A DNA stretch of 64,000 bases from Aestuariimicrobium kwangyangense DSM 21549 (GTDB taxonomy: Bacteria > Actinomycetota > Actinomycetes > Propionibacteriales > Propionibacteriaceae), in assembly GCF_000421525.1 (NCBI RefSeq), contig NZ_ATXE01000001.1, positions 62,001-126,000 of the forward strand, in the 5' to 3' direction. Positions 1-64,000 of this stretch are shown in pieces. Under the pieces are notes generated by a model, which saw only the letters and a program-made list of their open reading frames with translations, did not search any database and was not told where the DNA came from. Every line of letters begins with the position of its first letter. Position 1 is the first letter of the stretch. The translations under genes were made by a program, and so were the position numbers.

Positions 1-2
1 CC

Positions 3-59
3 AGCAGCGACGGACCCGGGCACGGCGCGAGCTTCGAGATCTTGCTGCCCCGCGCCTGA
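3..59 (+). CDS. C-terminal end of a sensor histidine kinase (partial)
   Basis: The frame entering from the left edge ends at a TGA at 57-59. Its last 18 residues end in GHGASFEILLPRA. This fits the final strand of a histidine kinase ATPase domain, where a glycine-rich G3 box is followed by a hydrophobic strand ending in LPR or LPA. Only the tail is present, so sensor type and partner regulator cannot be judged. It could be another GHKL ATPase. Confidence 0.5.
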   Translation, partial: SSDGPGHGASFEILLPRA

Positions 60-156
60 GGGAACATCCATGGGCGATGATGTCGAGAATCGTGAGGCAG
101 CCTCGTCCCACCAGTGACGCCGCCCACCGGGGCCGCGCGAGACAAGGGAGATGACC

Positions 157-564
157 ATGGCCAAGTACCTGTTGCTCAAGCACTACCGCGGCGCCCCCAA
201 GGGGGTGAACGACCACCCGATGCACGAGTGGACCCCCGAAGAGGTGACCAACCACATCCAGTACATGCACGACTGGTCGGCCAGGCTGGAGCAGACCGGG
301 GAGTTCGTCGACGGCCAGGCGCTGTCGCCGGACGGCACCTTCGTCCGCTCCGACGGCGAGGGACGACCCCCCATCACCGACGGGCCGTTCGCCGAGACCA
401 AGGACCTCATCGCCGGCTGGATGGTGATCGACGTGGATTCGTGGGAGCGGGCCCTCGAGGTCGCGGGGGAACTGTCCGCGGCCCCGGGATACGGCGGCAA
501 GCCGATCCACGAATGGCTCGAGATCCGTCCCTTCCTGACCGAGCCCCCCACCGTCACCGAATGA
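157..564 (+). CDS. YCII/DGPF-domain protein linked to an ECF sigma factor
   Basis: This is a 135-residue cytoplasmic protein of the YCII-related family. It carries the family's DGPF signature in the stretch ITDGPFAETKDLIAG near residue 80. The ATG at 157 is chosen over the one at 151 because AAGGGAG at 144-150 lies 6 nt before it. The gene sits 34 nt upstream of an ECF42-type sigma factor. In that sigma group DGPF proteins are constant neighbours, and they are thought to act with the sigma factor instead of a classical anti-sigma factor. The biochemical activity is unknown. The pairing is firm; the role is inferred. Confidence 0.85.
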   Translation: MAKYLLLKHYRGAPKGVNDHPMHEWTPEEVTNHIQYMHDWSARLEQTGEFVDGQALSPDGTFVRSDGEGRPPITDGPFAETKDLIAGWMVIDVDSWERALEVAGELSAAPGYGGKPIHEWLEIRPFLTEPPTVTE

Positions 565-598
565 CACTTCCCACCAGCACCCCTTGACCGGAACCGGC

Positions 599-1756
599 GT
601 GACCAGCGTGGACGAAACCCTGCTGCGAGCCCTGGTGCCCACGGTGATCGGTGTCCTCGTCCGCCGCGGCGCCCCGTTCGCGGCGGCCGAGGACGCCGTG
701 CAGGAGGCCTTGGTCAAGGCATTGACCAGCTGGCCGGACGACCCACCGGCGCATCCGCGTGCCTGGCTGGTGACGGTGGCATGGCGTTCCTTCATCGACG
801 CCAGCCGTTCCGAGGGGGCCCGCCGAGACCGGGAGCTGCGGCTCGAACTCGAGCCGGAGCCGGGAGCGGTGAGCGATGCGGACGACACCCTGCAGCTGTA
901 CTTCCTGTGCGCCCACCCGAAGCTGACCTCGTCCTCGGCAGTCGCTCTGACCCTGAGGGCCGTCGGTGGGTTGACCACACGGCAGATCGCCCGGGCCTAC
1001 CTGGTGCCCGAGGCGACCATGGCGCAGCGGATCAGCCGGGCCAAGCGGACCATCGCCGACACCCGCCTCACCGAGCCCGGTGACCCGGCGACGGTGTTGC
1101 GGGTGCTCTACCTCGTCTTCAACGAGGGCTACTCGGGCGACCTCGACCTCGCGGCCGAGGCGATCAGGCTCACCCGGCAGTTGGCCTCGGTCAGTGCGGA
1201 CGAGGAGGTGGCGGGCCTGCTGGCACTGATGCTGCTGCACCATGCCCGTCGCCCGGCCCGAAGGCTGCCGGACGGAACCCTGGTGCCGTTGGCGGAGCAG
1301 GACCGGTCACTGTGGGACACGGGCCTGATCGCCGAGGGGGTCGACCTGCTGCAGGGGGCGCTGGCTCGTGACCGGCTCGGGGAGTTCCAGGCGCAGGCGG
1401 CCATCGCCGCGTTGCACGCCGATGCGAGCCGGGTCGAGGAGACCGACTGGGTGCAGATCGTGGAGTGGTACGACGAACTCGTGCGGCTCACCGACAGCCC
1501 CATCGCCCGACTGAACCGGGCCGTGGCCGTGGGGGAGGCCGACGGTCCCCGCGCCGGGCTGGCGCAGTTGGACGAACTCGACCCGGCCCTCCCCCGCCAC
1601 ACGGCAGCCCTCGCGCACCTGCACGAGCGCGCGGGTGACCGGCGGGTGGCGGCTGCGCTGTATGCCCAAGCTGCCGGGCTGGCTTCGAACACGGCCGAGC
1701 GGGACCACCTGATGCGACAGGCAGCCAGGCTCGGACAATCCGCCGGGCTCGCCTGA
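599..1756 (+). CDS. ECF42-type RNA polymerase sigma factor with TPR-like C-terminal extension
   Basis: The protein is about 385 residues, twice the length of a simple ECF sigma factor. Sigma region 2 occupies roughly the first 80 residues (AAEDAVQEALVKAL, HPRAWLVTVAWRSFID). Region 4 lies near residues 125-160 (TTRQIARAYLVPEATMAQRISRAKR). The remaining 220 residues are helical and rich in Leu/Ala, as in the ECF42 group whose extension is needed for activity. The upstream DGPF gene supports the assignment. No strong ribosome site is visible; an in-frame TTG at 584 and this GTG at 599 are both possible starts. A tandem repeat begins directly after the stop. Confidence 0.88.
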   Translation: MTSVDETLLRALVPTVIGVLVRRGAPFAAAEDAVQEALVKALTSWPDDPPAHPRAWLVTVAWRSFIDASRSEGARRDRELRLELEPEPGAVSDADDTLQLYFLCAHPKLTSSSAVALTLRAVGGLTTRQIARAYLVPEATMAQRISRAKRTIADTRLTEPGDPATVLRVLYLVFNEGYSGDLDLAAEAIRLTRQLASVSADEEVAGLLALMLLHHARRPARRLPDGTLVPLAEQDRSLWDTGLIAEGVDLLQGALARDRLGEFQAQAAIAALHADASRVEETDWVQIVEWYDELVRLTDSPIARLNRAVAVGEADGPRAGLAQLDELDPALPRHTAALAHLHERAGDRRVAAALYAQAAGLASNTAERDHLMRQAARLGQSAGLA

Positions 1757-1757
1757 G

Positions 1758-1821
1758 GATCAGCCCAGCACCAGATCAGCCCAGCACCAGATCAGCCCAG
1801 CACCAGATCAGCCCAGCACCA
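1758..1821. repeat. Four perfect tandem copies of a 16-bp unit at a gene end
   Basis: The unit GATCAGCCCAGCACCA is repeated four times without mismatch (starts at 1758, 1774, 1790, 1806). The last copy contains the stop codon of the minus-strand VOC gene. Each earlier copy repeats the sequence encoding Val-Leu-Gly-stop, so the gene's 3' end has been multiplied. The unit is not a multiple of 3. Confidence 0.95.
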
Positions 1822-2179
1822 TCCAGCGATGGCCGAAGGGGTCGCGGAAGACGAGGATCCGACCCGTGGGTCCTCCGGGCTCGGGGCCCCGGGTGATCCG
1901 GGCTCCCCCGGCCGACACCGAGTTCGCCAAGGAGTCCAGGTCGTCCGCCGAGACGACGAGAGTCACCGCGGCACCGCGATCGGGAAGGGGAGCGGCGACG
2001 TCGAAGGCCTCGAACTCGTCCGACATCATCACCCTGCCGCCGAAGGCGGTGAACTCGCAGTGACCGACCGACCCGTCCTCGCCGACCATGGGTTCGACGC
2101 TCACCCGGGCGCCCAGGTGCTCGACATACCAGGCGAGGGCGGCGCGTGAGTCGGGGACGCAGATGTAGAGGTCGACCAT
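1808..2179 (-). CDS. VOC (glyoxalase/bleomycin resistance-like) protein
   Basis: This is a 123-residue single-domain vicinal oxygen chelate protein. The N-terminal beta-alpha module starts YICVPDSRAALAWYVEHLGA, and the C-terminal module ends GRILVFRDPFGHRWMVLG, the usual end of PhnB/glyoxalase-like proteins. The start at 2179 aligns with the family start. The predicted substrate is unknown. The stop lies in the last copy of a 16-bp tandem repeat. The gene is convergent with the sigma factor gene and upstream of no obvious operon partner; the dehydrogenase gene lies 79 nt upstream on the same strand. Confidence 0.8.
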   Translation of the reverse strand: MVDLYICVPDSRAALAWYVEHLGARVSVEPMVGEDGSVGHCEFTAFGGRVMMSDEFEAFDVAAPLPDRGAAVTLVVSADDLDSLANSVSAGGARITRGPEPGGPTGRILVFRDPFGHRWMVLG

Positions 2180-2258
2180 GGCACCACTCTGCCCCGCGGT
2201 CGGCCCGCTGTCAGCAGATGCCTCCCAACCCCTGGGTCTGGCGCCTGGTCCGTTCGGA

Positions 2259-3281
2259 TCAGACCTCCAGCAACACCTTGATGGCGCGTCGCTCGTCCAT
2301 CGCGCGGTAGCCCTCCGCAGCGTCCTCAAGTGGCAGGCGCAGATCGAAGACCTTGCCGGGGTTGATCTCCCGACGCCAGATCAGGTCGATCAGGTGTGGC
2401 AGGTACTCCCGGACGGGAGCGGGACCTCCGTGCAGGTGCACTCCCGAGAAGAACAGTTCGGCACCGGGGAGGTTGACATCGTGGGCCACCCCGACGTATC
2501 CGACGTGACCTCCCGCACGGGTGGCCCGGATCGCCTGCATCATCGATTCCTGGGTGCCCACCGCCTCGATCACACTGTGGGCGCCCAGGCCATCGGTCAG
2601 CTCCTTGATGCGGGCCACACCTTCGTCCCCACGCTCCTCCACGATGTCGGTGGCGCCGAACTCCCGCGCCAGCGCTTGGCGGTCGACATGGCGCGACATG
2701 GCAATGACTCGTTCCGCGCCCAGCTGCCTCGCCGCCAGTACTCCCATCAGTCCGACGGCACCGTCACCCACGACTGAGACCGTCTTCCCAGGGCCGACCT
2801 CGGCGGCCAGAGCCGCGAACCAGCCGGTCCCGAGCACGTCGGACGCTGCCAGCAGTGACGCCATCACGTCCTCGTCCGGTGTTCCAGGGGTGGCCACCAG
2901 CGAACCGTCGGCCATCGGGATCCTGGCGCGCTGGGCCTGGGTGCCCACTTCGGAGCCGGTGAAGATGCGGTGCACGCAGTGGGACTGGTACCCGGAGCGG
3001 CAGATCTCGCAGGTGTTGTCGGAGAGGACGAAGGACCCGACCACGAAGTCCCCGGGCTTGACCGAGGTCACCTCCGAGCCGACCTGCTCGACGAAGCCCA
3101 CGAACTCATGGCCCATCGGCTGGTGGTCGACCGGCTCGGCGCCTCGGTACGGCCACAGGTCCGAACCGCAGATGCAGGTGGCGGCCAGCCGGACGACGGC
3201 ATCGGTGGGGTCGACGATGCGGGGGTCCGGGCGGTCCTCGACGCGTACGTCCCCGGGGGCGTGCATGACAACTGCTCGCAC
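2259..3281 (-). CDS. Zinc-dependent alcohol dehydrogenase family protein
   Basis: This is a 340-residue medium-chain dehydrogenase. The catalytic zinc site is visible as CICGSDLW near residue 37 and GHEFVGFVEQVG near residue 60. The Rossmann motif is VVGDGAVGLMGV near residue 172. The structural zinc loop is CEICRSGYQSHC, with three cysteines where the family usually has four, so that site may be incomplete. The GTG start at 3281 is preceded by GAAGGAGA at a good distance. The substrate is not predictable. The gene is divergent from an MmyB-like XRE regulator, a common arrangement in which the regulator controls the dehydrogenase. Confidence 0.88.
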   Translation of the reverse strand: MRAVVMHAPGDVRVEDRPDPRIVDPTDAVVRLAATCICGSDLWPYRGAEPVDHQPMGHEFVGFVEQVGSEVTSVKPGDFVVGSFVLSDNTCEICRSGYQSHCVHRIFTGSEVGTQAQRARIPMADGSLVATPGTPDEDVMASLLAASDVLGTGWFAALAAEVGPGKTVSVVGDGAVGLMGVLAARQLGAERVIAMSRHVDRQALAREFGATDIVEERGDEGVARIKELTDGLGAHSVIEAVGTQESMMQAIRATRAGGHVGYVGVAHDVNLPGAELFFSGVHLHGGPAPVREYLPHLIDLIWRREINPGKVFDLRLPLEDAAEGYRAMDERRAIKVLLEV

Positions 3282-3415
3282 GGTGGTCTCCTTCTTGGGT
3301 CTTCTGGGTGGGCCGTCTTGACCCGTCACCGCCAGTCAACCCCCGCGCCGGTCGGGGCGGGAGTCACTGGCATGAGGTGTACCGGTAGGGACCCCCACAG
3401 CCGTCGCCCTCGCTC

Positions 3416-3421
3416 TAGCGT
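3416..3421 (+). promoter_or_regulatory. Predicted -10 box for the XRE regulator (leaderless)
   Basis: TAGCGT lies 7 nt before the ATG at 3429, and no ribosome site is visible. This geometry predicts a transcript starting at or near the start codon. Confidence 0.5.
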
Positions 3422-3428
3422 GTGATGC

Positions 3429-4376
3429 ATGCCCGAGCAGCCCTCCCATGCGAGCGAACCCCGGGGCACGGGTGAACGCCCCACCCTTGACCAGCGAGCC
3501 GAGGTGCGTGAGTTCCTCACCACCCGACGCGCCAAGGTCTCGCCTGCCGAGGCCGGGTTGCCCTCCGGCGGCGACAGGCGGGTGCCCGGACTGCGACGAA
3601 GCGAGGTGGCCCAGCTCGCCGGTGTCAGCATCGAGTACTACACCAAGCTCGAACGCGGGTCCCTGGGCGGGGCATCGGCCTCAGTGCTCTCGGCCATCGC
3701 CCGGGCACTGCGGCTCGACGATGCCGAGAGAGCCCACCTGTTCAACCTCGCGCACGCGGCAGACGGTACCGCGGCGGGCATGCGAGCCCAGCGGCGCAGC
3801 CCCTCGATCTGGACGCCGCCCCCGGCGCTCGGATGGGCCCTCGACAACTACGTCGGCCCGGCATTGGTCCGCAATGGCCGCATGGACCTGCTGGCGACCA
3901 ACCAACTCGGGCACGCCATGCACCAGGCCATGTACGACGTCACCCCGACCGGACAGGTACCCAACTTCGTCCGGTTCACCTTTCTGCACCCCACCGGGGC
4001 CCACGAGTTCTACCCCGACTGGCTGACGGCCGCCGAGATCGCAGTCGCCATCCTGCACACCGAGGCCGGGCGCGACGCCCACGACAAGCAGCTCCAGCGG
4101 CTGGTCGGCGAGGTCGCGACCCGCTCCGAGGAATTCCGCACCTTGTGGGGACGACATGACGTGCGCACCCATGGCGCCGGCACCAAACGTTTCCACCATC
4201 GGGTCGTCGGCGACCTCGAACTCGCCTACGAGTCCTTGGAGCTCGCCTCCGAGCCCGGGTTGAGCCTGACCCTCTACGCCGCTGAACCGGGGTCGCCCAC
4301 CGCTCACGCGCTGGACCTGCTGGGCTCGTGGACTGCTGCTCCCGCCGCGCGCACCGGAACCCCCGCGGGATCGTGA
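3429..4376 (+). CDS. MmyB-like XRE family transcriptional regulator
   Basis: The protein is 315 residues. An N-terminal XRE helix-turn-helix (about residues 25-90) contains PGLRRSEVAQLAGVSIEYYTKLERG. It is followed by an MmyB-like ligand-binding domain (NGRMDLLATNQLGHAMH, then FRTLWGRHDVRTHGAGTKRFHHRVVGDLEL). Family members usually regulate a divergent oxidoreductase gene and are thought to bind a small hydrophobic ligand. The divergent zinc dehydrogenase is the likely target. A second paralogue is encoded at 36587-37483. The gene ends 1 nt before the stop of a convergent membrane protein gene. Confidence 0.9.
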   Translation: MPEQPSHASEPRGTGERPTLDQRAEVREFLTTRRAKVSPAEAGLPSGGDRRVPGLRRSEVAQLAGVSIEYYTKLERGSLGGASASVLSAIARALRLDDAERAHLFNLAHAADGTAAGMRAQRRSPSIWTPPPALGWALDNYVGPALVRNGRMDLLATNQLGHAMHQAMYDVTPTGQVPNFVRFTFLHPTGAHEFYPDWLTAAEIAVAILHTEAGRDAHDKQLQRLVGEVATRSEEFRTLWGRHDVRTHGAGTKRFHHRVVGDLELAYESLELASEPGLSLTLYAAEPGSPTAHALDLLGSWTAAPAARTGTPAGS

Positions 4377-4377
4377 G

Positions 4378-5034
4378 TCAGTTGCCCTGGCTCAGCCCGA
4401 TCACCAGATTGATGGTCGACCCGATGATCACGACGCCGTAGACCCACGACAGCAGGCAGTGGCCGGAGACCACTCGCCTCAGCGCCGAGGTGGTGGTGGG
4501 GGTGTCCGAGACCTGGTAGGTCATGCCGAGGTTGAAGGAGAAGTAGACGAAGTCGCTGAACCGGGGCGGTTCGTCGGTGTTGAAATCGATGTCGGTGGTC
4601 TCGCCGTAGTAGTAGAGGCGGGCGTAACGCAGCGCGTAGACCGTGTGGATCGTGACCCACCCCACCCCGACGGCCACGAAGCTGATCAGGGCATCGACGG
4701 CGGTCTGGGACTTGCCTCCGGCGATGAGCGCCCCGATCGCCAGCAGGCTGGCGAGGGCGGAACCGATGGCGATGACGTCGGCGATGCCCGCGCCGGGGTC
4801 ATCGGTGGCCATGCGCTGGCGGGTGGCATCCGGGCCGAGGCGCAGGTCGCTCACCAACGTGGGCAGGGCGAAGCCCAGCCCGAAGCCGATGTAGCCGAGC
4901 AACACATCGGCCAGCATGGGCAGTTGGGCGACGAGGTTCGACAGCACCCCGACGACCACGCCGATCACGACGCCCACGGCGAGGTGCCTGACCACCCTTC
5001 GTCCGAAACGTTCGCTCGCGTCACCGGCAACCAT
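4378..5034 (-). CDS. DUF1345 integral membrane protein
   Basis: This is a 218-residue protein with about five hydrophobic segments. The DUF1345 signature PPRFSDFVYFSFNLGMTYQ is near residue 155, and the chain ends in a further transmembrane helix. The family spans the cytoplasmic membrane and has no established function. The start at 5034 is preceded by GAGGGGTGG. The C-terminal half keeps the YYGE and VSDT motifs seen in full-length members, so it looks intact. Nothing in its neighbours suggests a role. Confidence 0.85.
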   Translation of the reverse strand: MVAGDASERFGRRVVRHLAVGVVIGVVVGVLSNLVAQLPMLADVLLGYIGFGLGFALPTLVSDLRLGPDATRQRMATDDPGAGIADVIAIGSALASLLAIGALIAGGKSQTAVDALISFVAVGVGWVTIHTVYALRYARLYYYGETTDIDFNTDEPPRFSDFVYFSFNLGMTYQVSDTPTTTSALRRVVSGHCLLSWVYGVVIIGSTINLVIGLSQGN

Positions 5035-5052
5035 GGTCCACCCCTCGGATCG

Positions 5053-5127
5053 GTCCAGAAATGGTCACCACGTGACCATCCGTCCGCCATCCTCCCGCCG
5101 GAGGCAATCCCGGGGCCGTTTCTGGAC
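5053..5127. repeat. 75-bp intergenic element with inverted TCCAGAAA ends (copy 1)
   Basis: GTCCAGAAATGG at 5053-5064 and CCGTTTCTGGAC at 5116-5127 form inverted ends 51 nt apart. A second element with the same ends and the same 51-nt spacing is at 15068-15142. Inside this copy a small palindrome (GGTCAC, CAC, GTGACC) adjoins the left end. Confidence 0.75.
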
Positions 5128-5203
5128 ACGTGTCGCGAGAAGACCCGCACAGTCAGGAACACCCGAAGGCGTTCGAGGGGGCGCGCCCCGGTCCAGTTCT
5201 GGT

Positions 5204-5602
5204 TCAGTCCTCGTAGCCGATCAGCCACCGCAATCCGTAGCGATCGGCCACCTGCCCGTCCGTGGCACCCCACGGGCGCTTGACGAGCGGATCCAGCACG
5301 CGTCCACCGTCGGCGAGCGCGTCGAACCAGCGGGTCAGGGTCGCCGGGTCCGCGGTGCCCAGCAGTGCGAACATGCCCCCGGTCATCGAGAAGGCGTCCT
5401 CGTCGGCGCCGGCATCGCTGGCGAACAGGGTCACCAATCCGTCGGTCAGCATGCCGTGGGCGATCGCGTCACCGGGCCCGTCGGTGCGCGAGAACTCCTG
5501 GTAGGTGTTGAGTTCCAGGCGTCCGCCGAAGACCCCTTGGTAGAACTCGAGCGCCTCCCGGGCCGTGCCGGGGAACAACAGGTACAGGTGCGGAGCAGTC
5601 AT
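5204..5602 (-). CDS. PhnB-like VOC protein
   Basis: This 132-residue protein belongs to the PhnB/3-demethylubiquinone methyltransferase-like branch of the VOC superfamily. It opens with LYLLFPGTAREALEFYQGVFGG and ends with PWGATDGQVADRYGLRWLIG, both typical. The complete family length is present. Substrate and reaction are unknown. A TAGGGT box 6 nt before the ATG at 5602 suggests a leaderless transcript. The gene is divergent from a DsbA-like oxidoreductase gene. Confidence 0.85.
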   Translation of the reverse strand: MTAPHLYLLFPGTAREALEFYQGVFGGRLELNTYQEFSRTDGPGDAIAHGMLTDGLVTLFASDAGADEDAFSMTGGMFALLGTADPATLTRWFDALADGGRVLDPLVKRPWGATDGQVADRYGLRWLIGYED

Positions 5603-5608
5603 GCGCAG

Positions 5609-5614
5609 ACCCTA
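5609..5614 (-). promoter_or_regulatory. Predicted -10 box for the PhnB-like gene (leaderless)
   Basis: On the minus strand TAGGGT ends 6 nt before the ATG at 5602, and there is no ribosome site between. Confidence 0.5.
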
Positions 5615-5639
5615 CGGGCGAGCCGGCGAGGGCGCACGG

Positions 5640-5667
5640 CCTGTGCCAGTTCCCCTGTGCCAGTTAC
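5640..5667. repeat. Two tandem copies of a 14-bp unit in a divergent promoter region
   Basis: CCTGTGCCAGTTCC at 5640-5653 is followed directly by CCTGTGCCAGTTAC at 5654-5667 (one mismatch). The repeat lies between the divergent PhnB-like and DsbA-like genes and may be a duplicated regulator site or a simple slippage product. Confidence 0.7.
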
Positions 5668-5750
5668 CCTGCACCACGGTCGCCCGTGCGCGGCCGCGAC
5701 GGGACGGGTGCCCGAGGAATGTTTCGCACCGCGCACAGGTTGCTTCAAGC

Positions 5751-6467
5751 ATGAAGATTGACATCTGGTCCGACATCGCCTGCCCTTGGTGCCACATCGG
5801 GCTCACCCGGTTCGAGCGGGTCCTGGCCGACTTCGAGCACGCCGACGAGGTCGAGGTGACCGTCCACTCCTTCCAGCTCGATCCGACCCTGCCCGAGCAG
5901 TACGACGGCACCGAGCTGCAGTACCTCTCCGAACGCAAGGGCCTGCCCGCGGCCCAGGTCGAGCAGATGTTCGCCCACGTCAACGAGGCGGCCGCCACGG
6001 AGGGGCTGCACCTGAACTTCGACACGGTCAAGGTCGCCAACTCGCGCAAGGCGCACCGGGTGCTGCATGCCGCCCGATCAGACCGGGCCGCCGACGCCCA
6101 CGCGCTCGAGACCAGCCTGCTGCGCGCCCACTTCGTCGACGGCGAGCGCATCAGCGACCCCGAGGTGCTCGTCCGCCTCGCCACCGAGGCCGGCCTCGAC
6201 GAGACGACGACACGGGCCGCCATCGACTCCCCCGAGCACGATGCGCTCGTGCAACAGGACATCGACACCGCGGCGATGATCGGTGTCACCGGGGTGCCCT
6301 TCTTCGTGCTCCACGAGAAGTACGGCATCTCGGGCGCACAGCCAGCCGAGGTCTTCGAGCAGGCGCTCGCGCAGGTGTGGGACGAGGCGCACCCGACGAC
6401 AGGTCTTCGGCCGATCAGCATCGCCGGCAGCGAGAACGCGGAGGCCTGCGGGCCCGACGGCTGCTGA
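5751..6467 (+). CDS. DsbA family oxidoreductase (FrnE-like)
   Basis: This is a 238-residue cytoplasmic thioredoxin-fold protein. The redox motif CPWC is at residues 11-14, and the helical insertion of the FrnE group follows (ELQYLSERKGLP, FDTVKVANSRKAHRVLH). The cis-proline loop is ITGVPFF-like (VTGVPFFVLHEKYGISGAQ). There is no signal peptide, so it acts in the cytosol, probably as a disulfide isomerase, possibly using mycothiol. The C-terminus ends in a cysteine-containing tail (ACGPDGC). The ATG at 5751 fits the family start exactly. A MarR regulator gene follows 98 nt downstream. Confidence 0.9.
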   Translation: MKIDIWSDIACPWCHIGLTRFERVLADFEHADEVEVTVHSFQLDPTLPEQYDGTELQYLSERKGLPAAQVEQMFAHVNEAAATEGLHLNFDTVKVANSRKAHRVLHAARSDRAADAHALETSLLRAHFVDGERISDPEVLVRLATEAGLDETTTRAAIDSPEHDALVQQDIDTAAMIGVTGVPFFVLHEKYGISGAQPAEVFEQALAQVWDEAHPTTGLRPISIAGSENAEACGPDGC

Positions 6468-6551
6468 GGGTCCGTGCCCGGGATCCGGGGCCTCGACCGT
6501 CGAGGGGGTGGAACGGTCCGGATGGAGGGCCAAGCGGCCCCCACGACGACC

Positions 6552-6557
6552 TAGAGT
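6552..6557 (+). promoter_or_regulatory. Predicted -10 box for the MarR gene (leaderless)
   Basis: TAGAGT lies 8 nt before the ATG at 6566. No ribosome site is present. Confidence 0.5.
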
Positions 6558-6565
6558 GGGCGATC

Positions 6566-7144
6566 ATGCGTGCCGACGACACCCCCGACGAGCCCCGCTG
6601 GCTCGATGCCGACGAGCAGCGGGCCTGGCTTGCCCTGGCCCGACTGCTGGTGCGGCTGCCAGCCCTGCTCAGCGCCCAGTTGCAGCACGACTCCGACCTC
6701 ACGCACTTCGAGTACACCGTCCTGACCTGCCTCAGCGAGGCCGACGACCGCACCCTGCGCATGTCGGAGCTCGCGCAGCTCTCCGAGGGGTCCCTGTCGA
6801 GGCTGTCGCAGGTGGTCGGCAAGCTCGAACAGCGGGGCTGGGTGATCCGCCGTCGCAGCCGGGACGATCGCCGCGCCATCCTGGCCACGTTGACAGACGC
6901 GGGCATGGAGGCCGTGGTGGCTGCCGCCCCCGGTCACGTCAACGCGGTGCACCAACTGGTGATCGATCCGCTCACCCCCGAACAGCTCGAGCACCTGCGC
7001 TCCGCCTGCGTCTCGATCATGAAGGCAGCGGAGGGTGAACTGCCCTGGTTCCCCGGTATCGACCACGGACGTCACGCGGGCACCGGCTCGAACGGCGGAG
7101 CGGCCGAGGAAGAATTGCGCTCGGAGGATGCCGAGACGGCCTGA
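6566..7144 (+). CDS. MarR family transcriptional regulator
   Basis: The protein has 192 residues. The winged helix-turn-helix spans about residues 45-130 and contains LRMSELAQLSEGSLSRLSQVVGKLEQRGWV and the wing RRSRDDRRAILATLTDAG. A low-complexity acidic tail of about 30 residues follows the dimerisation helices. The target is unknown. One candidate is the palindrome family at 15830 and 17309, because MarR proteins such as corynebacterial RosR bind that kind of sequence; this link is speculative. A strong hairpin terminator follows the stop. Confidence 0.88.
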   Translation: MRADDTPDEPRWLDADEQRAWLALARLLVRLPALLSAQLQHDSDLTHFEYTVLTCLSEADDRTLRMSELAQLSEGSLSRLSQVVGKLEQRGWVIRRRSRDDRRAILATLTDAGMEAVVAAAPGHVNAVHQLVIDPLTPEQLEHLRSACVSIMKAAEGELPWFPGIDHGRHAGTGSNGGAAEEELRSEDAETA

Positions 7145-7164
7145 CTGCAGGCCCTTGAGACATG

Positions 7165-7206
7165 ACAACGGCGGGGTCGCGACCATTCGTGCGACCCCGC
7201 CGTTGT
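7165..7206. terminator. Bidirectional hairpin terminator
   Basis: A perfect 16-bp stem (7165-7180 with 7191-7206) encloses a 10-nt loop. It sits between the convergent MarR and CsbD genes and can serve both. There is no long T-tract, as is usual in high-GC actinobacteria. Confidence 0.85.
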
Positions 7207-7225
7207 CCACCACAGCTGAGGGTGA

Positions 7226-7399
7226 TCAGCTTCGGAAGGCGTCCTTCACCTTCTCGCCAGCCTGGTTGAGGTCGGCCTTGGTCTGATCGGCTCGGCCCTC
7301 AGCCTCGAGTCGCTCATCGTCAGTCGCCTTGCCAGCGGCTTCCTTGCCCTGACCAACGACCTTGTCCTTCGCGTTCTCCAGCTTGTCATCGACACCCAT
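7226..7399 (-). CDS. CsbD family stress-response protein
   Basis: This is a 57-residue hydrophilic protein with the CsbD pattern: DDKLENAKDKVVGQGKEAAG, then DERLEAEGRADQTKADLNQAGEKVKDAF. It is rich in Lys, Glu, Asp and Ala with no Cys. The ATG at 7399 is preceded by AGGAAA and fits the family length. CsbD proteins accumulate under general stress in many bacteria; their mechanism is unknown. It is expressed from its own transcription unit, convergent with the MarR gene. Confidence 0.9.
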   Translation of the reverse strand: MGVDDKLENAKDKVVGQGKEAAGKATDDERLEAEGRADQTKADLNQAGEKVKDAFRS

Positions 7400-7636
7400 G
7401 TGCGTTTTCCTTTCTGGATCTGCGGCGGTTGCCACAGGCGGTTGCCATCCACGCTAGCGCGAGGGACCCCACCTCAGTGCACCCTTCTGGGTGGATCGGG
7501 CCCGTCGACCGCTGACGCGTTGATGGGGGGCCAGCCCCACCTCTCTCAGGGAAGATTTCGGCTGGGTGCTGCTCTCGCCTCAAGTTTTTCGGCTTCAGGT
7601 ATGGATTACTGATGATTGTCGTGTCAGACTCCGTGG

Positions 7637-8473
7637 ATGACGACATCCACGCTGGCCGCCACAGCCACCGGAGCGATCCCTCCTCGAGCCATCTCCGTGC
7701 TCATGTGCGAACCCCGGTACTTCGAGGTGAGCTACGCCATCAACCCATGGATGGACCCGAGCACAGGTGCTTCGTCCGAGCTGGCAGTGGAGCAGTGGCG
7801 CACGCTGGTGGACGTCTATCGGACGCTCGGTTTCGACGTTGACCTCATCGAGCCGATCCCCGGCCTGCCCGACATGGTCTACGCCGCCAATGGTGCGTTC
7901 ACCCTCGACGGCATCGCCTACGGGGCATCCTTCACCCATCCTCAGCGCCAGCCCGAGAGCGCTGCCTACCTGCGCCGGTTGGAGGAACTGGGGTTCGACT
8001 GTCGGGAGCCGCACTTCGTGAACGAGGGCGAGGGCGACATCCTGGTCGTCGACGACGTGCTGCTGGCAGGACACGGGTTCCGCACCGACCCCCGAGCCCA
8101 CCAGGAACTGCGCGACATCTTCGGCCGCGAGGTGGTCAGCCTGCGCCTGGTCGACCCCCGCTACTACCACCTCGACACGGCCATGTCGGTGGTGGCGCAC
8201 TCGGTCGCCTTCCTGCCCGATGCCTTCGACGGACCCAGTCAGGCCGAGATCCGACGTCGCTTCCCCGATGCCATCGAGGTCGGCGCCGACGAGGCCGGGG
8301 TGCTGGGCCTCAACTCCTTCGGCGACGGGTCCTCCATCGTCCTCACCGACCGGGCCCCCCGGTTCGCGGCGGCCCTCGAGGCTGCCGGGCACACGGTCGT
8401 GGGGGTGGCACTCCCCGAACTCCTGAAGGGTGGCGGCTCCGTCAAGTGCTGCACCCTCGAACTGCGTCGCTGA
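7637..8473 (+). CDS. ddaH: Dimethylargininase (NG,NG-dimethylarginine dimethylaminohydrolase)
   Basis: This 278-residue member of the guanidino-modifying pentein superfamily hydrolyses methylated arginines to citrulline plus methylamine. Visible features are the N-terminal CEPRYFEVSYAINPWM, the NEGEGDI loop, the catalytic His in YYHLDTAMSVV near residue 185, and the catalytic Cys in GGSVKCCTLELRR at the C-terminus. The ATG at 7637 begins MTTST; a slightly longer TTG start at 7616 is possible. rocD follows after 18 nt, so the two form an operon for arginine and ornithine derivatives. A related arginine deiminase-like activity cannot be excluded, but the length fits DDAH. Confidence 0.88.
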   Translation: MTTSTLAATATGAIPPRAISVLMCEPRYFEVSYAINPWMDPSTGASSELAVEQWRTLVDVYRTLGFDVDLIEPIPGLPDMVYAANGAFTLDGIAYGASFTHPQRQPESAAYLRRLEELGFDCREPHFVNEGEGDILVVDDVLLAGHGFRTDPRAHQELRDIFGREVVSLRLVDPRYYHLDTAMSVVAHSVAFLPDAFDGPSQAEIRRRFPDAIEVGADEAGVLGLNSFGDGSSIVLTDRAPRFAAALEAAGHTVVGVALPELLKGGGSVKCCTLELRR

Positions 8474-8491
8474 CGCAGGACGGACGACATC

Positions 8492-9712
8492 ATGTCCGCC
8501 ACCGAACGGGCGATCGAGCAGGTCGAGAGGCATGCCGCGCACAACTACCTCCCCCTTCCGGTCGTCATCGCCGCCGCGGACGGTGCTTGGGTCACAGATG
8601 TGGAGGGCGGACGACACCTCGACTGCCTCGCCGCCTACTCGGCGGTCAACTTCGGCCATTCCAACCCACGCCTGGTCGAGGTGGCGAAGGCCCAACTCGA
8701 CCGGGTCACCCTGACCAGTCGGGCGTTCCACTCCGCGGGCATCGGCCCGTTCGTCGAGGCACTGGCCCAGCTGTGCGGCAAGGAGATGGTGCTGCCCATG
8801 AACACCGGCGCCGAGGCTGTGGAGTCGGGCATCAAGGTGGCTCGCCGATGGGGGTATCTCGTCAAGGGAGTATCGGCCGACCGGGCCGAGATCATCGTCG
8901 CCCACGGGAACTTCCACGGCCGCACCACGACCATCATCAGCTTCTCGGACGATCCTGACGCGCGCGAGGGGTTCGGCCCGTTCACCCCCGGTTTCGTGCT
9001 GGTGCCCCACGGCGATGCCGCGGCGCTCGAGGCCGCCATCACCCCGAACACGGTGGCGGTGCTGCTCGAACCGATCCAGGGGGAGGCGGGCATCCATGTG
9101 CCCTCCCCCGACTACCTGCGCGAGGTGCGCCGGATCACGCGAGAGCGTGGCGTGCTGTTCATCGCCGACGAGATCCAGTCAGGTCTGGGACGCACCGGGG
9201 AGACCTTCGCCTGTGACCTGTGGGGGGTCGTCCCCGATGTCTACCTGCTGGGCAAGGCGTTGGGCGGTGGCATCGTCCCCGTCTCGGCCGTGGTCGCTGA
9301 TGCCGAGGTGCTCGGGGTGCTGACCCCCGGCTCCCACGGCTCGACCTTCGGAGGCAACCCACTGGCGGCAGCCGTGGGACTGGAGGTGGTCCGCATGCTC
9401 GAGGAGGGCACCTTCCAGGAGCGCGCGCGGCGCCTGGGCCACAGGCTGCATGACGAGCTCGCCGGGCTGGTCGGGCACGGGGTGACCGAGGTGCGCGGGG
9501 CGGGTCTGTGGGCGGGGATCGACATCGACCCGGCCGTGGGTTCGGCGCGCGACGTCTGCCTGCGCCTGCTGCGGGGCGGTGCCGGGCTCACCAGTGTGCT
9601 GGCCAAGGACACCCACGGCCAGACGGTGCGGTTGGCTCCCCCACTGGTGGTCACCGAGGACGAGATCGACCTGGTGGTCGCCGCCTTCCGTGCTGCCGTC
9701 ACCGGGGTGTGA
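8492..9712 (+). CDS. rocD: Ornithine aminotransferase
   Basis: This 406-residue class III PLP-dependent aminotransferase transfers the delta-amino group of ornithine to 2-oxoglutarate, giving glutamate semialdehyde. Recognisable motifs are YSAVNFGHSNPRLV, MNTGAEAVESGIKVARRWGY, the PLP-proximal FIADEIQSGLGRTG, and the Schiff-base lysine in LLGKALGGGIVPVSA near residue 254. HGSTFGGNPLAAAVG closes the active site. Length and motifs match RocD. It lies 18 nt after ddaH, and the pair would turn arginine derivatives into proline or glutamate. Confidence 0.93.
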   Translation: MSATERAIEQVERHAAHNYLPLPVVIAAADGAWVTDVEGGRHLDCLAAYSAVNFGHSNPRLVEVAKAQLDRVTLTSRAFHSAGIGPFVEALAQLCGKEMVLPMNTGAEAVESGIKVARRWGYLVKGVSADRAEIIVAHGNFHGRTTTIISFSDDPDAREGFGPFTPGFVLVPHGDAAALEAAITPNTVAVLLEPIQGEAGIHVPSPDYLREVRRITRERGVLFIADEIQSGLGRTGETFACDLWGVVPDVYLLGKALGGGIVPVSAVVADAEVLGVLTPGSHGSTFGGNPLAAAVGLEVVRMLEEGTFQERARRLGHRLHDELAGLVGHGVTEVRGAGLWAGIDIDPAVGSARDVCLRLLRGGAGLTSVLAKDTHGQTVRLAPPLVVTEDEIDLVVAAFRAAVTGV

Positions 9713-9816
9713 GAGGCTGGTCACCGCCCCCCAGGGGCCCGGACGAGGGAGCCGTACCCGGACCATGGACAAGACGGCCATCACCCCACTCCCCCATCTG
9801 AACCAAGGAGTGCCTG

Positions 9817-10131
9817 ATGGCATGGATCGTCCTCATCGTGTCCGGACTGCTCGAAGCCGTGTGGGCCACTGCCCTCGGCAAGTCCCAGGGTCTCAGCCGG
9901 CCCGTCCCTTCGATCGTGTTCGGTGTCGCCGTCGTGGCCAGCATGGTCGGGTTGGCCCAGGCCATGCGCACGCTGCCGGTCGGAACCGCCTACGCCGTCT
10001 GGGTCGGCATCGGTGCGGCCACCACCGTGGCCTGGGCCATGGCCACCGGTGCTGAGCCGGTCAGTCTGGTGCGGGTGCTGCTGATCGTGGTGCTCGTCGG
10101 CTGCGTGGTGGGGCTGAAGTTCACCCACTGA
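9817..10131 (+). CDS. sugE: SMR family transporter, SugE/Gdx-like (guanidinium exporter)
   Basis: This 104-residue protein has four transmembrane helices. It contains the essential membrane glutamate in GLLEAVWATALGK (residue 13) and the SMR motif TLPVGTAYAVWVGIGA. The segment around Glu13 and Trp16 resembles the guanidinium-exporting Gdx/SugE branch more than the drug-exporting EmrE branch. AAGGAG precedes the ATG. The gene follows ddaH-rocD by about 100 nt, which suits guanidine handling near arginine metabolism. No guanidine riboswitch could be drawn in the leader. Drug export remains possible. Confidence 0.88.
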   Translation: MAWIVLIVSGLLEAVWATALGKSQGLSRPVPSIVFGVAVVASMVGLAQAMRTLPVGTAYAVWVGIGAATTVAWAMATGAEPVSLVRVLLIVVLVGCVVGLKFTH

Positions 10132-10176
10132 CCGCCCGGATCGCCGGCGGCATGGGTCATCAGCGCACATGGGTCC

Positions 10177-10791
10177 TCAGCGCAGCAGTCCCAGTTCGCG
10201 CGCGCGGGCAACGGCACCGGTGCGCGAGTCGACCCCCAGCTTGCTGAACGCCCTGACCAGATGGGTCTTGACGGTGGCCTCGGTGACGAACAGGTGCTTG
10301 GCGATCTGGCGGTTCGTCGCTCCCTGCGCGACCAGGCAGAGCACCTCGAGTTCGCGGTCGGAGACCTCGACCCTGGGGCCCCTCAGGGTGGCCGTCACCC
10401 GCACCGTCTGTTCGGGTGAGAAGACGTCGTGCCCCATCGCCGCGGCACGCACCGCCTCGATGATGCGCTCCGGGGAAGCATCCTTGAGCAGGTATCCGGA
10501 CGCCCCGGCCTCGACCGCCCGCACGATGTCACGGTCGTGGTCGTAGGTGGTGAGCACCAGCACGGGCACGCGAGCGCTGAGTTGGCCCGCCAGCCAGACG
10601 CCGTCCTGGGTGAGGTCACCCAGGCGAAGATCGGTGAGCACCAGGTCGGGCGCGTGGGTGTCGACAGCGGCCAGCGCCTCCCGGGCAGTGGCGACGCCCG
10701 CCACCACGTCGAGATCGGGCTCACTGCGCAGCAGGGCCTGCAGCCCCTGACGGACGACCGGATGGTCGTCGACGAGCACGATGCGGATCAC
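10177..10791 (-). CDS. LuxR/NarL-type response regulator
   Basis: The protein has 204 residues. The receiver domain contains the acidic pair at residues 8-9, the phospho-acceptor Asp54 in VLTDLRLGD, the conserved Thr in LVLTTYD and Lys in YLLKDAS. The LuxR helix-turn-helix follows (SDRELEVLCLVAQGATNRQIAKHL). The GTG start at 10791 is preceded by TACAGT at 6 nt, suggesting a leaderless mRNA. No kinase gene is adjacent. A NarL-type kinase gene on the same strand lies 5 kb away at 15911-17089 and is the obvious candidate partner. Confidence 0.92.
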   Translation of the reverse strand: MIRIVLVDDHPVVRQGLQALLRSEPDLDVVAGVATAREALAAVDTHAPDLVLTDLRLGDLTQDGVWLAGQLSARVPVLVLTTYDHDRDIVRAVEAGASGYLLKDASPERIIEAVRAAAMGHDVFSPEQTVRVTATLRGPRVEVSDRELEVLCLVAQGATNRQIAKHLFVTEATVKTHLVRAFSKLGVDSRTGAVARARELGLLR

Positions 10792-10797
10792 GAGCCC

Positions 10798-10803
10798 ACT
10801 GTA
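10798..10803 (-). promoter_or_regulatory. Predicted -10 box for the response regulator (leaderless)
   Basis: On the minus strand TACAGT ends 6 nt before the GTG at 10791. Confidence 0.5.
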
Positions 10804-10874
10804 GGAGGCTGCGCCGCCGGTTCCGACCCTCGAGGCGGCTACCCTCGGAGCGTTTCGAGCGAAGGGGAGCGCCC

Positions 10875-12812
10875 ATGGCGACCAGGAGTCTTGTCCGAAC
10901 GATCATGGTGGCGCTGCTGGCGACACTGACGGTGGCCGGGACCACTGTTCTCGCCGCCCCACCCGCCCACGCCGAGCAGGCCGGAAAGCTGCTGCTGGTG
11001 CTGGACTCGTCCGGTTCGATGGCCGAGAAGGCTGCCGATGGCAAGACCCGCATGGAGGCCGCCAAGGCCTCCCTCAACACCGTGATCGACTCCCTCGACC
11101 CCGCCGCCAACGTGGGACTCCGGGTCTACGGGGCGAAGGTGTTCGACCGCAGCGCGGGCAACGCCTGCGCTGACTCCCAGCTCGTCGTCCCGATCGGCAC
11201 GAACAACAAGGCTGCCCTCAAGGGGGCCGTGGCCACGTTCAAACCCTTCGGCGAGACACCCATCAGCTACTCCCTCGAGCAGGCGGGGAAGGATGTCGGC
11301 AATTCGGGGCAGCGCTCCATCGTCCTCATCTCCGACGGCGAGGAGACCTGCAGCACCAATCCGTGCACCGCAGCCCAGAAGTTGGCCAACCAGGGCATCG
11401 ACGTGCGCATCGACGTGGTCGGGTTCGACGTGGCGGGCAAGGCCAAGCAGCAGTTGCAGTGCGTCGCCAAGGTGGGCCGCGGCCAGTACACCGACGTGAA
11501 GGACACCGCCGAGCTGACCGACCAGCTCAACCAGGCGAAGAAGCGTGCCTCGGAACCGTTCGAGGTGTCGGGGACCCCCGTGCAGGGAGCCCCGGACGCC
11601 GCCTCAGCGACCCCGATCACCGCTGCCACCTGGACCGACACCATGCCGGCGCCGGGGAAGAAGAAGTTCTACCGGCTCGACCGCACCATGGACCGGTCCA
11701 CCTTCTGGGCCGGCCTCACGATGACCCCGACGCTGACCCCCGACAAGAACTACGCCTTCACCTCGATGAAGGTCGTCCCCCAGGACGCCGGCTACCCGAC
11801 CTGCGGCTCCGGCTATCCCTATGCCTGGACCACGCGCGGACGCACCGCAGGCCTGATGACCGGACGCGCCAACTCGGCGGGACGCAGGGACGACTCCATC
11901 ACCGAGTGCCAGACCAGCCAGTTGGTGCTGCAGATCGAGGCGGACGACGCCGACGACGCGCCCGACCTGTCGAAGCAGAAGTTCCAGCTGAACGTGTTCG
12001 AGGAGCCTCCCGTCGAGCAGGAGTCGTCGCTGCCGACGGCCGTTCCCGAGGACAAGCTCCCGTGGACGCCCATCAAGCCCGTGAAGGCCACCCCGGTGGT
12101 CACCGCCACCAGCCTGACCAAGGCGCCCAGCGTGCAGCCGGGCACCCACACCTTCGACATCGTCCCCGGTGAGTTCCGGGTGCTGAAGGTGCCCGTCGGG
12201 TGGGGGCAGCGCCTCGAGGCGACCCTGTCGACCGGCCGACTGCCCCAGTACAAGGGCAAGGACGACTACGACAAGATGGAACTGACCCTGCTCGCACCGC
12301 TGGGCGGCGAGGCCAACGCCCGCTACGACAAGCCCCCACACGCCGACTCCGACATCGTCTGGGACGACGGGGTCAACCTGGCCGCAGGGACCCGTGAGGT
12401 GCGCTACCGCAACCGTCACTCCCTCGACGAGGCGAGCGTGGCCGCTGGCCTCGCCGGCGAGTACTACGTGGTGGTGACGTTGTCGAAGAACCCCACCTCG
12501 CCCGCGAACACCATCCCGGTCACGCTGACGCTGCAGAACATCGGCACCGCCGGCACCGGGGCGCCCACCTATGAGGAACCGTCGCTGCCGAAACCCTCCG
12601 GGAGCCCCTCGGCTGAGCCGACCTCCGACCCGACCTCGGCCTCGCCGGGTGACCCCACGTCGGAGGCCTCGCAGTCATCGAGGCCGACCGGGGCCAACAC
12701 CCCCCGTGACGGTGGACGCAACTGGCCGCTCATCGCGGGGCTCACCCTGCTGGGGCTGGCTCTGGGCGGGTTCAGCGTCTGGTACGCCAACCGCACCCGG
12801 CGTCGTCCCTGA
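10875..12812 (+). CDS. Secreted, membrane-anchored von Willebrand factor A domain protein
   Basis: The protein has 645 residues. A Sec signal peptide is cleaved probably after AHA near residue 33. The vWA domain follows, with the metal-binding MIDAS motif DSSGS at residues 44-48 and ISDGEETC near residue 157. A long beta-rich region without a recognised domain comes next, then a Ser/Pro/Thr-rich stalk (about 575-610), one transmembrane helix (WPLIAGLTLLGLALGGF) and a short basic cytoplasmic tail. It therefore displays the vWA domain outside the cell. AAGGGGAG precedes the ATG. Such proteins bind partners or surfaces; the ligand is unknown. It is convergent with the MMPL gene. Confidence 0.85.
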   Translation: MATRSLVRTIMVALLATLTVAGTTVLAAPPAHAEQAGKLLLVLDSSGSMAEKAADGKTRMEAAKASLNTVIDSLDPAANVGLRVYGAKVFDRSAGNACADSQLVVPIGTNNKAALKGAVATFKPFGETPISYSLEQAGKDVGNSGQRSIVLISDGEETCSTNPCTAAQKLANQGIDVRIDVVGFDVAGKAKQQLQCVAKVGRGQYTDVKDTAELTDQLNQAKKRASEPFEVSGTPVQGAPDAASATPITAATWTDTMPAPGKKKFYRLDRTMDRSTFWAGLTMTPTLTPDKNYAFTSMKVVPQDAGYPTCGSGYPYAWTTRGRTAGLMTGRANSAGRRDDSITECQTSQLVLQIEADDADDAPDLSKQKFQLNVFEEPPVEQESSLPTAVPEDKLPWTPIKPVKATPVVTATSLTKAPSVQPGTHTFDIVPGEFRVLKVPVGWGQRLEATLSTGRLPQYKGKDDYDKMELTLLAPLGGEANARYDKPPHADSDIVWDDGVNLAAGTREVRYRNRHSLDEASVAAGLAGEYYVVVTLSKNPTSPANTIPVTLTLQNIGTAGTGAPTYEEPSLPKPSGSPSAEPTSDPTSASPGDPTSEASQSSRPTGANTPRDGGRNWPLIAGLTLLGLALGGFSVWYANRTRRRP

Positions 12813-12879
12813 CTGGCGCCACGCCAGTCGAGTGGCAGCCTGCGAGCGTGTCGAGACCCGTGGGCTCACAGGCACGCCC

Positions 12880-14937
12880 TCAGCCCTGCGCGCCCGCCCC
12901 GGTGCGACGCCGAGGCCACCAGATGCGGTGCCCGATCAGCGTGAACAGGGCCGGGACGATGACCGTGCGCACCACCAGGGTGTCGACCAGCACCCCGAGG
13001 CACACGATGATGCCCAGCTGCCCCATCACGACCAGGGGGAGCACCCCCAGCGCCGCGAAGACAGCGGCCAACACGATGCCTGCCGAGGTGATCACCGCGC
13101 CGGTGTGGCGGACGGCCTCGACCGTGGCCAACCGGGTGGCGTCCTTGCCCGAGCGCAGTGCGTACTCGGAGCGGATCCGTTCGACGAGGAAGATCGTGTA
13201 GTCGATGCCGAGCGCCACCAGGAACAGGAAGGCGAACAGCGGGACCTCGATGGCGTAGGCGGGCTTGTCGATGAACGTCCGGCTCAACCACCAGCCGGCA
13301 CCCAGGGCAGCGGCCGCGCTGGCGGCGTTGACCGTCAGCAACAGCAGCGGAGCGATCGCGGAGCGGGTGAGAGCCGTCACCACCACGAAGCAGACCAGCA
13401 GGATCAAGGGGGCGATCACCTTGAGGTCACGGCTCTGGGCCTCGCGCTGGTCGAGGTCCTGGGCGGTCTGCCCGCCCACCACCGCAGTCGGGTCGATCGC
13501 AGCGGCGGTCGTCCGCAGGTCACGCACCAGCTGGAGCGACTCGGCGGTGCCGGGCACGGGGCTGCCGGTCACCTGCAGCGACACCCGGCCACGAGCCTCG
13601 TCCGCGCCGGTCGGCAGCACCCGGACGACACCGGGCTCGGCCGCCAGGCCCTTCAGCAACGCCGCCTGGCGATCACTGGCCGCGACCACGGTCAGGGGGG
13701 AGGTCTCCCCGGCGGGGAAGTGCGAGGCCACGGTCTCGAGACCGGTGGCCGACTCCGAGGCCACGCGGAACTGGTCGGCCTGGTCCAGACCGACCCGCAC
13801 CCCCAACAGCCCGGTGGCGAACACACCCAGCACCGCCAGGCCCGCGACCAGGGAGACCACCGGACGAGCGGTGACCCCGCGGGCGATGGCGCCCCAGACA
13901 CCCGGCTTCTGCACCTGGTCGGAGTCGACCCGAGGCACGAAGGGCCAGAAGATCCGGCGGCCGACGATCGCCAGCAGGGCAGGCAGTCCCACCAGGACAG
14001 CGATCAGCGCGCAGAGCAGCCCCGCCGCGCTCGCCAGGCCGAGCCCACGGGTGTTCGGGAGGGCGGCGAACAGCAAGGTCATCAGGCCACCGACCACGGT
14101 GAGGTTGCTGGCAAGGATGGCGCCGAGGCTGGCCCGCCATGCCGTCCAGAGCGCGACGCGGTGGTCGCTGTGCCGGTGCAGTTCCTCCCGGTACCTGCTG
14201 ATCAACAGCAGTGCGTAGTTGGTTCCGGCACCGAAGACGAGCACGCTGACGATGCCCGGCTCCCCGTGCCACCCCGACACGATCGCCAGCGCATTGGTGA
14301 GGGTCTGGGCCAGCCGATCGGCGATGCCGACCACCACGAGGGGGATGAGCCACAGCACCGGGGAACGGTAGGTGATCAGCAGCAGCACGGCGACGATGCC
14401 GACGGTGACCGCCAGCAGGGTGAAGTCCGCGCCCTCGAAACTCGCTGCGATGTCTGCGCCGAACGCGGGACCTCCGGTGATCTGCATGGTCAACTCGTTC
14501 GGACGCTGCTCGGCCACGGCAGCGCGCAGTTCCTTGACCTGCTGCTTGTTGGCGGCGTCGTCCTCGGTGGCGGGCACCGGCACCAGCGTGATCGCGGCCT
14601 TGCCGTCCTCACTGATCGTGGGCCTGGGCACGGCCTTCAGGGCGCCAGCCACTGTGGCGACCCCACCCAGGTCGGCCTGGGTGAGCGCACCACCGTCCGT
14701 CCGCGTGGTGACCAGCAGGACGACGGAGCGGTCTGAGCCGGGGAACGATGCCAACTGCTCGGCTGCGATCCGGGACTGGGCCTCGGTCGGCAGGTTGGCG
14801 TCACGGCTGGCGGTCGACAGTGATCCCAGCACCCCGCTCAGTCCGACGAAGACGACCAGGTAGGCGACCAGCACCAGCCACGCGCCGACCTTGCCCACCA
14901 TGGTCCTGCTCGTCAGCGCCTCGCCCTGCTTGCTCAT
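12880..14937 (-). CDS. MMPL/RND family transporter
   Basis: This 685-residue membrane protein has duplicated RND-type halves: one N-terminal helix, a periplasmic domain (about 30-180), five to six helices, then the same arrangement again. MMPL markers include VFGAGTNYALLLISRYREE and the second-half equivalent ALGIDYTIFLVERIRSEYA. It probably exports lipids or hydrophobic compounds using the proton gradient. GAGGAG lies 5 nt before the ATG at 14937. The C-terminus is a short Arg-rich tail. It is single and has no adjacent lipid-synthesis genes, so the cargo is unknown. Confidence 0.9.
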   Translation of the reverse strand: MSKQGEALTSRTMVGKVGAWLVLVAYLVVFVGLSGVLGSLSTASRDANLPTEAQSRIAAEQLASFPGSDRSVVLLVTTRTDGGALTQADLGGVATVAGALKAVPRPTISEDGKAAITLVPVPATEDDAANKQQVKELRAAVAEQRPNELTMQITGGPAFGADIAASFEGADFTLLAVTVGIVAVLLLITYRSPVLWLIPLVVVGIADRLAQTLTNALAIVSGWHGEPGIVSVLVFGAGTNYALLLISRYREELHRHSDHRVALWTAWRASLGAILASNLTVVGGLMTLLFAALPNTRGLGLASAAGLLCALIAVLVGLPALLAIVGRRIFWPFVPRVDSDQVQKPGVWGAIARGVTARPVVSLVAGLAVLGVFATGLLGVRVGLDQADQFRVASESATGLETVASHFPAGETSPLTVVAASDRQAALLKGLAAEPGVVRVLPTGADEARGRVSLQVTGSPVPGTAESLQLVRDLRTTAAAIDPTAVVGGQTAQDLDQREAQSRDLKVIAPLILLVCFVVVTALTRSAIAPLLLLTVNAASAAAALGAGWWLSRTFIDKPAYAIEVPLFAFLFLVALGIDYTIFLVERIRSEYALRSGKDATRLATVEAVRHTGAVITSAGIVLAAVFAALGVLPLVVMGQLGIIVCLGVLVDTLVVRTVIVPALFTLIGHRIWWPRRRTGAGAQG

Positions 14938-15067
14938 GTGCACTCCTCAACCCGCCCCGATGGCTTCTTCGAGGTTAGGTGCGGGGCACCTCCCGGCGCG
15001 TGGGCGGATCGTCCATCGTCTGGTTGACAACGAACCGGCGACCGCGGGGGTGGGGGTTCCCGCGCGT

Positions 15068-15142
15068 GTCCAGAAATGGCCCCGACTCGCGTCCGTGGAC
15101 CAGATCCAGCGGCACCTGCCGATCATGGGTCCACTTCTGGAC
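15068..15142. repeat. 75-bp intergenic element with inverted TCCAGAAA ends (copy 2)
   Basis: GTCCAGAAATGG at 15068-15079 and CCACTTCTGGAC at 15131-15142 are inverted and 51 nt apart, as in the element at 5053-5127. Aligned with the reverse complement of copy 1, about 20 bp across the left end agree (CGTGTCCAGAAAYGGCCCCG). The interiors otherwise differ. Confidence 0.75.
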
Positions 15143-15148
15143 ATGGAA

Positions 15149-15178
15149 GAGGGGCGCCACCGTGTGGTGGCGCCCCTC
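15149..15178 (-). terminator. Hairpin terminator after the FMN reductase gene
   Basis: A perfect 13-bp GC-rich stem (15149-15161 with 15166-15178) has a 4-nt GTGT loop. It lies 18 nt past the stop of the minus-strand reductase gene. Confidence 0.8.
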
Positions 15179-15195
15179 CATCGGGCGTCTGTGAC

Positions 15196-15774
15196 TCAGG
15201 CAGCGTCCTGGTCTGCCGCTTCCTCGGCGAGGGCGTGCTCGACAGCCGTGAGCAGGCCGAGCACCTGGTCGGCGACGGGCGCGACGAGGGCCGCGGGGTC
15301 GGCCACCAGTCCGTTCTCACCGGGGGCGTTGTCGCCGAACGGGATGGCGACGGGCTCGGTGACCAGCTGCATCTGGTAGTTGGGGATGATGCTGGCGAGC
15401 TGGGCGTTCGCGCGGCCCGCACCTCCCCAGCCGTAGCCGACGAGGCCGGCGGGCTTGCCATTCCACTCGGCGAAGACCACGTCGAGGGCGTTCTTGACCG
15501 AGGCGGGATAGCCACCGTTGTACTCGGGGGTGACGAAGATGAAGGCGTCGGACTCGTCGACGACCTTGGCCCAGGCGCGGGTCGACTCCAGTTCGTAGCG
15601 GCCCATCCGGGGCGGGAGGGTCTCCTCGGCGAGGGGCAGGTTCTGCTCCTTGAGGTCGACCAGGCGCACCTCGTGGTCCGTGGCGTTCTGCAGCAGGGGC
15701 AGCAGCTCACGCGCGACCTGCTCGCCCACCCGAACGGGGCGGGTACTGCCAATGACAACCGAAATGGTGGACAT
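15196..15774 (-). CDS. NAD(P)H-dependent FMN reductase family protein
   Basis: This is a 192-residue flavodoxin-like reductase. The FMN phosphate loop IGSTRPVRVGEQVA starts near residue 8. The family motif FVTPEYNGGYPASVKNALD is near residue 80, followed by GYGWGGAGRA. It reduces flavins or quinones with NAD(P)H. Its promoter region carries a palindrome related to that in front of the CE1758-like monooxygenase gene (17309-17324), so both may answer to one regulator. A strong hairpin terminates the transcript. Confidence 0.88.
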   Translation of the reverse strand: MSTISVVIGSTRPVRVGEQVARELLPLLQNATDHEVRLVDLKEQNLPLAEETLPPRMGRYELESTRAWAKVVDESDAFIFVTPEYNGGYPASVKNALDVVFAEWNGKPAGLVGYGWGGAGRANAQLASIIPNYQMQLVTEPVAIPFGDNAPGENGLVADPAALVAPVADQVLGLLTAVEHALAEEAADQDAA

Positions 15775-15829
15775 GTGGTTCCTCTCAGTTGGCCGTACTG
15801 CGGCCTGACGTGTTCCGCCTCCCCAACGC

Positions 15830-15844
15830 AGTTGAACACTCAAT
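15830..15844. promoter_or_regulatory. RosR-like operator half-palindrome upstream of the FMN reductase
   Basis: AGTTGAACACTCAAT carries the GTTGA-N4-TCAA core. The same core is at 17309-17324. It lies 56 nt before the reductase start. Corynebacterial RosR, a peroxide-sensing MarR protein, binds a GTTGA-N4-TCAAC palindrome at similar flavin-linked genes. Confidence 0.5.
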
Positions 15845-15910
15845 CATTCCCGCGGAGGTCGGGATTTCGCCGAATGGGACGCCCACCGGGGTGGGCCCGT
15901 GCGCAGCTCG

Positions 15911-17089
15911 TCAGGCCGGAGGTGTCGCTTCCACGACCGTCCCGGTGCGCTGGTCGTCCTGGCCCGAGGACGTGACCACCAGCCGCCAGCCGATCTCGTC
16001 CAGACGTCGTCGGATCAACTCAAGCCCGTAGCCGGAGCCGGTCCGTCGGGGATCGAACCCTCGTCCGTCGTCGGAGACCACCAGGCCCTGCGGTGACACC
16101 TGCACCGTGCACCGGTGTGCTCCGGAGTGACGGACGGCATTGGCCACGGCCGACTGGGCGACCCTCAGCAGGGCAACCTCGACCTCGGGCTGGAACCGCC
16201 GGCCCGCCAAGTCGTCCTCGAGTGTCACCAACAGGTCTGGGGTGGACGAACGATCCGCCAGGCGCGCCAGGGCCGCCACCAGGGTGGTGTGCGTCAGGTC
16301 GGCTGGCGCCAGGGCGGCGACGAGTTGGCGGGCCTCGGCGAGCCCCGAGAGGGACGACTCGCGCGCCTGCACCACCAGGGGCTCCGCAACTGCCGGGCTG
16401 TCCGGGAGCGCGCGCAGCGCGGAAGCCAACAGCAGGCTGATGCCCTGGAATTCCTGGGCGAGGGTGTCGTGGATCTCGCCGGCCAGTCGTTCGCGCTCGG
16501 CCATCACCCCCGCGTCGTGTTGGGCGGCGGACAGGTCAGCCCTGGTGCTCTCGAGTTCGGTGATCAACCGCTGACGGTGGTCGCTCTCGCGCACGAGGGC
16601 GTTGAAGGTCATCACCGTGGCGACCGCGACCGCGGCACCGATGGTGGGCCCCAGCACCAGCGGCCACGTCAGTCCGCCGTAGTGGCGAGCCATCCCGGCC
16701 TCGGTGGCGACGAGTTCGACCACGAGGGCCACCACACCCAGACGCATCCCGAGCAGGTGGAGCGACAGGAAGAAGAGCGGGAAGGCGACGTAGGCCGCCC
16801 CCACCGAGAGCCACAGCAGCATGAGCCAGGCCAGCAGGAGGGCCACGAACCAGATCAGCAGGGTCACCCGCTGGCGCCCGCGCAGGTCGTGGGCATCGGC
16901 TCGTCCATCACGCAGCACCGGCAAGGCCACGACCCCCACGAGGTGGACGAGCACCATCACCACCGCGGCCGCCCACGTGGCACCACGCGCCTGGTCAGTG
17001 CTCGGGAGGACGGCGACGGTGCCCACGGTGAGCGCGATCACGAGCGCGTGCAGTGCCCAGCGGATCCGGGTCACGGCGTGGGCTTGCAC
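15911..17089 (-). CDS. NarL-type sensor histidine kinase
   Basis: The protein has 392 residues. About five N-terminal transmembrane helices (to residue 165) are followed by a short coiled coil. The HisKA_3 dimerisation domain has phospho-acceptor His207 (ERLAGEIHDTLAQEFQG), and the ATPase domain ends in VSDDGRGFDP and GSGYGLELIRRRLDEIG. There is no extracellular sensor domain, so it likely senses within the membrane. The GTG at 17089 is supported by TAGTCT 6 nt upstream. No regulator gene is adjacent; the NarL-type regulator at 10177-10791 is the nearest candidate partner. A repeat array lies directly upstream. Confidence 0.9.
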   Translation of the reverse strand: MQAHAVTRIRWALHALVIALTVGTVAVLPSTDQARGATWAAAVVMVLVHLVGVVALPVLRDGRADAHDLRGRQRVTLLIWFVALLLAWLMLLWLSVGAAYVAFPLFFLSLHLLGMRLGVVALVVELVATEAGMARHYGGLTWPLVLGPTIGAAVAVATVMTFNALVRESDHRQRLITELESTRADLSAAQHDAGVMAERERLAGEIHDTLAQEFQGISLLLASALRALPDSPAVAEPLVVQARESSLSGLAEARQLVAALAPADLTHTTLVAALARLADRSSTPDLLVTLEDDLAGRRFQPEVEVALLRVAQSAVANAVRHSGAHRCTVQVSPQGLVVSDDGRGFDPRRTGSGYGLELIRRRLDEIGWRLVVTSSGQDDQRTGTVVEATPPA

Positions 17090-17095
17090 CCGTCC

Positions 17096-17101
17096 AGACT
17101 A
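17096..17101 (-). promoter_or_regulatory. Predicted -10 box for the histidine kinase (leaderless)
   Basis: On the minus strand TAGTCT ends 6 nt before the GTG at 17089. The array at 17140-17275 lies just upstream. Confidence 0.5.
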
Positions 17102-17139
17102 GGGGGCTCGACCGGGGCGAGCGTCATGGGCCGCGGCCG

Positions 17140-17275
17140 GTGCTGGGTGCCCGCGTTCCGGGCAGGATGCCCGCGTCCCGGGCAGGATGCCCGCGTTCCG
17201 TGCACCTGCCCCCGTCCAGGGACAGGGCAGCTGAGCCCAAGGAGGGCAACTGGCCCCGAAGGCGGGCAACTGGCG
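17140..17275. repeat. Convergent 19/20-bp GCCC/GGGCA array (array 1)
   Basis: TGCCC units start at 17148, 17168, 17188 and 17207 (steps 20, 20, 19). GGGCA units start at 17225, 17244 and 17264 (steps 19, 20). The two halves face each other across a 24-bp core at 17207-17230 that begins TGCCCCCGTCCAGGGACAGG. The same core occurs inverted at 58665-58688. The array fills the divergent promoter region between the kinase and the monooxygenase genes. Confidence 0.85.
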
Positions 17276-17308
17276 AGACCCCGGTGGGCCCGCCCATCCC
17301 TGGCCTAT

Positions 17309-17324
17309 AGTTGAATTCTCAACT
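17309..17324. promoter_or_regulatory. RosR-like operator of the CE1758/CE1759-like operon
   Basis: AGTTGAATTCTCAACT is a perfect 6-bp inverted repeat around ATTC, flanked by T and A as in the published corynebacterial RosR site. It lies about 90 nt before the monooxygenase start. Confidence 0.6.
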
Positions 17325-17414
17325 AACTGGAATGCCGAAGCATCCCCCGGCGTTGAGACGGACGAATCGGGAACCACCCCGCACCAGACTCCAGGTCACC
17401 ACATGGGAGACATC

Positions 17415-18659
17415 ATGCAGTTCGGACTCTTCACCGTCGCCGACGTCACCACCGACCCGACCACCGGCAAGACACCCAGCGAGTACCAGCGCATCAAGGC
17501 GCAGGTCGAGATCGGCAAGCTCGCCGACCAGGTCGGCCTCGACGTGATCGCCTACGGGCAGCACCACAACCCGCCCTTCGTCGCCTCGTCCCCCACCACG
17601 ACGATGGCCTATGTGGCGGCGCAGACCGAGAACATCCTGCTGTCGACCGCAACCACGCTGATCACGACCACCGACCCGGTGCGCATCGCCGAGGACTACG
17701 CCACCCTGCAGCACCTGACCGACGGACGCATGGACCTCATGCTCGGACGCGGCAACACCGGCCCCGTCTACCCGTGGTTCGGCAAGGACATCCGCAAGGG
17801 CATCGAACTGGCCATCGAGAACTACGACCTGCTGCACCGGCTGTGGCGCGAGGACGTCGTCAACTGGGAGGGCAACTTCCGCACCCCGCTGCACGGTTTC
17901 ACCTCCACCCCGCGTCCGCTGGACGGTGTGGCCCCGTTCGTGTGGCACGGCTCGATCCGCAGCCCCGAGATCGCCGAACAGGCCGCCTACTACGGTGACG
18001 GGTTCTTCTCGAACCACATCTTCTGGCCGGCCAGCCACACCAAGGCGATGGTCAGCCTCTACCGTCGTCGCTACGAGCACTACGGTCACGGCGCCGCCCA
18101 CCAGGCGATCGTCGGGCTGGGTGGCCAGGCCTACATCGCCCCCACCTCGCAGCAGGCCGTGCGGGAGTTCCGTCCCTACTTCGACAACGCCCCCGTCTAC
18201 GGCGGTGGCCCCTCGCTGGAGGACTTCACCGAGCAGACCCCCCTGGTCGTCGGGAGCCCCCAGCAGGTGATCGAGAAGGTGCTCGGATTCCGTGACTACG
18301 TCGGTGACTACCAGCGCCAGCTGTTCCTGATGGACCACGCCGGCCTGCCGCTGCCGACCGTGCTGAAGCAGATCGAACTGCTGGGCACCGAGGTCGTCCC
18401 CGTGCTCCGCAAGGAGTTCGCCGCCCTCAAGCCGGCCGACGTACCGGACGCCCCGACCCACCGCTCGCTGGTCGAGGCCGCGGGAGGACCTCACGAGAGC
18501 ATCGACACCACCCCCAGGACCGACCGGTGGACCGGCACCCGCGCCGAGGACGCCAACCACCTCGAGCCCGCCAACCACCTCGAGCCCGCCAATCACCTCG
18601 ACCCCGCCAATCACCTCGACAGGGCCACGGCCGGGCTCAGCCAGGAAGGAAACCACTGA
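17415..18659 (+). CDS. CE1758-like FMN-dependent luciferase-like monooxygenase
   Basis: This is a 414-residue LLM-class flavin monooxygenase barrel. Typical segments are QFGLFTVADVT, GLDVIAYGQHHNPPFVASSP, TTDPVRIAEDYATLQHLTDGRMDLMLGRGN and YPWFGKDI. The TIM barrel ends near residue 370. The remaining tail contains four 6-residue repeats (ANHLEP-type) coded by an 18-bp tandem repeat. It takes reduced FMN, very likely from the overlapping reductase gene; this pair is conserved in corynebacteria as CE1758/CE1759. The ATG at 17415 is preferred to 17403 because GGGAGA precedes it. The substrate is unknown. Confidence 0.9.
   Translation: MQFGLFTVADVTTDPTTGKTPSEYQRIKAQVEIGKLADQVGLDVIAYGQHHNPPFVASSPTTTMAYVAAQTENILLSTATTLITTTDPVRIAEDYATLQHLTDGRMDLMLGRGNTGPVYPWFGKDIRKGIELAIENYDLLHRLWREDVVNWEGNFRTPLHGFTSTPRPLDGVAPFVWHGSIRSPEIAEQAAYYGDGFFSNHIFWPASHTKAMVSLYRRRYEHYGHGAAHQAIVGLGGQAYIAPTSQQAVREFRPYFDNAPVYGGGPSLEDFTEQTPLVVGSPQQVIEKVLGFRDYVGDYQRQLFLMDHAGLPLPTVLKQIELLGTEVVPVLRKEFAALKPADVPDAPTHRSLVEAAGGPHESIDTTPRTDRWTGTRAEDANHLEPANHLEPANHLDPANHLDRATAGLSQEGNH
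18552..18623 (+). repeat. Four in-frame 18-bp tandem repeats
   Basis: Units GCCAACCACCTCGAGCCC (twice) and two variants encode ANHLEP, ANHLEP, ANHLDP and ANHLDR near the C-terminus of the monooxygenase. The copies keep the frame, so copy-number change would alter only the tail length. Confidence 0.9.
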
Positions 18660-19306
18660 TGCGCCGCATCACCATCGTGCAGGCCGGCCTGCGCAACCCC
18701 TCCACCACCGCCATGCTGGCCGACGAGCTCAAGGTCGCCGTGCAGGATGCGTTCGTGATGGCCGGGGACGAGGCCGAGGTCACCGTCGTCGACGTGCGCA
18801 GCCACGCCCACGCCGTGGTCGACAACATGCTCACCGGGTTCCCGTCCCAGGCACTCGAGCAGGCGATCGCGTCCGTCACCGAGGCGGACGGCCTGGTCGT
18901 CGTCACCCCGACCTTCTCCGCCTCGTACTCGGGCATGTTCAAGAGCTTCATCGACGTGATCGAACCGGGAGCACTCGCCGACAAGCCGGTGCTGCTGGCC
19001 GCGACCGGTGGCACGGAGCGCCACTCGCTGATGATCGACCACGCGCTTCGTCCGCTGTTCGCCTACCTCGGGGCTGACGCCGTGCGCACCGGTGTGTTCG
19101 CCGCGACCGCCGACTTCGGGGACGCCGAGGGCTCGCAGGTCTCGACCCGGGTGGCCCGGGCCGCCGGTGAGTTGGCGGCCCGCGTCGTCGGGTCCGGGCG
19201 ATCCGTCGCGGCGGAGCAGTCGCTGGCAGCGACAGAAGCGGTCGGCGACGACGAGGTACCGGGGTTCACGCCCTTCGAGCAGTTGCTGGCCCGCGTCACC
19301 CGCTGA
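18659..19306 (+). CDS. CE1759-like FMN reductase
   Basis: This 215-residue flavodoxin-fold reductase starts MRRITIVQAGLRNPSTTAML and contains VVVTPTFSASYSGMFKSFIDVIEP, the family's flavin-binding and dimer-contact segment. It provides reduced FMN to the monooxygenase encoded just upstream. The start ATG overlaps the upstream stop (TGATG), which indicates translational coupling, and AAGGAAACCACTG precedes it. The final 30 residues form a separate helix (VPGFTPFEQLLARV) found in this subfamily. Confidence 0.9.
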   Translation: MRRITIVQAGLRNPSTTAMLADELKVAVQDAFVMAGDEAEVTVVDVRSHAHAVVDNMLTGFPSQALEQAIASVTEADGLVVVTPTFSASYSGMFKSFIDVIEPGALADKPVLLAATGGTERHSLMIDHALRPLFAYLGADAVRTGVFAATADFGDAEGSQVSTRVARAAGELAARVVGSGRSVAAEQSLAATEAVGDDEVPGFTPFEQLLARVTR

Positions 19307-19404
19307 CCAGCACCCGCCCATCGACCCAGCCCCATCCCCCCACGCCCCCACAGCCCATCTCCCCCGCACCCGGATCCACCGGCCAGCAGAGGGACTGTGA
19401 TGGG

Positions 19405-19806
19405 ATGGCTGGCGTGGAGCACGACGACCTGATCCGGTTGCGGCGAGCCCGCGACCGGATCGATCGCGACTACGCCGAGCCGCTCGACGTGCCGGCCCTC
19501 GCCTCGGAGGCGCTGATGTCGGTCGGCCACTTCCAGCGCCAGTTCAAGGCCGCCTTCGGCGAGACCCCCCACCAGTACCTGATGACCCGGCGGATCGAGC
19601 GCGCCCAGGCCCTGCTGAGGCACGGCACGATGAGCGTCACAGAGGTCTGCATGGCCGTCGGGGCCACCTCGCTCGGCTCGTTCTCGGCGCGGTTCACCGA
19701 GTTGGTGGGCATGACACCGAGTCAGTACCGCGCCTCCTCCCATGACGAGTGGGCCGGCATCCCGGGCTGCTTCGCCAAGCACGCGATCCGGCCCCGCCGC
19801 AGCTGA
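19405..19806 (+). CDS. AraC family transcriptional regulator (DNA-binding domain only)
   Basis: This 133-residue protein consists almost wholly of the double helix-turn-helix AraC domain: LDVPALASEALMSVGHFQRQFKAAFGETP, then MSVTEVCMAVGATSLGSFSARFTELVGMTPSQYR. There is no ligand-binding domain. Stand-alone AraC domains of this kind are usually followed by a VOC gene, as here (65 nt downstream). The regulator probably controls that neighbour and itself. The inducing signal is unknown. Confidence 0.9.
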   Translation: MAGVEHDDLIRLRRARDRIDRDYAEPLDVPALASEALMSVGHFQRQFKAAFGETPHQYLMTRRIERAQALLRHGTMSVTEVCMAVGATSLGSFSARFTELVGMTPSQYRASSHDEWAGIPGCFAKHAIRPRRS

Positions 19807-19857
19807 CCCGACCGGCAACCGGTCAGGAACGGAGAAGCCTCCGCCCCTGGCCCGCCG

Positions 19858-19863
19858 TAGCGT
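19858..19863 (+). promoter_or_regulatory. Predicted -10 box for the VOC gene (leaderless)
   Basis: TAGCGT lies 7 nt before the ATG at 19871. It gives the VOC gene its own transcript despite the AraC gene upstream. Confidence 0.5.
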
Positions 19864-19870
19864 TGCGGTC

Positions 19871-20356
19871 ATGACGAACTCACTCACCCTGGCCAATTGC
19901 TTCATCACCGTCGACGATCCCGAGGCCGCGCTCGCCTTCTACCGCGACGTGCTCGACCTCACGGTCGTCAAGGACGTCAAGAACGGCGACTTCCGCTGGC
20001 TCACCTTCTCGACCCCCACCCAGCCCGAACTCGAGATCGTGGTGCAGCAGATCGGCGTCGGCGGCCTGCCCATGTCGGACGAGGACAAGCAGGCCCAGGC
20101 GTCCCTGCTCGCCAAGGGACTGCTGTCGGCACTCATCTTCTCCGTGGACGACGTCGACGCACTCTTCGAGAAGGTGCGGGCCTCGGGTGCCGAACTTCTG
20201 CAGGAACCGCAGGACCAGTTCTACGGTGTGCGCGACTGCGCCTTCCGCGATCCGGCCGGGAACATGGTCCGGTTCAACCAGGTGCTGCCCCAGCCGGCGG
20301 GCGGCCAGGCTTCGGGGGGCCAGGCTTCGGGGGGCCAGGAGAAGGTGCAGGCCTGA
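19871..20356 (+). CDS. VOC family protein linked to AraC regulator
   Basis: This 161-residue vicinal oxygen chelate protein has the N-terminal module LANCFITVDDPEAALAFYRDVLDL and the C-terminal module FYGVRDCAFRDPAGNMVRFNQV, typical of the glyoxalase-like group that pairs with AraC-domain regulators. A 25-residue tail after the domain contains two in-frame 15-bp repeats (ASGGQ-type; 20303-20332). The substrate is unknown. It is convergent with the rhamnulokinase gene, 7 nt away. Confidence 0.87.
   Translation: MTNSLTLANCFITVDDPEAALAFYRDVLDLTVVKDVKNGDFRWLTFSTPTQPELEIVVQQIGVGGLPMSDEDKQAQASLLAKGLLSALIFSVDDVDALFEKVRASGAELLQEPQDQFYGVRDCAFRDPAGNMVRFNQVLPQPAGGQASGGQASGGQEKVQA
20303..20332 (+). repeat. 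Two in-frame 15-bp tandem repeats
   Basis: GGCCAGGCTTCGGGG is present twice, plus a partial third copy. It encodes a Gly-Gln-Ala-Ser-Gly tail on the VOC protein. Confidence 0.85.
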
Positions 20357-20363
20357 GATGTGC

Positions 20364-21815
20364 CTACCGGCGGCCCTTCGAGGGCAGGTACCTGTGGGTG
20401 ACCGTGCTGCGCGCCACCACGGCGCGCAGCTCGGCCGGGTCGTCGCCGAGGAGACCGGCGACCCGCGCCTGCACGAGCAGGTTGCCCAGGGCAGTGGCCT
20501 CGACGGGACCGGCGACCACCGGCAGTCCGACTCGATCGGCCGTGAGCTGGCAGAGCAACCCGTTCTGGGCCCCACCGCCCACCAGGTGCACCACCTCGAC
20601 CTCGTGCCCGGCCAGCGCAGCGGCCCGGCGCACGGCGTCGGCGAAGGCGGCGGCCAGCGACTCGACCACGAGCCTCACGGTGCCGGCGCGCGAGGTGGGC
20701 ACCGGTAGAGCGTGGTCGCGGCACCAGTCGTCGAGACGGTCGGGCATCGTCCCTCGTCCGGCGTCGTTCGGGGCGAGGAAGCGGTCGTCGTCCACGTCGA
20801 CGAGACCGACCGGAACGGGTAGCCGCCCGGCCTCGGCGAGCAAGCCCTCCAGGTCGTCGGCCGCGCCCCAGGCCCGCAGGCACTCCGTGATCAGCCACAG
20901 GCCCATCACGTTGTGCAGGAATCGGGTGGTCCCGCCCAGCCCACCCTCGTTGGTGAACCCGGCCAGGCGGGCGTCCTCGGTGATGACGGGGCGGTGGAGC
21001 TCGAGACCGACCAGGCCCCAGGTGCCACAGCTGATGTAGGCGAACCGGTAGCTGACGGCGGGTACTGCGGCGACCGCACTGGCGGTGTCGTGGGAGGCGA
21101 CCGCCACCACCTCGGACGAGTACCCGACCCGTTCGGCCACTGCGGGCAGCAGTGACCCCAGTCGTGTTCCCGGGTCGACCAGCGGCGCGAGCAGCCCGGT
21201 TGGCAGGCCCAGCCTCCGCATCAGGTCGAGGTTCCACCCACGGGTCAGCGGGTCGAGCAGTCCGGTGGTGGAGGCGTTCGTCCGCTCGGTGACCTCGACC
21301 CCGCACAGCCAACTCGCCAGCAGGTCGGGAACGAGCAGCATCCGATCGGCGGCCTCGAGCCAGCCGGGGGCTTCGGCCGCCAGCTGGAAGCAGGTCGTGA
21401 ACGGCAGGTGCTGCAGCCCGTTGATGCGGTACAGCTCGGCCGGCCCGATCTTGGCGTGGACCCGCTCGACCCCACGCTGACAACGGTCGTCGCGGTAGTG
21501 GAAGGGAGGATGGAGGAGACCACGCGTCCCCCCGCCGGTGGTGCCGACCAGCCCGTGGTCGACCGCCCACGAGTCCACGGCGACGGAGTCGACGGGACCT
21601 GCCCGGTGCAGACCCTCGAGAACCTGCTCGAACAATCCCGCGACGTCCCAGTGCAGACCGTCCTCCATCCGCGCCGGCTGGTTCGGGAAACGGTGCACCA
21701 TGCCGAGCTCGACCCTCCGGTCGGGCGTCAGTGACCCCACCACGACCCTCCCACTGGAAGCGCCCAGGTCGGCGGCCGCGAACCGCCCCCCAGCAGCGCT
21801 CACGGCAGGGCTCAC
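20364..21815 (-). CDS. rhaB: Rhamnulokinase
   Basis: This 483-residue FGGY-family kinase phosphorylates L-rhamnulose at O1. It opens with AADLGASSGRVVVG (ATP-phosphate loop). It has the sugar-site VDSWAVDHGLV, the second phosphate motif SCGTWGLVGLE and VVHLVGGGAQNGLLCQLTADRVG, all RhaB-like. The GTG start at 21815 overlaps the stop of the aldolase gene (GTGA), so translation is coupled. It is the last gene of the rhaI-rhaD-rhaB operon. Confidence 0.93.
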   Translation of the reverse strand: MSPAVSAAGGRFAAADLGASSGRVVVGSLTPDRRVELGMVHRFPNQPARMEDGLHWDVAGLFEQVLEGLHRAGPVDSVAVDSWAVDHGLVGTTGGGTRGLLHPPFHYRDDRCQRGVERVHAKIGPAELYRINGLQHLPFTTCFQLAAEAPGWLEAADRMLLVPDLLASWLCGVEVTERTNASTTGLLDPLTRGWNLDLMRRLGLPTGLLAPLVDPGTRLGSLLPAVAERVGYSSEVVAVASHDTASAVAAVPAVSYRFAYISCGTWGLVGLELHRPVITEDARLAGFTNEGGLGGTTRFLHNVMGLWLITECLRAWGAADDLEGLLAEAGRLPVPVGLVDVDDDRFLAPNDAGRGTMPDRLDDWCRDHALPVPTSRAGTVRLVVESLAAAFADAVRRAAALAGHEVEVVHLVGGGAQNGLLCQLTADRVGLPVVAGPVEATALGNLLVQARVAGLLGDDPAELRAVVARSTVTHRYLPSKGRR

Positions 21816-23890
21816 CGCAGGAAGGCGGCCGCAACCCCGGCGTCGACGGGGACGTGCAGGCCGGTGGTGTGGGAGAGATCGGGTCCGGTGAGCACGGCCA
21901 CGGCATTGGCCACGTGCTCGGGCAGGACTTCTCGCTTGAGCAGGGTGCGTTGGGCGTAGAAGGCGCCGAGGTCGTCCTCGGCGATGCCGTAGGTCTTGGC
22001 CCGGTTGGCTCCCCATCCCGAGGCGAAGATGCCGGACCCACGCACCACCCCGTCGGGGTTGACCCCGTTCACCCTGACCCCGTGCTGCCCGAGTTCCACG
22101 GCGAGCAGGCGTACCTGGTGGGCCTGGTCGGCCTTGGTCGCCGAGTAGGCGATGTTGTTGGGCCCGGCGAACAGCGAGTTCTTCGAGGCGATGTAGACGA
22201 TGTCGCCACCCATGCCCTGCTCGACCAGCACCCTCGCAGCAGCCTTCGCGACCAGGAAGGAGCCCTTCGCCATCACGTCATGCTGCAGGTCCCAGTCGGC
22301 CTCGGTCGTCTCGAGCAGCGGCTTCGACAGCGACAAACCGGCGTTGTTCACCACCAGGTCGAGCCCACCGAAGGCCAGCACCGCCGCGTCGACGGCCGCC
22401 TGCACCTGGGCTGCGTCGGTGACATCGCACTGCACCCCGATCGCCACGTCGGAAGCGCGGGCTCCCTTGCCTGACTGGGCAGCCGCCCCCACCTCCTCGG
22501 CCACCTGCTGCGCCTTGGCGAGGTCGAGATCGGCCACCACCACGCAGGCACCGTCGGCCGCGAGTCGCTGGGCCGTGGCCTTGCCGATGCCGGACGCCGC
22601 CCCGGTCACCACCGCGATGCGGGTGGCGTGCGACTTCGGGCGGGGAAGCCGCTGCAACTTCGCCTCCTCGAGCGCCCAGTACTCGATCCGGAACTTCTCG
22701 GCGTCGCTGATCGGGGTGTAGGTCGACAGGGCCTCGGCGCCCCTCATCACGTTGATGGCGTTGACGTAGAACTCGCCAGCGACCCGGGCCGTCTGCTTGT
22801 TCTGGCCGTAGCTGAACATGCCGACTCCCGGCACCAGCACCACCAGGGGATCGGCACCCCGCATCGCCGGTGACCCAGCGGTGGCATGGGCCTGGTAGTA
22901 GGCGGCGTAGTCCGCCCGGTACCGCTGGTGCAGCTCGCGCAGTCGCGCCAGTTGTTCGTCCAACGTCGCGGTCGCGGGCAGGTCGAGCAGCAACGGCTTG
23001 ACCTTCGTCCGCAGGAAGTGGTCGGGGCAGGAGGTCCCCAGACCGGCGAGCCTCGGGTGCTCGGCCCGGGCGAGGAAGTCGAGCACCACCTCGGCATCGG
23101 TGAAGTGCCCCACCATCGGACGGTCGGTGCTGGCCAGTCCGCGCAGGGTGGGTGCGAGAGCCGCCGCCCTGTCCCGACGGTCTGCCTCGGGCAGGGCCTC
23201 GTGCCCGGCCAGCACCGGGCCGAAGGGATCGGGTCGTCCGTGCTCGGCGATGTGGCGTTCAGCGGTCTCGATGATCCACATCGAGTTGGCCTCGCACTCC
23301 TCGGAGGTGCTGCCCCAGGCGGTGATCCCGTGGCCACCCAGGATGCAGCCGATCGCCTGCGGGTGCGCGCGGTGCAGGGCGGCGATCTCCAGACCCAGTT
23401 GGAACCCCGGTCGGCGCCACGGCACCCAGACCACCGAGCCCCCGAAGATCTCCTCGGTCAGCCGCTCGCCGTCGGCGGCGGTGGCCAGGGCGATGCCGGC
23501 GTCGGGGTGCAGGTGGTCGACATGGGCTGCGTCGACGAGCGCGTGCATGGCTGTGTCGATGCTGGGAGCAGCCCCACCCTTGCCGAACAGGCAGTGGTCG
23601 AAGGCTGCCACCATCTCGTCCTCACGATCGACCCCGGGATACACGTCGACGAGCGAGCGCACGCGGTCGAGGCGGAGCACGGCCAACCCCGACTCGGTGA
23701 GCGTGCCGAGGTCACCGCCGGATCCCTTCACCCAGAGCAGGTCGGTCTCGGTTCCGGTGACCGGGTCGTTCGCCCGGCCCTTGGCCGAGGTGTTGCCGCC
23801 GGCGTAGTTGGTGGTGCGGGGGTCGGCCCCCAGTCGGTTGGAGCGTGCGATCAGGGTCTCGGCGGTCAGGGATTGGGGGGTGGTGCTCAT
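21812..23890 (-). CDS. Bifunctional rhamnulose-1-phosphate aldolase/short-chain dehydrogenase
   Basis: This 692-residue fusion has an N-terminal class II aldolase/adducin domain (about 10-400) and a C-terminal Rossmann dehydrogenase (about 425-692). The aldolase zinc site is seen in GIALATAADG with HVDHLHPDAG and in GGHGITAWG. The dehydrogenase has VVTGAASGIGKATAQRL, NNAGLSL and the catalytic YSATKADQAH. The aldolase releases dihydroxyacetone phosphate and L-lactaldehyde, and the dehydrogenase probably acts on the lactaldehyde. AGAGGAC precedes the ATG at 23890. The fusion is known in actinobacterial rhamnose operons. Confidence 0.93.
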   Translation of the reverse strand: MSTTPQSLTAETLIARSNRLGADPRTTNYAGGNTSAKGRANDPVTGTETDLLWVKGSGGDLGTLTESGLAVLRLDRVRSLVDVYPGVDREDEMVAAFDHCLFGKGGAAPSIDTAMHALVDAAHVDHLHPDAGIALATAADGERLTEEIFGGSVVWVPWRRPGFQLGLEIAALHRAHPQAIGCILGGHGITAWGSTSEECEANSMWIIETAERHIAEHGRPDPFGPVLAGHEALPEADRRDRAAALAPTLRGLASTDRPMVGHFTDAEVVLDFLARAEHPRLAGLGTSCPDHFLRTKVKPLLLDLPATATLDEQLARLRELHQRYRADYAAYYQAHATAGSPAMRGADPLVVLVPGVGMFSYGQNKQTARVAGEFYVNAINVMRGAEALSTYTPISDAEKFRIEYWALEEAKLQRLPRPKSHATRIAVVTGAASGIGKATAQRLAADGACVVVADLDLAKAQQVAEEVGAAAQSGKGARASDVAIGVQCDVTDAAQVQAAVDAAVLAFGGLDLVVNNAGLSLSKPLLETTEADWDLQHDVMAKGSFLVAKAAARVLVEQGMGGDIVYIASKNSLFAGPNNIAYSATKADQAHQVRLLAVELGQHGVRVNGVNPDGVVRGSGIFASGWGANRAKTYGIAEDDLGAFYAQRTLLKREVLPEHVANAVAVLTGPDLSHTTGLHVPVDAGVAAAFLR

Positions 23891-23931
23891 GGGTCCTCTG
23901 CTGGTCGTGGGAAGGGGTCGGACGAGCGCCG

Positions 23932-25113
23932 TCAGGCGCCCCACCCGGCCTGGGTACCGCCCACCCGGGCGGCCTCGATGGTGGACTGGTAGCCGGATTC
24001 CCGCTGGGCTCGCATCGGGTCGGCGGGCAGGCCCCTGCTCTCGCGCCACTGCGCGAGGGCTGGTCGCACGTCGGTCTGGAAGGCGTCGACGAAGATCTCG
24101 TTGGCCGTCAGCACGTCACCCTCGGCCTCGGCGGCGGCCAGCGCCTCGCGGTCGAGCAGCAGGGCGCGAGCCGACATCTCCTGCACGTTCAGCACCGAAC
24201 GGATCTGGCCGAGGATCTTGTTCTCGACGTTGTGGCACTGGTCGAGCATGAAGGCCACGTCGGGGGAGTTGAATCCCCCGCCCCTGATCACCTCGACCAG
24301 GATCCTGAACAGTTGGTAGGGGTCGGCCGCGCCGACGATCAGGTCGTCGTCGGCGTAGAAGCGGGAGTTGAAGTCGAAGCTGCCCAGCCGGGAGAGGCGG
24401 AGCAGCTGCATGACGATGAACTCGATGTTGGTGCCCGGCGCGTGGTGCCCCGTGTCGAGGCAGACCACGGCCTGCTCACCGAGGGCTGTCACCTGGGCGT
24501 AGGCCGTGCCCCAGTCAGGGACGTCGGTGTGGTAGAACGCCGGCTCGAAGAACTTGTACTCCAGCACCAGGCGCTGGTGAGGGGCCAGCCGGTCGTAGAT
24601 GGCCTGCAGGGACTCGGCCAGGCGGTCCTGCCGTCCGCGCAGGTCGGCCTGCCCGGGGTAGTTGGACCCGTCGGCCAACCAGATCTTCAGGTCACGGGAG
24701 CCGGTGGCCGCCATCACCTCGAGGCAGCGGTAGTGGTGGTCGATCGCCTGTTGGCGCACCGCGCGGTCGACGTGGGTGAGCGAGCCGAACTTGTAGACGT
24801 CGTCCTGGAAGGTGTTGGAGTTGATGGTGCCCAGCCGCACCCCCTCCGACTCGGCATGCTCACGCAGCGCCCCGAAGTCGTCGACCAGGTCCCACGGGAT
24901 GTGCAGGGCGACGCTGGGCGCGAGCCCGGTCATGCGGTTGACCTGGGCGGCGTCGGAGACCTTCTCGAAGGGTGTGCGTGGGGTGCCGGCAGTGGTGAAG
25001 ACCTTGAACCGGGTGCCGGAGTTGCCGAAGGCCCAACTCGGCAGTTCGATGGCCTGCCGCTCGAGTTGGGCCAGCACCTCGGCGGGCAGGGAACCGGCGT
25101 CGGTCAGGGTCAT
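23932..25113 (-). CDS. rhaI: L-rhamnose isomerase (RhaI type)
   Basis: This 393-residue TIM-barrel isomerase converts L-rhamnose to L-rhamnulose. It resembles the Pseudomonas-type RhaI and not E. coli RhaA: LPSWAFGNSGTRFKVF at the start, then INSNTFQD, LEYKFFEPAFYHTD, CLDTGHHAPGTNIEF and SFDFNSRFYADDDLIVGAADPYQLF, which carry the metal-binding Glu, His and Asp. It is the first gene of the operon and has a LacI-type operator just upstream of its start. No mutarotase or transporter gene is adjacent. Confidence 0.93.
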   Translation of the reverse strand: MTLTDAGSLPAEVLAQLERQAIELPSWAFGNSGTRFKVFTTAGTPRTPFEKVSDAAQVNRMTGLAPSVALHIPWDLVDDFGALREHAESEGVRLGTINSNTFQDDVYKFGSLTHVDRAVRQQAIDHHYRCLEVMAATGSRDLKIWLADGSNYPGQADLRGRQDRLAESLQAIYDRLAPHQRLVLEYKFFEPAFYHTDVPDWGTAYAQVTALGEQAVVCLDTGHHAPGTNIEFIVMQLLRLSRLGSFDFNSRFYADDDLIVGAADPYQLFRILVEVIRGGGFNSPDVAFMLDQCHNVENKILGQIRSVLNVQEMSARALLLDREALAAAEAEGDVLTANEIFVDAFQTDVRPALAQWRESRGLPADPMRAQRESGYQSTIEAARVGGTQAGWGA

Positions 25114-25133
25114 CGTTCGTCGCTCCGTTGCTT

Positions 25134-25147
25134 TTGAATCGTTTCAA
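25134..25147. promoter_or_regulatory. LacI-type operator of the rhamnose operon
   Basis: TTGAATCGTTTCAA is a 14-bp palindrome with one mismatched pair around a central CG, as LacI-family sites have. It lies in the 101-nt gap between rhaI and the divergent LacI gene. Confidence 0.75.
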
Positions 25148-25202
25148 TCGGAGCCTAGGTGTACCCGGTCACAGTGGTCAAGGGTGCGCCCGCGGGGTGG
25201 GT

Positions 25203-25208
25203 TAGGGT
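25203..25208 (+). promoter_or_regulatory. Predicted -10 box for the LacI gene (leaderless)
   Basis: TAGGGT ends 6 nt before the GTG at 25215. Confidence 0.5.
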
Positions 25209-25214
25209 GACGCC

Positions 25215-26225
25215 GTGGTCAGTGTGCGTGATGTGGCGACCGAGGCCGGGGTGTCGGTCGGAACCGTCAGCCACGCGCTGAACCACCCCGAGCGGGTCTC
25301 CCCCGAGAACCTGAGCCGCGTGCACGCCGCGATCGAGCAGCTGGGGTTCGTGCGCAATGACGCCGCCCGCCAGCTTCGTGCCGGACGCAGCCGCAGCATC
25401 GGCCTGGTCGTGCTCGATGCGGGAAATCCGTTCTTCGCCGAGGTGGCCCGCGGGGCCGAACTGGCCGCGGCCGCTGCCGGCCTGTCGGTGCTGGTCGGCA
25501 ACAGTGTCGAGGACCCCGCCCGCGAAGCGTCCTATCTCGACCTGTTCCGGGAACAGCGGGTGGGTGGGCTGTTGATCACTCCGACCACGGACGACCCCTC
25601 CGCACTGCTCCGTCTGCACGAGTCGGGCACCCCGGTGGTGCTGGTCGACCGCGATCCGGGCGACAGCCCGTTCTCGTCGGTCTCGGTCAACGACGTGCTG
25701 GGCGGGGAACTCGCGGCCGAGCACCTGCTGGCCCGGGGCAGGCGCCGGATTGTCTTCGTGTGTGGGCCGGTGTCCTTGACCCAGGTGAGGCATCGGCTCG
25801 AGGGTGCCCGTCGTGCGGTCGACCGGTGTACCGGAGCAACCCTTGAGGTGATCGAGCGTCCGGCGTTGACCGTGCTCGAGGGACGAGCCGCTGGCGACCT
25901 GCTCGCCGACCGGCGCCCGGTCGATCGTCCCGATGCGGTGTTCTGCGCCAACGACCTGATGGCGGTCGGGTTGCTGCAGGCGCTGGTCATGTCGGGTCGG
26001 GTTCGGGTACCGGACGAGATCGCCCTGGTGGGCTACGACGACATCGACTTCGCGACCGCCACCGTGGTGCCGCTGACCTCGGTGCGACAACCGGCGCGAC
26101 TGATCGGCACCACCGCCGTCGACCTGCTGTTGCAGCAATTGGGCGAGCGCGGGGCTGAGCGACGGGCCGTCCGCTTCGAACCTGAATTGGTGGTCCGGGC
26201 CTCCAGTGGTGGCCAGGTGGGCTGA
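25215..26225 (+). CDS. LacI family regulator of rhamnose catabolism
   Basis: The protein has 336 residues. The LacI helix-turn-helix spans residues 3-25 (VRDVATEAGVSVGTVSHALN), with the hinge helix near residue 50 (NDAARQLRAGRSRSIGLV). The periplasmic-binding-like effector domain follows, with typical GLLITP, VLVDRDP and DEIALVGYDDIDFA motifs. It is divergent from rhaI and is expected to repress that operon by the palindrome between them, with rhamnose or a derivative as inducer. The inducer is inferred from context only. Confidence 0.9.
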   Translation: MVSVRDVATEAGVSVGTVSHALNHPERVSPENLSRVHAAIEQLGFVRNDAARQLRAGRSRSIGLVVLDAGNPFFAEVARGAELAAAAAGLSVLVGNSVEDPAREASYLDLFREQRVGGLLITPTTDDPSALLRLHESGTPVVLVDRDPGDSPFSSVSVNDVLGGELAAEHLLARGRRRIVFVCGPVSLTQVRHRLEGARRAVDRCTGATLEVIERPALTVLEGRAAGDLLADRRPVDRPDAVFCANDLMAVGLLQALVMSGRVRVPDEIALVGYDDIDFATATVVPLTSVRQPARLIGTTAVDLLLQQLGERGAERRAVRFEPELVVRASSGGQVG

Positions 26226-26276
26226 CCCTCGGGTCGTGCGCCCGGTCCCGGCATGAGGCGTCACGCCAGGAATGAT

Positions 26277-26798
26277 TCAGTCCGAGAGATCCGCCACCGT
26301 GGCGTCGAACAGCGCGATCACGTCCTCGGCGGCGACCGTCAGGCCCACCCCGTGACCCCCGCCCCCCAGCGAGACGGTGCGTCCCACCACGGACGAGTCG
26401 ACGTACACCGGCAGTGCCTGGGACGAACCGAACGGCGTGATCGTCCCCCGCTCGTAGCCGGTCACCGCGAGGGCGGTGGCCGCGTCGGGCATCGACAATC
26501 GGTTGGTGCCCAACAGCGCTCGCAACTTGGGCCAGCTGAACTGTCGGTCGCCCGGCACCAGCACGAAGACGTGGGAGTCGTCGGGCATCCGGACGACGAG
26601 GGTCTTGAGCAGATCCCGGGGCTCGATCCCCCGCGCGGCTGCCGCCTCCTCCACGCTGGTGACGCGACCGTGGCGGGAGACGGTGAAGGGGATCCCGGAC
26701 TCCCGTGCAGCCACGATCGCACGGGTGTCGGGGGTCGGGCTGTCGGGGGCCGGGCTGTCGGGTGCAGGGCTGTCGGGTGCAGGCGTGTGGTCGGCCAT
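26277..26798 (-). CDS. YbaK/EbsC-type aminoacyl-tRNA deacylase-like protein
   Basis: This 173-residue protein has a YbaK domain from about residue 30 to the end: YERGTITPFG preceded by LLKTLVVRM and VLVPGDRQFSWPKLRALLGT, and ending SLGGGGHGVGLTV. Family members clear mischarged aminoacyl-tRNA, for example Cys-tRNA(Pro). The catalytic lysine falls in DLLKTLVV. The first 25 residues are a low-complexity ...PAPDSP... segment made by three 15-bp repeats. It lies 1 nt after the stop of an FMN reductase gene and is probably co-transcribed. Confidence 0.85.
   Translation of the reverse strand: MADHTPAPDSPAPDSPAPDSPTPDTRAIVAARESGIPFTVSRHGRVTSVEEAAAARGIEPRDLLKTLVVRMPDDSHVFVLVPGDRQFSWPKLRALLGTNRLSMPDAATALAVTGYERGTITPFGSSQALPVYVDSSVVGRTVSLGGGGHGVGLTVAAEDVIALFDATVADLSD
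26737..26781 (-). repeat. Three in-frame 15-bp tandem repeats
   Basis: GGGCTGTCGGGTGCA (plus strand) occurs twice next to one variant copy. On the coding strand it encodes APDSP units at the N-terminus of the YbaK-like protein. Confidence 0.9.
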
Positions 26799-26799
26799 C

Positions 26800-27396
26800 T
26801 CAGCCCCGCAACCTGGTGACGAGGTGGGTGAGTTGGTCGAGCAGGGTCGTCATCGAGCGGCTCCTGCGCTGGTCGGGACGGAACCCGTCGGGGCCGAACT
26901 CGTTGAACGTGCTCATCGAGACCTGCTGGCGTACGTCGACCATCTGGAAGTTCGAGACGATGGTGCGCCAGTGCTCCACGGCCCGCACGCCCGAATCGGC
27001 CCCGTAGCTGACGAAGGCGACCGGCTTGAGGGTCCACTCGGGAGCGATGGAGTCGAATGCGTTCTTGAACGCTCCGGGAACAGAGTGGTTGTACTCGGGG
27101 GTGACGAAGATGAACCCGTCGAGGTCGTCGATGGTCTGACTCCAGCGGGTCACCTGGGGACTGTCGTAGTTCCGGTTGGCGGATCCGGGAACCGTGGGCG
27201 AGGTCAACACCGGAAGCTCGAAGGTCTTGAGGTCGACCACCTCGAACCTGAGCCCAGCCTCGGCCGCGCCCCGGTGCTCGTCGGCACGGTCCTTCACCCA
27301 ACGGGCGACTGCCTCGCCCTTGCGGCCCTCCCGCACGGATCCGATGATGATGCCGATCCGCATCTGCTGCTGGTTGGTTGGCATGGTCTCGCTCAT
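26800..27396 (-). CDS. NADPH-dependent FMN reductase family protein
   Basis: The protein has 198 residues. The flavodoxin-like fold has the FMN loop IGSVREGRKGEAVARW near residue 19, and FVTPEYNHSVPGAFKNAFD near residue 100, the family's hallmark. It reduces FMN or azo/quinone substrates with NAD(P)H. The start could also be the Met at residue 12 (MRIGIIIGS), closer to most homologues; a GAGGAG-like site precedes the 27396 ATG. It is upstream of, and almost touching, the YbaK-like gene, and divergent from cobA. Confidence 0.88.
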   Translation of the reverse strand: MSETMPTNQQQMRIGIIIGSVREGRKGEAVARWVKDRADEHRGAAEAGLRFEVVDLKTFELPVLTSPTVPGSANRNYDSPQVTRWSQTIDDLDGFIFVTPEYNHSVPGAFKNAFDSIAPEWTLKPVAFVSYGADSGVRAVEHWRTIVSNFQMVDVRQQVSMSTFNEFGPDGFRPDQRRSRSMTTLLDQLTHLVTRLRG

Positions 27397-27517
27397 CGAC
27401 TGCTCCTCGTCCGCTCGTATGGGGCGCGCTCCACCGTAGCCCCGCTGCCGCGCGGTGTGTGAGGGCGGTCAGCTGCGCCAGTCCTGAACCCGGTCGGGGT
27501 AGCCGACGGGGGTCACC

Positions 27518-27523
27518 TAGAGT
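27518..27523 (+). promoter_or_regulatory. Predicted -10 box for the cob operon (leaderless)
   Basis: TAGAGT ends 6 nt before the cobA GTG at 27530. There is therefore no room for a cobalamin riboswitch in the mRNA leader. Confidence 0.5.
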
Positions 27524-27529
27524 GAACCC

Positions 27530-28330
27530 GTGGCCGTACACCCCTCCCCCGCGGAACCCCAGTCTCCCGGTTCGCCGGACGAGACCAAGCCGCACCACCC
27601 CCGGGTGGGCGGACGGGTCACGCTGGTCGGCGGAGGGCCGGGAGACCCAGGTCTGGTGACCCTGGCGGGAGCAGCGGCGCTGATCCAGGCCGATGTCGTG
27701 CTCACCGACCACCTCGCTCCCAGCGATCTGATCTGGGAACTCAACCCAGACGTGCAGGTCATCGACGTGGGCAAACTGCCGCGCGGCGCCTTCACCCCGC
27801 AGGAGTCCATCAACCAGCAGCTGGTCGACCTGGCCCGCCAGGGCAAGGACGTGGTGCGTCTCAAGGGCGGCGACTCCTTCGTCTTCGGACGAGGCGGCGA
27901 GGAGTGGCTGGCGTGCACCGAGGCCGGCGTCGAGGTGCGCGTCATCCCCGGGGTGACCTCGGCCGTTGCCGTGCCCGAGTTGGCTGGTATCCCGGTCACC
28001 CATCGGGGGGTGACGCAGGGATTCGTGGTCGTCTCGGGGCACGTCGCACCCGACGATCCCCGCAACCAGGCCGACTGGGGCGCGCTGGCCGCCACCGGTA
28101 TGACCCTGGTGGTGCTGATGGGCGTGAAGTCCCTTCCGTCGATCGCCGAGACCCTGATCGCTCACGGACGACCCGCCGACACTCCCGCATCCGTGGTCGC
28201 GAACGGTGGCCTGCCCAGTCAGCGGCGGATCGACGGCACCCTGGCCACCATCGCCGCACGCGCCGCAGAGGAGCGAGTGGCCCCGCCGGCGGTCTGCGTG
28301 ATCGGCGAGGTCGTCCGTGCGCTCGGCTGA
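27530..28330 (+). CDS. cobA: Uroporphyrinogen-III C-methyltransferase
   Basis: This 266-residue SAM-dependent methyltransferase makes precorrin-2 from uroporphyrinogen III. The class III methyltransferase motifs are GGGPGDPG at residues 34-41, DVVRLKGGDSFVFGRGGEE near residue 105, and VIPGVTSAVAVPELAGIPVTHRG near residue 140. It lacks the CysG N-terminal half (siroheme chelatase), so it is a stand-alone SUMT. It serves cobalamin and possibly siroheme synthesis. A Pro/Ser-rich N-terminal extension of about 28 residues precedes the domain. cobS overlaps its 3' end. Confidence 0.93.
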   Translation: MAVHPSPAEPQSPGSPDETKPHHPRVGGRVTLVGGGPGDPGLVTLAGAAALIQADVVLTDHLAPSDLIWELNPDVQVIDVGKLPRGAFTPQESINQQLVDLARQGKDVVRLKGGDSFVFGRGGEEWLACTEAGVEVRVIPGVTSAVAVPELAGIPVTHRGVTQGFVVVSGHVAPDDPRNQADWGALAATGMTLVVLMGVKSLPSIAETLIAHGRPADTPASVVANGGLPSQRRIDGTLATIAARAAEERVAPPAVCVIGEVVRALG

Positions 28331-29174
28331 GTCCGTGAGCTCGGCTGGAGCAGTCGCGACCGAGTCCCCCCGGGTCGGACGAGGCGACCTGGTCGAGGGA
28401 CTGAGGCTCATCCTCGCCCTGCTGACCGTGGTCCCCGTCGGACGCCTGTCACAGATCACACCCGGCTCGGCGCGCGTCGCCATGCTGGGCGCTCCGCTCG
28501 CCCGCGCCGTGATGGGAGCACTCGCGGGGGCCGTACTGCTGGGGGCGTCGCTGCTGGGTCTGCCGCCGCTGGTGGCGGCGTTGCTGGCCGTGGCTGCGCT
28601 CATGCTCGGCAACCGCGGCATGCACGTCGACGGCCTCAGCGACACCGTCGACGGGCTGGGTGCCGGCTGGAACCGCGAGCGGGCCCTCGAGGTGATGCAC
28701 CTGGGCAATGCAGGACCCATGGGGGTGGCGGCCATCGTCGTGACCGTCGGGGTGCAAGCGGCAGCCTGGTCGGCGCTCGACTGGGCCTCACCGGGGGCGG
28801 CCACCAGGTCGGCCCTGCTGGTGGCCACCCTGGTCACGTGCTCGGGCGTGGCCGCAACCCTTGCCGCCGCGCGAGGGGTTCCCGCGGCCCCGCAGTCGGG
28901 GCTCGCCCGCGAGGTGTCCTCCGTCGTCCCCGTGGCATTGGTGGTGACCTGGCTGCTGCTGGCCGCCGTGGCGATGACAGCCGCTGCCACGTGGGCGGGT
29001 CTGGCCTGGTGGACCGGACCAGCGGCCATCGTGGCCGCGGCCACCGTGGTCGGGTGGCTGCTGTGGCGATCGGTCCGTGTCTTCGGCGGGGTCACCGGCG
29101 ACGTGATGGGTGCCTGCATCGAGCTCGCCCTGACCGCGGCCAGCGTCGCGGTGCTCGTCCCACTGGGGCGCTGA
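28317..29174 (+). CDS. cobS: Adenosylcobinamide-GDP ribazoletransferase
   Basis: This 285-residue integral membrane protein joins adenosylcobinamide-GDP to alpha-ribazole in the last steps of B12 assembly. The metal-binding motif HVDGLSDTVDGLGAG is near residue 103 and the second motif GVTGDVMGA is near residue 262. Several hydrophobic helices lie between them. The GTG start at 28317 overlaps cobA by 14 nt. cobU begins 3 nt after its stop. Confidence 0.93.
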   Translation: MRSAESVSSAGAVATESPRVGRGDLVEGLRLILALLTVVPVGRLSQITPGSARVAMLGAPLARAVMGALAGAVLLGASLLGLPPLVAALLAVAALMLGNRGMHVDGLSDTVDGLGAGWNRERALEVMHLGNAGPMGVAAIVVTVGVQAAAWSALDWASPGAATRSALLVATLVTCSGVAATLAAARGVPAAPQSGLAREVSSVVPVALVVTWLLLAAVAMTAAATWAGLAWWTGPAAIVAAATVVGWLLWRSVRVFGGVTGDVMGACIELALTAASVAVLVPLGR

Positions 29175-29177
29175 CCG

Positions 29178-29759
29178 GTGCGAACCCTCGTCACCGGCGG
29201 CACCCGGTCGGGCAAGTCGGCGATCGCCGAGGGCCTGGTGCCCGACCGTTCCACCCTGCGGCCCGATGAGACCGTCGTCTACGTGGCGTGCGGTCCCTCG
29301 TCCGACGACGAGGACTGGAACCACAGGGTCGCCCTGCACCGCCGGCGACGACCCGCCCACTGGCAGACCTGGGAGACCGTCGACCTCGCGGAGGCGATCG
29401 ACCGCCTTGCCGGGCCCTGCATCGTGGACTGCCTCGGCACCTGGCTGACCGCGCAGTTGGACGACCTGGACGCCTGGTCGAGACCGGCCGATGAGATCAC
29501 TGCCGAACTGCGCTCCCGCGTCGACGCCGTGGCCCAGGCCGTGGCGCGGTGTCCGCATCCGCTCGTGGTGGTCACCAACGAGGTCGGCCAGTCCCTGATC
29601 TCGATGGAACGCTCGGGACGGTTGTTCACCGACTGGCTGGGCTGGCTGAACCAGGCCGTGGCCGCGAGCTGCGACCGCGTGGTGCTGGTGGTCGCGGGGT
29701 GCCCGCTCGTGGTGAAGGGCGAGGCCTGGGAGCAGGCCTCGCCCTTCGATCAGGCGTGA
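29178..29759 (+). CDS. cobU: Adenosylcobinamide kinase/guanylyltransferase
   Basis: This 193-residue P-loop enzyme phosphorylates and then guanylylates adenosylcobinamide, giving the substrate of CobS. The Walker A motif GGTRSGKS is at residues 7-14. The guanylylated histidine lies in the block NHRVALHRRRRPAHWQTWET, and VTNEVGQSLI near residue 135 is typical. cobA, cobS and cobU form a tight operon. The product supplies the B12 needed by the methylmalonyl-CoA mutase encoded 24 kb downstream. Confidence 0.93.
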   Translation: MRTLVTGGTRSGKSAIAEGLVPDRSTLRPDETVVYVACGPSSDDEDWNHRVALHRRRRPAHWQTWETVDLAEAIDRLAGPCIVDCLGTWLTAQLDDLDAWSRPADEITAELRSRVDAVAQAVARCPHPLVVVTNEVGQSLISMERSGRLFTDWLGWLNQAVAASCDRVVLVVAGCPLVVKGEAWEQASPFDQA

Positions 29760-29817
29760 TCACCGCGGATCCGCCGGAGCGGACCACCCCGGTGGGGTCA
29801 GACGCGGACGGTGTGGG

Positions 29818-30036
29818 TCAGTGCAGGTCGTGGTCGATGCGCTCGTCGCGGACGACCTCGTGGCGGGTCCGCTGACGCTGGGCCTGCAGGATGAAGGACA
29901 GGATGATGGCCGCGACCCCCGCGATCATCAGGATCCAGCCGAGGGTGTTGTCGCTCACGCCGGGGATGTTGACCTGGACGGCGAAGGTCAGGATGGCCCC
30001 GACGACGACCAGGAAGATTCCGAGTCCGATCCACAT
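29818..30036 (-). CDS. DUF6458 small membrane protein
   Basis: This 72-residue protein has two transmembrane helices (IGLGIFLVVVGAILTFAV and LGWILMIAGVAAIILSFIL) separated by IPGVSDNT, then a charged cytosolic tail (QRQRTRHEVVRDERIDHD). This matches DUF6458, a small family common in actinobacteria with no known function. GAGGAGAAA precedes the ATG at 30036. It is convergent with cobU. Confidence 0.85.
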   Translation of the reverse strand: MWIGLGIFLVVVGAILTFAVQVNIPGVSDNTLGWILMIAGVAAIILSFILQAQRQRTRHEVVRDERIDHDLH

Positions 30037-30154
30037 GTTGTTTCTCCTCAAGTCTGGCGGCACCGCCGACCCACCCACGGGTGGGGGATCCCGGAGCACG
30101 CGCTCTGAGTGAAAAACTACACACAGGTGCCCCCGCCACGCGCAGGAGCCGCGC

Positions 30155-30197
30155 GACGCGGCGTCAACCCACCCTTGAGGGTGGGTCGCGCCGCGTC
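30155..30197. terminator. Two-part hairpin terminator
   Basis: A 9-bp outer stem (30155-30163 with 30189-30197) and an 8-bp inner stem (30167-30174 with 30179-30186) enclose a TTGA loop. It follows the stop of the minus-strand old yellow enzyme gene by 17 nt. Confidence 0.8.
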
Positions 30198-30214
30198 TCG
30201 GACGGAGGTGAGGT

Positions 30215-31309
30215 TCAGTGCCAGGCAGCCCGCACGTACTGCGGCGGGTAGAGCCGGCCGGAGACCTCGTCGGCCACACCCAGCTCGTGGGCCGCGCGCT
30301 GGGGCCACGACGGGTCACGCAGGGCGGCTCGTCCCAGCAGCACGACGTCGGCCTGGCCGCCGTCGATCACTTCCTGTGCCTGCTCGGGCTCGGTGATCAT
30401 GCCCACCGAACCGGTGACCACGCCGGCCTCGGCCCGGATCCGGGCCGCGAAGGGCACCTGGTAGCCGGGCCCCACCGGGATCGGCACGGTCACGTTGCCG
30501 CCCGACGAGACGTCGACCAGGTCGACACCGTGCTCGCGCAACACGTGGGCCAGTTCCACGGACTGGTCGACCGTCCAGGCCGGGCGGTCGTCGACCCAGT
30601 CGGTCGCCGAGATGCGGACGATCACCGGCACCTGGTCACCGACCCTGGCCCTGACCGCGTCGACCACCTCGACCAGCAGACGGCTCCGGTTCTGGAACGA
30701 GCCGCCGTGGTCGTCGTTGCGGTGGTTGGAGAGCGGGGACAGGAACTCGTGGAGCAGGTAGCCGTGGGCGGCGTGGATCTCGAGCACCTCGAAGCCGGCC
30801 TGCACGGAGCGTGCGGCCGCGGTGGCGAAGGCGTCGACGAGGGCCGTGATCTCGTCCGTGCTCAGCTCCTCGGGCTGCAGCAGCCCGGGGAAGGCCGTGT
30901 CACTCGGCCCGACGGGGGTCCAGCCACCCTCGTCGGTGGGTGCGACGCCGTTGGCCTCGCCCGGGAATCCGCGGCGGGTCGAGGCCTTCCGTCCCGCGTG
31001 CGCCAACTGGATCGCGGGCGTGGCTCCCTGCGAGCGGATGAATGCGGTGATCCGGGCCCAGGCAGCCACCTGCTCGTCATTCCAGATGCCGGTGTCCTGG
31101 GGGCTGATGCGTCCCTCGGGAACAACCGCCGTGGCCTCGGTCATGACCAGGCCGAACCCCCCTTGTGCCCGCGCCCCCAGGTGGACGAGGTGCCAGTCGG
31201 TCGGGATGCCGTCGCGTGCCTCGACGGAGTACTGGCACATCGGGGCCAGCCAGATGCGGTTGCGGATGGTGGTGTTGCGCAGCGTGATCGGCGCGAAGAG
31301 TGAGCTCAC
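30215..31309 (-). CDS. Old yellow enzyme family NADH:flavin oxidoreductase (YqjM-like)
   Basis: This 364-residue FMN-dependent ene-reductase is of the thermophilic-like (YqjM) class. The regulating cysteine is Cys25 in APMCQYSVEARDG, next to Tyr27. The substrate-binding pair His179/His182 lies in EIHAAHGYLLHEFLSP, followed by SNHRNDDHGGSFQNRSRL. VTGSVGMI near the end binds FMN phosphate. It reduces activated C=C bonds of unknown natural substrates using NAD(P)H. The GTG at 31309 starts VSSLFAPI, the family's usual beginning. It is divergent from a maleylpyruvate isomerase-fold gene. Confidence 0.92.
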   Translation of the reverse strand: MSSLFAPITLRNTTIRNRIWLAPMCQYSVEARDGIPTDWHLVHLGARAQGGFGLVMTEATAVVPEGRISPQDTGIWNDEQVAAWARITAFIRSQGATPAIQLAHAGRKASTRRGFPGEANGVAPTDEGGWTPVGPSDTAFPGLLQPEELSTDEITALVDAFATAAARSVQAGFEVLEIHAAHGYLLHEFLSPLSNHRNDDHGGSFQNRSRLLVEVVDAVRARVGDQVPVIVRISATDWVDDRPAWTVDQSVELAHVLREHGVDLVDVSSGGNVTVPIPVGPGYQVPFAARIRAEAGVVTGSVGMITEPEQAQEVIDGGQADVVLLGRAALRDPSWPQRAAHELGVADEVSGRLYPPQYVRAAWH

Positions 31310-31410
31310 GTGGGGGGCAACACCGCTCGCGGCGATCGTGTTCCCACCCGGCGGCCGACGGCTGCGAGTTCCGTCCACCGTTCGACCCATGCCGCGGGTG
31401 GCCCGTGAAC

Positions 31411-31416
31411 TACGGT
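31411..31416 (+). promoter_or_regulatory. Predicted -10 box for the TIGR03086-like gene (leaderless)
   Basis: TACGGT ends 7 nt before the ATG at 31424. Confidence 0.5.
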
Positions 31417-31423
31417 GTCGTCC

Positions 31424-32107
31424 ATGAGCATCGCGGACACGCACCGGCGGTACGCCGCACACTTCACCCATCTCGTCGAGAACACCTCCGACTGGAACCT
31501 GCAGTCGCCCGTGGCCGACTGGCGTGCCCGCGACGTCGTCGAGCACCTCACGAGCTGGCTGCCGGGCATGATGCGATCGCTGGGTGTCGAACTGGCCGAC
31601 GTCACCGACCGCAACCCGGTGCGTGCGTGGGCCGATCTCACAGCCCAGGTGCAGGTCCTGCTCGACGATCCCGAGCGCGCCGGCCAACTCGTCCAGGACT
31701 TCTCCGGTGGCCAGTCGACGGTCGAGGACCTGCTCGCGAAGTATTACCTGCCTGACGTCTTCATGCACACCTGGGACCTCGCCCGCGCCACCGGTCAGGA
31801 CGCGACCCTCGACCCCGACACCACCCAGAACCTGGTCGAGGCCATGACCGGTGCGGCCGACATGCTGCGCGCCAGCGGTCAGTACGGCGACCCGGTCGTG
31901 CTCGACGACTCCCACCCGATGCAGGACAGGCTGATCGCGCTGATCGGACGAGATCCCCACTGGACGGCCCCCGTCGTCGACACCCCGGACGGTCAGATGC
32001 CCGCCGGGGCGATCGACGAGACGACCGAGGAGGTGGTGCTGCCGGTCGACGAACTGATGTCGGACCCACAGGACCCCGATGCCCGCCGAAGCGGTGGCCG
32101 AGCATGA
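31424..32107 (+). CDS. TIGR03086-type mycothiol-dependent maleylpyruvate isomerase fold protein
   Basis: The protein has 227 residues. An N-terminal DinB/MDMPI four-helix bundle carries the metal-binding pattern RARDVVEHLTSWLPGMM (His near 40) and DVFMHTWDLARATGQD (His near 113), typical of TIGR03086. A C-terminal acidic domain follows. Such enzymes use a divalent metal and mycothiol, the actinobacterial thiol. The substrate is unknown. Its stop overlaps the ATG of a second DinB-fold gene. Confidence 0.87.
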   Translation: MSIADTHRRYAAHFTHLVENTSDWNLQSPVADWRARDVVEHLTSWLPGMMRSLGVELADVTDRNPVRAWADLTAQVQVLLDDPERAGQLVQDFSGGQSTVEDLLAKYYLPDVFMHTWDLARATGQDATLDPDTTQNLVEAMTGAADMLRASGQYGDPVVLDDSHPMQDRLIALIGRDPHWTAPVVDTPDGQMPAGAIDETTEEVVLPVDELMSDPQDPDARRSGGRA

Positions 32108-32661
32108 CGCAGTCCAGCGGTACCACCGGCCAGCCCACCACTCCTCCGACCGACGACAAGGACTGGACCTTCGTCACCACCCAGGGCTGCCCCGACTGCG
32201 GATACATGCCCACCCGGGTGGACGAGGTCGGTGCACGGGTGCGCGCGACCATCGATCCCTGGCGCCACCGCCTCGCCGCCGACGACGTGCGCCAGCGCCC
32301 GACCGAGACCACGTGGTCTCCGTTGGAGTACGGCTGTCATGTGCGTGACGTCTGCATCCTGTTCCGCCAGCGACTGGGGCTGATGGTGACCAGCGACAAC
32401 CCGACCTTCGCCAACTGGGACCAGGACCAGGCCGCAGTTGAGGGCCGCTACTGGGACGAGGACCCGGCCGAGGTGGCCGAGCAGTACGCCGTCGAGGCGG
32501 AGCGCACCGCGGCAGCGTTCGACGCGGTCACCCCCGACCAGTGGGACCGTCCGAGCCTGCGCAGCAACGGCTCGTCCTTCACGGTCGAGACCTTCGCCGC
32601 CTACTTCCTGCACGACCTCGAGCACCACGCCCACGACGTCGGTATCAGTCGGGCCGGGTAG
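32104..32661 (+). CDS. DinB family protein
   Basis: This 185-residue DinB-fold bundle is preceded by a 25-residue disordered start. Candidate metal ligands are His in EYGCHVRDVCILF near residue 79 and His-x3-His in YFLHDLEHHAHDVG near residue 172. CPDCGY near residue 30 forms a Cys pair. The ATG overlaps the upstream stop (ATGA), so it is coupled to the maleylpyruvate isomerase-like gene. The pair probably works in thiol-dependent transfer or detoxification, but no substrate can be named. Confidence 0.87.
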   Translation: MTQSSGTTGQPTTPPTDDKDWTFVTTQGCPDCGYMPTRVDEVGARVRATIDPWRHRLAADDVRQRPTETTWSPLEYGCHVRDVCILFRQRLGLMVTSDNPTFANWDQDQAAVEGRYWDEDPAEVAEQYAVEAERTAAAFDAVTPDQWDRPSLRSNGSSFTVETFAAYFLHDLEHHAHDVGISRAG

Positions 32662-32690
32662 GGCCGAGCCCACGTCGGCCACGATCCTAC

Positions 32691-34889
32691 TCAACCGCGC
32701 GCGTTCAGCACCTCGTCCAGGTCGTAGCTGACCGGTTCCTCCAGCTGCTCGTAGGTGCACGAGGTCGGGTCACGGTCCTCGCGCCAGCGGACGAACTGCG
32801 CGGTGTGGCGGAAGCGGTTGCCCTCCATGTGGTCGTAGCGCACCTCGACGACCCGCTCGGGGCGCAACGGCGTGAACGAGAGATCCTTGTTGGCATTCCA
32901 CCGCGAGTAGGCGGACGAACTGGGCGTGCGCGGGAACGACTGGTCACGGTTGTCGGGCAGTTGGTCACCGGTGGCGGCGTCGTCGGTCTCACCAGCCCAG
33001 TTCCACGGGTGGCCGGCGAAACCGGTGACCAGGGGCTGCAGTTCCTCGAACAGTTCCTTGCGCCGCTCCATCGGGAAGGCCCCGATCACGCCCACCGAGT
33101 TGAGGGTGCCGTCGGCGGCGTAGAGCCCCAGCAACAGCGACCCGATCCGGTCGTCGCCGGAGGCGTGGGTGCGGTACCCGGCGACCACGCAGTCGGCGGT
33201 GCGCTCGTGCTTGATCTTGTACATCGCCCGCTTGTCCTCGAGGTAGAGCACGTCGACAGGCTTGGCGATCACCCCGTCGAGCCCGGCCCCCTCGAACTGC
33301 GTGAACCAGCGTTGGGCGACCTCCCTGTCCCGGGTCGCCGGGGTGAGGTGGATCGGTGGCTTGGCCTTGGCGAGTGCCTTCTCGAGCGCCGCCCGGCGTT
33401 CAGCGAAGGGCCGGTCGGTGTAGTTGGTGGAGCCGAGGGCCAGCAGGTCGAAGGCCACGAACGAGGCGGGCGAGGACTGCGACAACTTCTTCACCCGACT
33501 GGCGGCCGGGTGGATGCGTTGCTGCAGGGCGTCGAAGTTGAGCCGGTCGCCATGGTCGGGGTCGACCATCACGATCTCTCCGTCGATGACGCAGGCGTCG
33601 GGGAAGTTGGCCTTGATGGCCTCGACCAGTTCGGGGAAGTAGCGGGTCATGGGTTTGGAGTTGCGCGAGCCGATCTCGACCTCATCACCCGACCTCCAGA
33701 TGAGCGAGCGGAACCCGTCCCACTTCGGTTCGAAGATGACGTCGGACTTCGGGAACTCCTTGACGGGCTTGGCCAGCATCGGCCCGAACGGGGGCACCAC
33801 CGGCACGCCCCAATGGGCGTCCCGTTCGGCCTTGGGCGCCATGTACTCCTCGTCGTCGCGGTCCTTGCGTCGCTTCGAGGGCTGCACCCGCGGCGGCTCG
33901 CCGGGCATCTTGGGGTAGTCGGGTGGGAAGTTGAGCTCGCCCAGGCCTCGGGCCAGTTGTTCCTCCCACAGACCGAGAGCTCCCCTCAGCTCACCCACGG
34001 CCTCGTCCATCGGGAGCCAGGCGTGGCCGCGCTCGGCCACGATTGCGGGCACGGTCCGCACCGTGAAGTCGGCGGGGGAACAGTCCTTGAGCTCCTCCCA
34101 GGTCACCGGGAACGAGACCGGGGCCCCCGGCAGTGGACGAGCCGAGTAGGCGCCGGCGATCGTCCGGTCACGGCAAGCCTGGTTGAAGTCGACGAAGACC
34201 CGCTCCCCGCGCTCCTCCTTCCACCAGGACGAGGTGACCAGGTCGGGCAGCCGGCGCTCCAACTCGCGGGCGATGCCGATCACCCCGTGGCGCACGTCGA
34301 GGAACTCGTGGTCGGGTCGGATCCGGGCGAAGACGTGCACCCCGCGGTTGCCGGAGGTCTTCACCCAGGCGGTGAGACCGACCTCGTCCATCACCTCGCG
34401 GAGCGCGAACGCGGCCTCCACCGCGTCGGTGAAGCCGCGTCCGGGCTGGGGGTCGAGGTCGATGCGGAGTTCGTCGGGATTGTCGAGGTTGGCGGTGCGG
34501 ACCGGCCAGGGGTGCATGGTGATGGTCGACATCTGCGCCATCCAGACGGCGTCGGCGATCTCGTCGACCACCAACTGCTCATGCTTGCGTCCGCTGGGGT
34601 ACGTGCACATCACGGTGCGCATCCACGACGGCAGCCCCTGGGGCGGACGCTTGGAGTAGAACGGTTCCCCGGTGATGCCGTCGGGGAATCGCTGCAGGGT
34701 GACGGGACGGTCTCCGATCGCCTGCAACAGTCCCGGTTCGACCGCGAGCAGGTACTCGGCCAGTTCGGCCTTGGTGACGGCGCGACCGTCGGGCATCTGG
34801 TCAGCCGGCCACAACTCCTTGTCGGGGTTCGACAACTTCACCTCGCGGGTGCCGCCGCCTGATGCGGGAACCTGCAGCATCTCGGTCAT
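32691..34889 (-). CDS. ligD: LigD-type DNA polymerase-ligase (NHEJ)
   Basis: The protein has 732 residues. The N-terminal primase-polymerase domain (about 1-300) shows catalytic Asp144 and Asp146 in LRIDLDPQPG and Asp234 in VFVDFNQ. A charged linker (about 300-365) leads to the ATP-dependent ligase domain with nucleotidyl Lys389 in EPKWDGFRS and GLDGVIAKP, then an OB fold (DCVVAGYRTHA to the end). The 3'-phosphoesterase domain of mycobacterial LigD, with its HxDxH-type site, is not present. It would repair double-strand breaks with Ku, which is not in this window. TACGCT lies 7 nt before the ATG. Confidence 0.92.
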   Translation of the reverse strand: MTEMLQVPASGGGTREVKLSNPDKELWPADQMPDGRAVTKAELAEYLLAVEPGLLQAIGDRPVTLQRFPDGITGEPFYSKRPPQGLPSWMRTVMCTYPSGRKHEQLVVDEIADAVWMAQMSTITMHPWPVRTANLDNPDELRIDLDPQPGRGFTDAVEAAFALREVMDEVGLTAWVKTSGNRGVHVFARIRPDHEFLDVRHGVIGIARELERRLPDLVTSSWWKEERGERVFVDFNQACRDRTIAGAYSARPLPGAPVSFPVTWEELKDCSPADFTVRTVPAIVAERGHAWLPMDEAVGELRGALGLWEEQLARGLGELNFPPDYPKMPGEPPRVQPSKRRKDRDDEEYMAPKAERDAHWGVPVVPPFGPMLAKPVKEFPKSDVIFEPKWDGFRSLIWRSGDEVEIGSRNSKPMTRYFPELVEAIKANFPDACVIDGEIVMVDPDHGDRLNFDALQQRIHPAASRVKKLSQSSPASFVAFDLLALGSTNYTDRPFAERRAALEKALAKAKPPIHLTPATRDREVAQRWFTQFEGAGLDGVIAKPVDVLYLEDKRAMYKIKHERTADCVVAGYRTHASGDDRIGSLLLGLYAADGTLNSVGVIGAFPMERRKELFEELQPLVTGFAGHPWNWAGETDDAATGDQLPDNRDQSFPRTPSSSAYSRWNANKDLSFTPLRPERVVEVRYDHMEGNRFRHTAQFVRWREDRDPTSCTYEQLEEPVSYDLDEVLNARG

Positions 34890-34896
34890 GGGCTCG

Positions 34897-34902
34897 AGCG
34901 TA
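34897..34902 (-). promoter_or_regulatory. Predicted -10 box for ligD (leaderless)
   Basis: On the minus strand TACGCT ends 7 nt before the ATG at 34889. Confidence 0.5.
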
Positions 34903-34994
34903 GACGGGGGCACCCGGGTTGGGGGGCAACTTCGGCGCTGGCATAGGCTCGCCACCGCAACCCGTGCGGGTTGCCCAGGACGAAAGGCGTGCAG

Positions 34995-35630
34995 ATGACG
35001 GTGGACGAGGCGAACCCGACCCAGGTCGAGGCATCCGCACCCCGGTCACGGACCCGCTACGTCCTGTTCAGCGAGATGCTCGTCTTCGCGATCCTGAGCC
35101 TGGTCGCTGCCTTCGTGCTGAGCTACGACGCCATCCTGATCGCCCGTGACCCCAATGTGGTGTTGAGCTGCAACATCAACCCCATCCTCAACTGTGTGAA
35201 GGTCGGCTCCACCTGGCAGGCCAATGTCTTCGGCTTCCCCAACGCCTTCCTCGGGCTGATCTCCGAACCGGTGGTGATGACGATCGCGGTCGCCTCACTG
35301 GCCGGGGTGCGGTTCCCCAAGTGGTTCATGTTCACCGCCAACGCGGTCTACCTGCTCGGCGTGATCTTTGCCTACTGGCTGCTCTTCCAGTCCACCTTCG
35401 TGATCGGCGCCCTGTGCCCCTGGTGCCTGCTGGTGACCATCTCGACCACCTTCGTCTTCTGGTCGATGACCCAGTGGAACGTGCACGAGGGCAACCTGTA
35501 CCTTCCCGAACGCTGGCAGCAGAAGGCCAGGGCGGCCCTGGACGCGGGGATGTTCACCGCGGCACTGGTGGTCTGGTTCGGCATCATCGTGATCATCGAG
35601 ATCATCGAGTGGTTGCCGTCGTTCCTGTGA
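34995..35630 (+). CDS. Vitamin K epoxide reductase (VKOR) family protein
   Basis: This 211-residue membrane protein has about five helices. The loop cysteines are Cys59 and Cys67 (SCNINPILNCVKVGSTW) and the active-site CPWC is at residues 141-144 (IGALCPWCLLVTIS). It reoxidises DsbA-like proteins in the envelope with menaquinone as acceptor, replacing DsbB in actinobacteria. No exported DsbA partner is adjacent; the FrnE-like protein at 5751 is cytoplasmic. A hydrophilic extension between helices 4 and 5 (NVHEGNLYLPERWQQKA) is seen in actinobacterial members. Confidence 0.92.
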   Translation: MTVDEANPTQVEASAPRSRTRYVLFSEMLVFAILSLVAAFVLSYDAILIARDPNVVLSCNINPILNCVKVGSTWQANVFGFPNAFLGLISEPVVMTIAVASLAGVRFPKWFMFTANAVYLLGVIFAYWLLFQSTFVIGALCPWCLLVTISTTFVFWSMTQWNVHEGNLYLPERWQQKARAALDAGMFTAALVVWFGIIVIIEIIEWLPSFL

Positions 35631-35676
35631 GCCGCCCTCACATGATCGTCCACTGCAGTCTGGGTGCGAGGTCCCG

Positions 35677-35747
35677 CCAGGATCACCACCGTGGTTCGAC
35701 CAACCCTCGAAAACGGGGGGTTGGTCGAGCCACCGTGGTGATCCTGG
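35677..35747. repeat. Large palindrome (REP-like) with 30-bp arms
   Basis: Arms 35677-35706 and 35718-35747 match at 28 of 30 positions around an 11-nt loop. The inner part is CGACCAACCC/GGGTTGGTCG and the outer part CCAGGATCACCAC. It lies between the VKOR stop and the GTG of the next gene. It may act as a terminator, but it is long for one and resembles a REP or miniature palindromic element. Confidence 0.85.
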
Positions 35748-35780
35748 TGGAGCCTCGGGGTCGACATCGCGGGGGCGACG

Positions 35781-36608
35781 GTGAGTGACGGTCCCCGCCC
35801 AGCAGCCGAGCAACCACTGACCGGCGGCAACGCCACCGCGGGGGTCGTGCGCGTGGAGGACCCGCTGACCGGGCCACTGGCCGGTCTGGGGCCCACCGTG
35901 AGGAAGCCGTGGCTGCCCCAGTCCGACCTCGTGACCGCCTACTGCGAGCACCTCCGCCGGGCTGGTGTCGATCTGCCCGCCAGCCACGGACGAGACGCTG
36001 CCGGACGAGCGGTCACCGAGTTCGTGCCGGGAACTCTTGCCCTCGACCTCCCCCCGCTCGACCTCGACCAGCTGCGGCGGGTCGGTCGACTACTGCGGGC
36101 CATCCACGACGCCAGCCCCACCGCGGACGACCCCGACTTCGAGCGCTGGCCGGCGATGTTGATCCCGAGCCCCACGCGGCCGGAGCTGATCTGCCACAAC
36201 GACGCCACCCCGTGGAACCTGGTGATGGCAGGTCCGGCGCTCACCGATCGCTGGGTCTTCATCGACTGGGACGGAGCCGGTCCCAGTACCGGCGCCTGGG
36301 ACCTTGCCTACTCCGCACAGGCCTTCGCGGGTCTCCATCCCGACCAGTCACCCGCCGAAGGAGCCAGCCGGCTGCGGGCCATCCTCGTCGACGGCTACCG
36401 GTCGTCCGAGGAACTCGCCGCCAGCCTGCCCGAGCTGCTCGGCCAGCGCGCGTGGGCCATGCATGACCTGCTCGAACGCTCCCACGCTGACGGCGACGAA
36501 CCGTGGTCGTCGATGTTCACCAGCGGCCACGGGGACCACTGGCGAGCAGTCGCCGAGCACTGCACCCGACACGTCGGGAGCTGGCGTCAGGCCTTGTCGA
36601 AGCGCTGA
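35781..36608 (+). CDS. Aminoglycoside phosphotransferase/choline kinase-like protein
   Basis: This is a 275-residue kinase-fold protein. The catalytic loop LICHNDATPWNLV is near residue 137, and the metal-binding FIDWDGAGPSTGAWDLAYS is near residue 158. The N-terminal lobe is short (VRKPWLPQ provides the ATP lysine), as in bacterial APH-like enzymes. It phosphorylates a hydroxyl group on an unknown small molecule. The GTG start lies 33 nt past a large palindrome. The last 22 nt overlap the 3' end of the convergent XRE gene. Confidence 0.87.
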   Translation: MSDGPRPAAEQPLTGGNATAGVVRVEDPLTGPLAGLGPTVRKPWLPQSDLVTAYCEHLRRAGVDLPASHGRDAAGRAVTEFVPGTLALDLPPLDLDQLRRVGRLLRAIHDASPTADDPDFERWPAMLIPSPTRPELICHNDATPWNLVMAGPALTDRWVFIDWDGAGPSTGAWDLAYSAQAFAGLHPDQSPAEGASRLRAILVDGYRSSEELAASLPELLGQRAWAMHDLLERSHADGDEPWSSMFTSGHGDHWRAVAEHCTRHVGSWRQALSKR

Positions 36609-37483
36609 TCCGTGGCCGTGGGCGCAGCCGGCGACAGATCCGACTGACCTGACAGCGCCCAGCTGACCAGGAGGCCGAATCGCTCGGCCGACTCGGTGCC
36701 GGGCTCGGCGGCGTAGGTGTTGAGACGAAGGCCGGGATCGGCGGCCAGGTCCATGGCCTCGTAGTTCAGCGTGAGCTCACCGACCAGGGGGTGGTTGAAC
36801 CGCTTGACGCCGGACCGGTGCAGTCGCACCTCATGCTTGGCCCACAACTGCCTGAAGCGCTCGCTGCGGGTCGAGAGCTCGCCCACCAGTCGACTGAGCG
36901 CGGGATCGTGAGGGTTCTCCCCCGCCATCGACCGCAGCACCGCGGCCGAGTTGTTGGCGATCAGCTCATAGTCGACGAAGAACTCGCGGGCCGACTCCTC
37001 ACACAGGAAGATGTAGCGGCTGGTGTTGCCCCCGGCCTGCTCGAAGACAGGCGCGTAGAGCAGGCGTCCGACCGCGTTCGTGGCGAGGATGTCGAGCCGC
37101 GCGTTGCGCACGTACGCGGCCGACCCGCCCATCTGGTCGAGCAGCCACTGCACCTGCGGCCGCACCACCCGCTTCGGCGCCGTGCGGGTGGTGCGACGGT
37201 GGGTGGCGTTGCGGGCCAGGTCGTAGAGGTGGGTGCGCTCGGCCTCGTCCAACTGCAGTGCGGACGACAACGAGTCGAGCACCTGCTCGGAGACGCCACC
37301 CAGATTGCCGCGTTCGAGCCGGACGTAGTACTCGAGGCTGACGCCGGCGAGCATGGCCACCTCCTCGCGGCGCAGACCGGGAACCCGGCGGTGGCCACCG
37401 ATCACGGGCAGGCCCGCCTGCTGGGGGGTCAGACGGTTGCGGCGCGAGATCAGGAAGTCCCGCGCCTCGGTCTTGGTGTCCAT
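36587..37483 (-). CDS. MmyB-like XRE family transcriptional regulator (second copy)
   Basis: The protein has 298 residues. The XRE helix-turn-helix (PGLRREEVAMLAGVSLEYYVRLERG) occupies about residues 30-90. An MmyB-like domain follows (NARLDILATNAVGRLLYAPVF, FRQLWAKHEVRLHRSGVKRFNHPLVGELTL). It is clearly paralogous to the regulator at 3429-4376, but there is no divergent oxidoreductase gene here. Upstream lies a 395-bp gap and then the accessory island, so its usual target may have been displaced by the island. Confidence 0.9.
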   Translation of the reverse strand: MDTKTEARDFLISRRNRLTPQQAGLPVIGGHRRVPGLRREEVAMLAGVSLEYYVRLERGNLGGVSEQVLDSLSSALQLDEAERTHLYDLARNATHRRTTRTAPKRVVRPQVQWLLDQMGGSAAYVRNARLDILATNAVGRLLYAPVFEQAGGNTSRYIFLCEESAREFFVDYELIANNSAAVLRSMAGENPHDPALSRLVGELSTRSERFRQLWAKHEVRLHRSGVKRFNHPLVGELTLNYEAMDLAADPGLRLNTYAAEPGTESAERFGLLVSWALSGQSDLSPAAPTATDQRFDKA

Positions 37484-37878
37484 GGGCCCATCACACCACG
37501 CTCCCCGAACGGTTCACAGGTACCGCCGTTGCCCCCCTGCGACCATCGGACGAGGGTGGGGCCGGGGCCCACTGTCGTGTTCGACTGGATGAAGACCTCG
37601 ACGAGCAGCGCTGATGGCCGCGAGGAGTGGTTCGGGGCGCGCTCGTAGCGCGATCACCGGCCGATATGTGAAGCTCTCAACGGCACGCCGCCACCCCAAC
37701 ACGACCGTGGTGGAGAGGGACAAGAAGAAGTAGCGGCATCTCCCCTGACGAAGTCGTTACATGGCCCCACACCCCCGTCCGGGTGTGGGGCCATCCCCAT
37801 GCCCGGGTCGACCGCAAAGATGGCCGTGCAAGCCGTTACCGTAGGCCGGAAGAAGGCTCGGTCGAACAAGAGGAAACC
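37484..37878. other. 395-bp intergenic stretch at the left edge of the accessory island
   Basis: No gene is recognisable. The left half is high GC and presumably holds the promoter of the minus-strand XRE gene. From about 37650 the composition becomes more AT-rich. A perfect hairpin lies at 37761-37794, and AGAGGAAA near 37870 is the ribosome site of the restriction-helicase gene. No attachment site or direct repeat matching the right edge of the island was found by eye. Confidence 0.6.
37761..37794 (+). terminator. Perfect 14-bp hairpin at the island edge
   Basis: ATGGCCCCACACCC (37761-37774) pairs fully with 37781-37794 around a 6-nt loop. It is terminator-like, but no plus-strand gene ends just before it, so it may mark the end of a gene lost when the island inserted. 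Confidence 0.7.
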
Positions 37879-39672
37879 ATGGCAACGAGGACCACGATCC
37901 ACAACGTGATCGACGACTTCCGAGCCGCGGGGTCGAACTCTGAGCGGGGAACTCGGTTCGAACGGCTGATGGAGGGCTACTTCCGTACCGATCCGACCTT
38001 GGCCAGCACTTACGACGAGGTCACGTCATGGGCGCGCTGGGACCACAACGAGCATTCCCATGATTCGGGGATCGATCTGGTGGCCAGGAATCGTGACACC
38101 GGTGCGTGGACGGCGATCCAGTGCAAGTTCTATGACCCGAAGCACACGCTGCAGAAGGCCGACATCGACTCGTTCTTCACCGCTTCGGGCCGGTCGTGGG
38201 ACAACATCGTGTTCGACAACCGCATCATCATCTCCACCACTGACCGGTGGTCTCACCACGCCGAGTCAGCGCTGCAGAAGCAGACGGTGCCAGTGCAGCG
38301 GATCGGGTTGACCGAGATCGGTGAGTCACCGATCGACTGGATGCTCCACTCGCGCGCCGCCTTGGACTTCGAACCCCGCCGGGCCGCGCGCTACCGCCTT
38401 CGACCCCACCAGAAAGAGGCCATCGCCAAGATCCAGGCCGGGTTCGACTCGACTGACCGCGGCAAGTGGATCTCCGCCTGCGGGACGGGAAAGACGTTCA
38501 CGTCGTTGAAGTTGGCCGAGCAGCGCTGCGCCGACAACGGTGGCCATCTGAAGGTGTTGTTCCTGGCCCCGTCCATCGCGCTGGTGTCGCAGACGCTTCG
38601 CGAATGGCTGGCCCAGAGCCAGACCGACATCCGCCCGTTCGTGGTGTGTTCGGACACGAAGGCCTCCCACCAGGCCGAGGACATCTCGATCCACGACATT
38701 CCCCTGCCCACGACCGACGCCGACAAGCTGGCCGCCCAGATGGCCGGCGGGGCACGACGGGGGAAACGGATGACGGTGGTGTTCTCCACCTACCAGTCCA
38801 TCGACGTCGTCGCCCGAGCCCAGCAGCAGTCGGGGGAGGCGTTCGATCTGATCTTGTGCGATGAGGCCCACCGCACCACCGGGGCGAAGTTGCCTGGGGT
38901 GACCGACGATTCGGCGTTCGTGAGGGTCCACGACAACACATACCTTCCGGCCGGGAAGCGGCTGTACATGACCGCCACCCCCCGCATCTACGGCGAGGAG
39001 GTGAAGAGGAAGGCCGTCGAGGTGTCCGCCGAGCTGTGCTCGATGGACGACGAGGCCCTGTACGGGCCCGAGTTCCACCGTCTTGGCTTCGGCGAAGCGG
39101 TGGAACGCAAGCTCCTCACCGACTACAAGGTGATGATCCTGTGCGTCTCCAACGAGGCCGTAAGTGACAGCCTGCAAGGAGTGTTCGCCGACGGGGATGG
39201 GGAGATCAACCTCGACGATGCCTCCAAGATCGCAGGCTGCTGGAACGGATTGGCCAAGCGCACCACCGAACTCGACTTCGGTCCCGACCCCGTCCCCATG
39301 AAGCGAGCGGTCGCCTTCGCCTCCTCAATCGCCTCCTCGAAGGCGTTCGCCCAGACCTTCCCCGCGATCGCCGACACCCTCAGCGACGACGGTGACCCCG
39401 ACACCCCCGAACTGCTGGTCGATGCCCACCACGTCGACGGCACCATGAATGCCCTGCTGCGAGGTGAGGAACTGGCCTGGCTGAAGGCCCCCGTCCCCGA
39501 TGGGGAATGCCGCATCCTGACCAACGCCCGCTGCCTCTCCGAGGGCGTGGACGTCCCCGCCCTGGACGCGGTGCTGTTCCTGTCGCCCCGCAACTCCTTG
39601 GTCGACGTCGTCCAGTCCGTCGGCCGTGAATGGAGAGACGGCAGCGACTGCGTACGGCCGCCTGATGCATAA
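37879..39672 (+). pseudogene. Truncated type ISP-like restriction-modification enzyme (nuclease plus helicase only)
   Basis: This 597-residue open frame has an N-terminal Mrr-like nuclease (about 20-150) with GIDLVARN and IQCKF (residues 81-83 Gln-Cys-Lys) as the PD-(D/E)xK core. A DEAH helicase follows with CGTGKT at 201-206, LCDEAHR, MTATPRIYG and the C-terminal NARCLSEGVDVPALDAV. The frame breaks off at QSVGR in helicase motif VI, near 39627. The last 13 residues are out-of-frame sequence of the next gene. Intact relatives of about 1600 residues continue with a methyltransferase and target-recognition domain; both are missing. AGAGGAAA precedes the ATG. Confidence 0.85.
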
Positions 39673-39901
39673 GACTTGGGATTACGGCCCTGGCTTCGAA
39701 CGCGAGTTCAGATTGCCGAGTGGCAAGCGTGTCGACGGCATCAACTTCGACTCACGTCAGGTCGTCGAATTGAAGCCCGACAACCCTCGTGCGATCCGCC
39801 TTGGTCAGCGACAACTCCAAGGCTACCTCGATGAACTAAACGAGGCCTATCCCGGCAGAACGCCGTGGACAGGCGACATTCAGACCTACCCGCGGAGATG
39901 A
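39626..39901 (+). pseudogene. C-terminal nuclease tip of a polymorphic toxin (PD-(D/E)xK fold), lacking its delivery part
   Basis: The frame reads NGETAATAYGRLMHKTWDYG, then FEREFRLPSGKRVDG and VVELKPDNPRAIRLGQRQLQ. It ends TPWTGDIQTYPRR, the usual end of a family of restriction-endonuclease-fold toxin domains carried at the C-terminus of large secreted polymorphic toxins. Asp in RVDG and Glu/Lys in VELKP form the nuclease core. The long N-terminal delivery region is absent; the restriction helicase is joined to it instead. A start ATG at 39665 overlaps the helicase stop (ATGCATAA), so a 78-residue product could be made by coupling. The gene 3 nt downstream is probably its immunity gene. Confidence 0.7.
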
Positions 39902-39904
39902 CCT

Positions 39905-40402
39905 ATGCCAACCCTCGTCCAGTCGACCGTCGACGCCTACGCGAAGAGCAGGGGTTTCGTGAAGCGAGCAGGCTCGTGGTATCTCAAGCGTGAAGACATC
40001 ATCTTGGTTCTCAACCTTCAGAAGTCGAACTACGGGCGCCAGTACTTCCTGAACATCGGGCTGTGGCTGAACGTCCTCGGCACGGAGCAAGCGCCCCAAG
40101 AGCAGCACTGCCACATTCGGTCGCGACTATCGCGCATTGCCGCAGATGCGGGTAGAGCAGGTGACCTGATGGACGCTGACAAGCTTGAAGTCCAAGCGGA
40201 TGGTGCCAAGCAACTCACTAGCGAGCTTGCATCCGCGCTTGACCCGCTGATCTCGCTCGCGTCATCCATGAGGGAGCTGGCAGGACAAGCAGGTGCCGAG
40301 TTCCTATCACGCGCACTCGTGACCGGATCGGCCCAGCGAGCCTTGGCCGACGCTGGCTCCCCGCGGCCCCGACCCAAGCAGACAAGTACCGAGCTGGAAT
40401 AA
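39905..40402 (+). CDS. DUF4304 protein, candidate immunity protein
   Basis: This 165-residue cytoplasmic protein has a DUF4304 domain over the first 110 residues: RGFVKRAGSWYLKRED, then LVLNLQKSNYGRQYFLNIGLWL. DUF4304 proteins are common immunity partners next to toxin genes. It starts 3 nt after the nuclease-tip frame, the standard toxin-immunity spacing. The helical C-terminus ends in a Pro/Arg-rich tail. The sequence is less GC-rich than the flanking chromosome. The immunity role is inferred from position and family. Confidence 0.75.
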   Translation: MPTLVQSTVDAYAKSRGFVKRAGSWYLKREDIILVLNLQKSNYGRQYFLNIGLWLNVLGTEQAPQEQHCHIRSRLSRIAADAGRAGDLMDADKLEVQADGAKQLTSELASALDPLISLASSMRELAGQAGAEFLSRALVTGSAQRALADAGSPRPRPKQTSTELE

Positions 40403-40471
40403 CCGGCTCGGAATTGCAGCAGGCTGTCTTGAACGAAGTGGCACGCAATCCCTTTCTCGCGGAGGCTGTGC

Positions 40472-41095
40472 ATGGCTAGGCGATTCATTGGAACGCTTCT
40501 TCGGCGTATCCTACTAATCCTGTTGGGATGCCTGTGGGGGACGACCGTGTTGCACGTACTCCTGTCGTTGATCGGAGTCGGTAATTCGCTTCTCTACCAC
40601 GCAGATCCATTTCTGTGGCCCCAATGGCGTGGTGTCTTCCATCCAGCGACTTGGCTGCTGTGGGTGGCGGCTCTCGTGTTGAGCGTCTGGCTCTGGGTCG
40701 TGGTTGGCTGGCATCGGAAGGTGCTTGCGCCCGCCCTACTGTTGTGGGTGCTCGCGTTTGTGCCGATGGTTCGCGTGGAACCGGCACCGGGGGCGATGTA
40801 CTTCCAGAACACCGCGGAGTATCAGCGAGCAGTCGCCCTCGTCCAGGAGTCCGGCGCGACCGAAGATACCCACGTGCCTATTCCCGCTGGGTTGTCCCGG
40901 CTATCCGGCGACGGCACGCTGGACGTGGACAAGGTGGGGTACTTCTTTCCGACGCTGACGGACTGGCGCGACGAAGATGCTCAAGGGGTGTGGTACTCGC
41001 GGGATGGGTCACCACCACTGGGGGGAGGCATGCGCACCGTCGCGTGTAGGTACCCAGTTCACCTCCGAGGGCACTGGTGGTACTGCTCGTGGTAA
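40472..41095 (+). CDS. Membrane protein of unknown function
   Basis: This 207-residue protein is not recognised. It has a basic N-terminus, then three hydrophobic segments (about residues 12-35, 57-78 and 86-100), then a soluble domain of about 105 residues with VWYSRDGSPPLGGGM and two cysteines (ACRYP, YCSW) at the end. The soluble part probably faces outward. CGGAGG lies just before the ATG. It follows the toxin-immunity pair on the same strand and might be a second immunity-type protein, but there is no direct support. Confidence 0.55.
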   Translation: MARRFIGTLLRRILLILLGCLWGTTVLHVLLSLIGVGNSLLYHADPFLWPQWRGVFHPATWLLWVAALVLSVWLWVVVGWHRKVLAPALLLWVLAFVPMVRVEPAPGAMYFQNTAEYQRAVALVQESGATEDTHVPIPAGLSRLSGDGTLDVDKVGYFFPTLTDWRDEDAQGVWYSRDGSPPLGGGMRTVACRYPVHLRGHWWYCSW

Positions 41096-41450
41096 CAGCG
41101 TGATCCATAGAGTTCCACAGGGGAGGCATGGATCGCGATTGAGTAAAAGACCGTAGGACAGCAGGTTTCGACATGGAAGGCCTGGCCGCTATCGGAATGA
41201 ACTTCACTCATAGGCCGGGACGGCAGGATCAAAGACCCCCTCGCACACACAAACAGTGAGGGCAGCCATCAGCGAAGTTCCATACCCCTGGGGGTATGTC
41301 CGATAATTGATATTATGTCACATCGGCGCCCGTCCGCCCGCTCGAGCGGGGACCACTCTCCTCTGAAGCAGAACGAGTGACGCGACCAGGCCCAGCCGCA
41401 GCCAGCACGGGATCGGCCGGATTCAGGAGTCACCCGATATCCGCCTCAGC
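41096..41450. other. Non-coding, lower-GC stretch with an orphan operator
   Basis: No gene of convincing composition is present on either strand. A weak CCCTC/GAGGG hairpin is near 41240-41265. A CsoR-type palindrome at 41281-41298 is followed by the AT-rich ATAATTGATATTAT. The stretch looks like the remnant of deleted genes. Confidence 0.55.
41281..41298. promoter_or_regulatory. CsoR/RcnR-type operator without a downstream target gene
   Basis: CATACCCCTGGGGGTATG has perfect 8-bp arms around TG. It matches the G-tract palindromes bound by copper/sulfide-sensing CsoR-family repressors. TATTAT some 12-18 nt downstream could be a -10 box. Neither a csoR gene nor a metal or sulfide gene is nearby. 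Confidence 0.6.
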
Positions 41451-41735
41451 ATGCTCGCAAGCGAGATCACCACTTCGGTTGTGATCCCCGCTCGCATGCT
41501 GTCTGCGCTAGGCGGGTTGCTTGACCTTGTCGGCCGCAGCGGAGGCCTTCTTGGCCAGCCCGCGGACCGGGGCCAGCGCGACGTCGTCGTCAAGCTCGAC
41601 ACCGGCGGTGGCAAGACTGTGCTGGGCCTGATCATCGCCAGGAGTTGGCTGGCCGAGGGCAAGGGCCCGCTTGCCTACCTCGTGCCCAACAAGTACGTGG
41701 TCGACCAAGGCGGAGTGTCTTGCGGGCCGGGCTGA
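41451..41735 (+). pseudogene. Fragment of a DEAD/DEAH helicase (Walker A region only)
   Basis: A 94-residue frame contains RDVVVKLDTGGGKTVLGLII and LAYLVPNKYVVDQ, which are the Walker A motif and motif Ia of a superfamily 2 helicase of the kind found in defence genes. Nothing corresponding to DEAH, motif III or the C-terminal RecA domain follows; the sequence after 41710 is unrelated. It is a remnant of a second helicase, distinct from that at 37879. Confidence 0.7.
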
Positions 41736-41867
41736 TGCGTTCATTCTCGCTGCCCTCGACCCGGTCTCTCCAAGCATGCGTGGCACTAGATGGCTGCTGC
41801 AACTGATCCGGTGCGCCAACGCAGCCAATGGATAAGCGTCCGACCCCGCTCTTCTGAGCCTCCTGGC

Positions 41868-42671
41868 TCACGTATGGATTACCAAATAGTCCAACACCAT
41901 GAGCGGCCCCTTCAGGAAATGCTCCTGGGCCTCCTCCGATGCCGGGCCACGCCGCTCTCGCTCGCGCCTATCTGCTCGTGAACCAAGGTTTTGACCTGGC
42001 AACGACATGAGTGGATACCAGCGATCCGCCTTCACTATCTTTCGAATCTTGCCAATGATTTTCACCGCGCCGTCGAACTCGTGGTTCCCCGAGATCCATC
42101 TTGGCTCTAGGGAGCCAACCACTTTCCACTCAGTCTCATCGTTCTCACCCACCACGACCGGCACCACGTCAAGGGTCTCCAAGAAGCTCGCCGCCGCATC
42201 GATTTCCGCGAAATCTATGCCGTCGAGGTCCCCGAATCCTAAGACATCCGCCGCGGGGCGCAGCCTCTGTAATGCCCTCACTGCCTCACTGAAACCGCCA
42301 TTATTGAGCATTGCTCGAATGACATCCGGTACGAAGATCTCACAATCCCATTCGATCATGGACCCGATAGACGCCATTGGAAACTCGATGGCTGGCTGTT
42401 GAATCTCTATCCAATCGAGTTCATCCGACCTTTCATGCCCTGCTGCTATGAGGCGCTTGAGTCGGGCCAAATCGTGATCCGTAGTGTTGATTCTCCTCGC
42501 CGTCTGCGATCCACGACCTCCCTCTGCCCTCGCGACCTTAACGTCGACCCCCGCGCGGGCGTCACGAACGTCAGTGACAGTCTCCTCTCCGGATTCGCGC
42601 ACGCCATCCTCCAGGTTCGCCATGTACCGGAGAAGCGATTCACTATTCAAGTACTGCGGATTGATCAGCAT
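41868..42671 (-). CDS. DUF6414 family protein
   Basis: This 267-residue soluble protein matches DUF6414: a start like QYLNSESLLRYMANLEDGVR, then EWDCEIFVPDVIRAM, VVGSLEPRWI and a C-terminal half with DRWYPLMSLPG and ERRGPASEE. The function is unknown; members occur near mobile and defence genes in actinobacteria. The gene appears intact but is flanked by remnants on its 3' side. Its GC content is lower than the chromosomal average around it. Confidence 0.7.
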   Translation of the reverse strand: MLINPQYLNSESLLRYMANLEDGVRESGEETVTDVRDARAGVDVKVARAEGGRGSQTARRINTTDHDLARLKRLIAAGHERSDELDWIEIQQPAIEFPMASIGSMIEWDCEIFVPDVIRAMLNNGGFSEAVRALQRLRPAADVLGFGDLDGIDFAEIDAAASFLETLDVVPVVVGENDETEWKVVGSLEPRWISGNHEFDGAVKIIGKIRKIVKADRWYPLMSLPGQNLGSRADRRERERRGPASEEAQEHFLKGPLMVLDYLVIHT

Positions 42672-42840
42672 GTCGCCATCATGTCACTGCGCCCCCTCAT
42701 AACGACGCACGCAGACGGAGGTCCAGCGCTGTAGGGCTGGATCTATGCGAACCCAATGGAGCCACGCGCCGCTTCACGGATAACCCCGAGCGTATGGCCC
42801 AGATGCTCGATTATGGCGATTCGCTGGTTACGCCTCGGTG

Positions 42841-43344
42841 TCAGAGGAGCCTGGGGATCCGTGGGGCATGTCGATCGGCAGGACCGCCGCCCATCTCCTC
42901 CTCGATGCGATGAGCTTCGGCCCTCGTGCGACATGGCTTTTCGCCGCACTCACACGTCCCAGCATCACCGCCATGCAGCAACCACGCCGCCCGCACCTGG
43001 GCCCTGTAGTAGTTCAGGTCGCCGATCACGCGGTGAAGGTCTCGCTTGAGCCGATCGCTCTCCCGTCGCTCTGCGTCGCGCTCTCTCATCCCGCCCGCAA
43101 GAGCTACGTGCGCCCTCCTCGCATGATCAAGAGATCTGCGGGCATGACTCTCCGCCGCCTCAAGGCGCTGCTTGAGCGAGCCCTCCGCGTCGTGCCCACG
43201 ACAATCCACGCAAGGCTTGACGATCAACGGCGTCTTGGGACCAGCCCTCTCGATGTACGGCAGGCCACAGCAAGGACAGACCATCTTTCGGTCGTATGCC
43301 TGCTGGCCAGAATCGCCGACCCCGTAGGGATTTGTTCTTCCCAC
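42841..43344 (-). CDS. Hypothetical protein with a zinc-ribbon-like motif and coiled coil
   Basis: The protein has 167 residues and its family is not recognised. VCPCCGLPYIERAG followed by CVDCRGH gives two Cys pairs about 24 residues apart, a likely zinc ribbon (residues 21-50). A basic, heptad-like helix of about 70 residues follows (SLKQRLEAAESHARRSL to LNYYRAQV). A second Cys group, CECGEKPC, is near residue 130. The GTG start at 43344 is chosen because GGAGGTG lies 4 nt before it. A nucleic-acid-binding role is plausible but unproven. It lies downstream of the DUF3800 gene, separated by a hairpin. Confidence 0.55.
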   Translation of the reverse strand: MGRTNPYGVGDSGQQAYDRKMVCPCCGLPYIERAGPKTPLIVKPCVDCRGHDAEGSLKQRLEAAESHARRSLDHARRAHVALAGGMRERDAERRESDRLKRDLHRVIGDLNYYRAQVRAAWLLHGGDAGTCECGEKPCRTRAEAHRIEEEMGGGPADRHAPRIPRLL

Positions 43345-43490
43345 CAGACACCTCCAAGCTAGATCCTCTGCCTCTAGGTGAGCACGCCGCACTGACAAAC
43401 TCCGCGGCAGCCACCCTCCTCGCAGCCGCACCTCGCTCCTTTAGACCATGACTAGCGTTGTGGGGCGCGGCGGTGTAGTGTCTTGCATGC

Positions 43491-43523
43491 AGACCCCCCC
43501 GCGACACGCGGATCAGGGGGTCT
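43491..43523 (-). terminator. Hairpin terminator after the DUF3800 gene
   Basis: AGACCCCC at 43491-43498 pairs with GGGGGTCT at 43516-43523. An inner CCGCG/CGCGG helix extends the structure. It lies 14 nt past the minus-strand DUF3800 stop. Confidence 0.75.
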
Positions 43524-43536
43524 AGCTGTTTGTGAG

Positions 43537-44241
43537 CTAGATCTCTCGTGGGCCGCGGTGCGGGTCGCGCTCTCCCAAGTGCGTTGAGTACCACTCCCAT
43601 GCGAACTGGTTGCCCTCGTATCGGTCGATGTGCACGTTCGCAGTCCAGGCCACCAGATCAGCCATCTGCACCAGCTGCGACGTCCTTGAGTCCATGTGGA
43701 TGGCATCTTCAACTACTCGCCGATCGGCCAGCCTTAGGTTTCGATGAGTCGCCCGGTAGGAGGTATCGCTACCGTTCCCGTCCATGAACACCAAGGCGAG
43801 GGATCCCGTCTCGGCAAGCTCCCCTTCGAACTGCTGGATCAACGCCGAGTACGCATCGCGCCTGGTATTGGCGACGCCACCGACCCCCCGCCGCCAAACA
43901 GCTCCAACCCTCAAGTTCTCCGTGCAACGGAGAGTCTCCAAACACGCGAGAGCAACCTCCCGCCCGAAGTCCTTCCAATGCTCTATCCCAGCGTGTACAT
44001 GGCGCTCTGGGATCCTGTCGGAGATTCGCCCGCGACCGTTGATGTAGTCGGTCGCATGCAACTCTTGGGTGATGGGCACTCCGAATTCCCGCCATAGCCG
44101 CTTCCGAGTGTCTAGCCAAGCTTGGAGCACCGATGACCAGCGGTCTGGTCGAAACTCCACCCACCCGTACACGACCAGCCCCGACTGCGGGTGACCAGAG
44201 TCATCGACGTACACCAAACGATCGAGATGATTCGGGCTCAC
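43537..44241 (-). CDS. DUF3800 protein (RNase H-like fold)
   Basis: The protein has 234 residues. DUF3800 is shown by the N-terminal LVYVDDSGHPQSGLVVYGWV, the mid-region ALVFMDGNGSDTSYRATHR and the C-terminal HMDSRTSQLVQMADLVAWT, where conserved Asp residues would bind metal. DUF3800 proteins have an RNase H-like fold and are frequent in phage-defence and mobile regions; their substrate is not established. A strong hairpin follows. The gene probably has its own promoter in the 130-nt gap after the DUF4913 gene. Confidence 0.8.
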   Translation of the reverse strand: MSPNHLDRLVYVDDSGHPQSGLVVYGWVEFRPDRWSSVLQAWLDTRKRLWREFGVPITQELHATDYINGRGRISDRIPERHVHAGIEHWKDFGREVALACLETLRCTENLRVGAVWRRGVGGVANTRRDAYSALIQQFEGELAETGSLALVFMDGNGSDTSYRATHRNLRLADRRVVEDAIHMDSRTSQLVQMADLVAWTANVHIDRYEGNQFAWEWYSTHLGERDPHRGPREI

Positions 44242-44371
44242 CGAGACGAGCTTACCGAGCCTCGGACAAGAGATCCCACGCGCGTGGCCAACTGTTGACC
44301 CCCGTTAGGAGACTGCGGGACATAAGGGGGAAGTCACATCTCTCAGGTGGCTGCATTCACCAAAGGCTCCT

Positions 44372-44779
44372 TCAGAGATAGTCAGCCAAGTCGACGACGC
44401 AGGGGGCGGCCCACAGTGCCTCGGCCTGCTTGTGCTCCCCGTTCTTGCAGGCCGCTAACGGGCCGTCGGTGCCGGTGATGATCGCCCAATGGGGGCCGAA
44501 GTGGTCGCGCCACCACACCGACGGTCCCAGGAGCCCGTCGTTGCGAAGGTGTTCCCACGCCCGCCACAGCGCCTCGATCCGGTTCACCGCCTCGGGATGG
44601 AGCCACCACCTCGAGCACCACCGGTACTTCAACTCACCCAACGGCGGCCGCCAGTTGGGAAGCATCCACTCCCGCAACCACTCATCAGCCGACCCGTAGA
44701 CCAAGGCCGGCGCCGCGCTCTCCGGCTCGGGCGTGACTGTCTCGTCGCTGGTGTCGTCGACGTCGTCGAGGAAACTCAT
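44372..44779 (-). CDS. DUF4913 protein of an integrative/conjugative element
   Basis: This 135-residue acidic protein has the Trp-rich DUF4913 pattern: WLREWMLPNWRPPL, KYRWCSRWWLHPEAVNRIEALWRAWE and PSVWWRDHFGPH. DUF4913 genes are found almost only in actinobacterial conjugative elements and plasmids, near relaxase and transfer genes. Its ATG overlaps the stop of the upstream gene (ATGA). No relaxase or integrase gene is present here. Confidence 0.82.
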   Translation of the reverse strand: MSFLDDVDDTSDETVTPEPESAAPALVYGSADEWLREWMLPNWRPPLGELKYRWCSRWWLHPEAVNRIEALWRAWEHLRNDGLLGPSVWWRDHFGPHWAIITGTDGPLAACKNGEHKQAEALWAAPCVVDLADYL

Positions 44780-45816
44780 CGGGTCCTCCCCCGCTTCTGC
44801 CGACGGTCCGGCCTTGCCGAGGCACGGTTCCCGGCGTGGCGGCCGCGGTGACTCTCTGCGGCAGCCTCCTCCACGAGAGTGAACCCGGGCGCAGCCTTGC
44901 GGGCCACCTGATCGGCTTCCTCCACCTCGGCCGCGGTCACGGAGGCGACCACCACCTGCTCCTCGTCCGCAGCCTGAGAACCAGCCAAGTCACTGGCAGC
45001 AATCCCCTGCTCCCGCCGCGCCTGCTCCCTCAACATGACCACCTTGGGATCGTCCGGATCCAAACCGTCGGCCTCCGCCCGGTCAGCACGCGCGCCCGCC
45101 TCATGTTCCTGGCTTTGCGCAGCGAGGTCGAAGGCCTCATCGGCCAGACCACTGGTGCGACGGGCCAGCCCGTCGTCGAACGCGGCCTTCACGTCCAGCC
45201 CAAACCGGCGTTGGGTCTCCGCCTCGATCCGCTGCGCCACCTGGGCTGCCATCGGATCCAAACCGATCGTCACCCGCACATGCCCGTAGGCCTGGATCCA
45301 ATCGTCCTGCGACGCAGCCTCCCGCCACCCATCATCCGCGACCACCCGATAGTGCGGGCGATGCTCGGCGACGACCTTCCCCACATCCAACTGCTCGGCC
45401 TCCCGACCGACACTCTCGGTGTGGACCGTGGCGGTGCGGTCCTGCCACAGATCGTGGGCCTCACGCAGGTTCACCCCGAACCGTTCCTGGTATTGCTGCT
45501 CGATCCGGTTCGCCGCGTGCACGGCCATCGGGTCGACGTCCCGCATCCCCCGCGCGGTGGCGTAGGCGTCGGCCCACTCAGCTGGGGTGGCCTGGTCCTC
45601 CCAATCGGCCCACCCGACCCGCCGGTAGACGCCCTGCTGGCTCCGGACCCACTCCTTGAACTGGGCCTCATCGGCCCGACCTGCGGCCATCGCCTGGTCC
45701 CGACCCAGGCGTTCCTGGTCGGCGCGTCGACGCTGCGCCACCTCGATGACCCGCGCCACCGCGGCCACCGTCGCACGGATCGCGCGTTCGGCCTCGGCGG
45801 TCAGTTCCTCACTCAT
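44776..45816 (-). CDS. Hypothetical mobile-element protein with a duplicated motif
   Basis: This 346-residue, highly charged protein is helical with no membrane segment. A unit of about 90 residues occurs twice: TPAEWADAYATARGMRDVDPMAVHAANRIEQQ-type, then AASQDDWIQAYGHVRVTIG with DPMAAQVAQRIEAE. Each is followed by a (Q)RFG(V/L) sequence. The C-terminus is basic (RPDRRQKRGRTR). Proteins of this kind accompany DUF4913 genes in actinobacterial conjugative elements; the function is unknown. It is in one operon with its neighbours (4-nt overlap downstream). Confidence 0.6.
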   Translation of the reverse strand: MSEELTAEAERAIRATVAAVARVIEVAQRRRADQERLGRDQAMAAGRADEAQFKEWVRSQQGVYRRVGWADWEDQATPAEWADAYATARGMRDVDPMAVHAANRIEQQYQERFGVNLREAHDLWQDRTATVHTESVGREAEQLDVGKVVAEHRPHYRVVADDGWREAASQDDWIQAYGHVRVTIGLDPMAAQVAQRIEAETQRRFGLDVKAAFDDGLARRTSGLADEAFDLAAQSQEHEAGARADRAEADGLDPDDPKVVMLREQARREQGIAASDLAGSQAADEEQVVVASVTAAEVEEADQVARKAAPGFTLVEEAAAESHRGRHAGNRASARPDRRQKRGRTR

Positions 45817-45852
45817 CGCTCTTCCCTCCCTTGCCGTGTCGGCGTGTGGGGG

Positions 45853-46170
45853 TCAGCGGCCCGGGCCGCCTCGTGAGCGTTCGTCATGGTGATCCCTCCT
45901 GGTGATGTCCGGGTCAGCGGTCTGCTGACCCGTCGGCGGGTGCATCGGTGCCGGGGCAGTGATCGGCGCGAACGCCGCCTGCTCGTGCACCTGCCGGGGC
46001 GCCCGGAGATCGTCCTCCGACAACAGGCCCAGCTCGCCGCGCAGCACCACCACTGTGGCGTCCAATCTGCGCTGCACCTCATGGCGAACTCGTTGTGCCG
46101 CGACCAGTTCTCGGGCCGCCTCATGCGCATCCGCGATCGCGGGACTCATCCGCCCCAGCTGGTCGATCAC
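45853..46170 (-). CDS. Small hypothetical protein of the same mobile-element operon
   Basis: The protein has 105 residues. The N-terminal 60 residues are a helical segment rich in Arg, Ala and Leu (DAHEAARELVAAQRVRHEVQ, then LDATVVVLRGELGLLSEDD). The rest is low complexity, rich in Pro, Thr, His and Gly. GGAGGG precedes the GTG at 46170; a shorter start at 46149 is possible. It is the first gene of the three-gene minus-strand operon and its family is not recognised. Confidence 0.5.
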   Translation of the reverse strand: MIDQLGRMSPAIADAHEAARELVAAQRVRHEVQRRLDATVVVLRGELGLLSEDDLRAPRQVHEQAAFAPITAPAPMHPPTGQQTADPDITRRDHHDERSRGGPGR

Positions 46171-46339
46171 AGCCCTCCAGCAAGCGAAGCACGTGCCCGT
46201 CCCACCACCGCGTGAGCCCCCGGCCTCTTCGCTGAAAGCTCACATCTGAGATATTCGGCGGGTCCGCCAGCCTCGACCGGATAGACTGGCCCCTCCTCAG
46301 GCCGGACAACCGGTGCCACCGACCTTGAGAGGAACGCCC

Positions 46340-49192
46340 GTGCTGCTCGTCGTGACGATCTTCGCCCTCGTGGCCGTCGTCGCGACCTTGGCGAGCAGCC
46401 GCATCGGACGACTGGTCTTCCTCGCCCCCGCGCTCGTCAGCATCGCCTCGGCCGTCTGGTTCGCCCTGCAGGGGCCCACGGTGGCGCACGGACGAGTGGT
46501 CACCGAGCACCTCGAATGGATGCCGGCCCTGGGGGTGTCCATCGACCTGCGTCTGAACTCGGTGAGCTGGCTGCTGGCGATGGTGGTGACCGGCGTGGGA
46601 GGGCTGATCTTCGCCTACTCCGCTTGGTACTTCGACACCGAGACCCTCGCCTCACGCACGGTGGGCCTGCTCACCGGGTTCGCCGCGAGCATGCTGCTGC
46701 TGGTGCTGGCGGACGACCTGATCGTGCTGACCGTCGGGTGGGAACTCACCACTGTCTTCTCCTACCTGCTGGTGGGCCTCAACCACCACTCCGCCACCTC
46801 CCGCCGGGCCGCGATGACCGCGCTCGTGGTCACCACCGTGGGTGGACTGTCGATGTTGACGGGCGTCCTGCTGCTGCGCTCGGTGACCGGAACCACCTCG
46901 CTGTCGCAGACCCTCGACCTCGCGCCCACCGGCGTGGCGGCGGGTTGGGCCGCAGCGCTGCTGCTGGTCGGGGCCCTCACGAAGTCGGCCATCGTCCCGT
47001 TCCAGTTCTGGTTGCCGGGAGCGATGGCGGCCCCGACCCCCGTCTCGGCCTTCCTGCACGCCGCCGCCATGGTCAAGGCAGGCATCTTCCTGGTCGCCAT
47101 GGTGACGCCGATCTTCGTCGACCTGCCGTGGTGGCGTCCGGTGCTGGTGGGGCTCGGCGTGGTGACGATGCTGCTGGGTGCCCTGCGGGCCCTGCGCCAG
47201 GTCGACATCAAGGTGCTGTTGGCGCACGGCACCGTCAGCCAGTTGGGGCTGTTGCTGACCACCCTCGGAGTCGGAACCCCTGCCGCGGTGCAGGCAGGCC
47301 TGGCCCTGCTGGCCGCGCACGCCGTCTTCAAGGCGACCCTGTTCATGGTGGTGGGCAGCATCGATCGCCACACGGGCACCCGTGACCTGCGACGACTGGG
47401 AGGACTCGTCCGCTCGTTGCCCGTCACGGCCGTGATAGCGATCATCGCGGCCGCCTCGATGTCGGGCATCCCGCCGACCTTCGGGTTCGTGGCCAAGGAG
47501 TCCGCCCTGGCCGCGGCGCTGGAGGCGGCCCAGGAGCCAGGTCTGACGAGTGTCGGATGGGTCGCCCTTGTCGGGATCGCCGCCGGGGCAGTGCTCACCT
47601 TCGCCTACTCGCTGCGGCTGGTGGTCGGGGTCTTCTTCGGCCGGGTGCGCACCGCCATCGACCACACCCACGGGCCCCTCGTGGCACCCGCTCTGGCCCT
47701 GACCGTGGCCACCCTCGTCCTCGCCTTCACCGGCGAGGGCCTGTCGAGCCTGCTGCACGCCCACGTGGCCCGGACCCCCGGCGCCGACGCTCCCCACCTC
47801 GCCCTCTGGCACGGGGTCTCCGTGCCGCTGCTGATCTCGACACTGGTGCTCGTCGTCGGCGTCGGCGTGCACCGGGCGCGCGGACGCGGCCTGGCAGAAC
47901 CCGTCGGCGACGACCCCTTCGAGCAGGGCTACACCTTGACGCTGCGAGCGCTCGACCGGTTGGCGGTCGAGGTCACCGGACGCGTGCAGACCGGTTCACT
48001 GCCCCTGCACATCGGCACGATCCTGGTGGTGGTCGTCGCGCTGCCCGGCATGGCCCTGCTGGTGGGCGGGCTCCGTCTGGGTCCCGTGCGGTGGTCCGAC
48101 TCGCTCGCCCAGGCGGCCGTCGTGGTGCTGATCCTGGTCGCGGCCGTCTACGCGACCCTGGCGCGCGGCCGGCTCAAGACGTTCATGCTGCTGGCCATCA
48201 CCGGCTATGGAACGGCGCTCCTCTTCCTGCTGCACGGTGCGCCAGATCTCGCCCTCACCCAGTCGCTGACTGAGACAGTCTTCCTGGTGCTGCTGGTCCT
48301 GGTGCTGCGCCGACTGCCGAAGTACTTCACCGATCGGCCCCTGAAGGCGAGCCGCTACCTGCGGGCCCTGGTCAGCATCGCCGTGGGCACCTTGGCTGCC
48401 GTGCTGGCGATGGTGGCACTGCAGGCGCGTGCCGCTCCCCCGGTGTCGGAGAGTTTCTACGAGGAGGCCTACGACTTCGGCTACGGCCACAACATCGTCA
48501 ACGTCACCCTGGTCGACATCCGCGCCTGGGACACCTTGGGCGAGATCTCGGTGCTGCTGGCGGCCGCCACCGGAGTGGCGAGTCTGGTCTTCGTCCGCCG
48601 ACGGGCCTCGTCGCAGACGCTGCAACCCGACACCGAACCCAGCGGACGCCGCACCTGGCTGCGCGGTGCGCAACTGCTGGACGAGCACCGGGCCAGCCCC
48701 CTGCTCGAGATGATGACCCGGTTGCTGTTCCCGGTGATGATGCTGGTCTCGGTGTACCTGCTGATGGTGGGGCACAACCTGCCCGGTGGTGGCTTCGCCG
48801 GTGCCCTGGTGGCGGGAATCGCGCTGGCGATCCGCTACCTCGCCGGGGGACGGGCTGAACTCGAGGAGGCCGTACCGCTCGACCCGGGCAAGCTGCTGGG
48901 CGGCGGCATGGTGGTGGCCGTGCTGGGCGTGGTCTGGCCGGTGTTGATCGGCGGACGGATCGGACAGTCCTACGCGTTCGAGATCGACCTCGGCCCGATC
49001 GGCGTGGTCAAACTCGTCACCACCCTGGTCTTCGACATCGGCGTCTGGATGCTCGTGATCGGGGCGATGCTCGACTTCGTCCGTTCGTTGGGCAGCGGCA
49101 TCGACCTGCACTCGGAGAAGAACGTGGCCCCGGTGCCGCGGTTCTCCAGCGACCGCAGCGTGCCCGGCCTGACCCCGGAGGTGGAGCGATGA
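46340..49192 (+). CDS. mrpA: Mrp-type Na+/H+ antiporter subunit A fused to subunit B
   Basis: This 950-residue membrane protein has an N-terminal proton-translocating region like NuoL (about 1-770), with VLADDLIVLTVGWELTTVFSYLLVG, NHHSATSRRAAM and PTPVSAFLHAAAMVKAG. A C-terminal MrpB domain begins near LLDEHRASPLLEMMTRLLFP. Key charged residues for pumping (Glu in VGWELT, Lys in GALTKSAIVPFQFWLPGAM and in VKAGIFLVAM) are present. GTG 46340 is chosen because GAGAGG precedes it; an in-frame GTG at 46313 would add nine residues. It is the first gene of the mrpA-B/C/D/E/F/G operon, which exports Na+ and supports alkaline tolerance. Confidence 0.95.
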   Translation: MLLVVTIFALVAVVATLASSRIGRLVFLAPALVSIASAVWFALQGPTVAHGRVVTEHLEWMPALGVSIDLRLNSVSWLLAMVVTGVGGLIFAYSAWYFDTETLASRTVGLLTGFAASMLLLVLADDLIVLTVGWELTTVFSYLLVGLNHHSATSRRAAMTALVVTTVGGLSMLTGVLLLRSVTGTTSLSQTLDLAPTGVAAGWAAALLLVGALTKSAIVPFQFWLPGAMAAPTPVSAFLHAAAMVKAGIFLVAMVTPIFVDLPWWRPVLVGLGVVTMLLGALRALRQVDIKVLLAHGTVSQLGLLLTTLGVGTPAAVQAGLALLAAHAVFKATLFMVVGSIDRHTGTRDLRRLGGLVRSLPVTAVIAIIAAASMSGIPPTFGFVAKESALAAALEAAQEPGLTSVGWVALVGIAAGAVLTFAYSLRLVVGVFFGRVRTAIDHTHGPLVAPALALTVATLVLAFTGEGLSSLLHAHVARTPGADAPHLALWHGVSVPLLISTLVLVVGVGVHRARGRGLAEPVGDDPFEQGYTLTLRALDRLAVEVTGRVQTGSLPLHIGTILVVVVALPGMALLVGGLRLGPVRWSDSLAQAAVVVLILVAAVYATLARGRLKTFMLLAITGYGTALLFLLHGAPDLALTQSLTETVFLVLLVLVLRRLPKYFTDRPLKASRYLRALVSIAVGTLAAVLAMVALQARAAPPVSESFYEEAYDFGYGHNIVNVTLVDIRAWDTLGEISVLLAAATGVASLVFVRRRASSQTLQPDTEPSGRRTWLRGAQLLDEHRASPLLEMMTRLLFPVMMLVSVYLLMVGHNLPGGGFAGALVAGIALAIRYLAGGRAELEEAVPLDPGKLLGGGMVVAVLGVVWPVLIGGRIGQSYAFEIDLGPIGVVKLVTTLVFDIGVWMLVIGAMLDFVRSLGSGIDLHSEKNVAPVPRFSSDRSVPGLTPEVER

Positions 49193-49737
49193 CCCCCAGT
49201 CTGATGCTCGCCATCGCCGGTGGGGGCCTGCTCGCGGCGGGCGTCTACCTGCTGACCGAGCGCTCCTTGATGAGGATCCTGGCTGGCATCATGCTGGCCT
49301 CCAACGGCGTCAGCATGCTCTTCCTGGTGGTCTCGGGCCCGGCCGGGCTGGCCCCCATCGTCGGCGAGCCGAAGTACCGCATCTCCGACCCCCTGCCGCA
49401 GGCGATGGTGCTGACCGCCATCGTGATCACCCTGGCCACCAGCGCCTTCCTGTTGGCGATGTCGTACCGGTCATTCCAACTGGAGGGCCATGACGAGGTC
49501 GCCGATGACGTCGAGGACAGGATCGTGCGGCGTCGTGCCGACCGCGACCTGACGAGCGAGTCGTACACCCAGCACGAGGCCGACGAGGTTCCCACCGACA
49601 CCGAGACCGGCGGACTCGAGGCAGCCGAGGACGAACCGGCCCACGCCACCACCGATCCCACCAGCGAACCCGACTCCGGCAAAATCTCCGGCGCCACCAG
49701 CCCGACCACCCCCACCCAGCCCGGGGAGGCCCCCTGA
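49189..49737 (+). CDS. mrpC: Mrp antiporter subunit C
   Basis: The protein has 182 residues. The first 105 residues form the NuoK-like three-helix domain (GLLAAGVYLLTERSLMRILAG, MLASNGVSMLFLVV, DPLPQAMVLTAIVITLATSAFLLAMSYR). A long acidic Thr/Pro-rich tail of about 75 residues follows, which most MrpC proteins (about 115 residues) lack. The start overlaps the mrpA stop and its own stop overlaps the mrpD ATG. The tail is likely cytosolic and disordered. Confidence 0.93.
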   Translation: MTPSLMLAIAGGGLLAAGVYLLTERSLMRILAGIMLASNGVSMLFLVVSGPAGLAPIVGEPKYRISDPLPQAMVLTAIVITLATSAFLLAMSYRSFQLEGHDEVADDVEDRIVRRRADRDLTSESYTQHEADEVPTDTETGGLEAAEDEPAHATTDPTSEPDSGKISGATSPTTPTQPGEAP

Positions 49738-51251
49738 TGGACCTGACCAATCTCGTCCCGATCCCGGTGATCCTGCCCTTGGTGGGTGCGGGGATCACCC
49801 TGGCCGCGGCCCGGCGTCCACGCGTGCAGAGGGTTGTCTCGGGCGTCGTGCTGGGGCTGGTCGTGGTGGTCGCCCTCACGCTGTGTTTCGCCGCCGACCG
49901 GGTCGGGCCGATCGTGTTGTGGGTGGGCTCCTGGGACTCGTTCCTGGGTATCGCCCTGGTGGCCGACCGGTTGTCGTCGCTGATGTTGCTGGTCTCGAGC
50001 ATCGTCACTGCCCTGGTGGTGATCTTCCCGTCACGCCGGGAGGTGACCGACTCCCCCGACGGGGTTCCGGTCTCGATCTTCCACCCCACCTACCTGGTGT
50101 TGACGGCGGGCGTCTCGAACGCCTTCCTCGCCGGAGACCTGTTCAACCTGTTCGTCGGGTTCGAGATGCTGCTGTTCGCCTCCTACGTGCTGCTGATGCT
50201 GGGGGCCACCCGCGAGCGGGTGAGGGCGGGGGCGACCTACATGGTGATCGGCGTGCTCTCGTCCACCCTGTTCCTGATCGCGATCGCAGTGGTCTACGGC
50301 GCCACCGGCACCGTCAACCTGGCCCAACTCTCCCAGCGGCTGGCCGACCTGCCGGCCAGCCTGCAACTGACGATCCAGTTGCTGCTGCTCGTGGTCTTCG
50401 CCATCAAGGCGGCCATCTTCCCGCTGTCGACGTGGTTGCCGGACTCTTACCCGATCGCCCCCGCGAGCGTCACCGCCGTCTTCGCCGGGCTGCTCACCAA
50501 GGTCGGCGTTTACGCGATCATCCGGCTGCAGTCGTTGCTGTTCCCCGACAGCCACCTGACCCCGTTGTTGCTGGTGGCCGCCATCGGATCGCTGCTCGTC
50601 GGCATCCTGGGAGCGCTCGCGCAGGGAGAGATCAAGCGGTTGCTCTCGTTCACCCTGGTCAGTCACATCGGCTACATGCTGATCGGTGTCGCCCTCGGTA
50701 CCGAGGCGGGCATGGCCGGTGCCATCTTCTACGTGGCCCACCACATCCTCATCCAGACAGCGCTGTTCATCGTCGTCGGACTGATCGAGCGCGTCGGCGG
50801 GTCGACCTCGATGCGCAAATTGGGAGGTCTCTCGGCCGTACCGGTGCTGGCGGTGCTCTACCTGGTGCCGGCGCTGAACCTCGGTGGCATGCCACCCTTC
50901 TCGGGCTTCATCGGCAAGGTGTCCCTCATCCAGGCTGCCTTCGCCCAGGGCTCACCCCTGGCCATCGTGGCGGTGGTCGCGTCGGTCGTGACCAGCCTGT
51001 TGACCCTGATCGCCGTGATGCGTGTCTGGAACCGGGTGTTCTGGCGTCCATTGCCCGAGGGCGCCGACACCGGACGAACCCCCAGCCTTCGCACCGTCCC
51101 ACGCATCTGGATCGCCGCGACCTCGGTGCTGGTGCTGATCACCATGTCGCTCACCGTGCTCGCCGGACCACTGACGGCCTACGCCCAACGAGCCGCCGCC
51201 GACATGCACGGTGGCAGCTACGTCGCCGCGGTCAAGGAGTCCCTGAGATGA
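49737..51251 (+). CDS. mrpD: Mrp antiporter subunit D
   Basis: This 504-residue NuoN/NuoM-like subunit has about 14 helices. The conserved glutamate lies in FVGFEMLLFASYVLLML and the channel lysine in VFAIKAAIFPLSTWLPDSYP. PASVTAVFAGLLTKVGVYA and GEIKRLLSFTLVSHIGYMLIG are typical. It pairs with MrpA in the antiporter complex in the cytoplasmic membrane. Start and stop overlap neighbouring genes by 1 and 4 nt, so the operon is translationally coupled. Confidence 0.95.
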   Translation: MDLTNLVPIPVILPLVGAGITLAAARRPRVQRVVSGVVLGLVVVVALTLCFAADRVGPIVLWVGSWDSFLGIALVADRLSSLMLLVSSIVTALVVIFPSRREVTDSPDGVPVSIFHPTYLVLTAGVSNAFLAGDLFNLFVGFEMLLFASYVLLMLGATRERVRAGATYMVIGVLSSTLFLIAIAVVYGATGTVNLAQLSQRLADLPASLQLTIQLLLLVVFAIKAAIFPLSTWLPDSYPIAPASVTAVFAGLLTKVGVYAIIRLQSLLFPDSHLTPLLLVAAIGSLLVGILGALAQGEIKRLLSFTLVSHIGYMLIGVALGTEAGMAGAIFYVAHHILIQTALFIVVGLIERVGGSTSMRKLGGLSAVPVLAVLYLVPALNLGGMPPFSGFIGKVSLIQAAFAQGSPLAIVAVVASVVTSLLTLIAVMRVWNRVFWRPLPEGADTGRTPSLRTVPRIWIAATSVLVLITMSLTVLAGPLTAYAQRAAADMHGGSYVAAVKESLR

Positions 51252-51283
51252 CGGAGAAGGGGGCGATGACAGAGAAAGGGGCG
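51248..51283 (+). repeat. Two 18-bp tandem repeats, each with a start codon
   Basis: Two near-identical 18-bp units coding for MTEKGA lie at the start of mrpE. They supply alternative ATG codons at 51248, 51266 and 51284. Confidence 0.85.
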
Positions 51284-51826
51284 ATGAGGGAGCGGCCCCC
51301 GCTCAGGCATCGGGTGAACCTGTCGACCACCGTGGGCCTGACGGTCATCTGGGTGATGCTGTGGGGTAGCCTCAGCCTCGGCACCGTTGTGTTCGGGCTC
51401 CTCACCGCGGTCGTCATCCAGGTGACCTTCCCCCTGCCCGACGTGGACGAACTCGAGCACTTCCGCCCGCTCGCCTTCCTGGCACTGGCCGCGCACACGG
51501 CCAGCGGCCTGGTCACCTCGTCCATCTCGGTGGCAGCGAAGGTGTTGGCCTTCCGGACGCCCACCCGCAACGCCATGATCCGGGTGCCGCTGCGCACCAC
51601 CAGCCAGTTCGTGAGCTCGATCACGGCGGAGCTCACGACGCTGGTTCCCGGGTCGATCGTGATCGACGTCGACGACGGTGACCTGGTGGTGCATGTCTTC
51701 GACGCCTCCACACCGGAGGCGATCGACCGGGCCCGTCTCTCGGTGCGGCGTACCGAGGCGAGGGTGATCCGTGCGTTCGGGTCGAACCAGGAACGCGCCG
51801 AACTGCGCGAGGAGGGAGGAGCCTGA
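51248..51826 (+). CDS. mrpE: Mrp antiporter subunit E
   Basis: The protein has 192 residues. MrpE domain: two to three N-terminal helices (TVGLTVIWVMLWGSLSLGTVVFG and ALAAHTASGLVTSSISVA), then the cytosolic part with NAMIRVPLRTTSQFVSSITAELTTLVPGSIVIDVD. The first 12 residues are two copies of MTEKGA from an 18-bp tandem repeat, each copy beginning with a possible start codon. A third ATG follows directly. Any of the three starts would keep the domain intact. Confidence 0.93.
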   Translation: MTEKGAMTEKGAMRERPPLRHRVNLSTTVGLTVIWVMLWGSLSLGTVVFGLLTAVVIQVTFPLPDVDELEHFRPLAFLALAAHTASGLVTSSISVAAKVLAFRTPTRNAMIRVPLRTTSQFVSSITAELTTLVPGSIVIDVDDGDLVVHVFDASTPEAIDRARLSVRRTEARVIRAFGSNQERAELREEGGA

Positions 51827-52137
51827 TGGTCGTGCTGTTGTGGATCTCGGGGGTGATGTTCACCCTGGCGGCGGTGCTGACGGTGGTGAGGATCGTCCGC
51901 GGCCCCGGGGCCGCCAATCGGGTCGTCGCCACTGACGTGCTGATCGCAACCGTGGTGGGCGGATTGGTGATCGAGGCCGCCGCCAACCGTCACGCGTACA
52001 CCATCCCGATCGTGCTGGTGCTCGCCCTGGTGGCCTTCTCGGGCACGGTCTCGATGGCCCGCTTCGTCGCCGGCCGCCAGGAGGTCTTCGACGCCTCCCC
52101 CGACGCCGAGATCAGCAGGGAACGAGGCATCCGATGA
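51826..52137 (+). CDS. mrpF: Mrp antiporter subunit F
   Basis: This 103-residue protein has three helices. The typical MrpF motif GPGAANRVVATDVLIATVVGG is near residue 27, and PIVLVLALVAFSGTVSMARF near residue 62. It lies within the antiporter complex. The ATG overlaps the mrpE stop and its stop overlaps the mrpG ATG. Confidence 0.93.
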   Translation: MVVLLWISGVMFTLAAVLTVVRIVRGPGAANRVVATDVLIATVVGGLVIEAAANRHAYTIPIVLVLALVAFSGTVSMARFVAGRQEVFDASPDAEISRERGIR

Positions 52138-52472
52138 CCATTCTGGTGGGGTGGCCTGGGGTGCTCGACGTCACCGGCGCGGTGCTGATCCTGCTCGGTG
52201 CGCTGCTGTGCCTGGTCGCAGCCATCGGCCTCGTCCGGCTGCCCGACGTGCTCAATCGCATGCACGCCGCGTCGAAACCGCAGACCCTTGGCCTCGTGCT
52301 GCTCTGCATCGGCCTGGCCCTGATCCTGCGCACGACCCAGGCCTCGCTGATGCTCACCCTGGCGGGCATGTTGCAGTTGGTCACCGCACCGGTCGCGACC
52401 CAGGTGATGGGACGAAGCGCCTACCGTACCCGGCAGCACGAGCAGTCGCTCATCGTCCAGGACGAGACCTGA
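52134..52472 (+). CDS. mrpG: Mrp antiporter subunit G
   Basis: This 112-residue protein has three helices. MrpG signature: LLCLVAAIGLVRLPDVLNRMHAASKPQTLGLVLL, followed by QVMGRSAYR. It completes the operon (A-B, C, D, E, F, G). The gene is convergent with meaB, 26 nt away. Confidence 0.93.
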   Translation: MTILVGWPGVLDVTGAVLILLGALLCLVAAIGLVRLPDVLNRMHAASKPQTLGLVLLCIGLALILRTTQASLMLTLAGMLQLVTAPVATQVMGRSAYRTRQHEQSLIVQDET

Positions 52473-52498
52473 ACGTGCCGTTCTGGCTGCGACCCGGA

Positions 52499-53593
52499 TC
52501 AGTCGCGGGCGGCCCACGGTTGATCGGGGACCGACCTCGCGAAGGTCTCCAGCACCTGCGCGGCTCCGTCGAGGGCCGACACCCGGTGGGTGCTCAGACC
52601 TTCCTCCAGTGAGGACGCGAGCCGGCGGACCTCCGGATCGGCCTTGAGGGAGTCGAGCAGGGTGGCCTCGACCATCGACCACATCCAGCGCTTCTGCTGC
52701 CCCGACCGGAACCCCGCCAGACCGCCGGGTTGCGCCTCACGGTACGCACGGTGATCCATCACGGCGGCCCACACCTCGTCGAGACCGATGCGTTCAGCTG
52801 CCGAACAGGTCAGCACCGGCACCCGGCGCTTGTTCGCGTCACCCGAGATCAGCTTCATGGCGATCGACAGTTCGCGGGCCGTCACCCGGGCCTCACCGGC
52901 GTTCTCACCGTCGGCCTTGTTGACGGCGATGACGTCGGCCAACTCGAGGATGCCGCGTTTGATGCCCTGCAACTGGTCGCCTGACCGCGCCAGGGCAAGC
53001 ATCAAAAAGGTGTCGACCATGTCTGCGACGGCCACCTCGGACTGTCCGACACCGACGGTCTCCACGATCACCACGTCGTACCCGGCCGCCTCGACCAGCA
53101 ACATCGCCTCACGGGTCGCCCTGGCGACACCACCCAGGTGATTGGCCGTCGGTGAGGGGCGGACGAAGGCCGCCTCGTGCATCGTGAGCTCGCCCATCCG
53201 GGTGCGGTCACCGAGCACCGAACCACCCGTGGCGGGGGACGAGGGGTCGACGGCCAGCACCGCGACGCGGTGGCCCTGCTCGATCAGCCGCAGCCCCATC
53301 GCGTTGATGAACGTGGACTTGCCTGCCCCGGGCACGCCGGAGATGCCGACGCGGATGCTCGAGGGGATCAGGACACGGGGCTCGTCCCTCGCCCCTGCAT
53401 GATCACCGTTCTCGCGTGCGGGGTGATCGGATGTGGGTTGACCTGTCTCGGTCACCCGCAGCAGCAACTCGCGGGCGAACTCACGGTGGGCGGGGAGTTT
53501 CGACTCCACCAGGGTGATGGCCCGGGCCAGGTGCGCGCGGGAACCCGCGCGCACCCCGGCCACCAGGCCGTCCAGATCGATTCGGCGAGCCAA
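52499..53593 (-). CDS. meaB: Methylmalonyl-CoA mutase-associated GTPase
   Basis: This 364-residue G3E-family GTPase loads adenosylcobalamin into methylmalonyl-CoA mutase and protects it. The Walker A motif GVPGAGKST is at residues 86-94, followed by AVDPSSPATGGSVLGDRTRM, VETVGVGQSE and the guanine-specific NKAD. The start is TTG at 53593; no ATG or GTG fits the family start better. It lies 12 nt after mutB, in the same operon. Confidence 0.93.
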   Translation of the reverse strand: MARRIDLDGLVAGVRAGSRAHLARAITLVESKLPAHREFARELLLRVTETGQPTSDHPARENGDHAGARDEPRVLIPSSIRVGISGVPGAGKSTFINAMGLRLIEQGHRVAVLAVDPSSPATGGSVLGDRTRMGELTMHEAAFVRPSPTANHLGGVARATREAMLLVEAAGYDVVIVETVGVGQSEVAVADMVDTFLMLALARSGDQLQGIKRGILELADVIAVNKADGENAGEARVTARELSIAMKLISGDANKRRVPVLTCSAAERIGLDEVWAAVMDHRAYREAQPGGLAGFRSGQQKRWMWSMVEATLLDSLKADPEVRRLASSLEEGLSTHRVSALDGAAQVLETFARSVPDQPWAARD

Positions 53594-53605
53594 GTCAGCT
53601 CACCC

Positions 53606-55795
53606 TCACGCCTGGCTGTCGAGCCGCTCCCGCAACTCGGTCAACAGACGCTCGGCCGACTCGGGGATCACCGTGCCGGGCGGGAAGATGTCGTCGGCAC
53701 CCTTGGCGCGCAGTTCGGCGAAGTCCTGCTCGGGGATGACGCCGCCCACGACGATCATCATGTCGTCACGGCCGAGCTTGTCCAGCTCCTCACGGAGAGC
53801 CGGCACCAGGGTGAGGTGACCGGCCGCGAGCGAGGAGACACCCACGACGTGCACGTCGGACTCGACGGCCTGGCGGGCGACCTCCTCGGGGGTCTGGAAC
53901 AGGGGGCCGACGTCGACGTCGAAGCCGAGATCGGCGAAGGCGGTGGCGATCACCTTCTGACCGCGGTCATGCCCGTCCTGGCCCATCTTGGCGACCAGGA
54001 TGCGCGGACGACGTCCCTCCTCGGCCTCGAACTCCTCGACGGCGGCGCGGGTGCGGGTCACGGCGGGGGTGTCGGCGGCTTCCTTGGAGTACACACCGCT
54101 GATGGTACGGATCTGCGCCGTGTAGCGGTCGAACACCTTCTCCATGGCCGACGAGATCTCACCGACCGAGGCCTGGGCGCGGGCGGCGTCGATGGCCAGC
54201 TTCAACAGGTTGCGCTCGGGATCGGTCGAGTCGGGGTTGGCCGCTGCCCAGGTGATCTTCTCCAACGCCGCCTGGGTGGCAGCCTCGTCCCGCTCGGCAC
54301 GCAGCTTCTGCAGCTTGGCGATCTGCGAGGCGCGAACCGTGGCGTTGTCGACCTTGAGCACCTCGAGTGGGTCCTCGGAGTCGAGCCGGTACTTGTTGAC
54401 GCCGATCACGGGCTGACGGCCCGAGTCGATGCGGGCCTGGGTGCGAGCCGCCGCCTCCTCGATGCGCATCTTGGGGATGCCCGCCTCGATGGCCTTGGCC
54501 ATGCCTCCGGCCGCCTCGACCTCCTCGATGTGGGCCCACGCCTTGCGGGCCAGGTCGAGGGTCAACTTCTCGACGTAGGCCGAACCCGCCCACGGGTCGA
54601 TCACCTTGGTCGTGTTCGACTCCTGCTGCAGGAACAGCTGGGTGTTGCGGGCGATGCGGGCCGAGAAGTCGGTGGGCAGGGCGATGGCCTCGTCCAGGGC
54701 GTTGGTGTGCAGCGACTGGGTGTGCCCTTGGGTGGCGGCCATGGCCTCGACACAGGTGCGGACCACGTTGTTGTAGACGTCCTGGGCGGTCAGCGACCAG
54801 CCGGAGGTCTGCGAGTGGGTGCGCAGGCTCATCGACTTGGGGTTCTTGGGGTCGAACTGCTTCACCAGGCGGGCCCAGAGCATGCGCGCGGCACGCATCT
54901 TGGCGACCTCCATGAAGAAGTTCATCCCGATGGCCCAGAAGAAGCTCAACCGCGGGGCGAACGCGTCGACGTTGAGTCCCACGGACTCCCCGGCGCGGAT
55001 GTAGTCGACACCGTCGGCCAGCGTGTAGGCCATCTCGATGTCGGCCGTCGCCCCGGCCTCCTGCATGTGGTAGCCCGAGATCGAGATCGAGTTCCACTTG
55101 GGCATGTTGTGGCTGGTGTAGGCGAAGATCTCGCTGATGATCCGCATCGACGGGGTCGGCGGGTAGATGTAGGTGTTGCGGACCATGAACTCCTTGAGGA
55201 TGTCGTTCTGGATGGTCCCCGCCAACTGCTCCGGCTTCACCCCCTGTTCCTCGGCAGCGACGACGTAGAGCGCCAGGATCGGCAGCACGGCACCGTTCAT
55301 CGTCATCGACACCGACATGCGGTCGAGCGGGATCCCGTCGAACAGCTGGCGCATGTCGAGGATCGAGTCGATCGCCACACCCGCCATGCCGACGTCACCG
55401 GCCACGCGTGGGTGGTCGGAGTCGTAGCCGCGGTGGGTGGCCAGGTCGAACGCGACCGACAGGCCCTTCTGGCCGGCGGCGAGGTTGCGTCGGTAGAAGG
55501 CGTTCGACTCCTCGGCGGTGGAGAACCCGGCGTACTGGCGGATCGTCCACGGCTGGGAGGTGTACATGGTGGCGTAGGGGCCCCGCAGGAAGGGCGGCAG
55601 TCCCGGGTAGGTGTCGAGGTGGTCCATGGCGGCGTACGCGTCGCTGCCGTAGAGGGTCGACACCTCGATCTGCTCGGGGGTCACCCACCCCTCACGGCTG
55701 CCGGTCGCGGCGAGCAACTGCTCGAAACGCGCGGCGGCGTCGGCGCTCGGCTGACCGCCTCCCTCGAAGGGCACCTGGTCGAATCGGATGCTCAC
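53606..55795 (-). CDS. mutB: Methylmalonyl-CoA mutase large subunit
   Basis: This 729-residue subunit interconverts succinyl-CoA and methylmalonyl-CoA in the propionate pathway. The TIM-barrel substrate domain occupies about 1-560 ([25 protein letters not shown]). The C-terminal B12 domain contains the cobalt-ligating His609 in DGHDRGQ, then GVSSLAAGH and GGVIPE. Length and the His position match Propionibacterium freudenreichii MutB. The GTG start overlaps the mutA stop (GTGA). Enzymes converting the epimers and moving CoA are not in this window. Confidence 0.96.
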
Positions 55796-57681
55796 TGCTC
55801 CACTCCCTCTGCCTGCACGCCCAGTTGGTCGAGGACCGATGTCAGGAAGGCGACGACATCCATTCCCATGGCGACGGTTCCGTCGATCACCGAGGTGTCG
55901 TCGGCGCCGAGTTCCTTCAGGTTGCCGGCCAGGAAGACCTTCCCGGCTCCTGCCTGCTTCAATGCCTGCGCTGCCTCGAGCCCGTGTTCGGCATACACCT
56001 TGGCCGAGGAGCACAGCACCGCCACCGAACTTCCGGACGCCCGGAACGCCGCCACCACCTCGTCGACGCCGCCGTCTCCGGTGGGGGTGGAGATGCCTGC
56101 GATGTTGAACAGCGGGGTGGTGAACCCCTCGCGTGCGCCGAAGTCCCGGCGACTGCCCAGACAGGCCAGGAAGACCGACGGCTTGGCCGCGGAGGCCCGG
56201 TCGCGCAATGCCTCGAAGACCTGTGAGTCGCGCACGAGCGCCAACCCGGCCAGTGCGGGGGCATGGGGCCGCGGGGTCCGTTCGACGACCGGTTCGGTGG
56301 TCTGCGGGAACATCGAGACACCGGTGATCGGCTGGGCCCGGGTCGCCAACTGCTTGGCGCGCTTGGCGTTCAGGTCGGCGAGGGTGTCGGCGACCAGCCC
56401 GGAGTCGAGGGCTGCCACCATCCCACCGGCCACCTCGACCTGCTGGAACGCCGCCCAGGCTGCCTCGCCCAACTGGGCGGTGAGGCTCTCCACGTACCAG
56501 GAGCCGCCGGCTGGGTCGTTGACGCGGCCGATGTTGGACTCCTCGGCGAGCACGATCTGGGTGTTGCGGGCAACCCGCCGCGAGAACGGCGTCGGCAGCC
56601 CGATCACGGTGTCGAAGGGAAGCACTGTGATCGCCTCGGCACCGCCGATGGCCGCGCCGAAGCACTGGATGGTGCCGCGCAGCACGTTGACGTAGGGGTC
56701 GTCGCGGGTCAGCTGCCGGGCGGACGAGACCGCGTGCTGCCTGGCCCCCCGATGCTCCTCGGAGACGCCGAAGACCTCTCCGACCCGGTTCCAGACGGTG
56801 CGCAGGGCCCGCAGCCGGGCGATGGTGGCGAACTGGTCGGTGCCGGCGGTGACGCGGAAGTTGATGGCGTCGAAGGCCTCGTCGGCGGTGTGATCCTGGT
56901 CGATCAGGGCACGCACGTACTCGACCGCGCTGGCGATCGCCCAGGCCACCTCGTGCACGTCGCCCGCACCGAAGTTCGAGAACTGGTTGGCGTCGACCAC
57001 GATGGCCCGCGACTTGGTGTAGCCGGCGAGGCGGGTGACGTACTCCCCCAGGTACGAGAGGTCTGCCGACGAACCGGTCAGCGCCGCCTGCCCGATCGGG
57101 TCGAGGCCCAGGTTCAACGACAGCGAGGAGTGGTCATGGTGCGTCCCCTCGTAGACGGCCAGCAGGGCGTCGGCGGCGGCGCGCTGGTCGGTGTGGCTCG
57201 AGACGTCGATCTTGGCGAGGTCGAGCAGCACGTCGGCCAGCACGGTCTCCAGGTCACCGGCTGCGATGGCGTCGGGGTCGACCCGCAGCCACAGCGACGT
57301 GGCTCCACGTTCGAGGTCCTCGAGGATCGCCTTGCGGGTGGTGTCGACGTCGGGATCCTCGTGCAGGGCACGCACGTCCCAGGCGTCCATGTCGCCACTG
57401 CGCACCGTCGTGCCCCGGGTGAACGGGGCTGCTCCCGGGTGACCGAGGGGCGGGTCGTCGTCCGATCGGGTGAACAGCGGCTCGATGTCGAGACCGTCGA
57501 CGGTGTGGCTGACGAGGCGCTTGTGGCCTGCCTCCCAGTCGAGTTCCTTGCCCTCGGGGCGACCCTTGTTCAGCACCTTGAGCACGGCGTCCTGCCACTG
57601 CTGCTCGGTGGGGGTCTCGAAGACTCGTGCGAAGCCGGTGTCGCCGGCTTCGACCCCCGTGTCGGTGATCGGTGTGGTCAT
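55792..57681 (-). CDS. mutA: Methylmalonyl-CoA mutase small subunit
   Basis: This 629-residue subunit is homologous to MutB but has no working B12 site: the DGHDRGQ equivalent is replaced ([18 protein letters not shown]). The barrel part has [26 protein letters not shown] and QEESN-like [21 protein letters not shown]. It forms a heterodimer with MutB and stabilises it. GGAG precedes the ATG at 57681. The upstream mpg gene is 33 nt away on the same strand, so both may share a transcript. Confidence 0.95.
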
Positions 57682-57714
57682 GTTTCAGCTCCACTGGTTG
57701 GTGACAGGGTCACG

Positions 57715-58422
57715 CTACCCAGCGCCGGTTCCCATCCATGGCTCGGGGTGGGAATTGCCCTCGTCGAGCCGCCTTCCGGCGCGGTTCAGGGCCGGACTGC
57801 CCGAGACCGTCGGGTCGTCCGCGATCCAGAACCTCCAGCCGAACAGGTCAGGGTCGGCACCCGCGGCGGGCACCCCGATCCGCGGTCCCGAGCGGATGCA
57901 GGCGGGATCGAGCGCGGGCTGGGGCCACTGCCAGCCGAATTCGTGGTCGGCGTCGGCGAGACCGGGGTGCCAGGCAACGGCGTCGTCGGCGTGGACGATG
58001 CCCAGGGCGACGGTGAGTCTGGCTGGACCCCGGGCGAGGTCGAGGGGCGCGCGGCAGACCCCCGTCCGGGTGCGTCGGGCCAGGGCCACCTGCTGCCCGG
58101 CGATCACCTCACCGGCCCGGATCAGCAGGCCATGGCCCAGCCCTTCGTCACTGCAGACCAGGTTCACGCAGTGGTGCAGCCCCATGTGCCGGTAGACGTA
58201 GAGGTGGCCGGACGGCCCGAACATCGTCTGGTTGCGGGGGGTGCGTCCGCGGAAGGTGTGGGCGGCGGGGTCATCGGCACCCCGATAGGCCTCGACCTCG
58301 GTGACGCGGATGGCGACCAGGGCACCGTCGCGCCAGGTGGAGAGCACGCCACCGAGGGCATGGCGGGCCGCCACCAGGGGGTCGGCCAAGCGGGGGTCGG
58401 ACGCTCGGGGGTCGCGGGTCAT
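57715..58422 (-). CDS. mpg: DNA-3-methyladenine glycosylase (AAG/MPG family)
   Basis: This 235-residue base-excision repair enzyme removes alkylated purines. MPG motifs: VTEVEAYRGADDPAAHTFRG (catalytic Glu in EVEAY), TPRNQTMFGPSGHLYVYRHMG, then ARGPARLTVALGI. The last 20 residues extend slightly past the domain. The ATG at 58422 gives the family start (MTRDPRASDPRLADPLVAAR). No good ribosome site is visible. It lies at the head of the mutA-mutB-meaB strand and directly downstream of the GGGCA array. Confidence 0.9.
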   Translation of the reverse strand: MTRDPRASDPRLADPLVAARHALGGVLSTWRDGALVAIRVTEVEAYRGADDPAAHTFRGRTPRNQTMFGPSGHLYVYRHMGLHHCVNLVCSDEGLGHGLLIRAGEVIAGQQVALARRTRTGVCRAPLDLARGPARLTVALGIVHADDAVAWHPGLADADHEFGWQWPQPALDPACIRSGPRIGVPAAGADPDLFGWRFWIADDPTVSGSPALNRAGRRLDEGNSHPEPWMGTGAG

Positions 58423-58544
58423 GGCCCAACATTCCCGCAAACTCGTCGCCAGATCAGCAATCGGGCCGTCGGGGGGGCGGTGGGGCGACTTCTGGGGACG
58501 AGTTCCCGGGTTCCGTCGACGGGGCACCGGTCCTCCTCCCGCAC

Positions 58545-58826
58545 CAGGTGCCCTCCCCCCGCACCAGTTGCCCTCGTCCGGCCCACCTGCCCTCCCCCCG
58601 CACGATCTGCCCTCGTCCGGCCCACCTGCCCTCCTCACGCACCAGTTGCCCTCGTCCGGTCCACCTGCCCTGTCCCTGGACGGGGGCAAGTGCGCCCAAC
58701 GAGGGCAACCAGCACCGAACAGGGGCAAGTGGGCGGCTGGTCCCAACACGGGACGAGGGCAAGTGCGCGGAACGAGGGCAAACAGGACCGACCAGGGGCG
58801 AACCAGGACCCGACGAGAGGGGGCAA
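58545..58826. repeat. Convergent 19/20-bp TGCCCT/GGGCAA array (array 2)
   Basis: TGCCCT starts at 58549, 58569, 58588, 58608, 58627, 58647 and 58666 (steps 20,19,20,19,20,19). GGGCA units follow at 58684, 58703, 58723, 58757, 58776, 58796 and 58821 (mostly steps of 19 or 20). The two sets face each other over the 24-bp core at 58665-58688, identical but inverted to that in array 1. It fills the 417-bp gap between the mpg start and the MFS stop, and no gene is credible in this gap. Confidence 0.9.
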
Positions 58827-58839
58827 CGAGCCCACCCGA

Positions 58840-60102
58840 TCAGGACGCGGCCACCGGATGGAAGGGATCGGAGTCCACGTTCAGGTGCCGCTCCTTGCGG
58901 GTGTCCAGCACCCGCGAGAGCACCAGGATCCCTATGGCGTAGAGCGGCACCAACCAGAGGGCACGGGCGAGCGTCAGCTGGTCGGAGACCCATCCCACCA
59001 GCGGGGGGCTGAGGAAGAACCCGAGCCGGGCCAACCAGCCGACCACGGTGACCCCGAGTCCGTGCGGGATGCCCTCCAGCTCGTCCGCGGCGCGGAAGGC
59101 GGCCGGGAACAGGGTGGCGATACCCCATCCCACCAGCGCGAACCCGATCACCGCGGTCACGGGATGGGGAACGAGCAACGCCAGGCTCATACCGACGATC
59201 GCCAGCAGTGATCCCACCCGGGCCGTCATGCGGTCGCCCCACCTGTCGACCACCGGATCACCCAGGAATCGTCCGACCATCTGCGCCCCCTGCATGGCGA
59301 TGAACGGGAGTCCGGCCACGAAGGGGGTGACGGTGAAGGTCGCGTTCATGAACAGGGCACCCCAGGAGTTGCCGGCGTCCTCGATCGAACCGGTGAACAC
59401 GAGGACGAAGCCCAGGGCCACCACCACACCCATGGCCTTGGCCATGCCCCGGGGCAGCCGCGAACTGCGCTCGCTCAGCACCTCGCCCGCAGAGGCCGGG
59501 TGGGGCGAGGACACCATCCGCTCCGAGGAGTCGTGCCCGGGCAGGTGGTGGCGGAACGAGAACAGCGCCAGCGAGGCGAAGACCAGGAACCCGATGCCCC
59601 CCTGCCACAGCAGGGGTAGTCCCACCTGCGCCCCGAGCGCCCCCAGGAGCCCACCCACGACGGCACCCATCGACCACCAGCCGTGGTAGCTGTTCATGAT
59701 CGATCGTCGGTAGCGCCGCTCGACCCGCATGCCGTGGGCGTTCATCGAGATGTCGGTGATGGCATCGCACGCGCTCGCGAACATCAAGGAGGCCATCAAC
59801 CACAGCCACGACTGCGAGGCGTAGATGGTCAGGTGGAACAGGCTCGCGAGCACCTGCAACCCGACCGACAACCGGGCCGTCCCGAACCGACGCATCAACG
59901 AGGCGGCCGCCAGTCCGGCCAGCAGGCCGCCGATGGGCCCGAGACCGATCGCGAGACCGAACGCGGTGTTGGTCAGGTCGAGCTTGCGGACGAGCTCGGG
60001 GTAACGGGGCAACACCATGCACATCGACGCGCCGTTGATGAAGAACACCAACGACACGGCCCAGCGGGCGCGACGGTCCTCGAGGGCAGGGATGGAGCTC
60101 AT
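58840..60102 (-). CDS. MFS transporter
   Basis: This 420-residue transporter has 12 predicted helices. It opens RRARWAVSLVFFINGASMCM and carries an MFS-type loop (RRFGTARLSVG) between helices 2 and 3, plus RVERRYRRSIMNSYHGWWSMGAVVG in helix 4-5, a pattern of the YfmO/FucP-like group with a conserved Ser-x-His in SYHGWWS. The substrate is unknown. It has another MFS transporter of the same style 1.4 kb away (61476-62696), with a DUF2207-related gene in between. Confidence 0.88.
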   Translation of the reverse strand: MSSIPALEDRRARWAVSLVFFINGASMCMVLPRYPELVRKLDLTNTAFGLAIGLGPIGGLLAGLAAASLMRRFGTARLSVGLQVLASLFHLTIYASQSWLWLMASLMFASACDAITDISMNAHGMRVERRYRRSIMNSYHGWWSMGAVVGGLLGALGAQVGLPLLWQGGIGFLVFASLALFSFRHHLPGHDSSERMVSSPHPASAGEVLSERSSRLPRGMAKAMGVVVALGFVLVFTGSIEDAGNSWGALFMNATFTVTPFVAGLPFIAMQGAQMVGRFLGDPVVDRWGDRMTARVGSLLAIVGMSLALLVPHPVTAVIGFALVGWGIATLFPAAFRAADELEGIPHGLGVTVVGWLARLGFFLSPPLVGWVSDQLTLARALWLVPLYAIGILVLSRVLDTRKERHLNVDSDPFHPVAAS

Positions 60103-60205
60103 CCGAGCAGTGTTCCATGTGCCGCAGTCGGGGATGAACGAGTGTTCAGTTCGGTCGATCGGTCACTCCTTGGACCCGCTTGGACCCATCCGGGAAGATG
60201 GACCC

Positions 60206-61465
60206 GTGGACAACATCGACCTCGGCTTCCTGGTGATCTCCGTGCTGGTCTCGGCGGTGTTGTTCGGTGTGGGCGCGATCGCCAACCGCTTCTACCACGA
60301 CCGCATCTACTCGGGCCTGGTGCCGGGCATGGTGCCACTGCCGGGCACGCCCGCGCCCGACGAGAAGGTGAAGGGACGATCCCGTGAGTACTCCGGTGAG
60401 GTGGCCGTCGCCTTCTCGCCACCACGCGGTCTACGTCCGGGACTGGTGGGCACCATCGTCGACGGCAAGGCCGAGATGCGTGACCTGTCGGCCACCATCG
60501 TCGACCTGGCGGTGCGCGGGCACGTTCACATCGAGGCGGTCGACACCGACCAGACCAGAGTGGACGACCCCACCAAGAAGGCCAGGGACTGGCGCATCAG
60601 CCGGGTCGCCCCTGGCCCCGCCGACCCGCTGTCGCCGTTCGAGAACGACGTGATGACCAGTCTCTTCCAAGGCGACTGGCAGCCTGCTCGCGTGGCGCAT
60701 CGCACCCAACTGCTCGGGCAGCACCTGGTGGGGCACGCGGACGAGCAACCCGACTCGATCCTGATGAGCCAGTGGGTGCGAACCCGTGGTGACTCGATCC
60801 GGGCCCTGCGTGAGTCACTGTATGCCCAGACGGTCGCCAACGGCTGGTACGCCAAGCCCCCGACCCAGGCCGGGGTGGGCTGTCTGGGACTGCTCGGACT
60901 GGTGGTCGCGTTCGGGTTCGTCGGACTGATGCTGCTCACCCAGGTGTCGATCGTCACCCTCGTCTCCGGAGCCCTGATCATTGGATCGGCGCTGTGGCTG
61001 CGGTCGAGGCTCAGGCCGCGCGTACCCCGAACTGCCCTGGGCACGGCCGCGCAGATCCAGGCGCTCGGTTTCAAGAAGTACCTCGAGACCGCCGAGGCCA
61101 GCCAGTTCAAGGTCGAGGAGGCAGCAGGGATCTTCGGGCGCTACCTGCCCTACGCCATCGTGTTCGGGGTCTCGGGGCACTGGGCGAAGGTGTTCGGCGA
61201 GATCCGCGAGGCGGCGCTGGCCAGTGACGGCTACGACATCCTCGAGGGACTCATCTGGTTCGACCTCCTGGGCGGCGACAACCTGCTGTTCGGCACCATG
61301 GCGATGCTGGGAGACGGTGGCTTCGCCGACCTGTTCGACGGAGGTGGACTCGACGCGCTGGGCTCGATCGCCGACATCGGTGACCTGGCCGGTGGTCTGG
61401 GTGACTTCGCCAGTGGTGTCGGGGACTTCGTGTCGAACATCGACTTCGGCGACTTCGACTTCTGA
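60206..61465 (+). CDS. DUF2207 C-terminal domain membrane protein
   Basis: The protein has 419 residues. There is one N-terminal helix (LGFLVISVLVSAVLFGVGAI), then a cytosolic winged-helix-like domain (about 60-190), a two-helix membrane hairpin near residues 230-270, and the DUF2207 C-terminal domain (FKKYLETAEASQFKVEEAAG, then YLPYAIVFGVSGHWAKVF). It lacks the large extracellular N-terminal domain of full DUF2207 proteins. The C-terminal 60 residues are Gly/Asp-rich repeats. The start is GTG 60206. The function is unknown. Confidence 0.8.
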   Translation: MDNIDLGFLVISVLVSAVLFGVGAIANRFYHDRIYSGLVPGMVPLPGTPAPDEKVKGRSREYSGEVAVAFSPPRGLRPGLVGTIVDGKAEMRDLSATIVDLAVRGHVHIEAVDTDQTRVDDPTKKARDWRISRVAPGPADPLSPFENDVMTSLFQGDWQPARVAHRTQLLGQHLVGHADEQPDSILMSQWVRTRGDSIRALRESLYAQTVANGWYAKPPTQAGVGCLGLLGLVVAFGFVGLMLLTQVSIVTLVSGALIIGSALWLRSRLRPRVPRTALGTAAQIQALGFKKYLETAEASQFKVEEAAGIFGRYLPYAIVFGVSGHWAKVFGEIREAALASDGYDILEGLIWFDLLGGDNLLFGTMAMLGDGGFADLFDGGGLDALGSIADIGDLAGGLGDFASGVGDFVSNIDFGDFDF

Positions 61466-61475
61466 GGCCAAGCCC

Positions 61476-62696
61476 CTACTCCGCTGTCGCCACCCCCTCG
61501 ACGGCCCCCTCGGCCGGAACCCGGTCCGCGACCACGGTGCCCCGCCGCTCGCGCGCCGCGAAGGCCAAGGCGGCGAAGCCAAGACCCAGGGTGGCGGGAA
61601 CCGCGAAGGCCGTGCTGAGGCTGGAGTGGTGCGCGATCAGTCCCAGCAGCGCGGGCCCGATCAGGAATCCTCCGTAGGCCAGCGTCGAGGCGATCGCGAT
61701 GGCGTGGTCGGAGTGTCGTCCGCCGACCTCGCTGGCGGCGGAGATGCCGGCCGGGAAGACGACGGCCAGCCCTGCACCCCACAGGGCAGCCCCGAGGAAG
61801 CTGACCGAGATGTGCGGGGCGACGATCACCAGCACCACCCCGAGCGCCGTGCAGAGGCCCGACAGCCGGATGGCGTTGACCCGTCCGAACCTGGCGATCA
61901 GCAGCGAGCCGCTCAGCCTCGACACGGTCAGGAACAGGGCGTACACGGTGTAAGCACTCGCCCCGATCGAGGCGGTCGAGCCCTTGTCCTCGATCAGTTG
62001 CAGAGCGATCCAGTCGGCGGCCGACCCCTCACCGATGGTGGAGCAGAGCATCATCACCCCGATCAGCAGCACCGGCACCAGGATCCCGCGGGCCGAACTC
62101 TGCGGGCTGTCGGCATGGGACGCGGCCGTGTGCGCCCGATAGTCCGTCCAGGTCGACACGGCGACAAGGGTGAGCACGGCGACCACCGGCATCGCGACAA
62201 GGATGTGCGGGCCCAGCCCCACCCCCAACCGTGTGACCAGGGTGCCGGTGGCGGCGCCGAGCAACATGCCACCACCCCACATGCCGTGCAGGGCAGGCAT
62301 GATCGTCCGGCCCGAGGCCGCCTCCACGGCTGCCCCCTGCACGTTGACGGTGACGTCCCACGCACCGAAGAAGAAACCGGCGAGTGCATAGAGTCCCGCG
62401 AACGCCCACACCTGGGTGACCTGGGAGAGGGTGGCGAAGATGCTGGACGCACCCAGCACGCAGATCACCGACATCTGCTTGGGGCTCAGCACCTTCAGCA
62501 CGAACCCCGTGAGCGGCATCGAGACCAACGAGCCGAGGCCCAGGCACAGGAAGACCAGCCCGAGGGTGCCCAGATCGACGGCGAGGTGCTGCTTGACGGC
62601 CGGGATCCGGCTGGTCCAACTGCCGATCAGGGCACCGTTGAGGGCGAACACGGCGAAGACCGTGATGACGTCGCGACGAATGTGGGCGGGGCTCAT
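61476..62696 (-). CDS. MFS transporter
   Basis: This 406-residue transporter has 12 helices. Markers are FALNGALIGSWTSRIPAVKQHLAVD (helix 1 and loop), LGTLGLVFLCLGLGSLVSMPL and FGAWDVTVNVQGAAVEAASGR in helix 4-5. This resembles the FucP/YbjJ-like sugar or efflux group, whose members often have Asn and Gln in the 4-5 region. The substrate is unknown. The gene is convergent with the DUF2207-related gene, 10 nt away. Confidence 0.88.
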   Translation of the reverse strand: MSPAHIRRDVITVFAVFALNGALIGSWTSRIPAVKQHLAVDLGTLGLVFLCLGLGSLVSMPLTGFVLKVLSPKQMSVICVLGASSIFATLSQVTQVWAFAGLYALAGFFFGAWDVTVNVQGAAVEAASGRTIMPALHGMWGGGMLLGAATGTLVTRLGVGLGPHILVAMPVVAVLTLVAVSTWTDYRAHTAASHADSPQSSARGILVPVLLIGVMMLCSTIGEGSAADWIALQLIEDKGSTASIGASAYTVYALFLTVSRLSGSLLIARFGRVNAIRLSGLCTALGVVLVIVAPHISVSFLGAALWGAGLAVVFPAGISAASEVGGRHSDHAIAIASTLAYGGFLIGPALLGLIAHHSSLSTAFAVPATLGLGFAALAFAARERRGTVVADRVPAEGAVEGVATAE

Positions 62697-62821
62697 GGGT
62701 GCTCCGAGCGGGTGAGGGAAGGGCGGGCCGACAGGAACCGGCCGGACTCCCCCAGACTACGGTCGTCTGCGCCCGTGGTCGGCGGGTATCAGCGCCGGCC
62801 TCGGCGCCACCCCCACAACGC

Positions 62822-64000
62822 TCAGCGCGCCCGCACGACTCTCTTCTCGTCCCAGACCGGGGTCTCGGACTCGAGCACCCGTCCGTCGCTGCCGAAGACC
62901 AGGAAGCGGTCGAACCCGCGGGCGAACCACCGGTCGTGGGTGACCGCCAGCACGGTTCCCTCGAAGGACGACAACCCGTGCTCCAGCGCCTCCGCCGACT
63001 CGATGTCGAGGTTGTCGGTCGGTTCGTCGAGCAGCAACATGGTTGCCCCACCCAATTCGAGCAGCAGGATCTGCAGGCGCGCCTGTTGCCCACCCGACAA
63101 GGTCTCATAGGGCTGCTCGGCGGCCATCGCGAGCTCATAGCGGTCGAGCTTCCTGGCGGCCTCCTCCCGTGGCAGGCCGCCCCGGTGGTCGTCCCCGCGG
63201 TGCAGGATCTCGAGCAGGGTGCGTCCAACCAGTTCCGGCTTCTGGTTGGTCTGGGCGAACCATCCCGGACGAACCCGTTGCCCCAGCCTGGCCACGCCGG
63301 TGTGGGCCACCGGGGTGATCCGTTCGTGGTCGACGGCGGTGTTGGACGAGTCCGGCAGCGACCCTCCGCGGGCGAGCAGTCGCAGGAAGTGTGACTTGCC
63401 CGAGCCGTTGGAGCCGAGCACCCCGACCCGGTCGCCGTACCAGATCTCGGTCGAGAACGGCTTCATCAGACCGGTCAGTTCGAGGTTCTCGCACACGACG
63501 GCCCGCTTGGCGGTGCGGCCACCACCCAACCGCATGGTGACGTTCTGCTTGATCGGCACCGCGGTGGGTGGCCCCGCCTGCTCGAACTTCGCGAGTCGGG
63601 TCAGGGCAGCGGCGTAGCGGGAGGCGTTGGCGTCATTGCTGGCGGCGCGAATCTTCATGGTGAGCACGAGTTGCCTGAGCTTGGCGTGCTCCTCGTCCCA
63701 TCGCCGACGTAGTTCCTCGAGCCGGGCGAACCGTTCCGCCCTGGCCTCGTGGAAGCTGGCGAACGACTTCCCGTGCACCCAGACGGTGTTGCCGGCGGCC
63801 CCGAGTTCGAGGGCGGCCACCTTGGTGGACGCGTTGGCGAGCAGTTCGCGGTCGTGGCTGACCAGCAGCACCGTCTTCTGGGTCTGGCGCAGTTGTTCCT
63901 CGAGCCACTGCTTGCCGGGCACGTCGAGGTAGTTGTCGGGTTCGTCGAGCAGCAGCACCTCGTCATTGCCCCGGAAGAGCACCTCCAACGCCAACCGCTT
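62822..64000 (-). CDS. ABC-F family ATPase (C-terminal part, runs off the window)
   Basis: About 392 residues are visible; the first ATPase domain's Walker A and signature lie beyond the right edge. Visible are its LLLDEPDNYLD and LLVSHDRELL, the P-site linker rich in Arg and Glu (ERFARLEELRRRWDEEHAKLRQLV), then a full second ATPase domain: VLGSNGSGKSHFLRLLA, LSGGQQARLQILLLEL and LLDEPTDNLD. ABC-F proteins act at the ribosome in translation or antibiotic protection and have no membrane domain. Subfamily cannot be set without the missing N-terminus. Confidence 0.9.
   Translation of the reverse strand, partial: KRLALEVLFRGNDEVLLLDEPDNYLDVPGKQWLEEQLRQTQKTVLLVSHDRELLANASTKVAALELGAAGNTVWVHGKSFASFHEARAERFARLEELRRRWDEEHAKLRQLVLTMKIRAASNDANASRYAAALTRLAKFEQAGPPTAVPIKQNVTMRLGGGRTAKRAVVCENLELTGLMKPFSTEIWYGDRVGVLGSNGSGKSHFLRLLARGGSLPDSSNTAVDHERITPVAHTGVARLGQRVRPGWFAQTNQKPELVGRTLLEILHRGDDHRGGLPREEAARKLDRYELAMAAEQPYETLSGGQQARLQILLLELGGATMLLLDEPTDNLDIESAEALEHGLSSFEGTVLAVTHDRWFARGFDRFLVFGSDGRVLESETPVWDEKRVVRAR

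Follow-up and report, generated by a model that had tools for sequence, protein, structure and literature searches.

The array in the window and its counterparts in the source genome

Between a gene for a 3-methyladenine-DNA-glycosylase-like protein and one for an MFS-transporter-like protein (both assigned by eye), the window, i.e., the whole stretch of 64,000 nucleotides that was analysed, contains an array of short boxes which converge from both sides on a mirrored core. The features are the following:

17148..17268, no strand assigned: array 1 of the window, of the same family, with oppositely oriented core; four boxes left, three right
57715..58422, minus strand: neighbour gene, 235 aa, 3-methyladenine-DNA-glycosylase-like; the array lies upstream of its start
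58549..58670, plus strand: left arm, TGCCC seven times, with 20- and 19-bp steps alternating toward the core
58666..58688, plus strand: core, TGCCC-N13-GGGCA, 23 bp
58684..58727, minus strand: right arm, three inverted boxes (GGGCA), 19 then 20 bp apart
58757..58780, minus strand: second pair of inverted boxes, 34 bp beyond the last box of the right arm, out of register
58840..60102, minus strand: neighbour gene, MFS-transporter-like; the array lies downstream of its stop

The boxes of the left arm begin at 58549, 58569, 58588, 58608, 58627, 58647 and 58666 (steps of 20, 19, 20, 19, 20 and 19 bp), as the original prediction had described, and this run of seven was not approached in 1000 dinucleotide shuffles of positions 58501-58860, where the maximum was two. 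The core, TGCCCTGTCCCTGGACGGGGGCA, had been given as 24 bp and comprises 23 bp. Mostly 19-20 bp steps had also been reported for the GGGCA side; this holds for three boxes at 58684, 58703 and 58723 (steps 19 and 20), but a break of 34 bp precedes the boxes at 58757 and 58776, which are out of register and probably represent a remnant or a duplication, and a further break of 45 bp precedes the box at 58821. The outer units repeat with a period of 39 bp (89% match). The proposal that all sites lie on one face of the DNA is doubtful, since 19.5 bp correspond to 1.86 turns at 10.5 bp per turn, which results in a drift of about 50 degrees per step. Other features of the window are a Guanidine-III riboswitch at 9721-9782 on the plus strand (46.2 bits, above the Rfam cut-off) and, at 1758-1821, four perfect head-to-tail copies of the 16-bp unit GATCAGCCCAGCACCA.

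A search of the source genome G000 (2.99 Mb, five contigs) for three TGCCC boxes spaced by 19/20 bp gave 84 matches (forward 49, reverse 35), and the reversed control gave one; for a pattern of four boxes placed around the core there were 23 matches, and 0 for the control read backwards. Walking outward from each core yielded 25 arrays, array 1 of the window being another of them; the core is therefore not unique to this locus. Steps of 19 and then 20 bp on either side of the core were present in 23 of the 25 arrays, 19 of these being without mismatch in the boxes concerned. The common kernel of 101 bp consists of three boxes with steps of 20 and 19 bp, the 13-nt centre, and three inverted boxes with steps of 19 and 20 bp; 142 of its 150 boxes in the 25 arrays are exact, and up to six extra outer units are added per arm. 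The oriented consensus of the 13-nt centre is TRYCCCTGNMCGG, the spacers show a weaker consensus around CASY-TGCCC-YCGT, and the mean identity from kernel to kernel is 69% over 101 bp.

No called gene contains any of the 25 arrays; a 31-bp overlap with a predicted start exists in one case. Genes were called with a home-made script based on codon usage, which missed at least one gene, the MFS gene beside the array of the window; with this gene added, the gaps holding arrays are about 7 convergent, 5 divergent and 13 tandem (7, 6 and 12 before). The core showed no preferred orientation relative to the genes in the 25 arrays, and a terminator or promoter element was rejected on this ground. One array adjoins a gene for an MT0933-like antitoxin (L042:3525-3746). 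The geometry does not fit a CRISPR array, as had been noted before: the boxes measure 5 bp, the arms are mirrored, and the spacers share a consensus.

Since the arrays are mirror-symmetric, their halves could also form a long RNA hairpin, as had been suggested, and serve as attenuator or bidirectional terminator between genes. In the source genome, however, left and right spacers of the same array were complementary in 369 of 696 cells, compared with 392.4 (sd 9.1) for shuffled pairs, 99.5% of the shuffles reaching the observed value (24 of the 25 arrays; one, L028, was omitted because its outer steps differ). An excess of arm covariation was likewise absent from the genomes G050 and G055, the gaps are of mixed type, and Rfam gave no match at the array of the window. 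The arms do covary in an array family from an Arthrobacter-labelled metagenome-assembled genome (MAG; see below), with 353 versus 330.3 (sd 6.1; P 0.0005; 23 arrays, including one from Galactobacter valiniphilus), and hairpins may therefore matter in that lineage. For the source genome, the hairpin was rejected, because complementarity falls below that of shuffled pairs and orientation to the genes is indifferent; as an account of the window array it appears extremely improbable. Several copies among L052-L075 (mostly from MAG Pcu381_bin21) are near-perfect palindromes, unlike the arrays of the source genome.

The gene between two arrays and its homologues

Two arrays of the source genome, located 1.17 kb apart on contig C4 and outside the window, flank one gene (G000:C4:204506-205423; L046:4207-5127). 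Its product matches Pfam AbiEi_4 (PF13338; E 5.2e-9, above the cut-off) and, in PADLOC, models for AbiEi; a match in NCBIfam was not obtained at E 0.01. The upstream neighbour encodes a maltokinase N-cap protein, the downstream neighbour, judged by its start, a TypA-like GTPase; an AbiEii-type partner was not seen in the one neighbour that was scanned, the upstream one. The conserved DNA-binding protein whose co-occurrence with the arrays had been proposed as a check has a counterpart in an AbiEi-type protein, and the idea of a site for a multimeric DNA-binding protein is supported. The protein would very likely bind the array units.

AbiEi_4 was matched by 24 of 33 homologues, AbiEi_1 and AbiEi_3_N being the only other families listed. 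An alignment (A2) of P0001, 31 of the 60 homologues described below (mostly with arrays) and the protein of locus L057 contained four residues which are invariant in 33 of 33 sequences, E189, D222, E233 and D235, the latter two as E233-x-D235; they agree with the acidic catalytic set that is conserved in PD-(D/E)xK (DUF559/Vsr-like) nucleases. The C-terminus aligns with DUF559 (hhalign probability 97 against two AbiEi_4 + DUF559 proteins); matches to a Pfam nuclease family or to a PDB chain were not obtained for this end, and a structure model of the L057 protein from its single sequence was poor (pLDDT 37). Judged from the motifs and the profile match to two DUF559 proteins only, the C-terminus would appear to be PD-(D/E)xK-like, i.e., nuclease-like. 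The AbiEi_4 + DUF559 proteins are similar in domain order and length and can be aligned over most of their length, but they possess E-x-D-G followed by H, whereas the array-associated proteins contain GE[FVY]DGxxKY; furthermore, arrays were found in 0 of 238 sequence windows at 0 of 20 loci of these paralogues.

Searching relatives for the same box, as had been recommended, yielded 0 of 36, a probable reason being that box and protein change together. The array profile R1 matched 7 of 198 genomes, including the source genome, and led to the genomes G001 and G143. In G001, which belongs to the same genus, the homologue (54%) is located between two R1 matches; in G143 an R1 match lies 0.3 kb from the homologue. 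A contig scan with the DNA pattern alone gave 27 stretches: the Arthrobacter-labelled MAG accounted for 22 sites in 19 of them, Galactobacter valiniphilus for one site, and seven stretches from other sources had a match each. The only protein match among the 27 stretches was at L057 of the MAG, where a homologue of the AbiEi-nuclease is situated between two arrays 1.2 kb apart. Homology of the MAG arrays to those of the source genome is not claimed; the two agree in the kind of geometry and of gene, and the resemblance of their TTTGCCC box to TGCCC may be due to chance through the search pattern.

A detector without knowledge of any box was based on geometry (a 7-mer with at most one mismatch, steps of 18-22 bp, core mirrored across a gap of at most 16 bp) and applied to 60 homologues (L136-L195) from organisms of the same family, a selection, mostly from few-contig genomes, among the matches listed. 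Arrays were detected within 500 bp of 31 of the 60 homologues and at none of the other 29. Among the controls, arrays were scored in 4 of 963 segments (520 bp each) taken from these loci, in 0 of 120 shuffles, at 5 of 305 genes other than the homologues and in 2 of 174 gaps; the five positive control genes represent three arrays, of which that at L189 carries the box of its own locus's gene. The idea was prompted by L138 (scored negative) and L141 (scored positive), and nine loci had been inspected before the detector was designed (L137, L142, L146, L147, L150, L152, L153, L155 and L192; six positive); among the 51 homologues uninspected beforehand, 25 scored positive. A mirrored core with further boxes on both sides was present in 28 of the 31 positives, with boxes on one side only in L163, L165 and L184, and arrays flanked the gene on both sides in 14 of the 60 homologues. 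The association between arrays and gene is strong.

The boxes vary between homologues, from TTTACCC to GCCACC, TCGCTAC, CGGCACA and ACTTTGC; whatever the box, the steps in the 45 detected arrays were 19 (98 cases), 20 (26), 18 (2) and 22 bp (2). In 30 of 45 cases, the box on one side of a gene had at least two exact copies on its other side; for comparisons between loci the figure was 90 of 2655. Exact copies were used, instead of a version allowing one mismatch, which had a background of 36-66%; because of this background, a rise of box sharing between loci with protein identity, obtained with the latter version, was worthless. The exact centres of the 45 arrays are often 6-bp palindromes (CTGCAG in 6 of 45; GTGCAC, GAATTC, CCATGG and AAGCTT in two each), and such a centre is a possible cutting site.

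In the wider phylum, the protein profile matched 171 of 396 genomes, with at most a few candidates scored per genome and weak matches that may be paralogues; arrays were present at 5 of 30 inspected loci and absent from 25. One example, found by protein alone, is EL451_RS05530 of Tsukamurella tyrosinosolvens (NZ_LR134451.1), annotated as AbiEi family antitoxin domain-containing protein, which has CGCTGCC arrays on both sides and lies between tatB and an Mrp gene. This array occurs in only three places of its 416-kb record, and a second Tsukamurella match was devoid of arrays. The source genome contains a second homologue (G000:C1:1391048-1391929; L136), which was negative with the detector; by eye, a mirrored element, GTGGCTGG...CCAGCCAC, is recognisable on both flanks. 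As this element is a different one, the genome seems to hold two such systems.

Dispersal and turnover of the arrays

In both cases tested, the copies follow the protein, and other genomes contain only background. The sequence GCCACC-N8-GGTGGC flanks the gene in G050 and G055 and is present 26 and 35 times, respectively, in these genomes (flanking copies included); 19 of the 26 copies in G050 are identical over all 20 bases, and five more are off by one or two. In G041, G047 and G000, where a gene of that type is absent, the numbers are 14, 7 and 8, with 4, 1 and 7 for the reversed controls. Similarly, TCGCTAC-N8-10-GTAGCGA was found 8 times in G155 and 7 times in G009, which possess the matching gene, once in G160, and not in G000 or G050.

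The neighbourhood of the gene is kept between the source genome and G001, with four matching genes, including the TypA-like GTPase at 72%, in a locally changed order. None of eight solo arrays examined in G001 shares its neighbourhood with an array of the source genome (only scattered single-gene matches of 25-39%), detection in G001 being incomplete, since R1 is tuned to the boxes of the source genome. In G001 the glycosylase gene has different surroundings and thus gives no information on an empty site of the window array. One shared neighbourhood was found for G143, where a trio of genes next to the array locus L205 corresponds to a trio located about 2 kb away from the array L038 of the source genome.

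G055 and G050, which are about 96% identical, allow a closer comparison. For 16 solo arrays of G055 among the matches listed, an array was present at the matching place of G050 in nine cases, and seven were without counterpart. Six of the seven were looked for in G050 and four places were located; the two misses may reflect loss of the region or a shortened query. At the first place, about 200 bp including the array in G055 are opposed to 5 bp in G050, with no target-site duplication visible; at the second, no array is contained in the 400 G050 bases seen. The third (L301 in G050, L290 in G055) is occupied in G050 by an array of GCCAACG boxes on both sides, next to what is left of a GCCACC arm, and the fourth by a GCCACC-box array with another centre, which the strict pattern had missed. 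It was also observed that arrays of different families share one site at L301/L290. The partner gene is the most changed of 17 genes compared between the two genomes (91.9% versus 92.6-100%), and its two neighbours are almost as changed (93.0 and 92.6%).

Could the protein be a chromosome-wide regulator or architectural factor, the arrays being its functional binding sites and the copies having arisen via ordinary mutation and recombination? The exactness of the kernel boxes while the spacers vary would resemble selected sites, and the position of the arrays outside called genes, without orientation bias, and the presence in G050 of counterparts to 9 of the 16 G055 arrays would be in agreement. 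Better in keeping with mobile elements, however, are arrays on both sides of the own gene, as in 14 of the 60 homologues, the presence or absence of a whole array between genomes as close as G050 and G055, a different box in most homologues, and the lack of a solo site common to the source genome and G001; for a regulator, the conserved nuclease motif would be superfluous. We regard this explanation as unlikely. Some observations likewise count against a mobile element, namely the absent target-site duplication, homologues without arrays, the low copy number in Tsukamurella, and the neighbours of the gene in G050 and G055 at 93.0 and 92.6% compared with 91.9% for the gene itself. Also, copies with 69% identity are old for a freely moving element, and slow turnover of binding sites would fit them too.

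Comparison with known systems and significance

The REP/RAYT system offers the closest parallel. As described in PMC2817692, REPs are extragenic, dispersed, mirrored repeats, of which two copies flank the RAYT gene; protein and repeat covary, and the gene is fast-evolving, fixed in place, and by its presence predicts REP copies. The arrays share the gene between two copies with further copies dispersed, the pairing of box and protein, a changed gene in a fixed place, and copies where the gene is. RAYTs, however, carry Pfam01797 (IS200/IS605-type Y1), whereas the partner protein here would consist of an AbiEi winged helix and a PD-(D/E)xK-like end; and REPs are palindromes of 20-40 bp, most of them tagged GTAG or CGTC (PMC3733652), in contrast to 19/20-bp units with six boxes in a 101-bp kernel. 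The array system is not a member of REP/RAYT, since its protein differs from the Y1 transposases and its repeat from a palindrome of 20-40 bp; the best reading is a REP/RAYT-like mobile system built from unrelated parts.

A relationship exists also with type IV toxin-antitoxin systems of the AbiE type (AbiEi of S. agalactiae, Rv2827c of M. tuberculosis), where the winged-helix domain is N-terminal as well. According to PMC7319586, monomers of AbiEi antitoxins bind 23-bp inverted repeats via this domain; these repeats of about 20 bp lie beside the antitoxin's own gene, and the arrays, too, adjoin the gene. Differences are the nuclease-like C-terminal domain suggested for the partner protein, the occurrence of arrays on both sides of the gene and in some 20 other places, a step of 19/20 bp versus pairs of 23-bp repeats, and the fact that no toxin gene was recognised beside the gene of the source genome in the one neighbour scanned. 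From this kinship a selfish or defence module could be envisaged, in which arrays act as sinks or self-marks that hold the AbiEi-nuclease until it is freed by loss of arrays or by the entry of array-free DNA. Besides the AbiEi domain itself, up to 10 matches per genome among those listed, e.g., four in G118 with as many boxes, would suit such a module and recall diversifying modules. Yet an AbiEii-type partner was not seen in that neighbour, 50,697 phage records gave 0 matches, no relative was confirmed among viral contigs, and two records labelled as plasmids have chromosomal-looking neighbours; this explanation is, in our opinion, quite improbable.

Taken together, arrays and gene appear to represent small mobile DNA elements of a family so far undescribed. 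The array of the window is, with somewhat better than even prospects, a solo copy of a REP-like mobile element that is dispersed through the genome. Such a copy would be non-autonomous, its dedicated protein being encoded at another locus between two copies. One subunit of the protein would read each 19/20-bp unit with its N-terminal winged helix; the subunits could stack head to tail on either arm, the two rows meeting as mirror images at the dyad of the core, where, or close to which, the PD-(D/E)xK-like end might cut. Such a cut would promote copying of the arrays into other intergenic places, and mobilisation would thus be due to the nuclease. It is conceivable, if not quite probable, that actinobacteria possess an entire class of mobile elements of this kind: a protein that is unrelated to transposases and combines a winged helix with a PD-(D/E)xK-like nuclease would read the tandem 19/20-bp units, cut at the mirrored core and copy the arrays around the chromosome, with the box being re-coded in each protein lineage and the spacing remaining fixed.

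No description joining these AbiEi-type proteins with repeats was found among the papers listed in a literature search that covered mainly open full texts, with subscription journals and preprints largely outside its scope, which supports the original statement that no named element has such a geometry. REPs are explained by one type of enzyme, RAYT. The word actinobacteria does not appear in the text of the two papers on REPs (PMC2817692, PMC3733652). If the proposal is true, a second, independent route besides RAYT would exist for filling the gaps of bacterial genomes with small mirrored elements. A common group of proteins, known in one named record as "AbiEi family antitoxin domain-containing", gains a concrete candidate DNA target; since this candidate can often be read from the genome beside the gene, binding and cutting are testable for dozens of pairs of protein and site. 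The paired changes of box and protein could reveal a recognition code of the winged helix, and the family, again if the proposal is true, would represent a natural library of DNA-recognition specificities.
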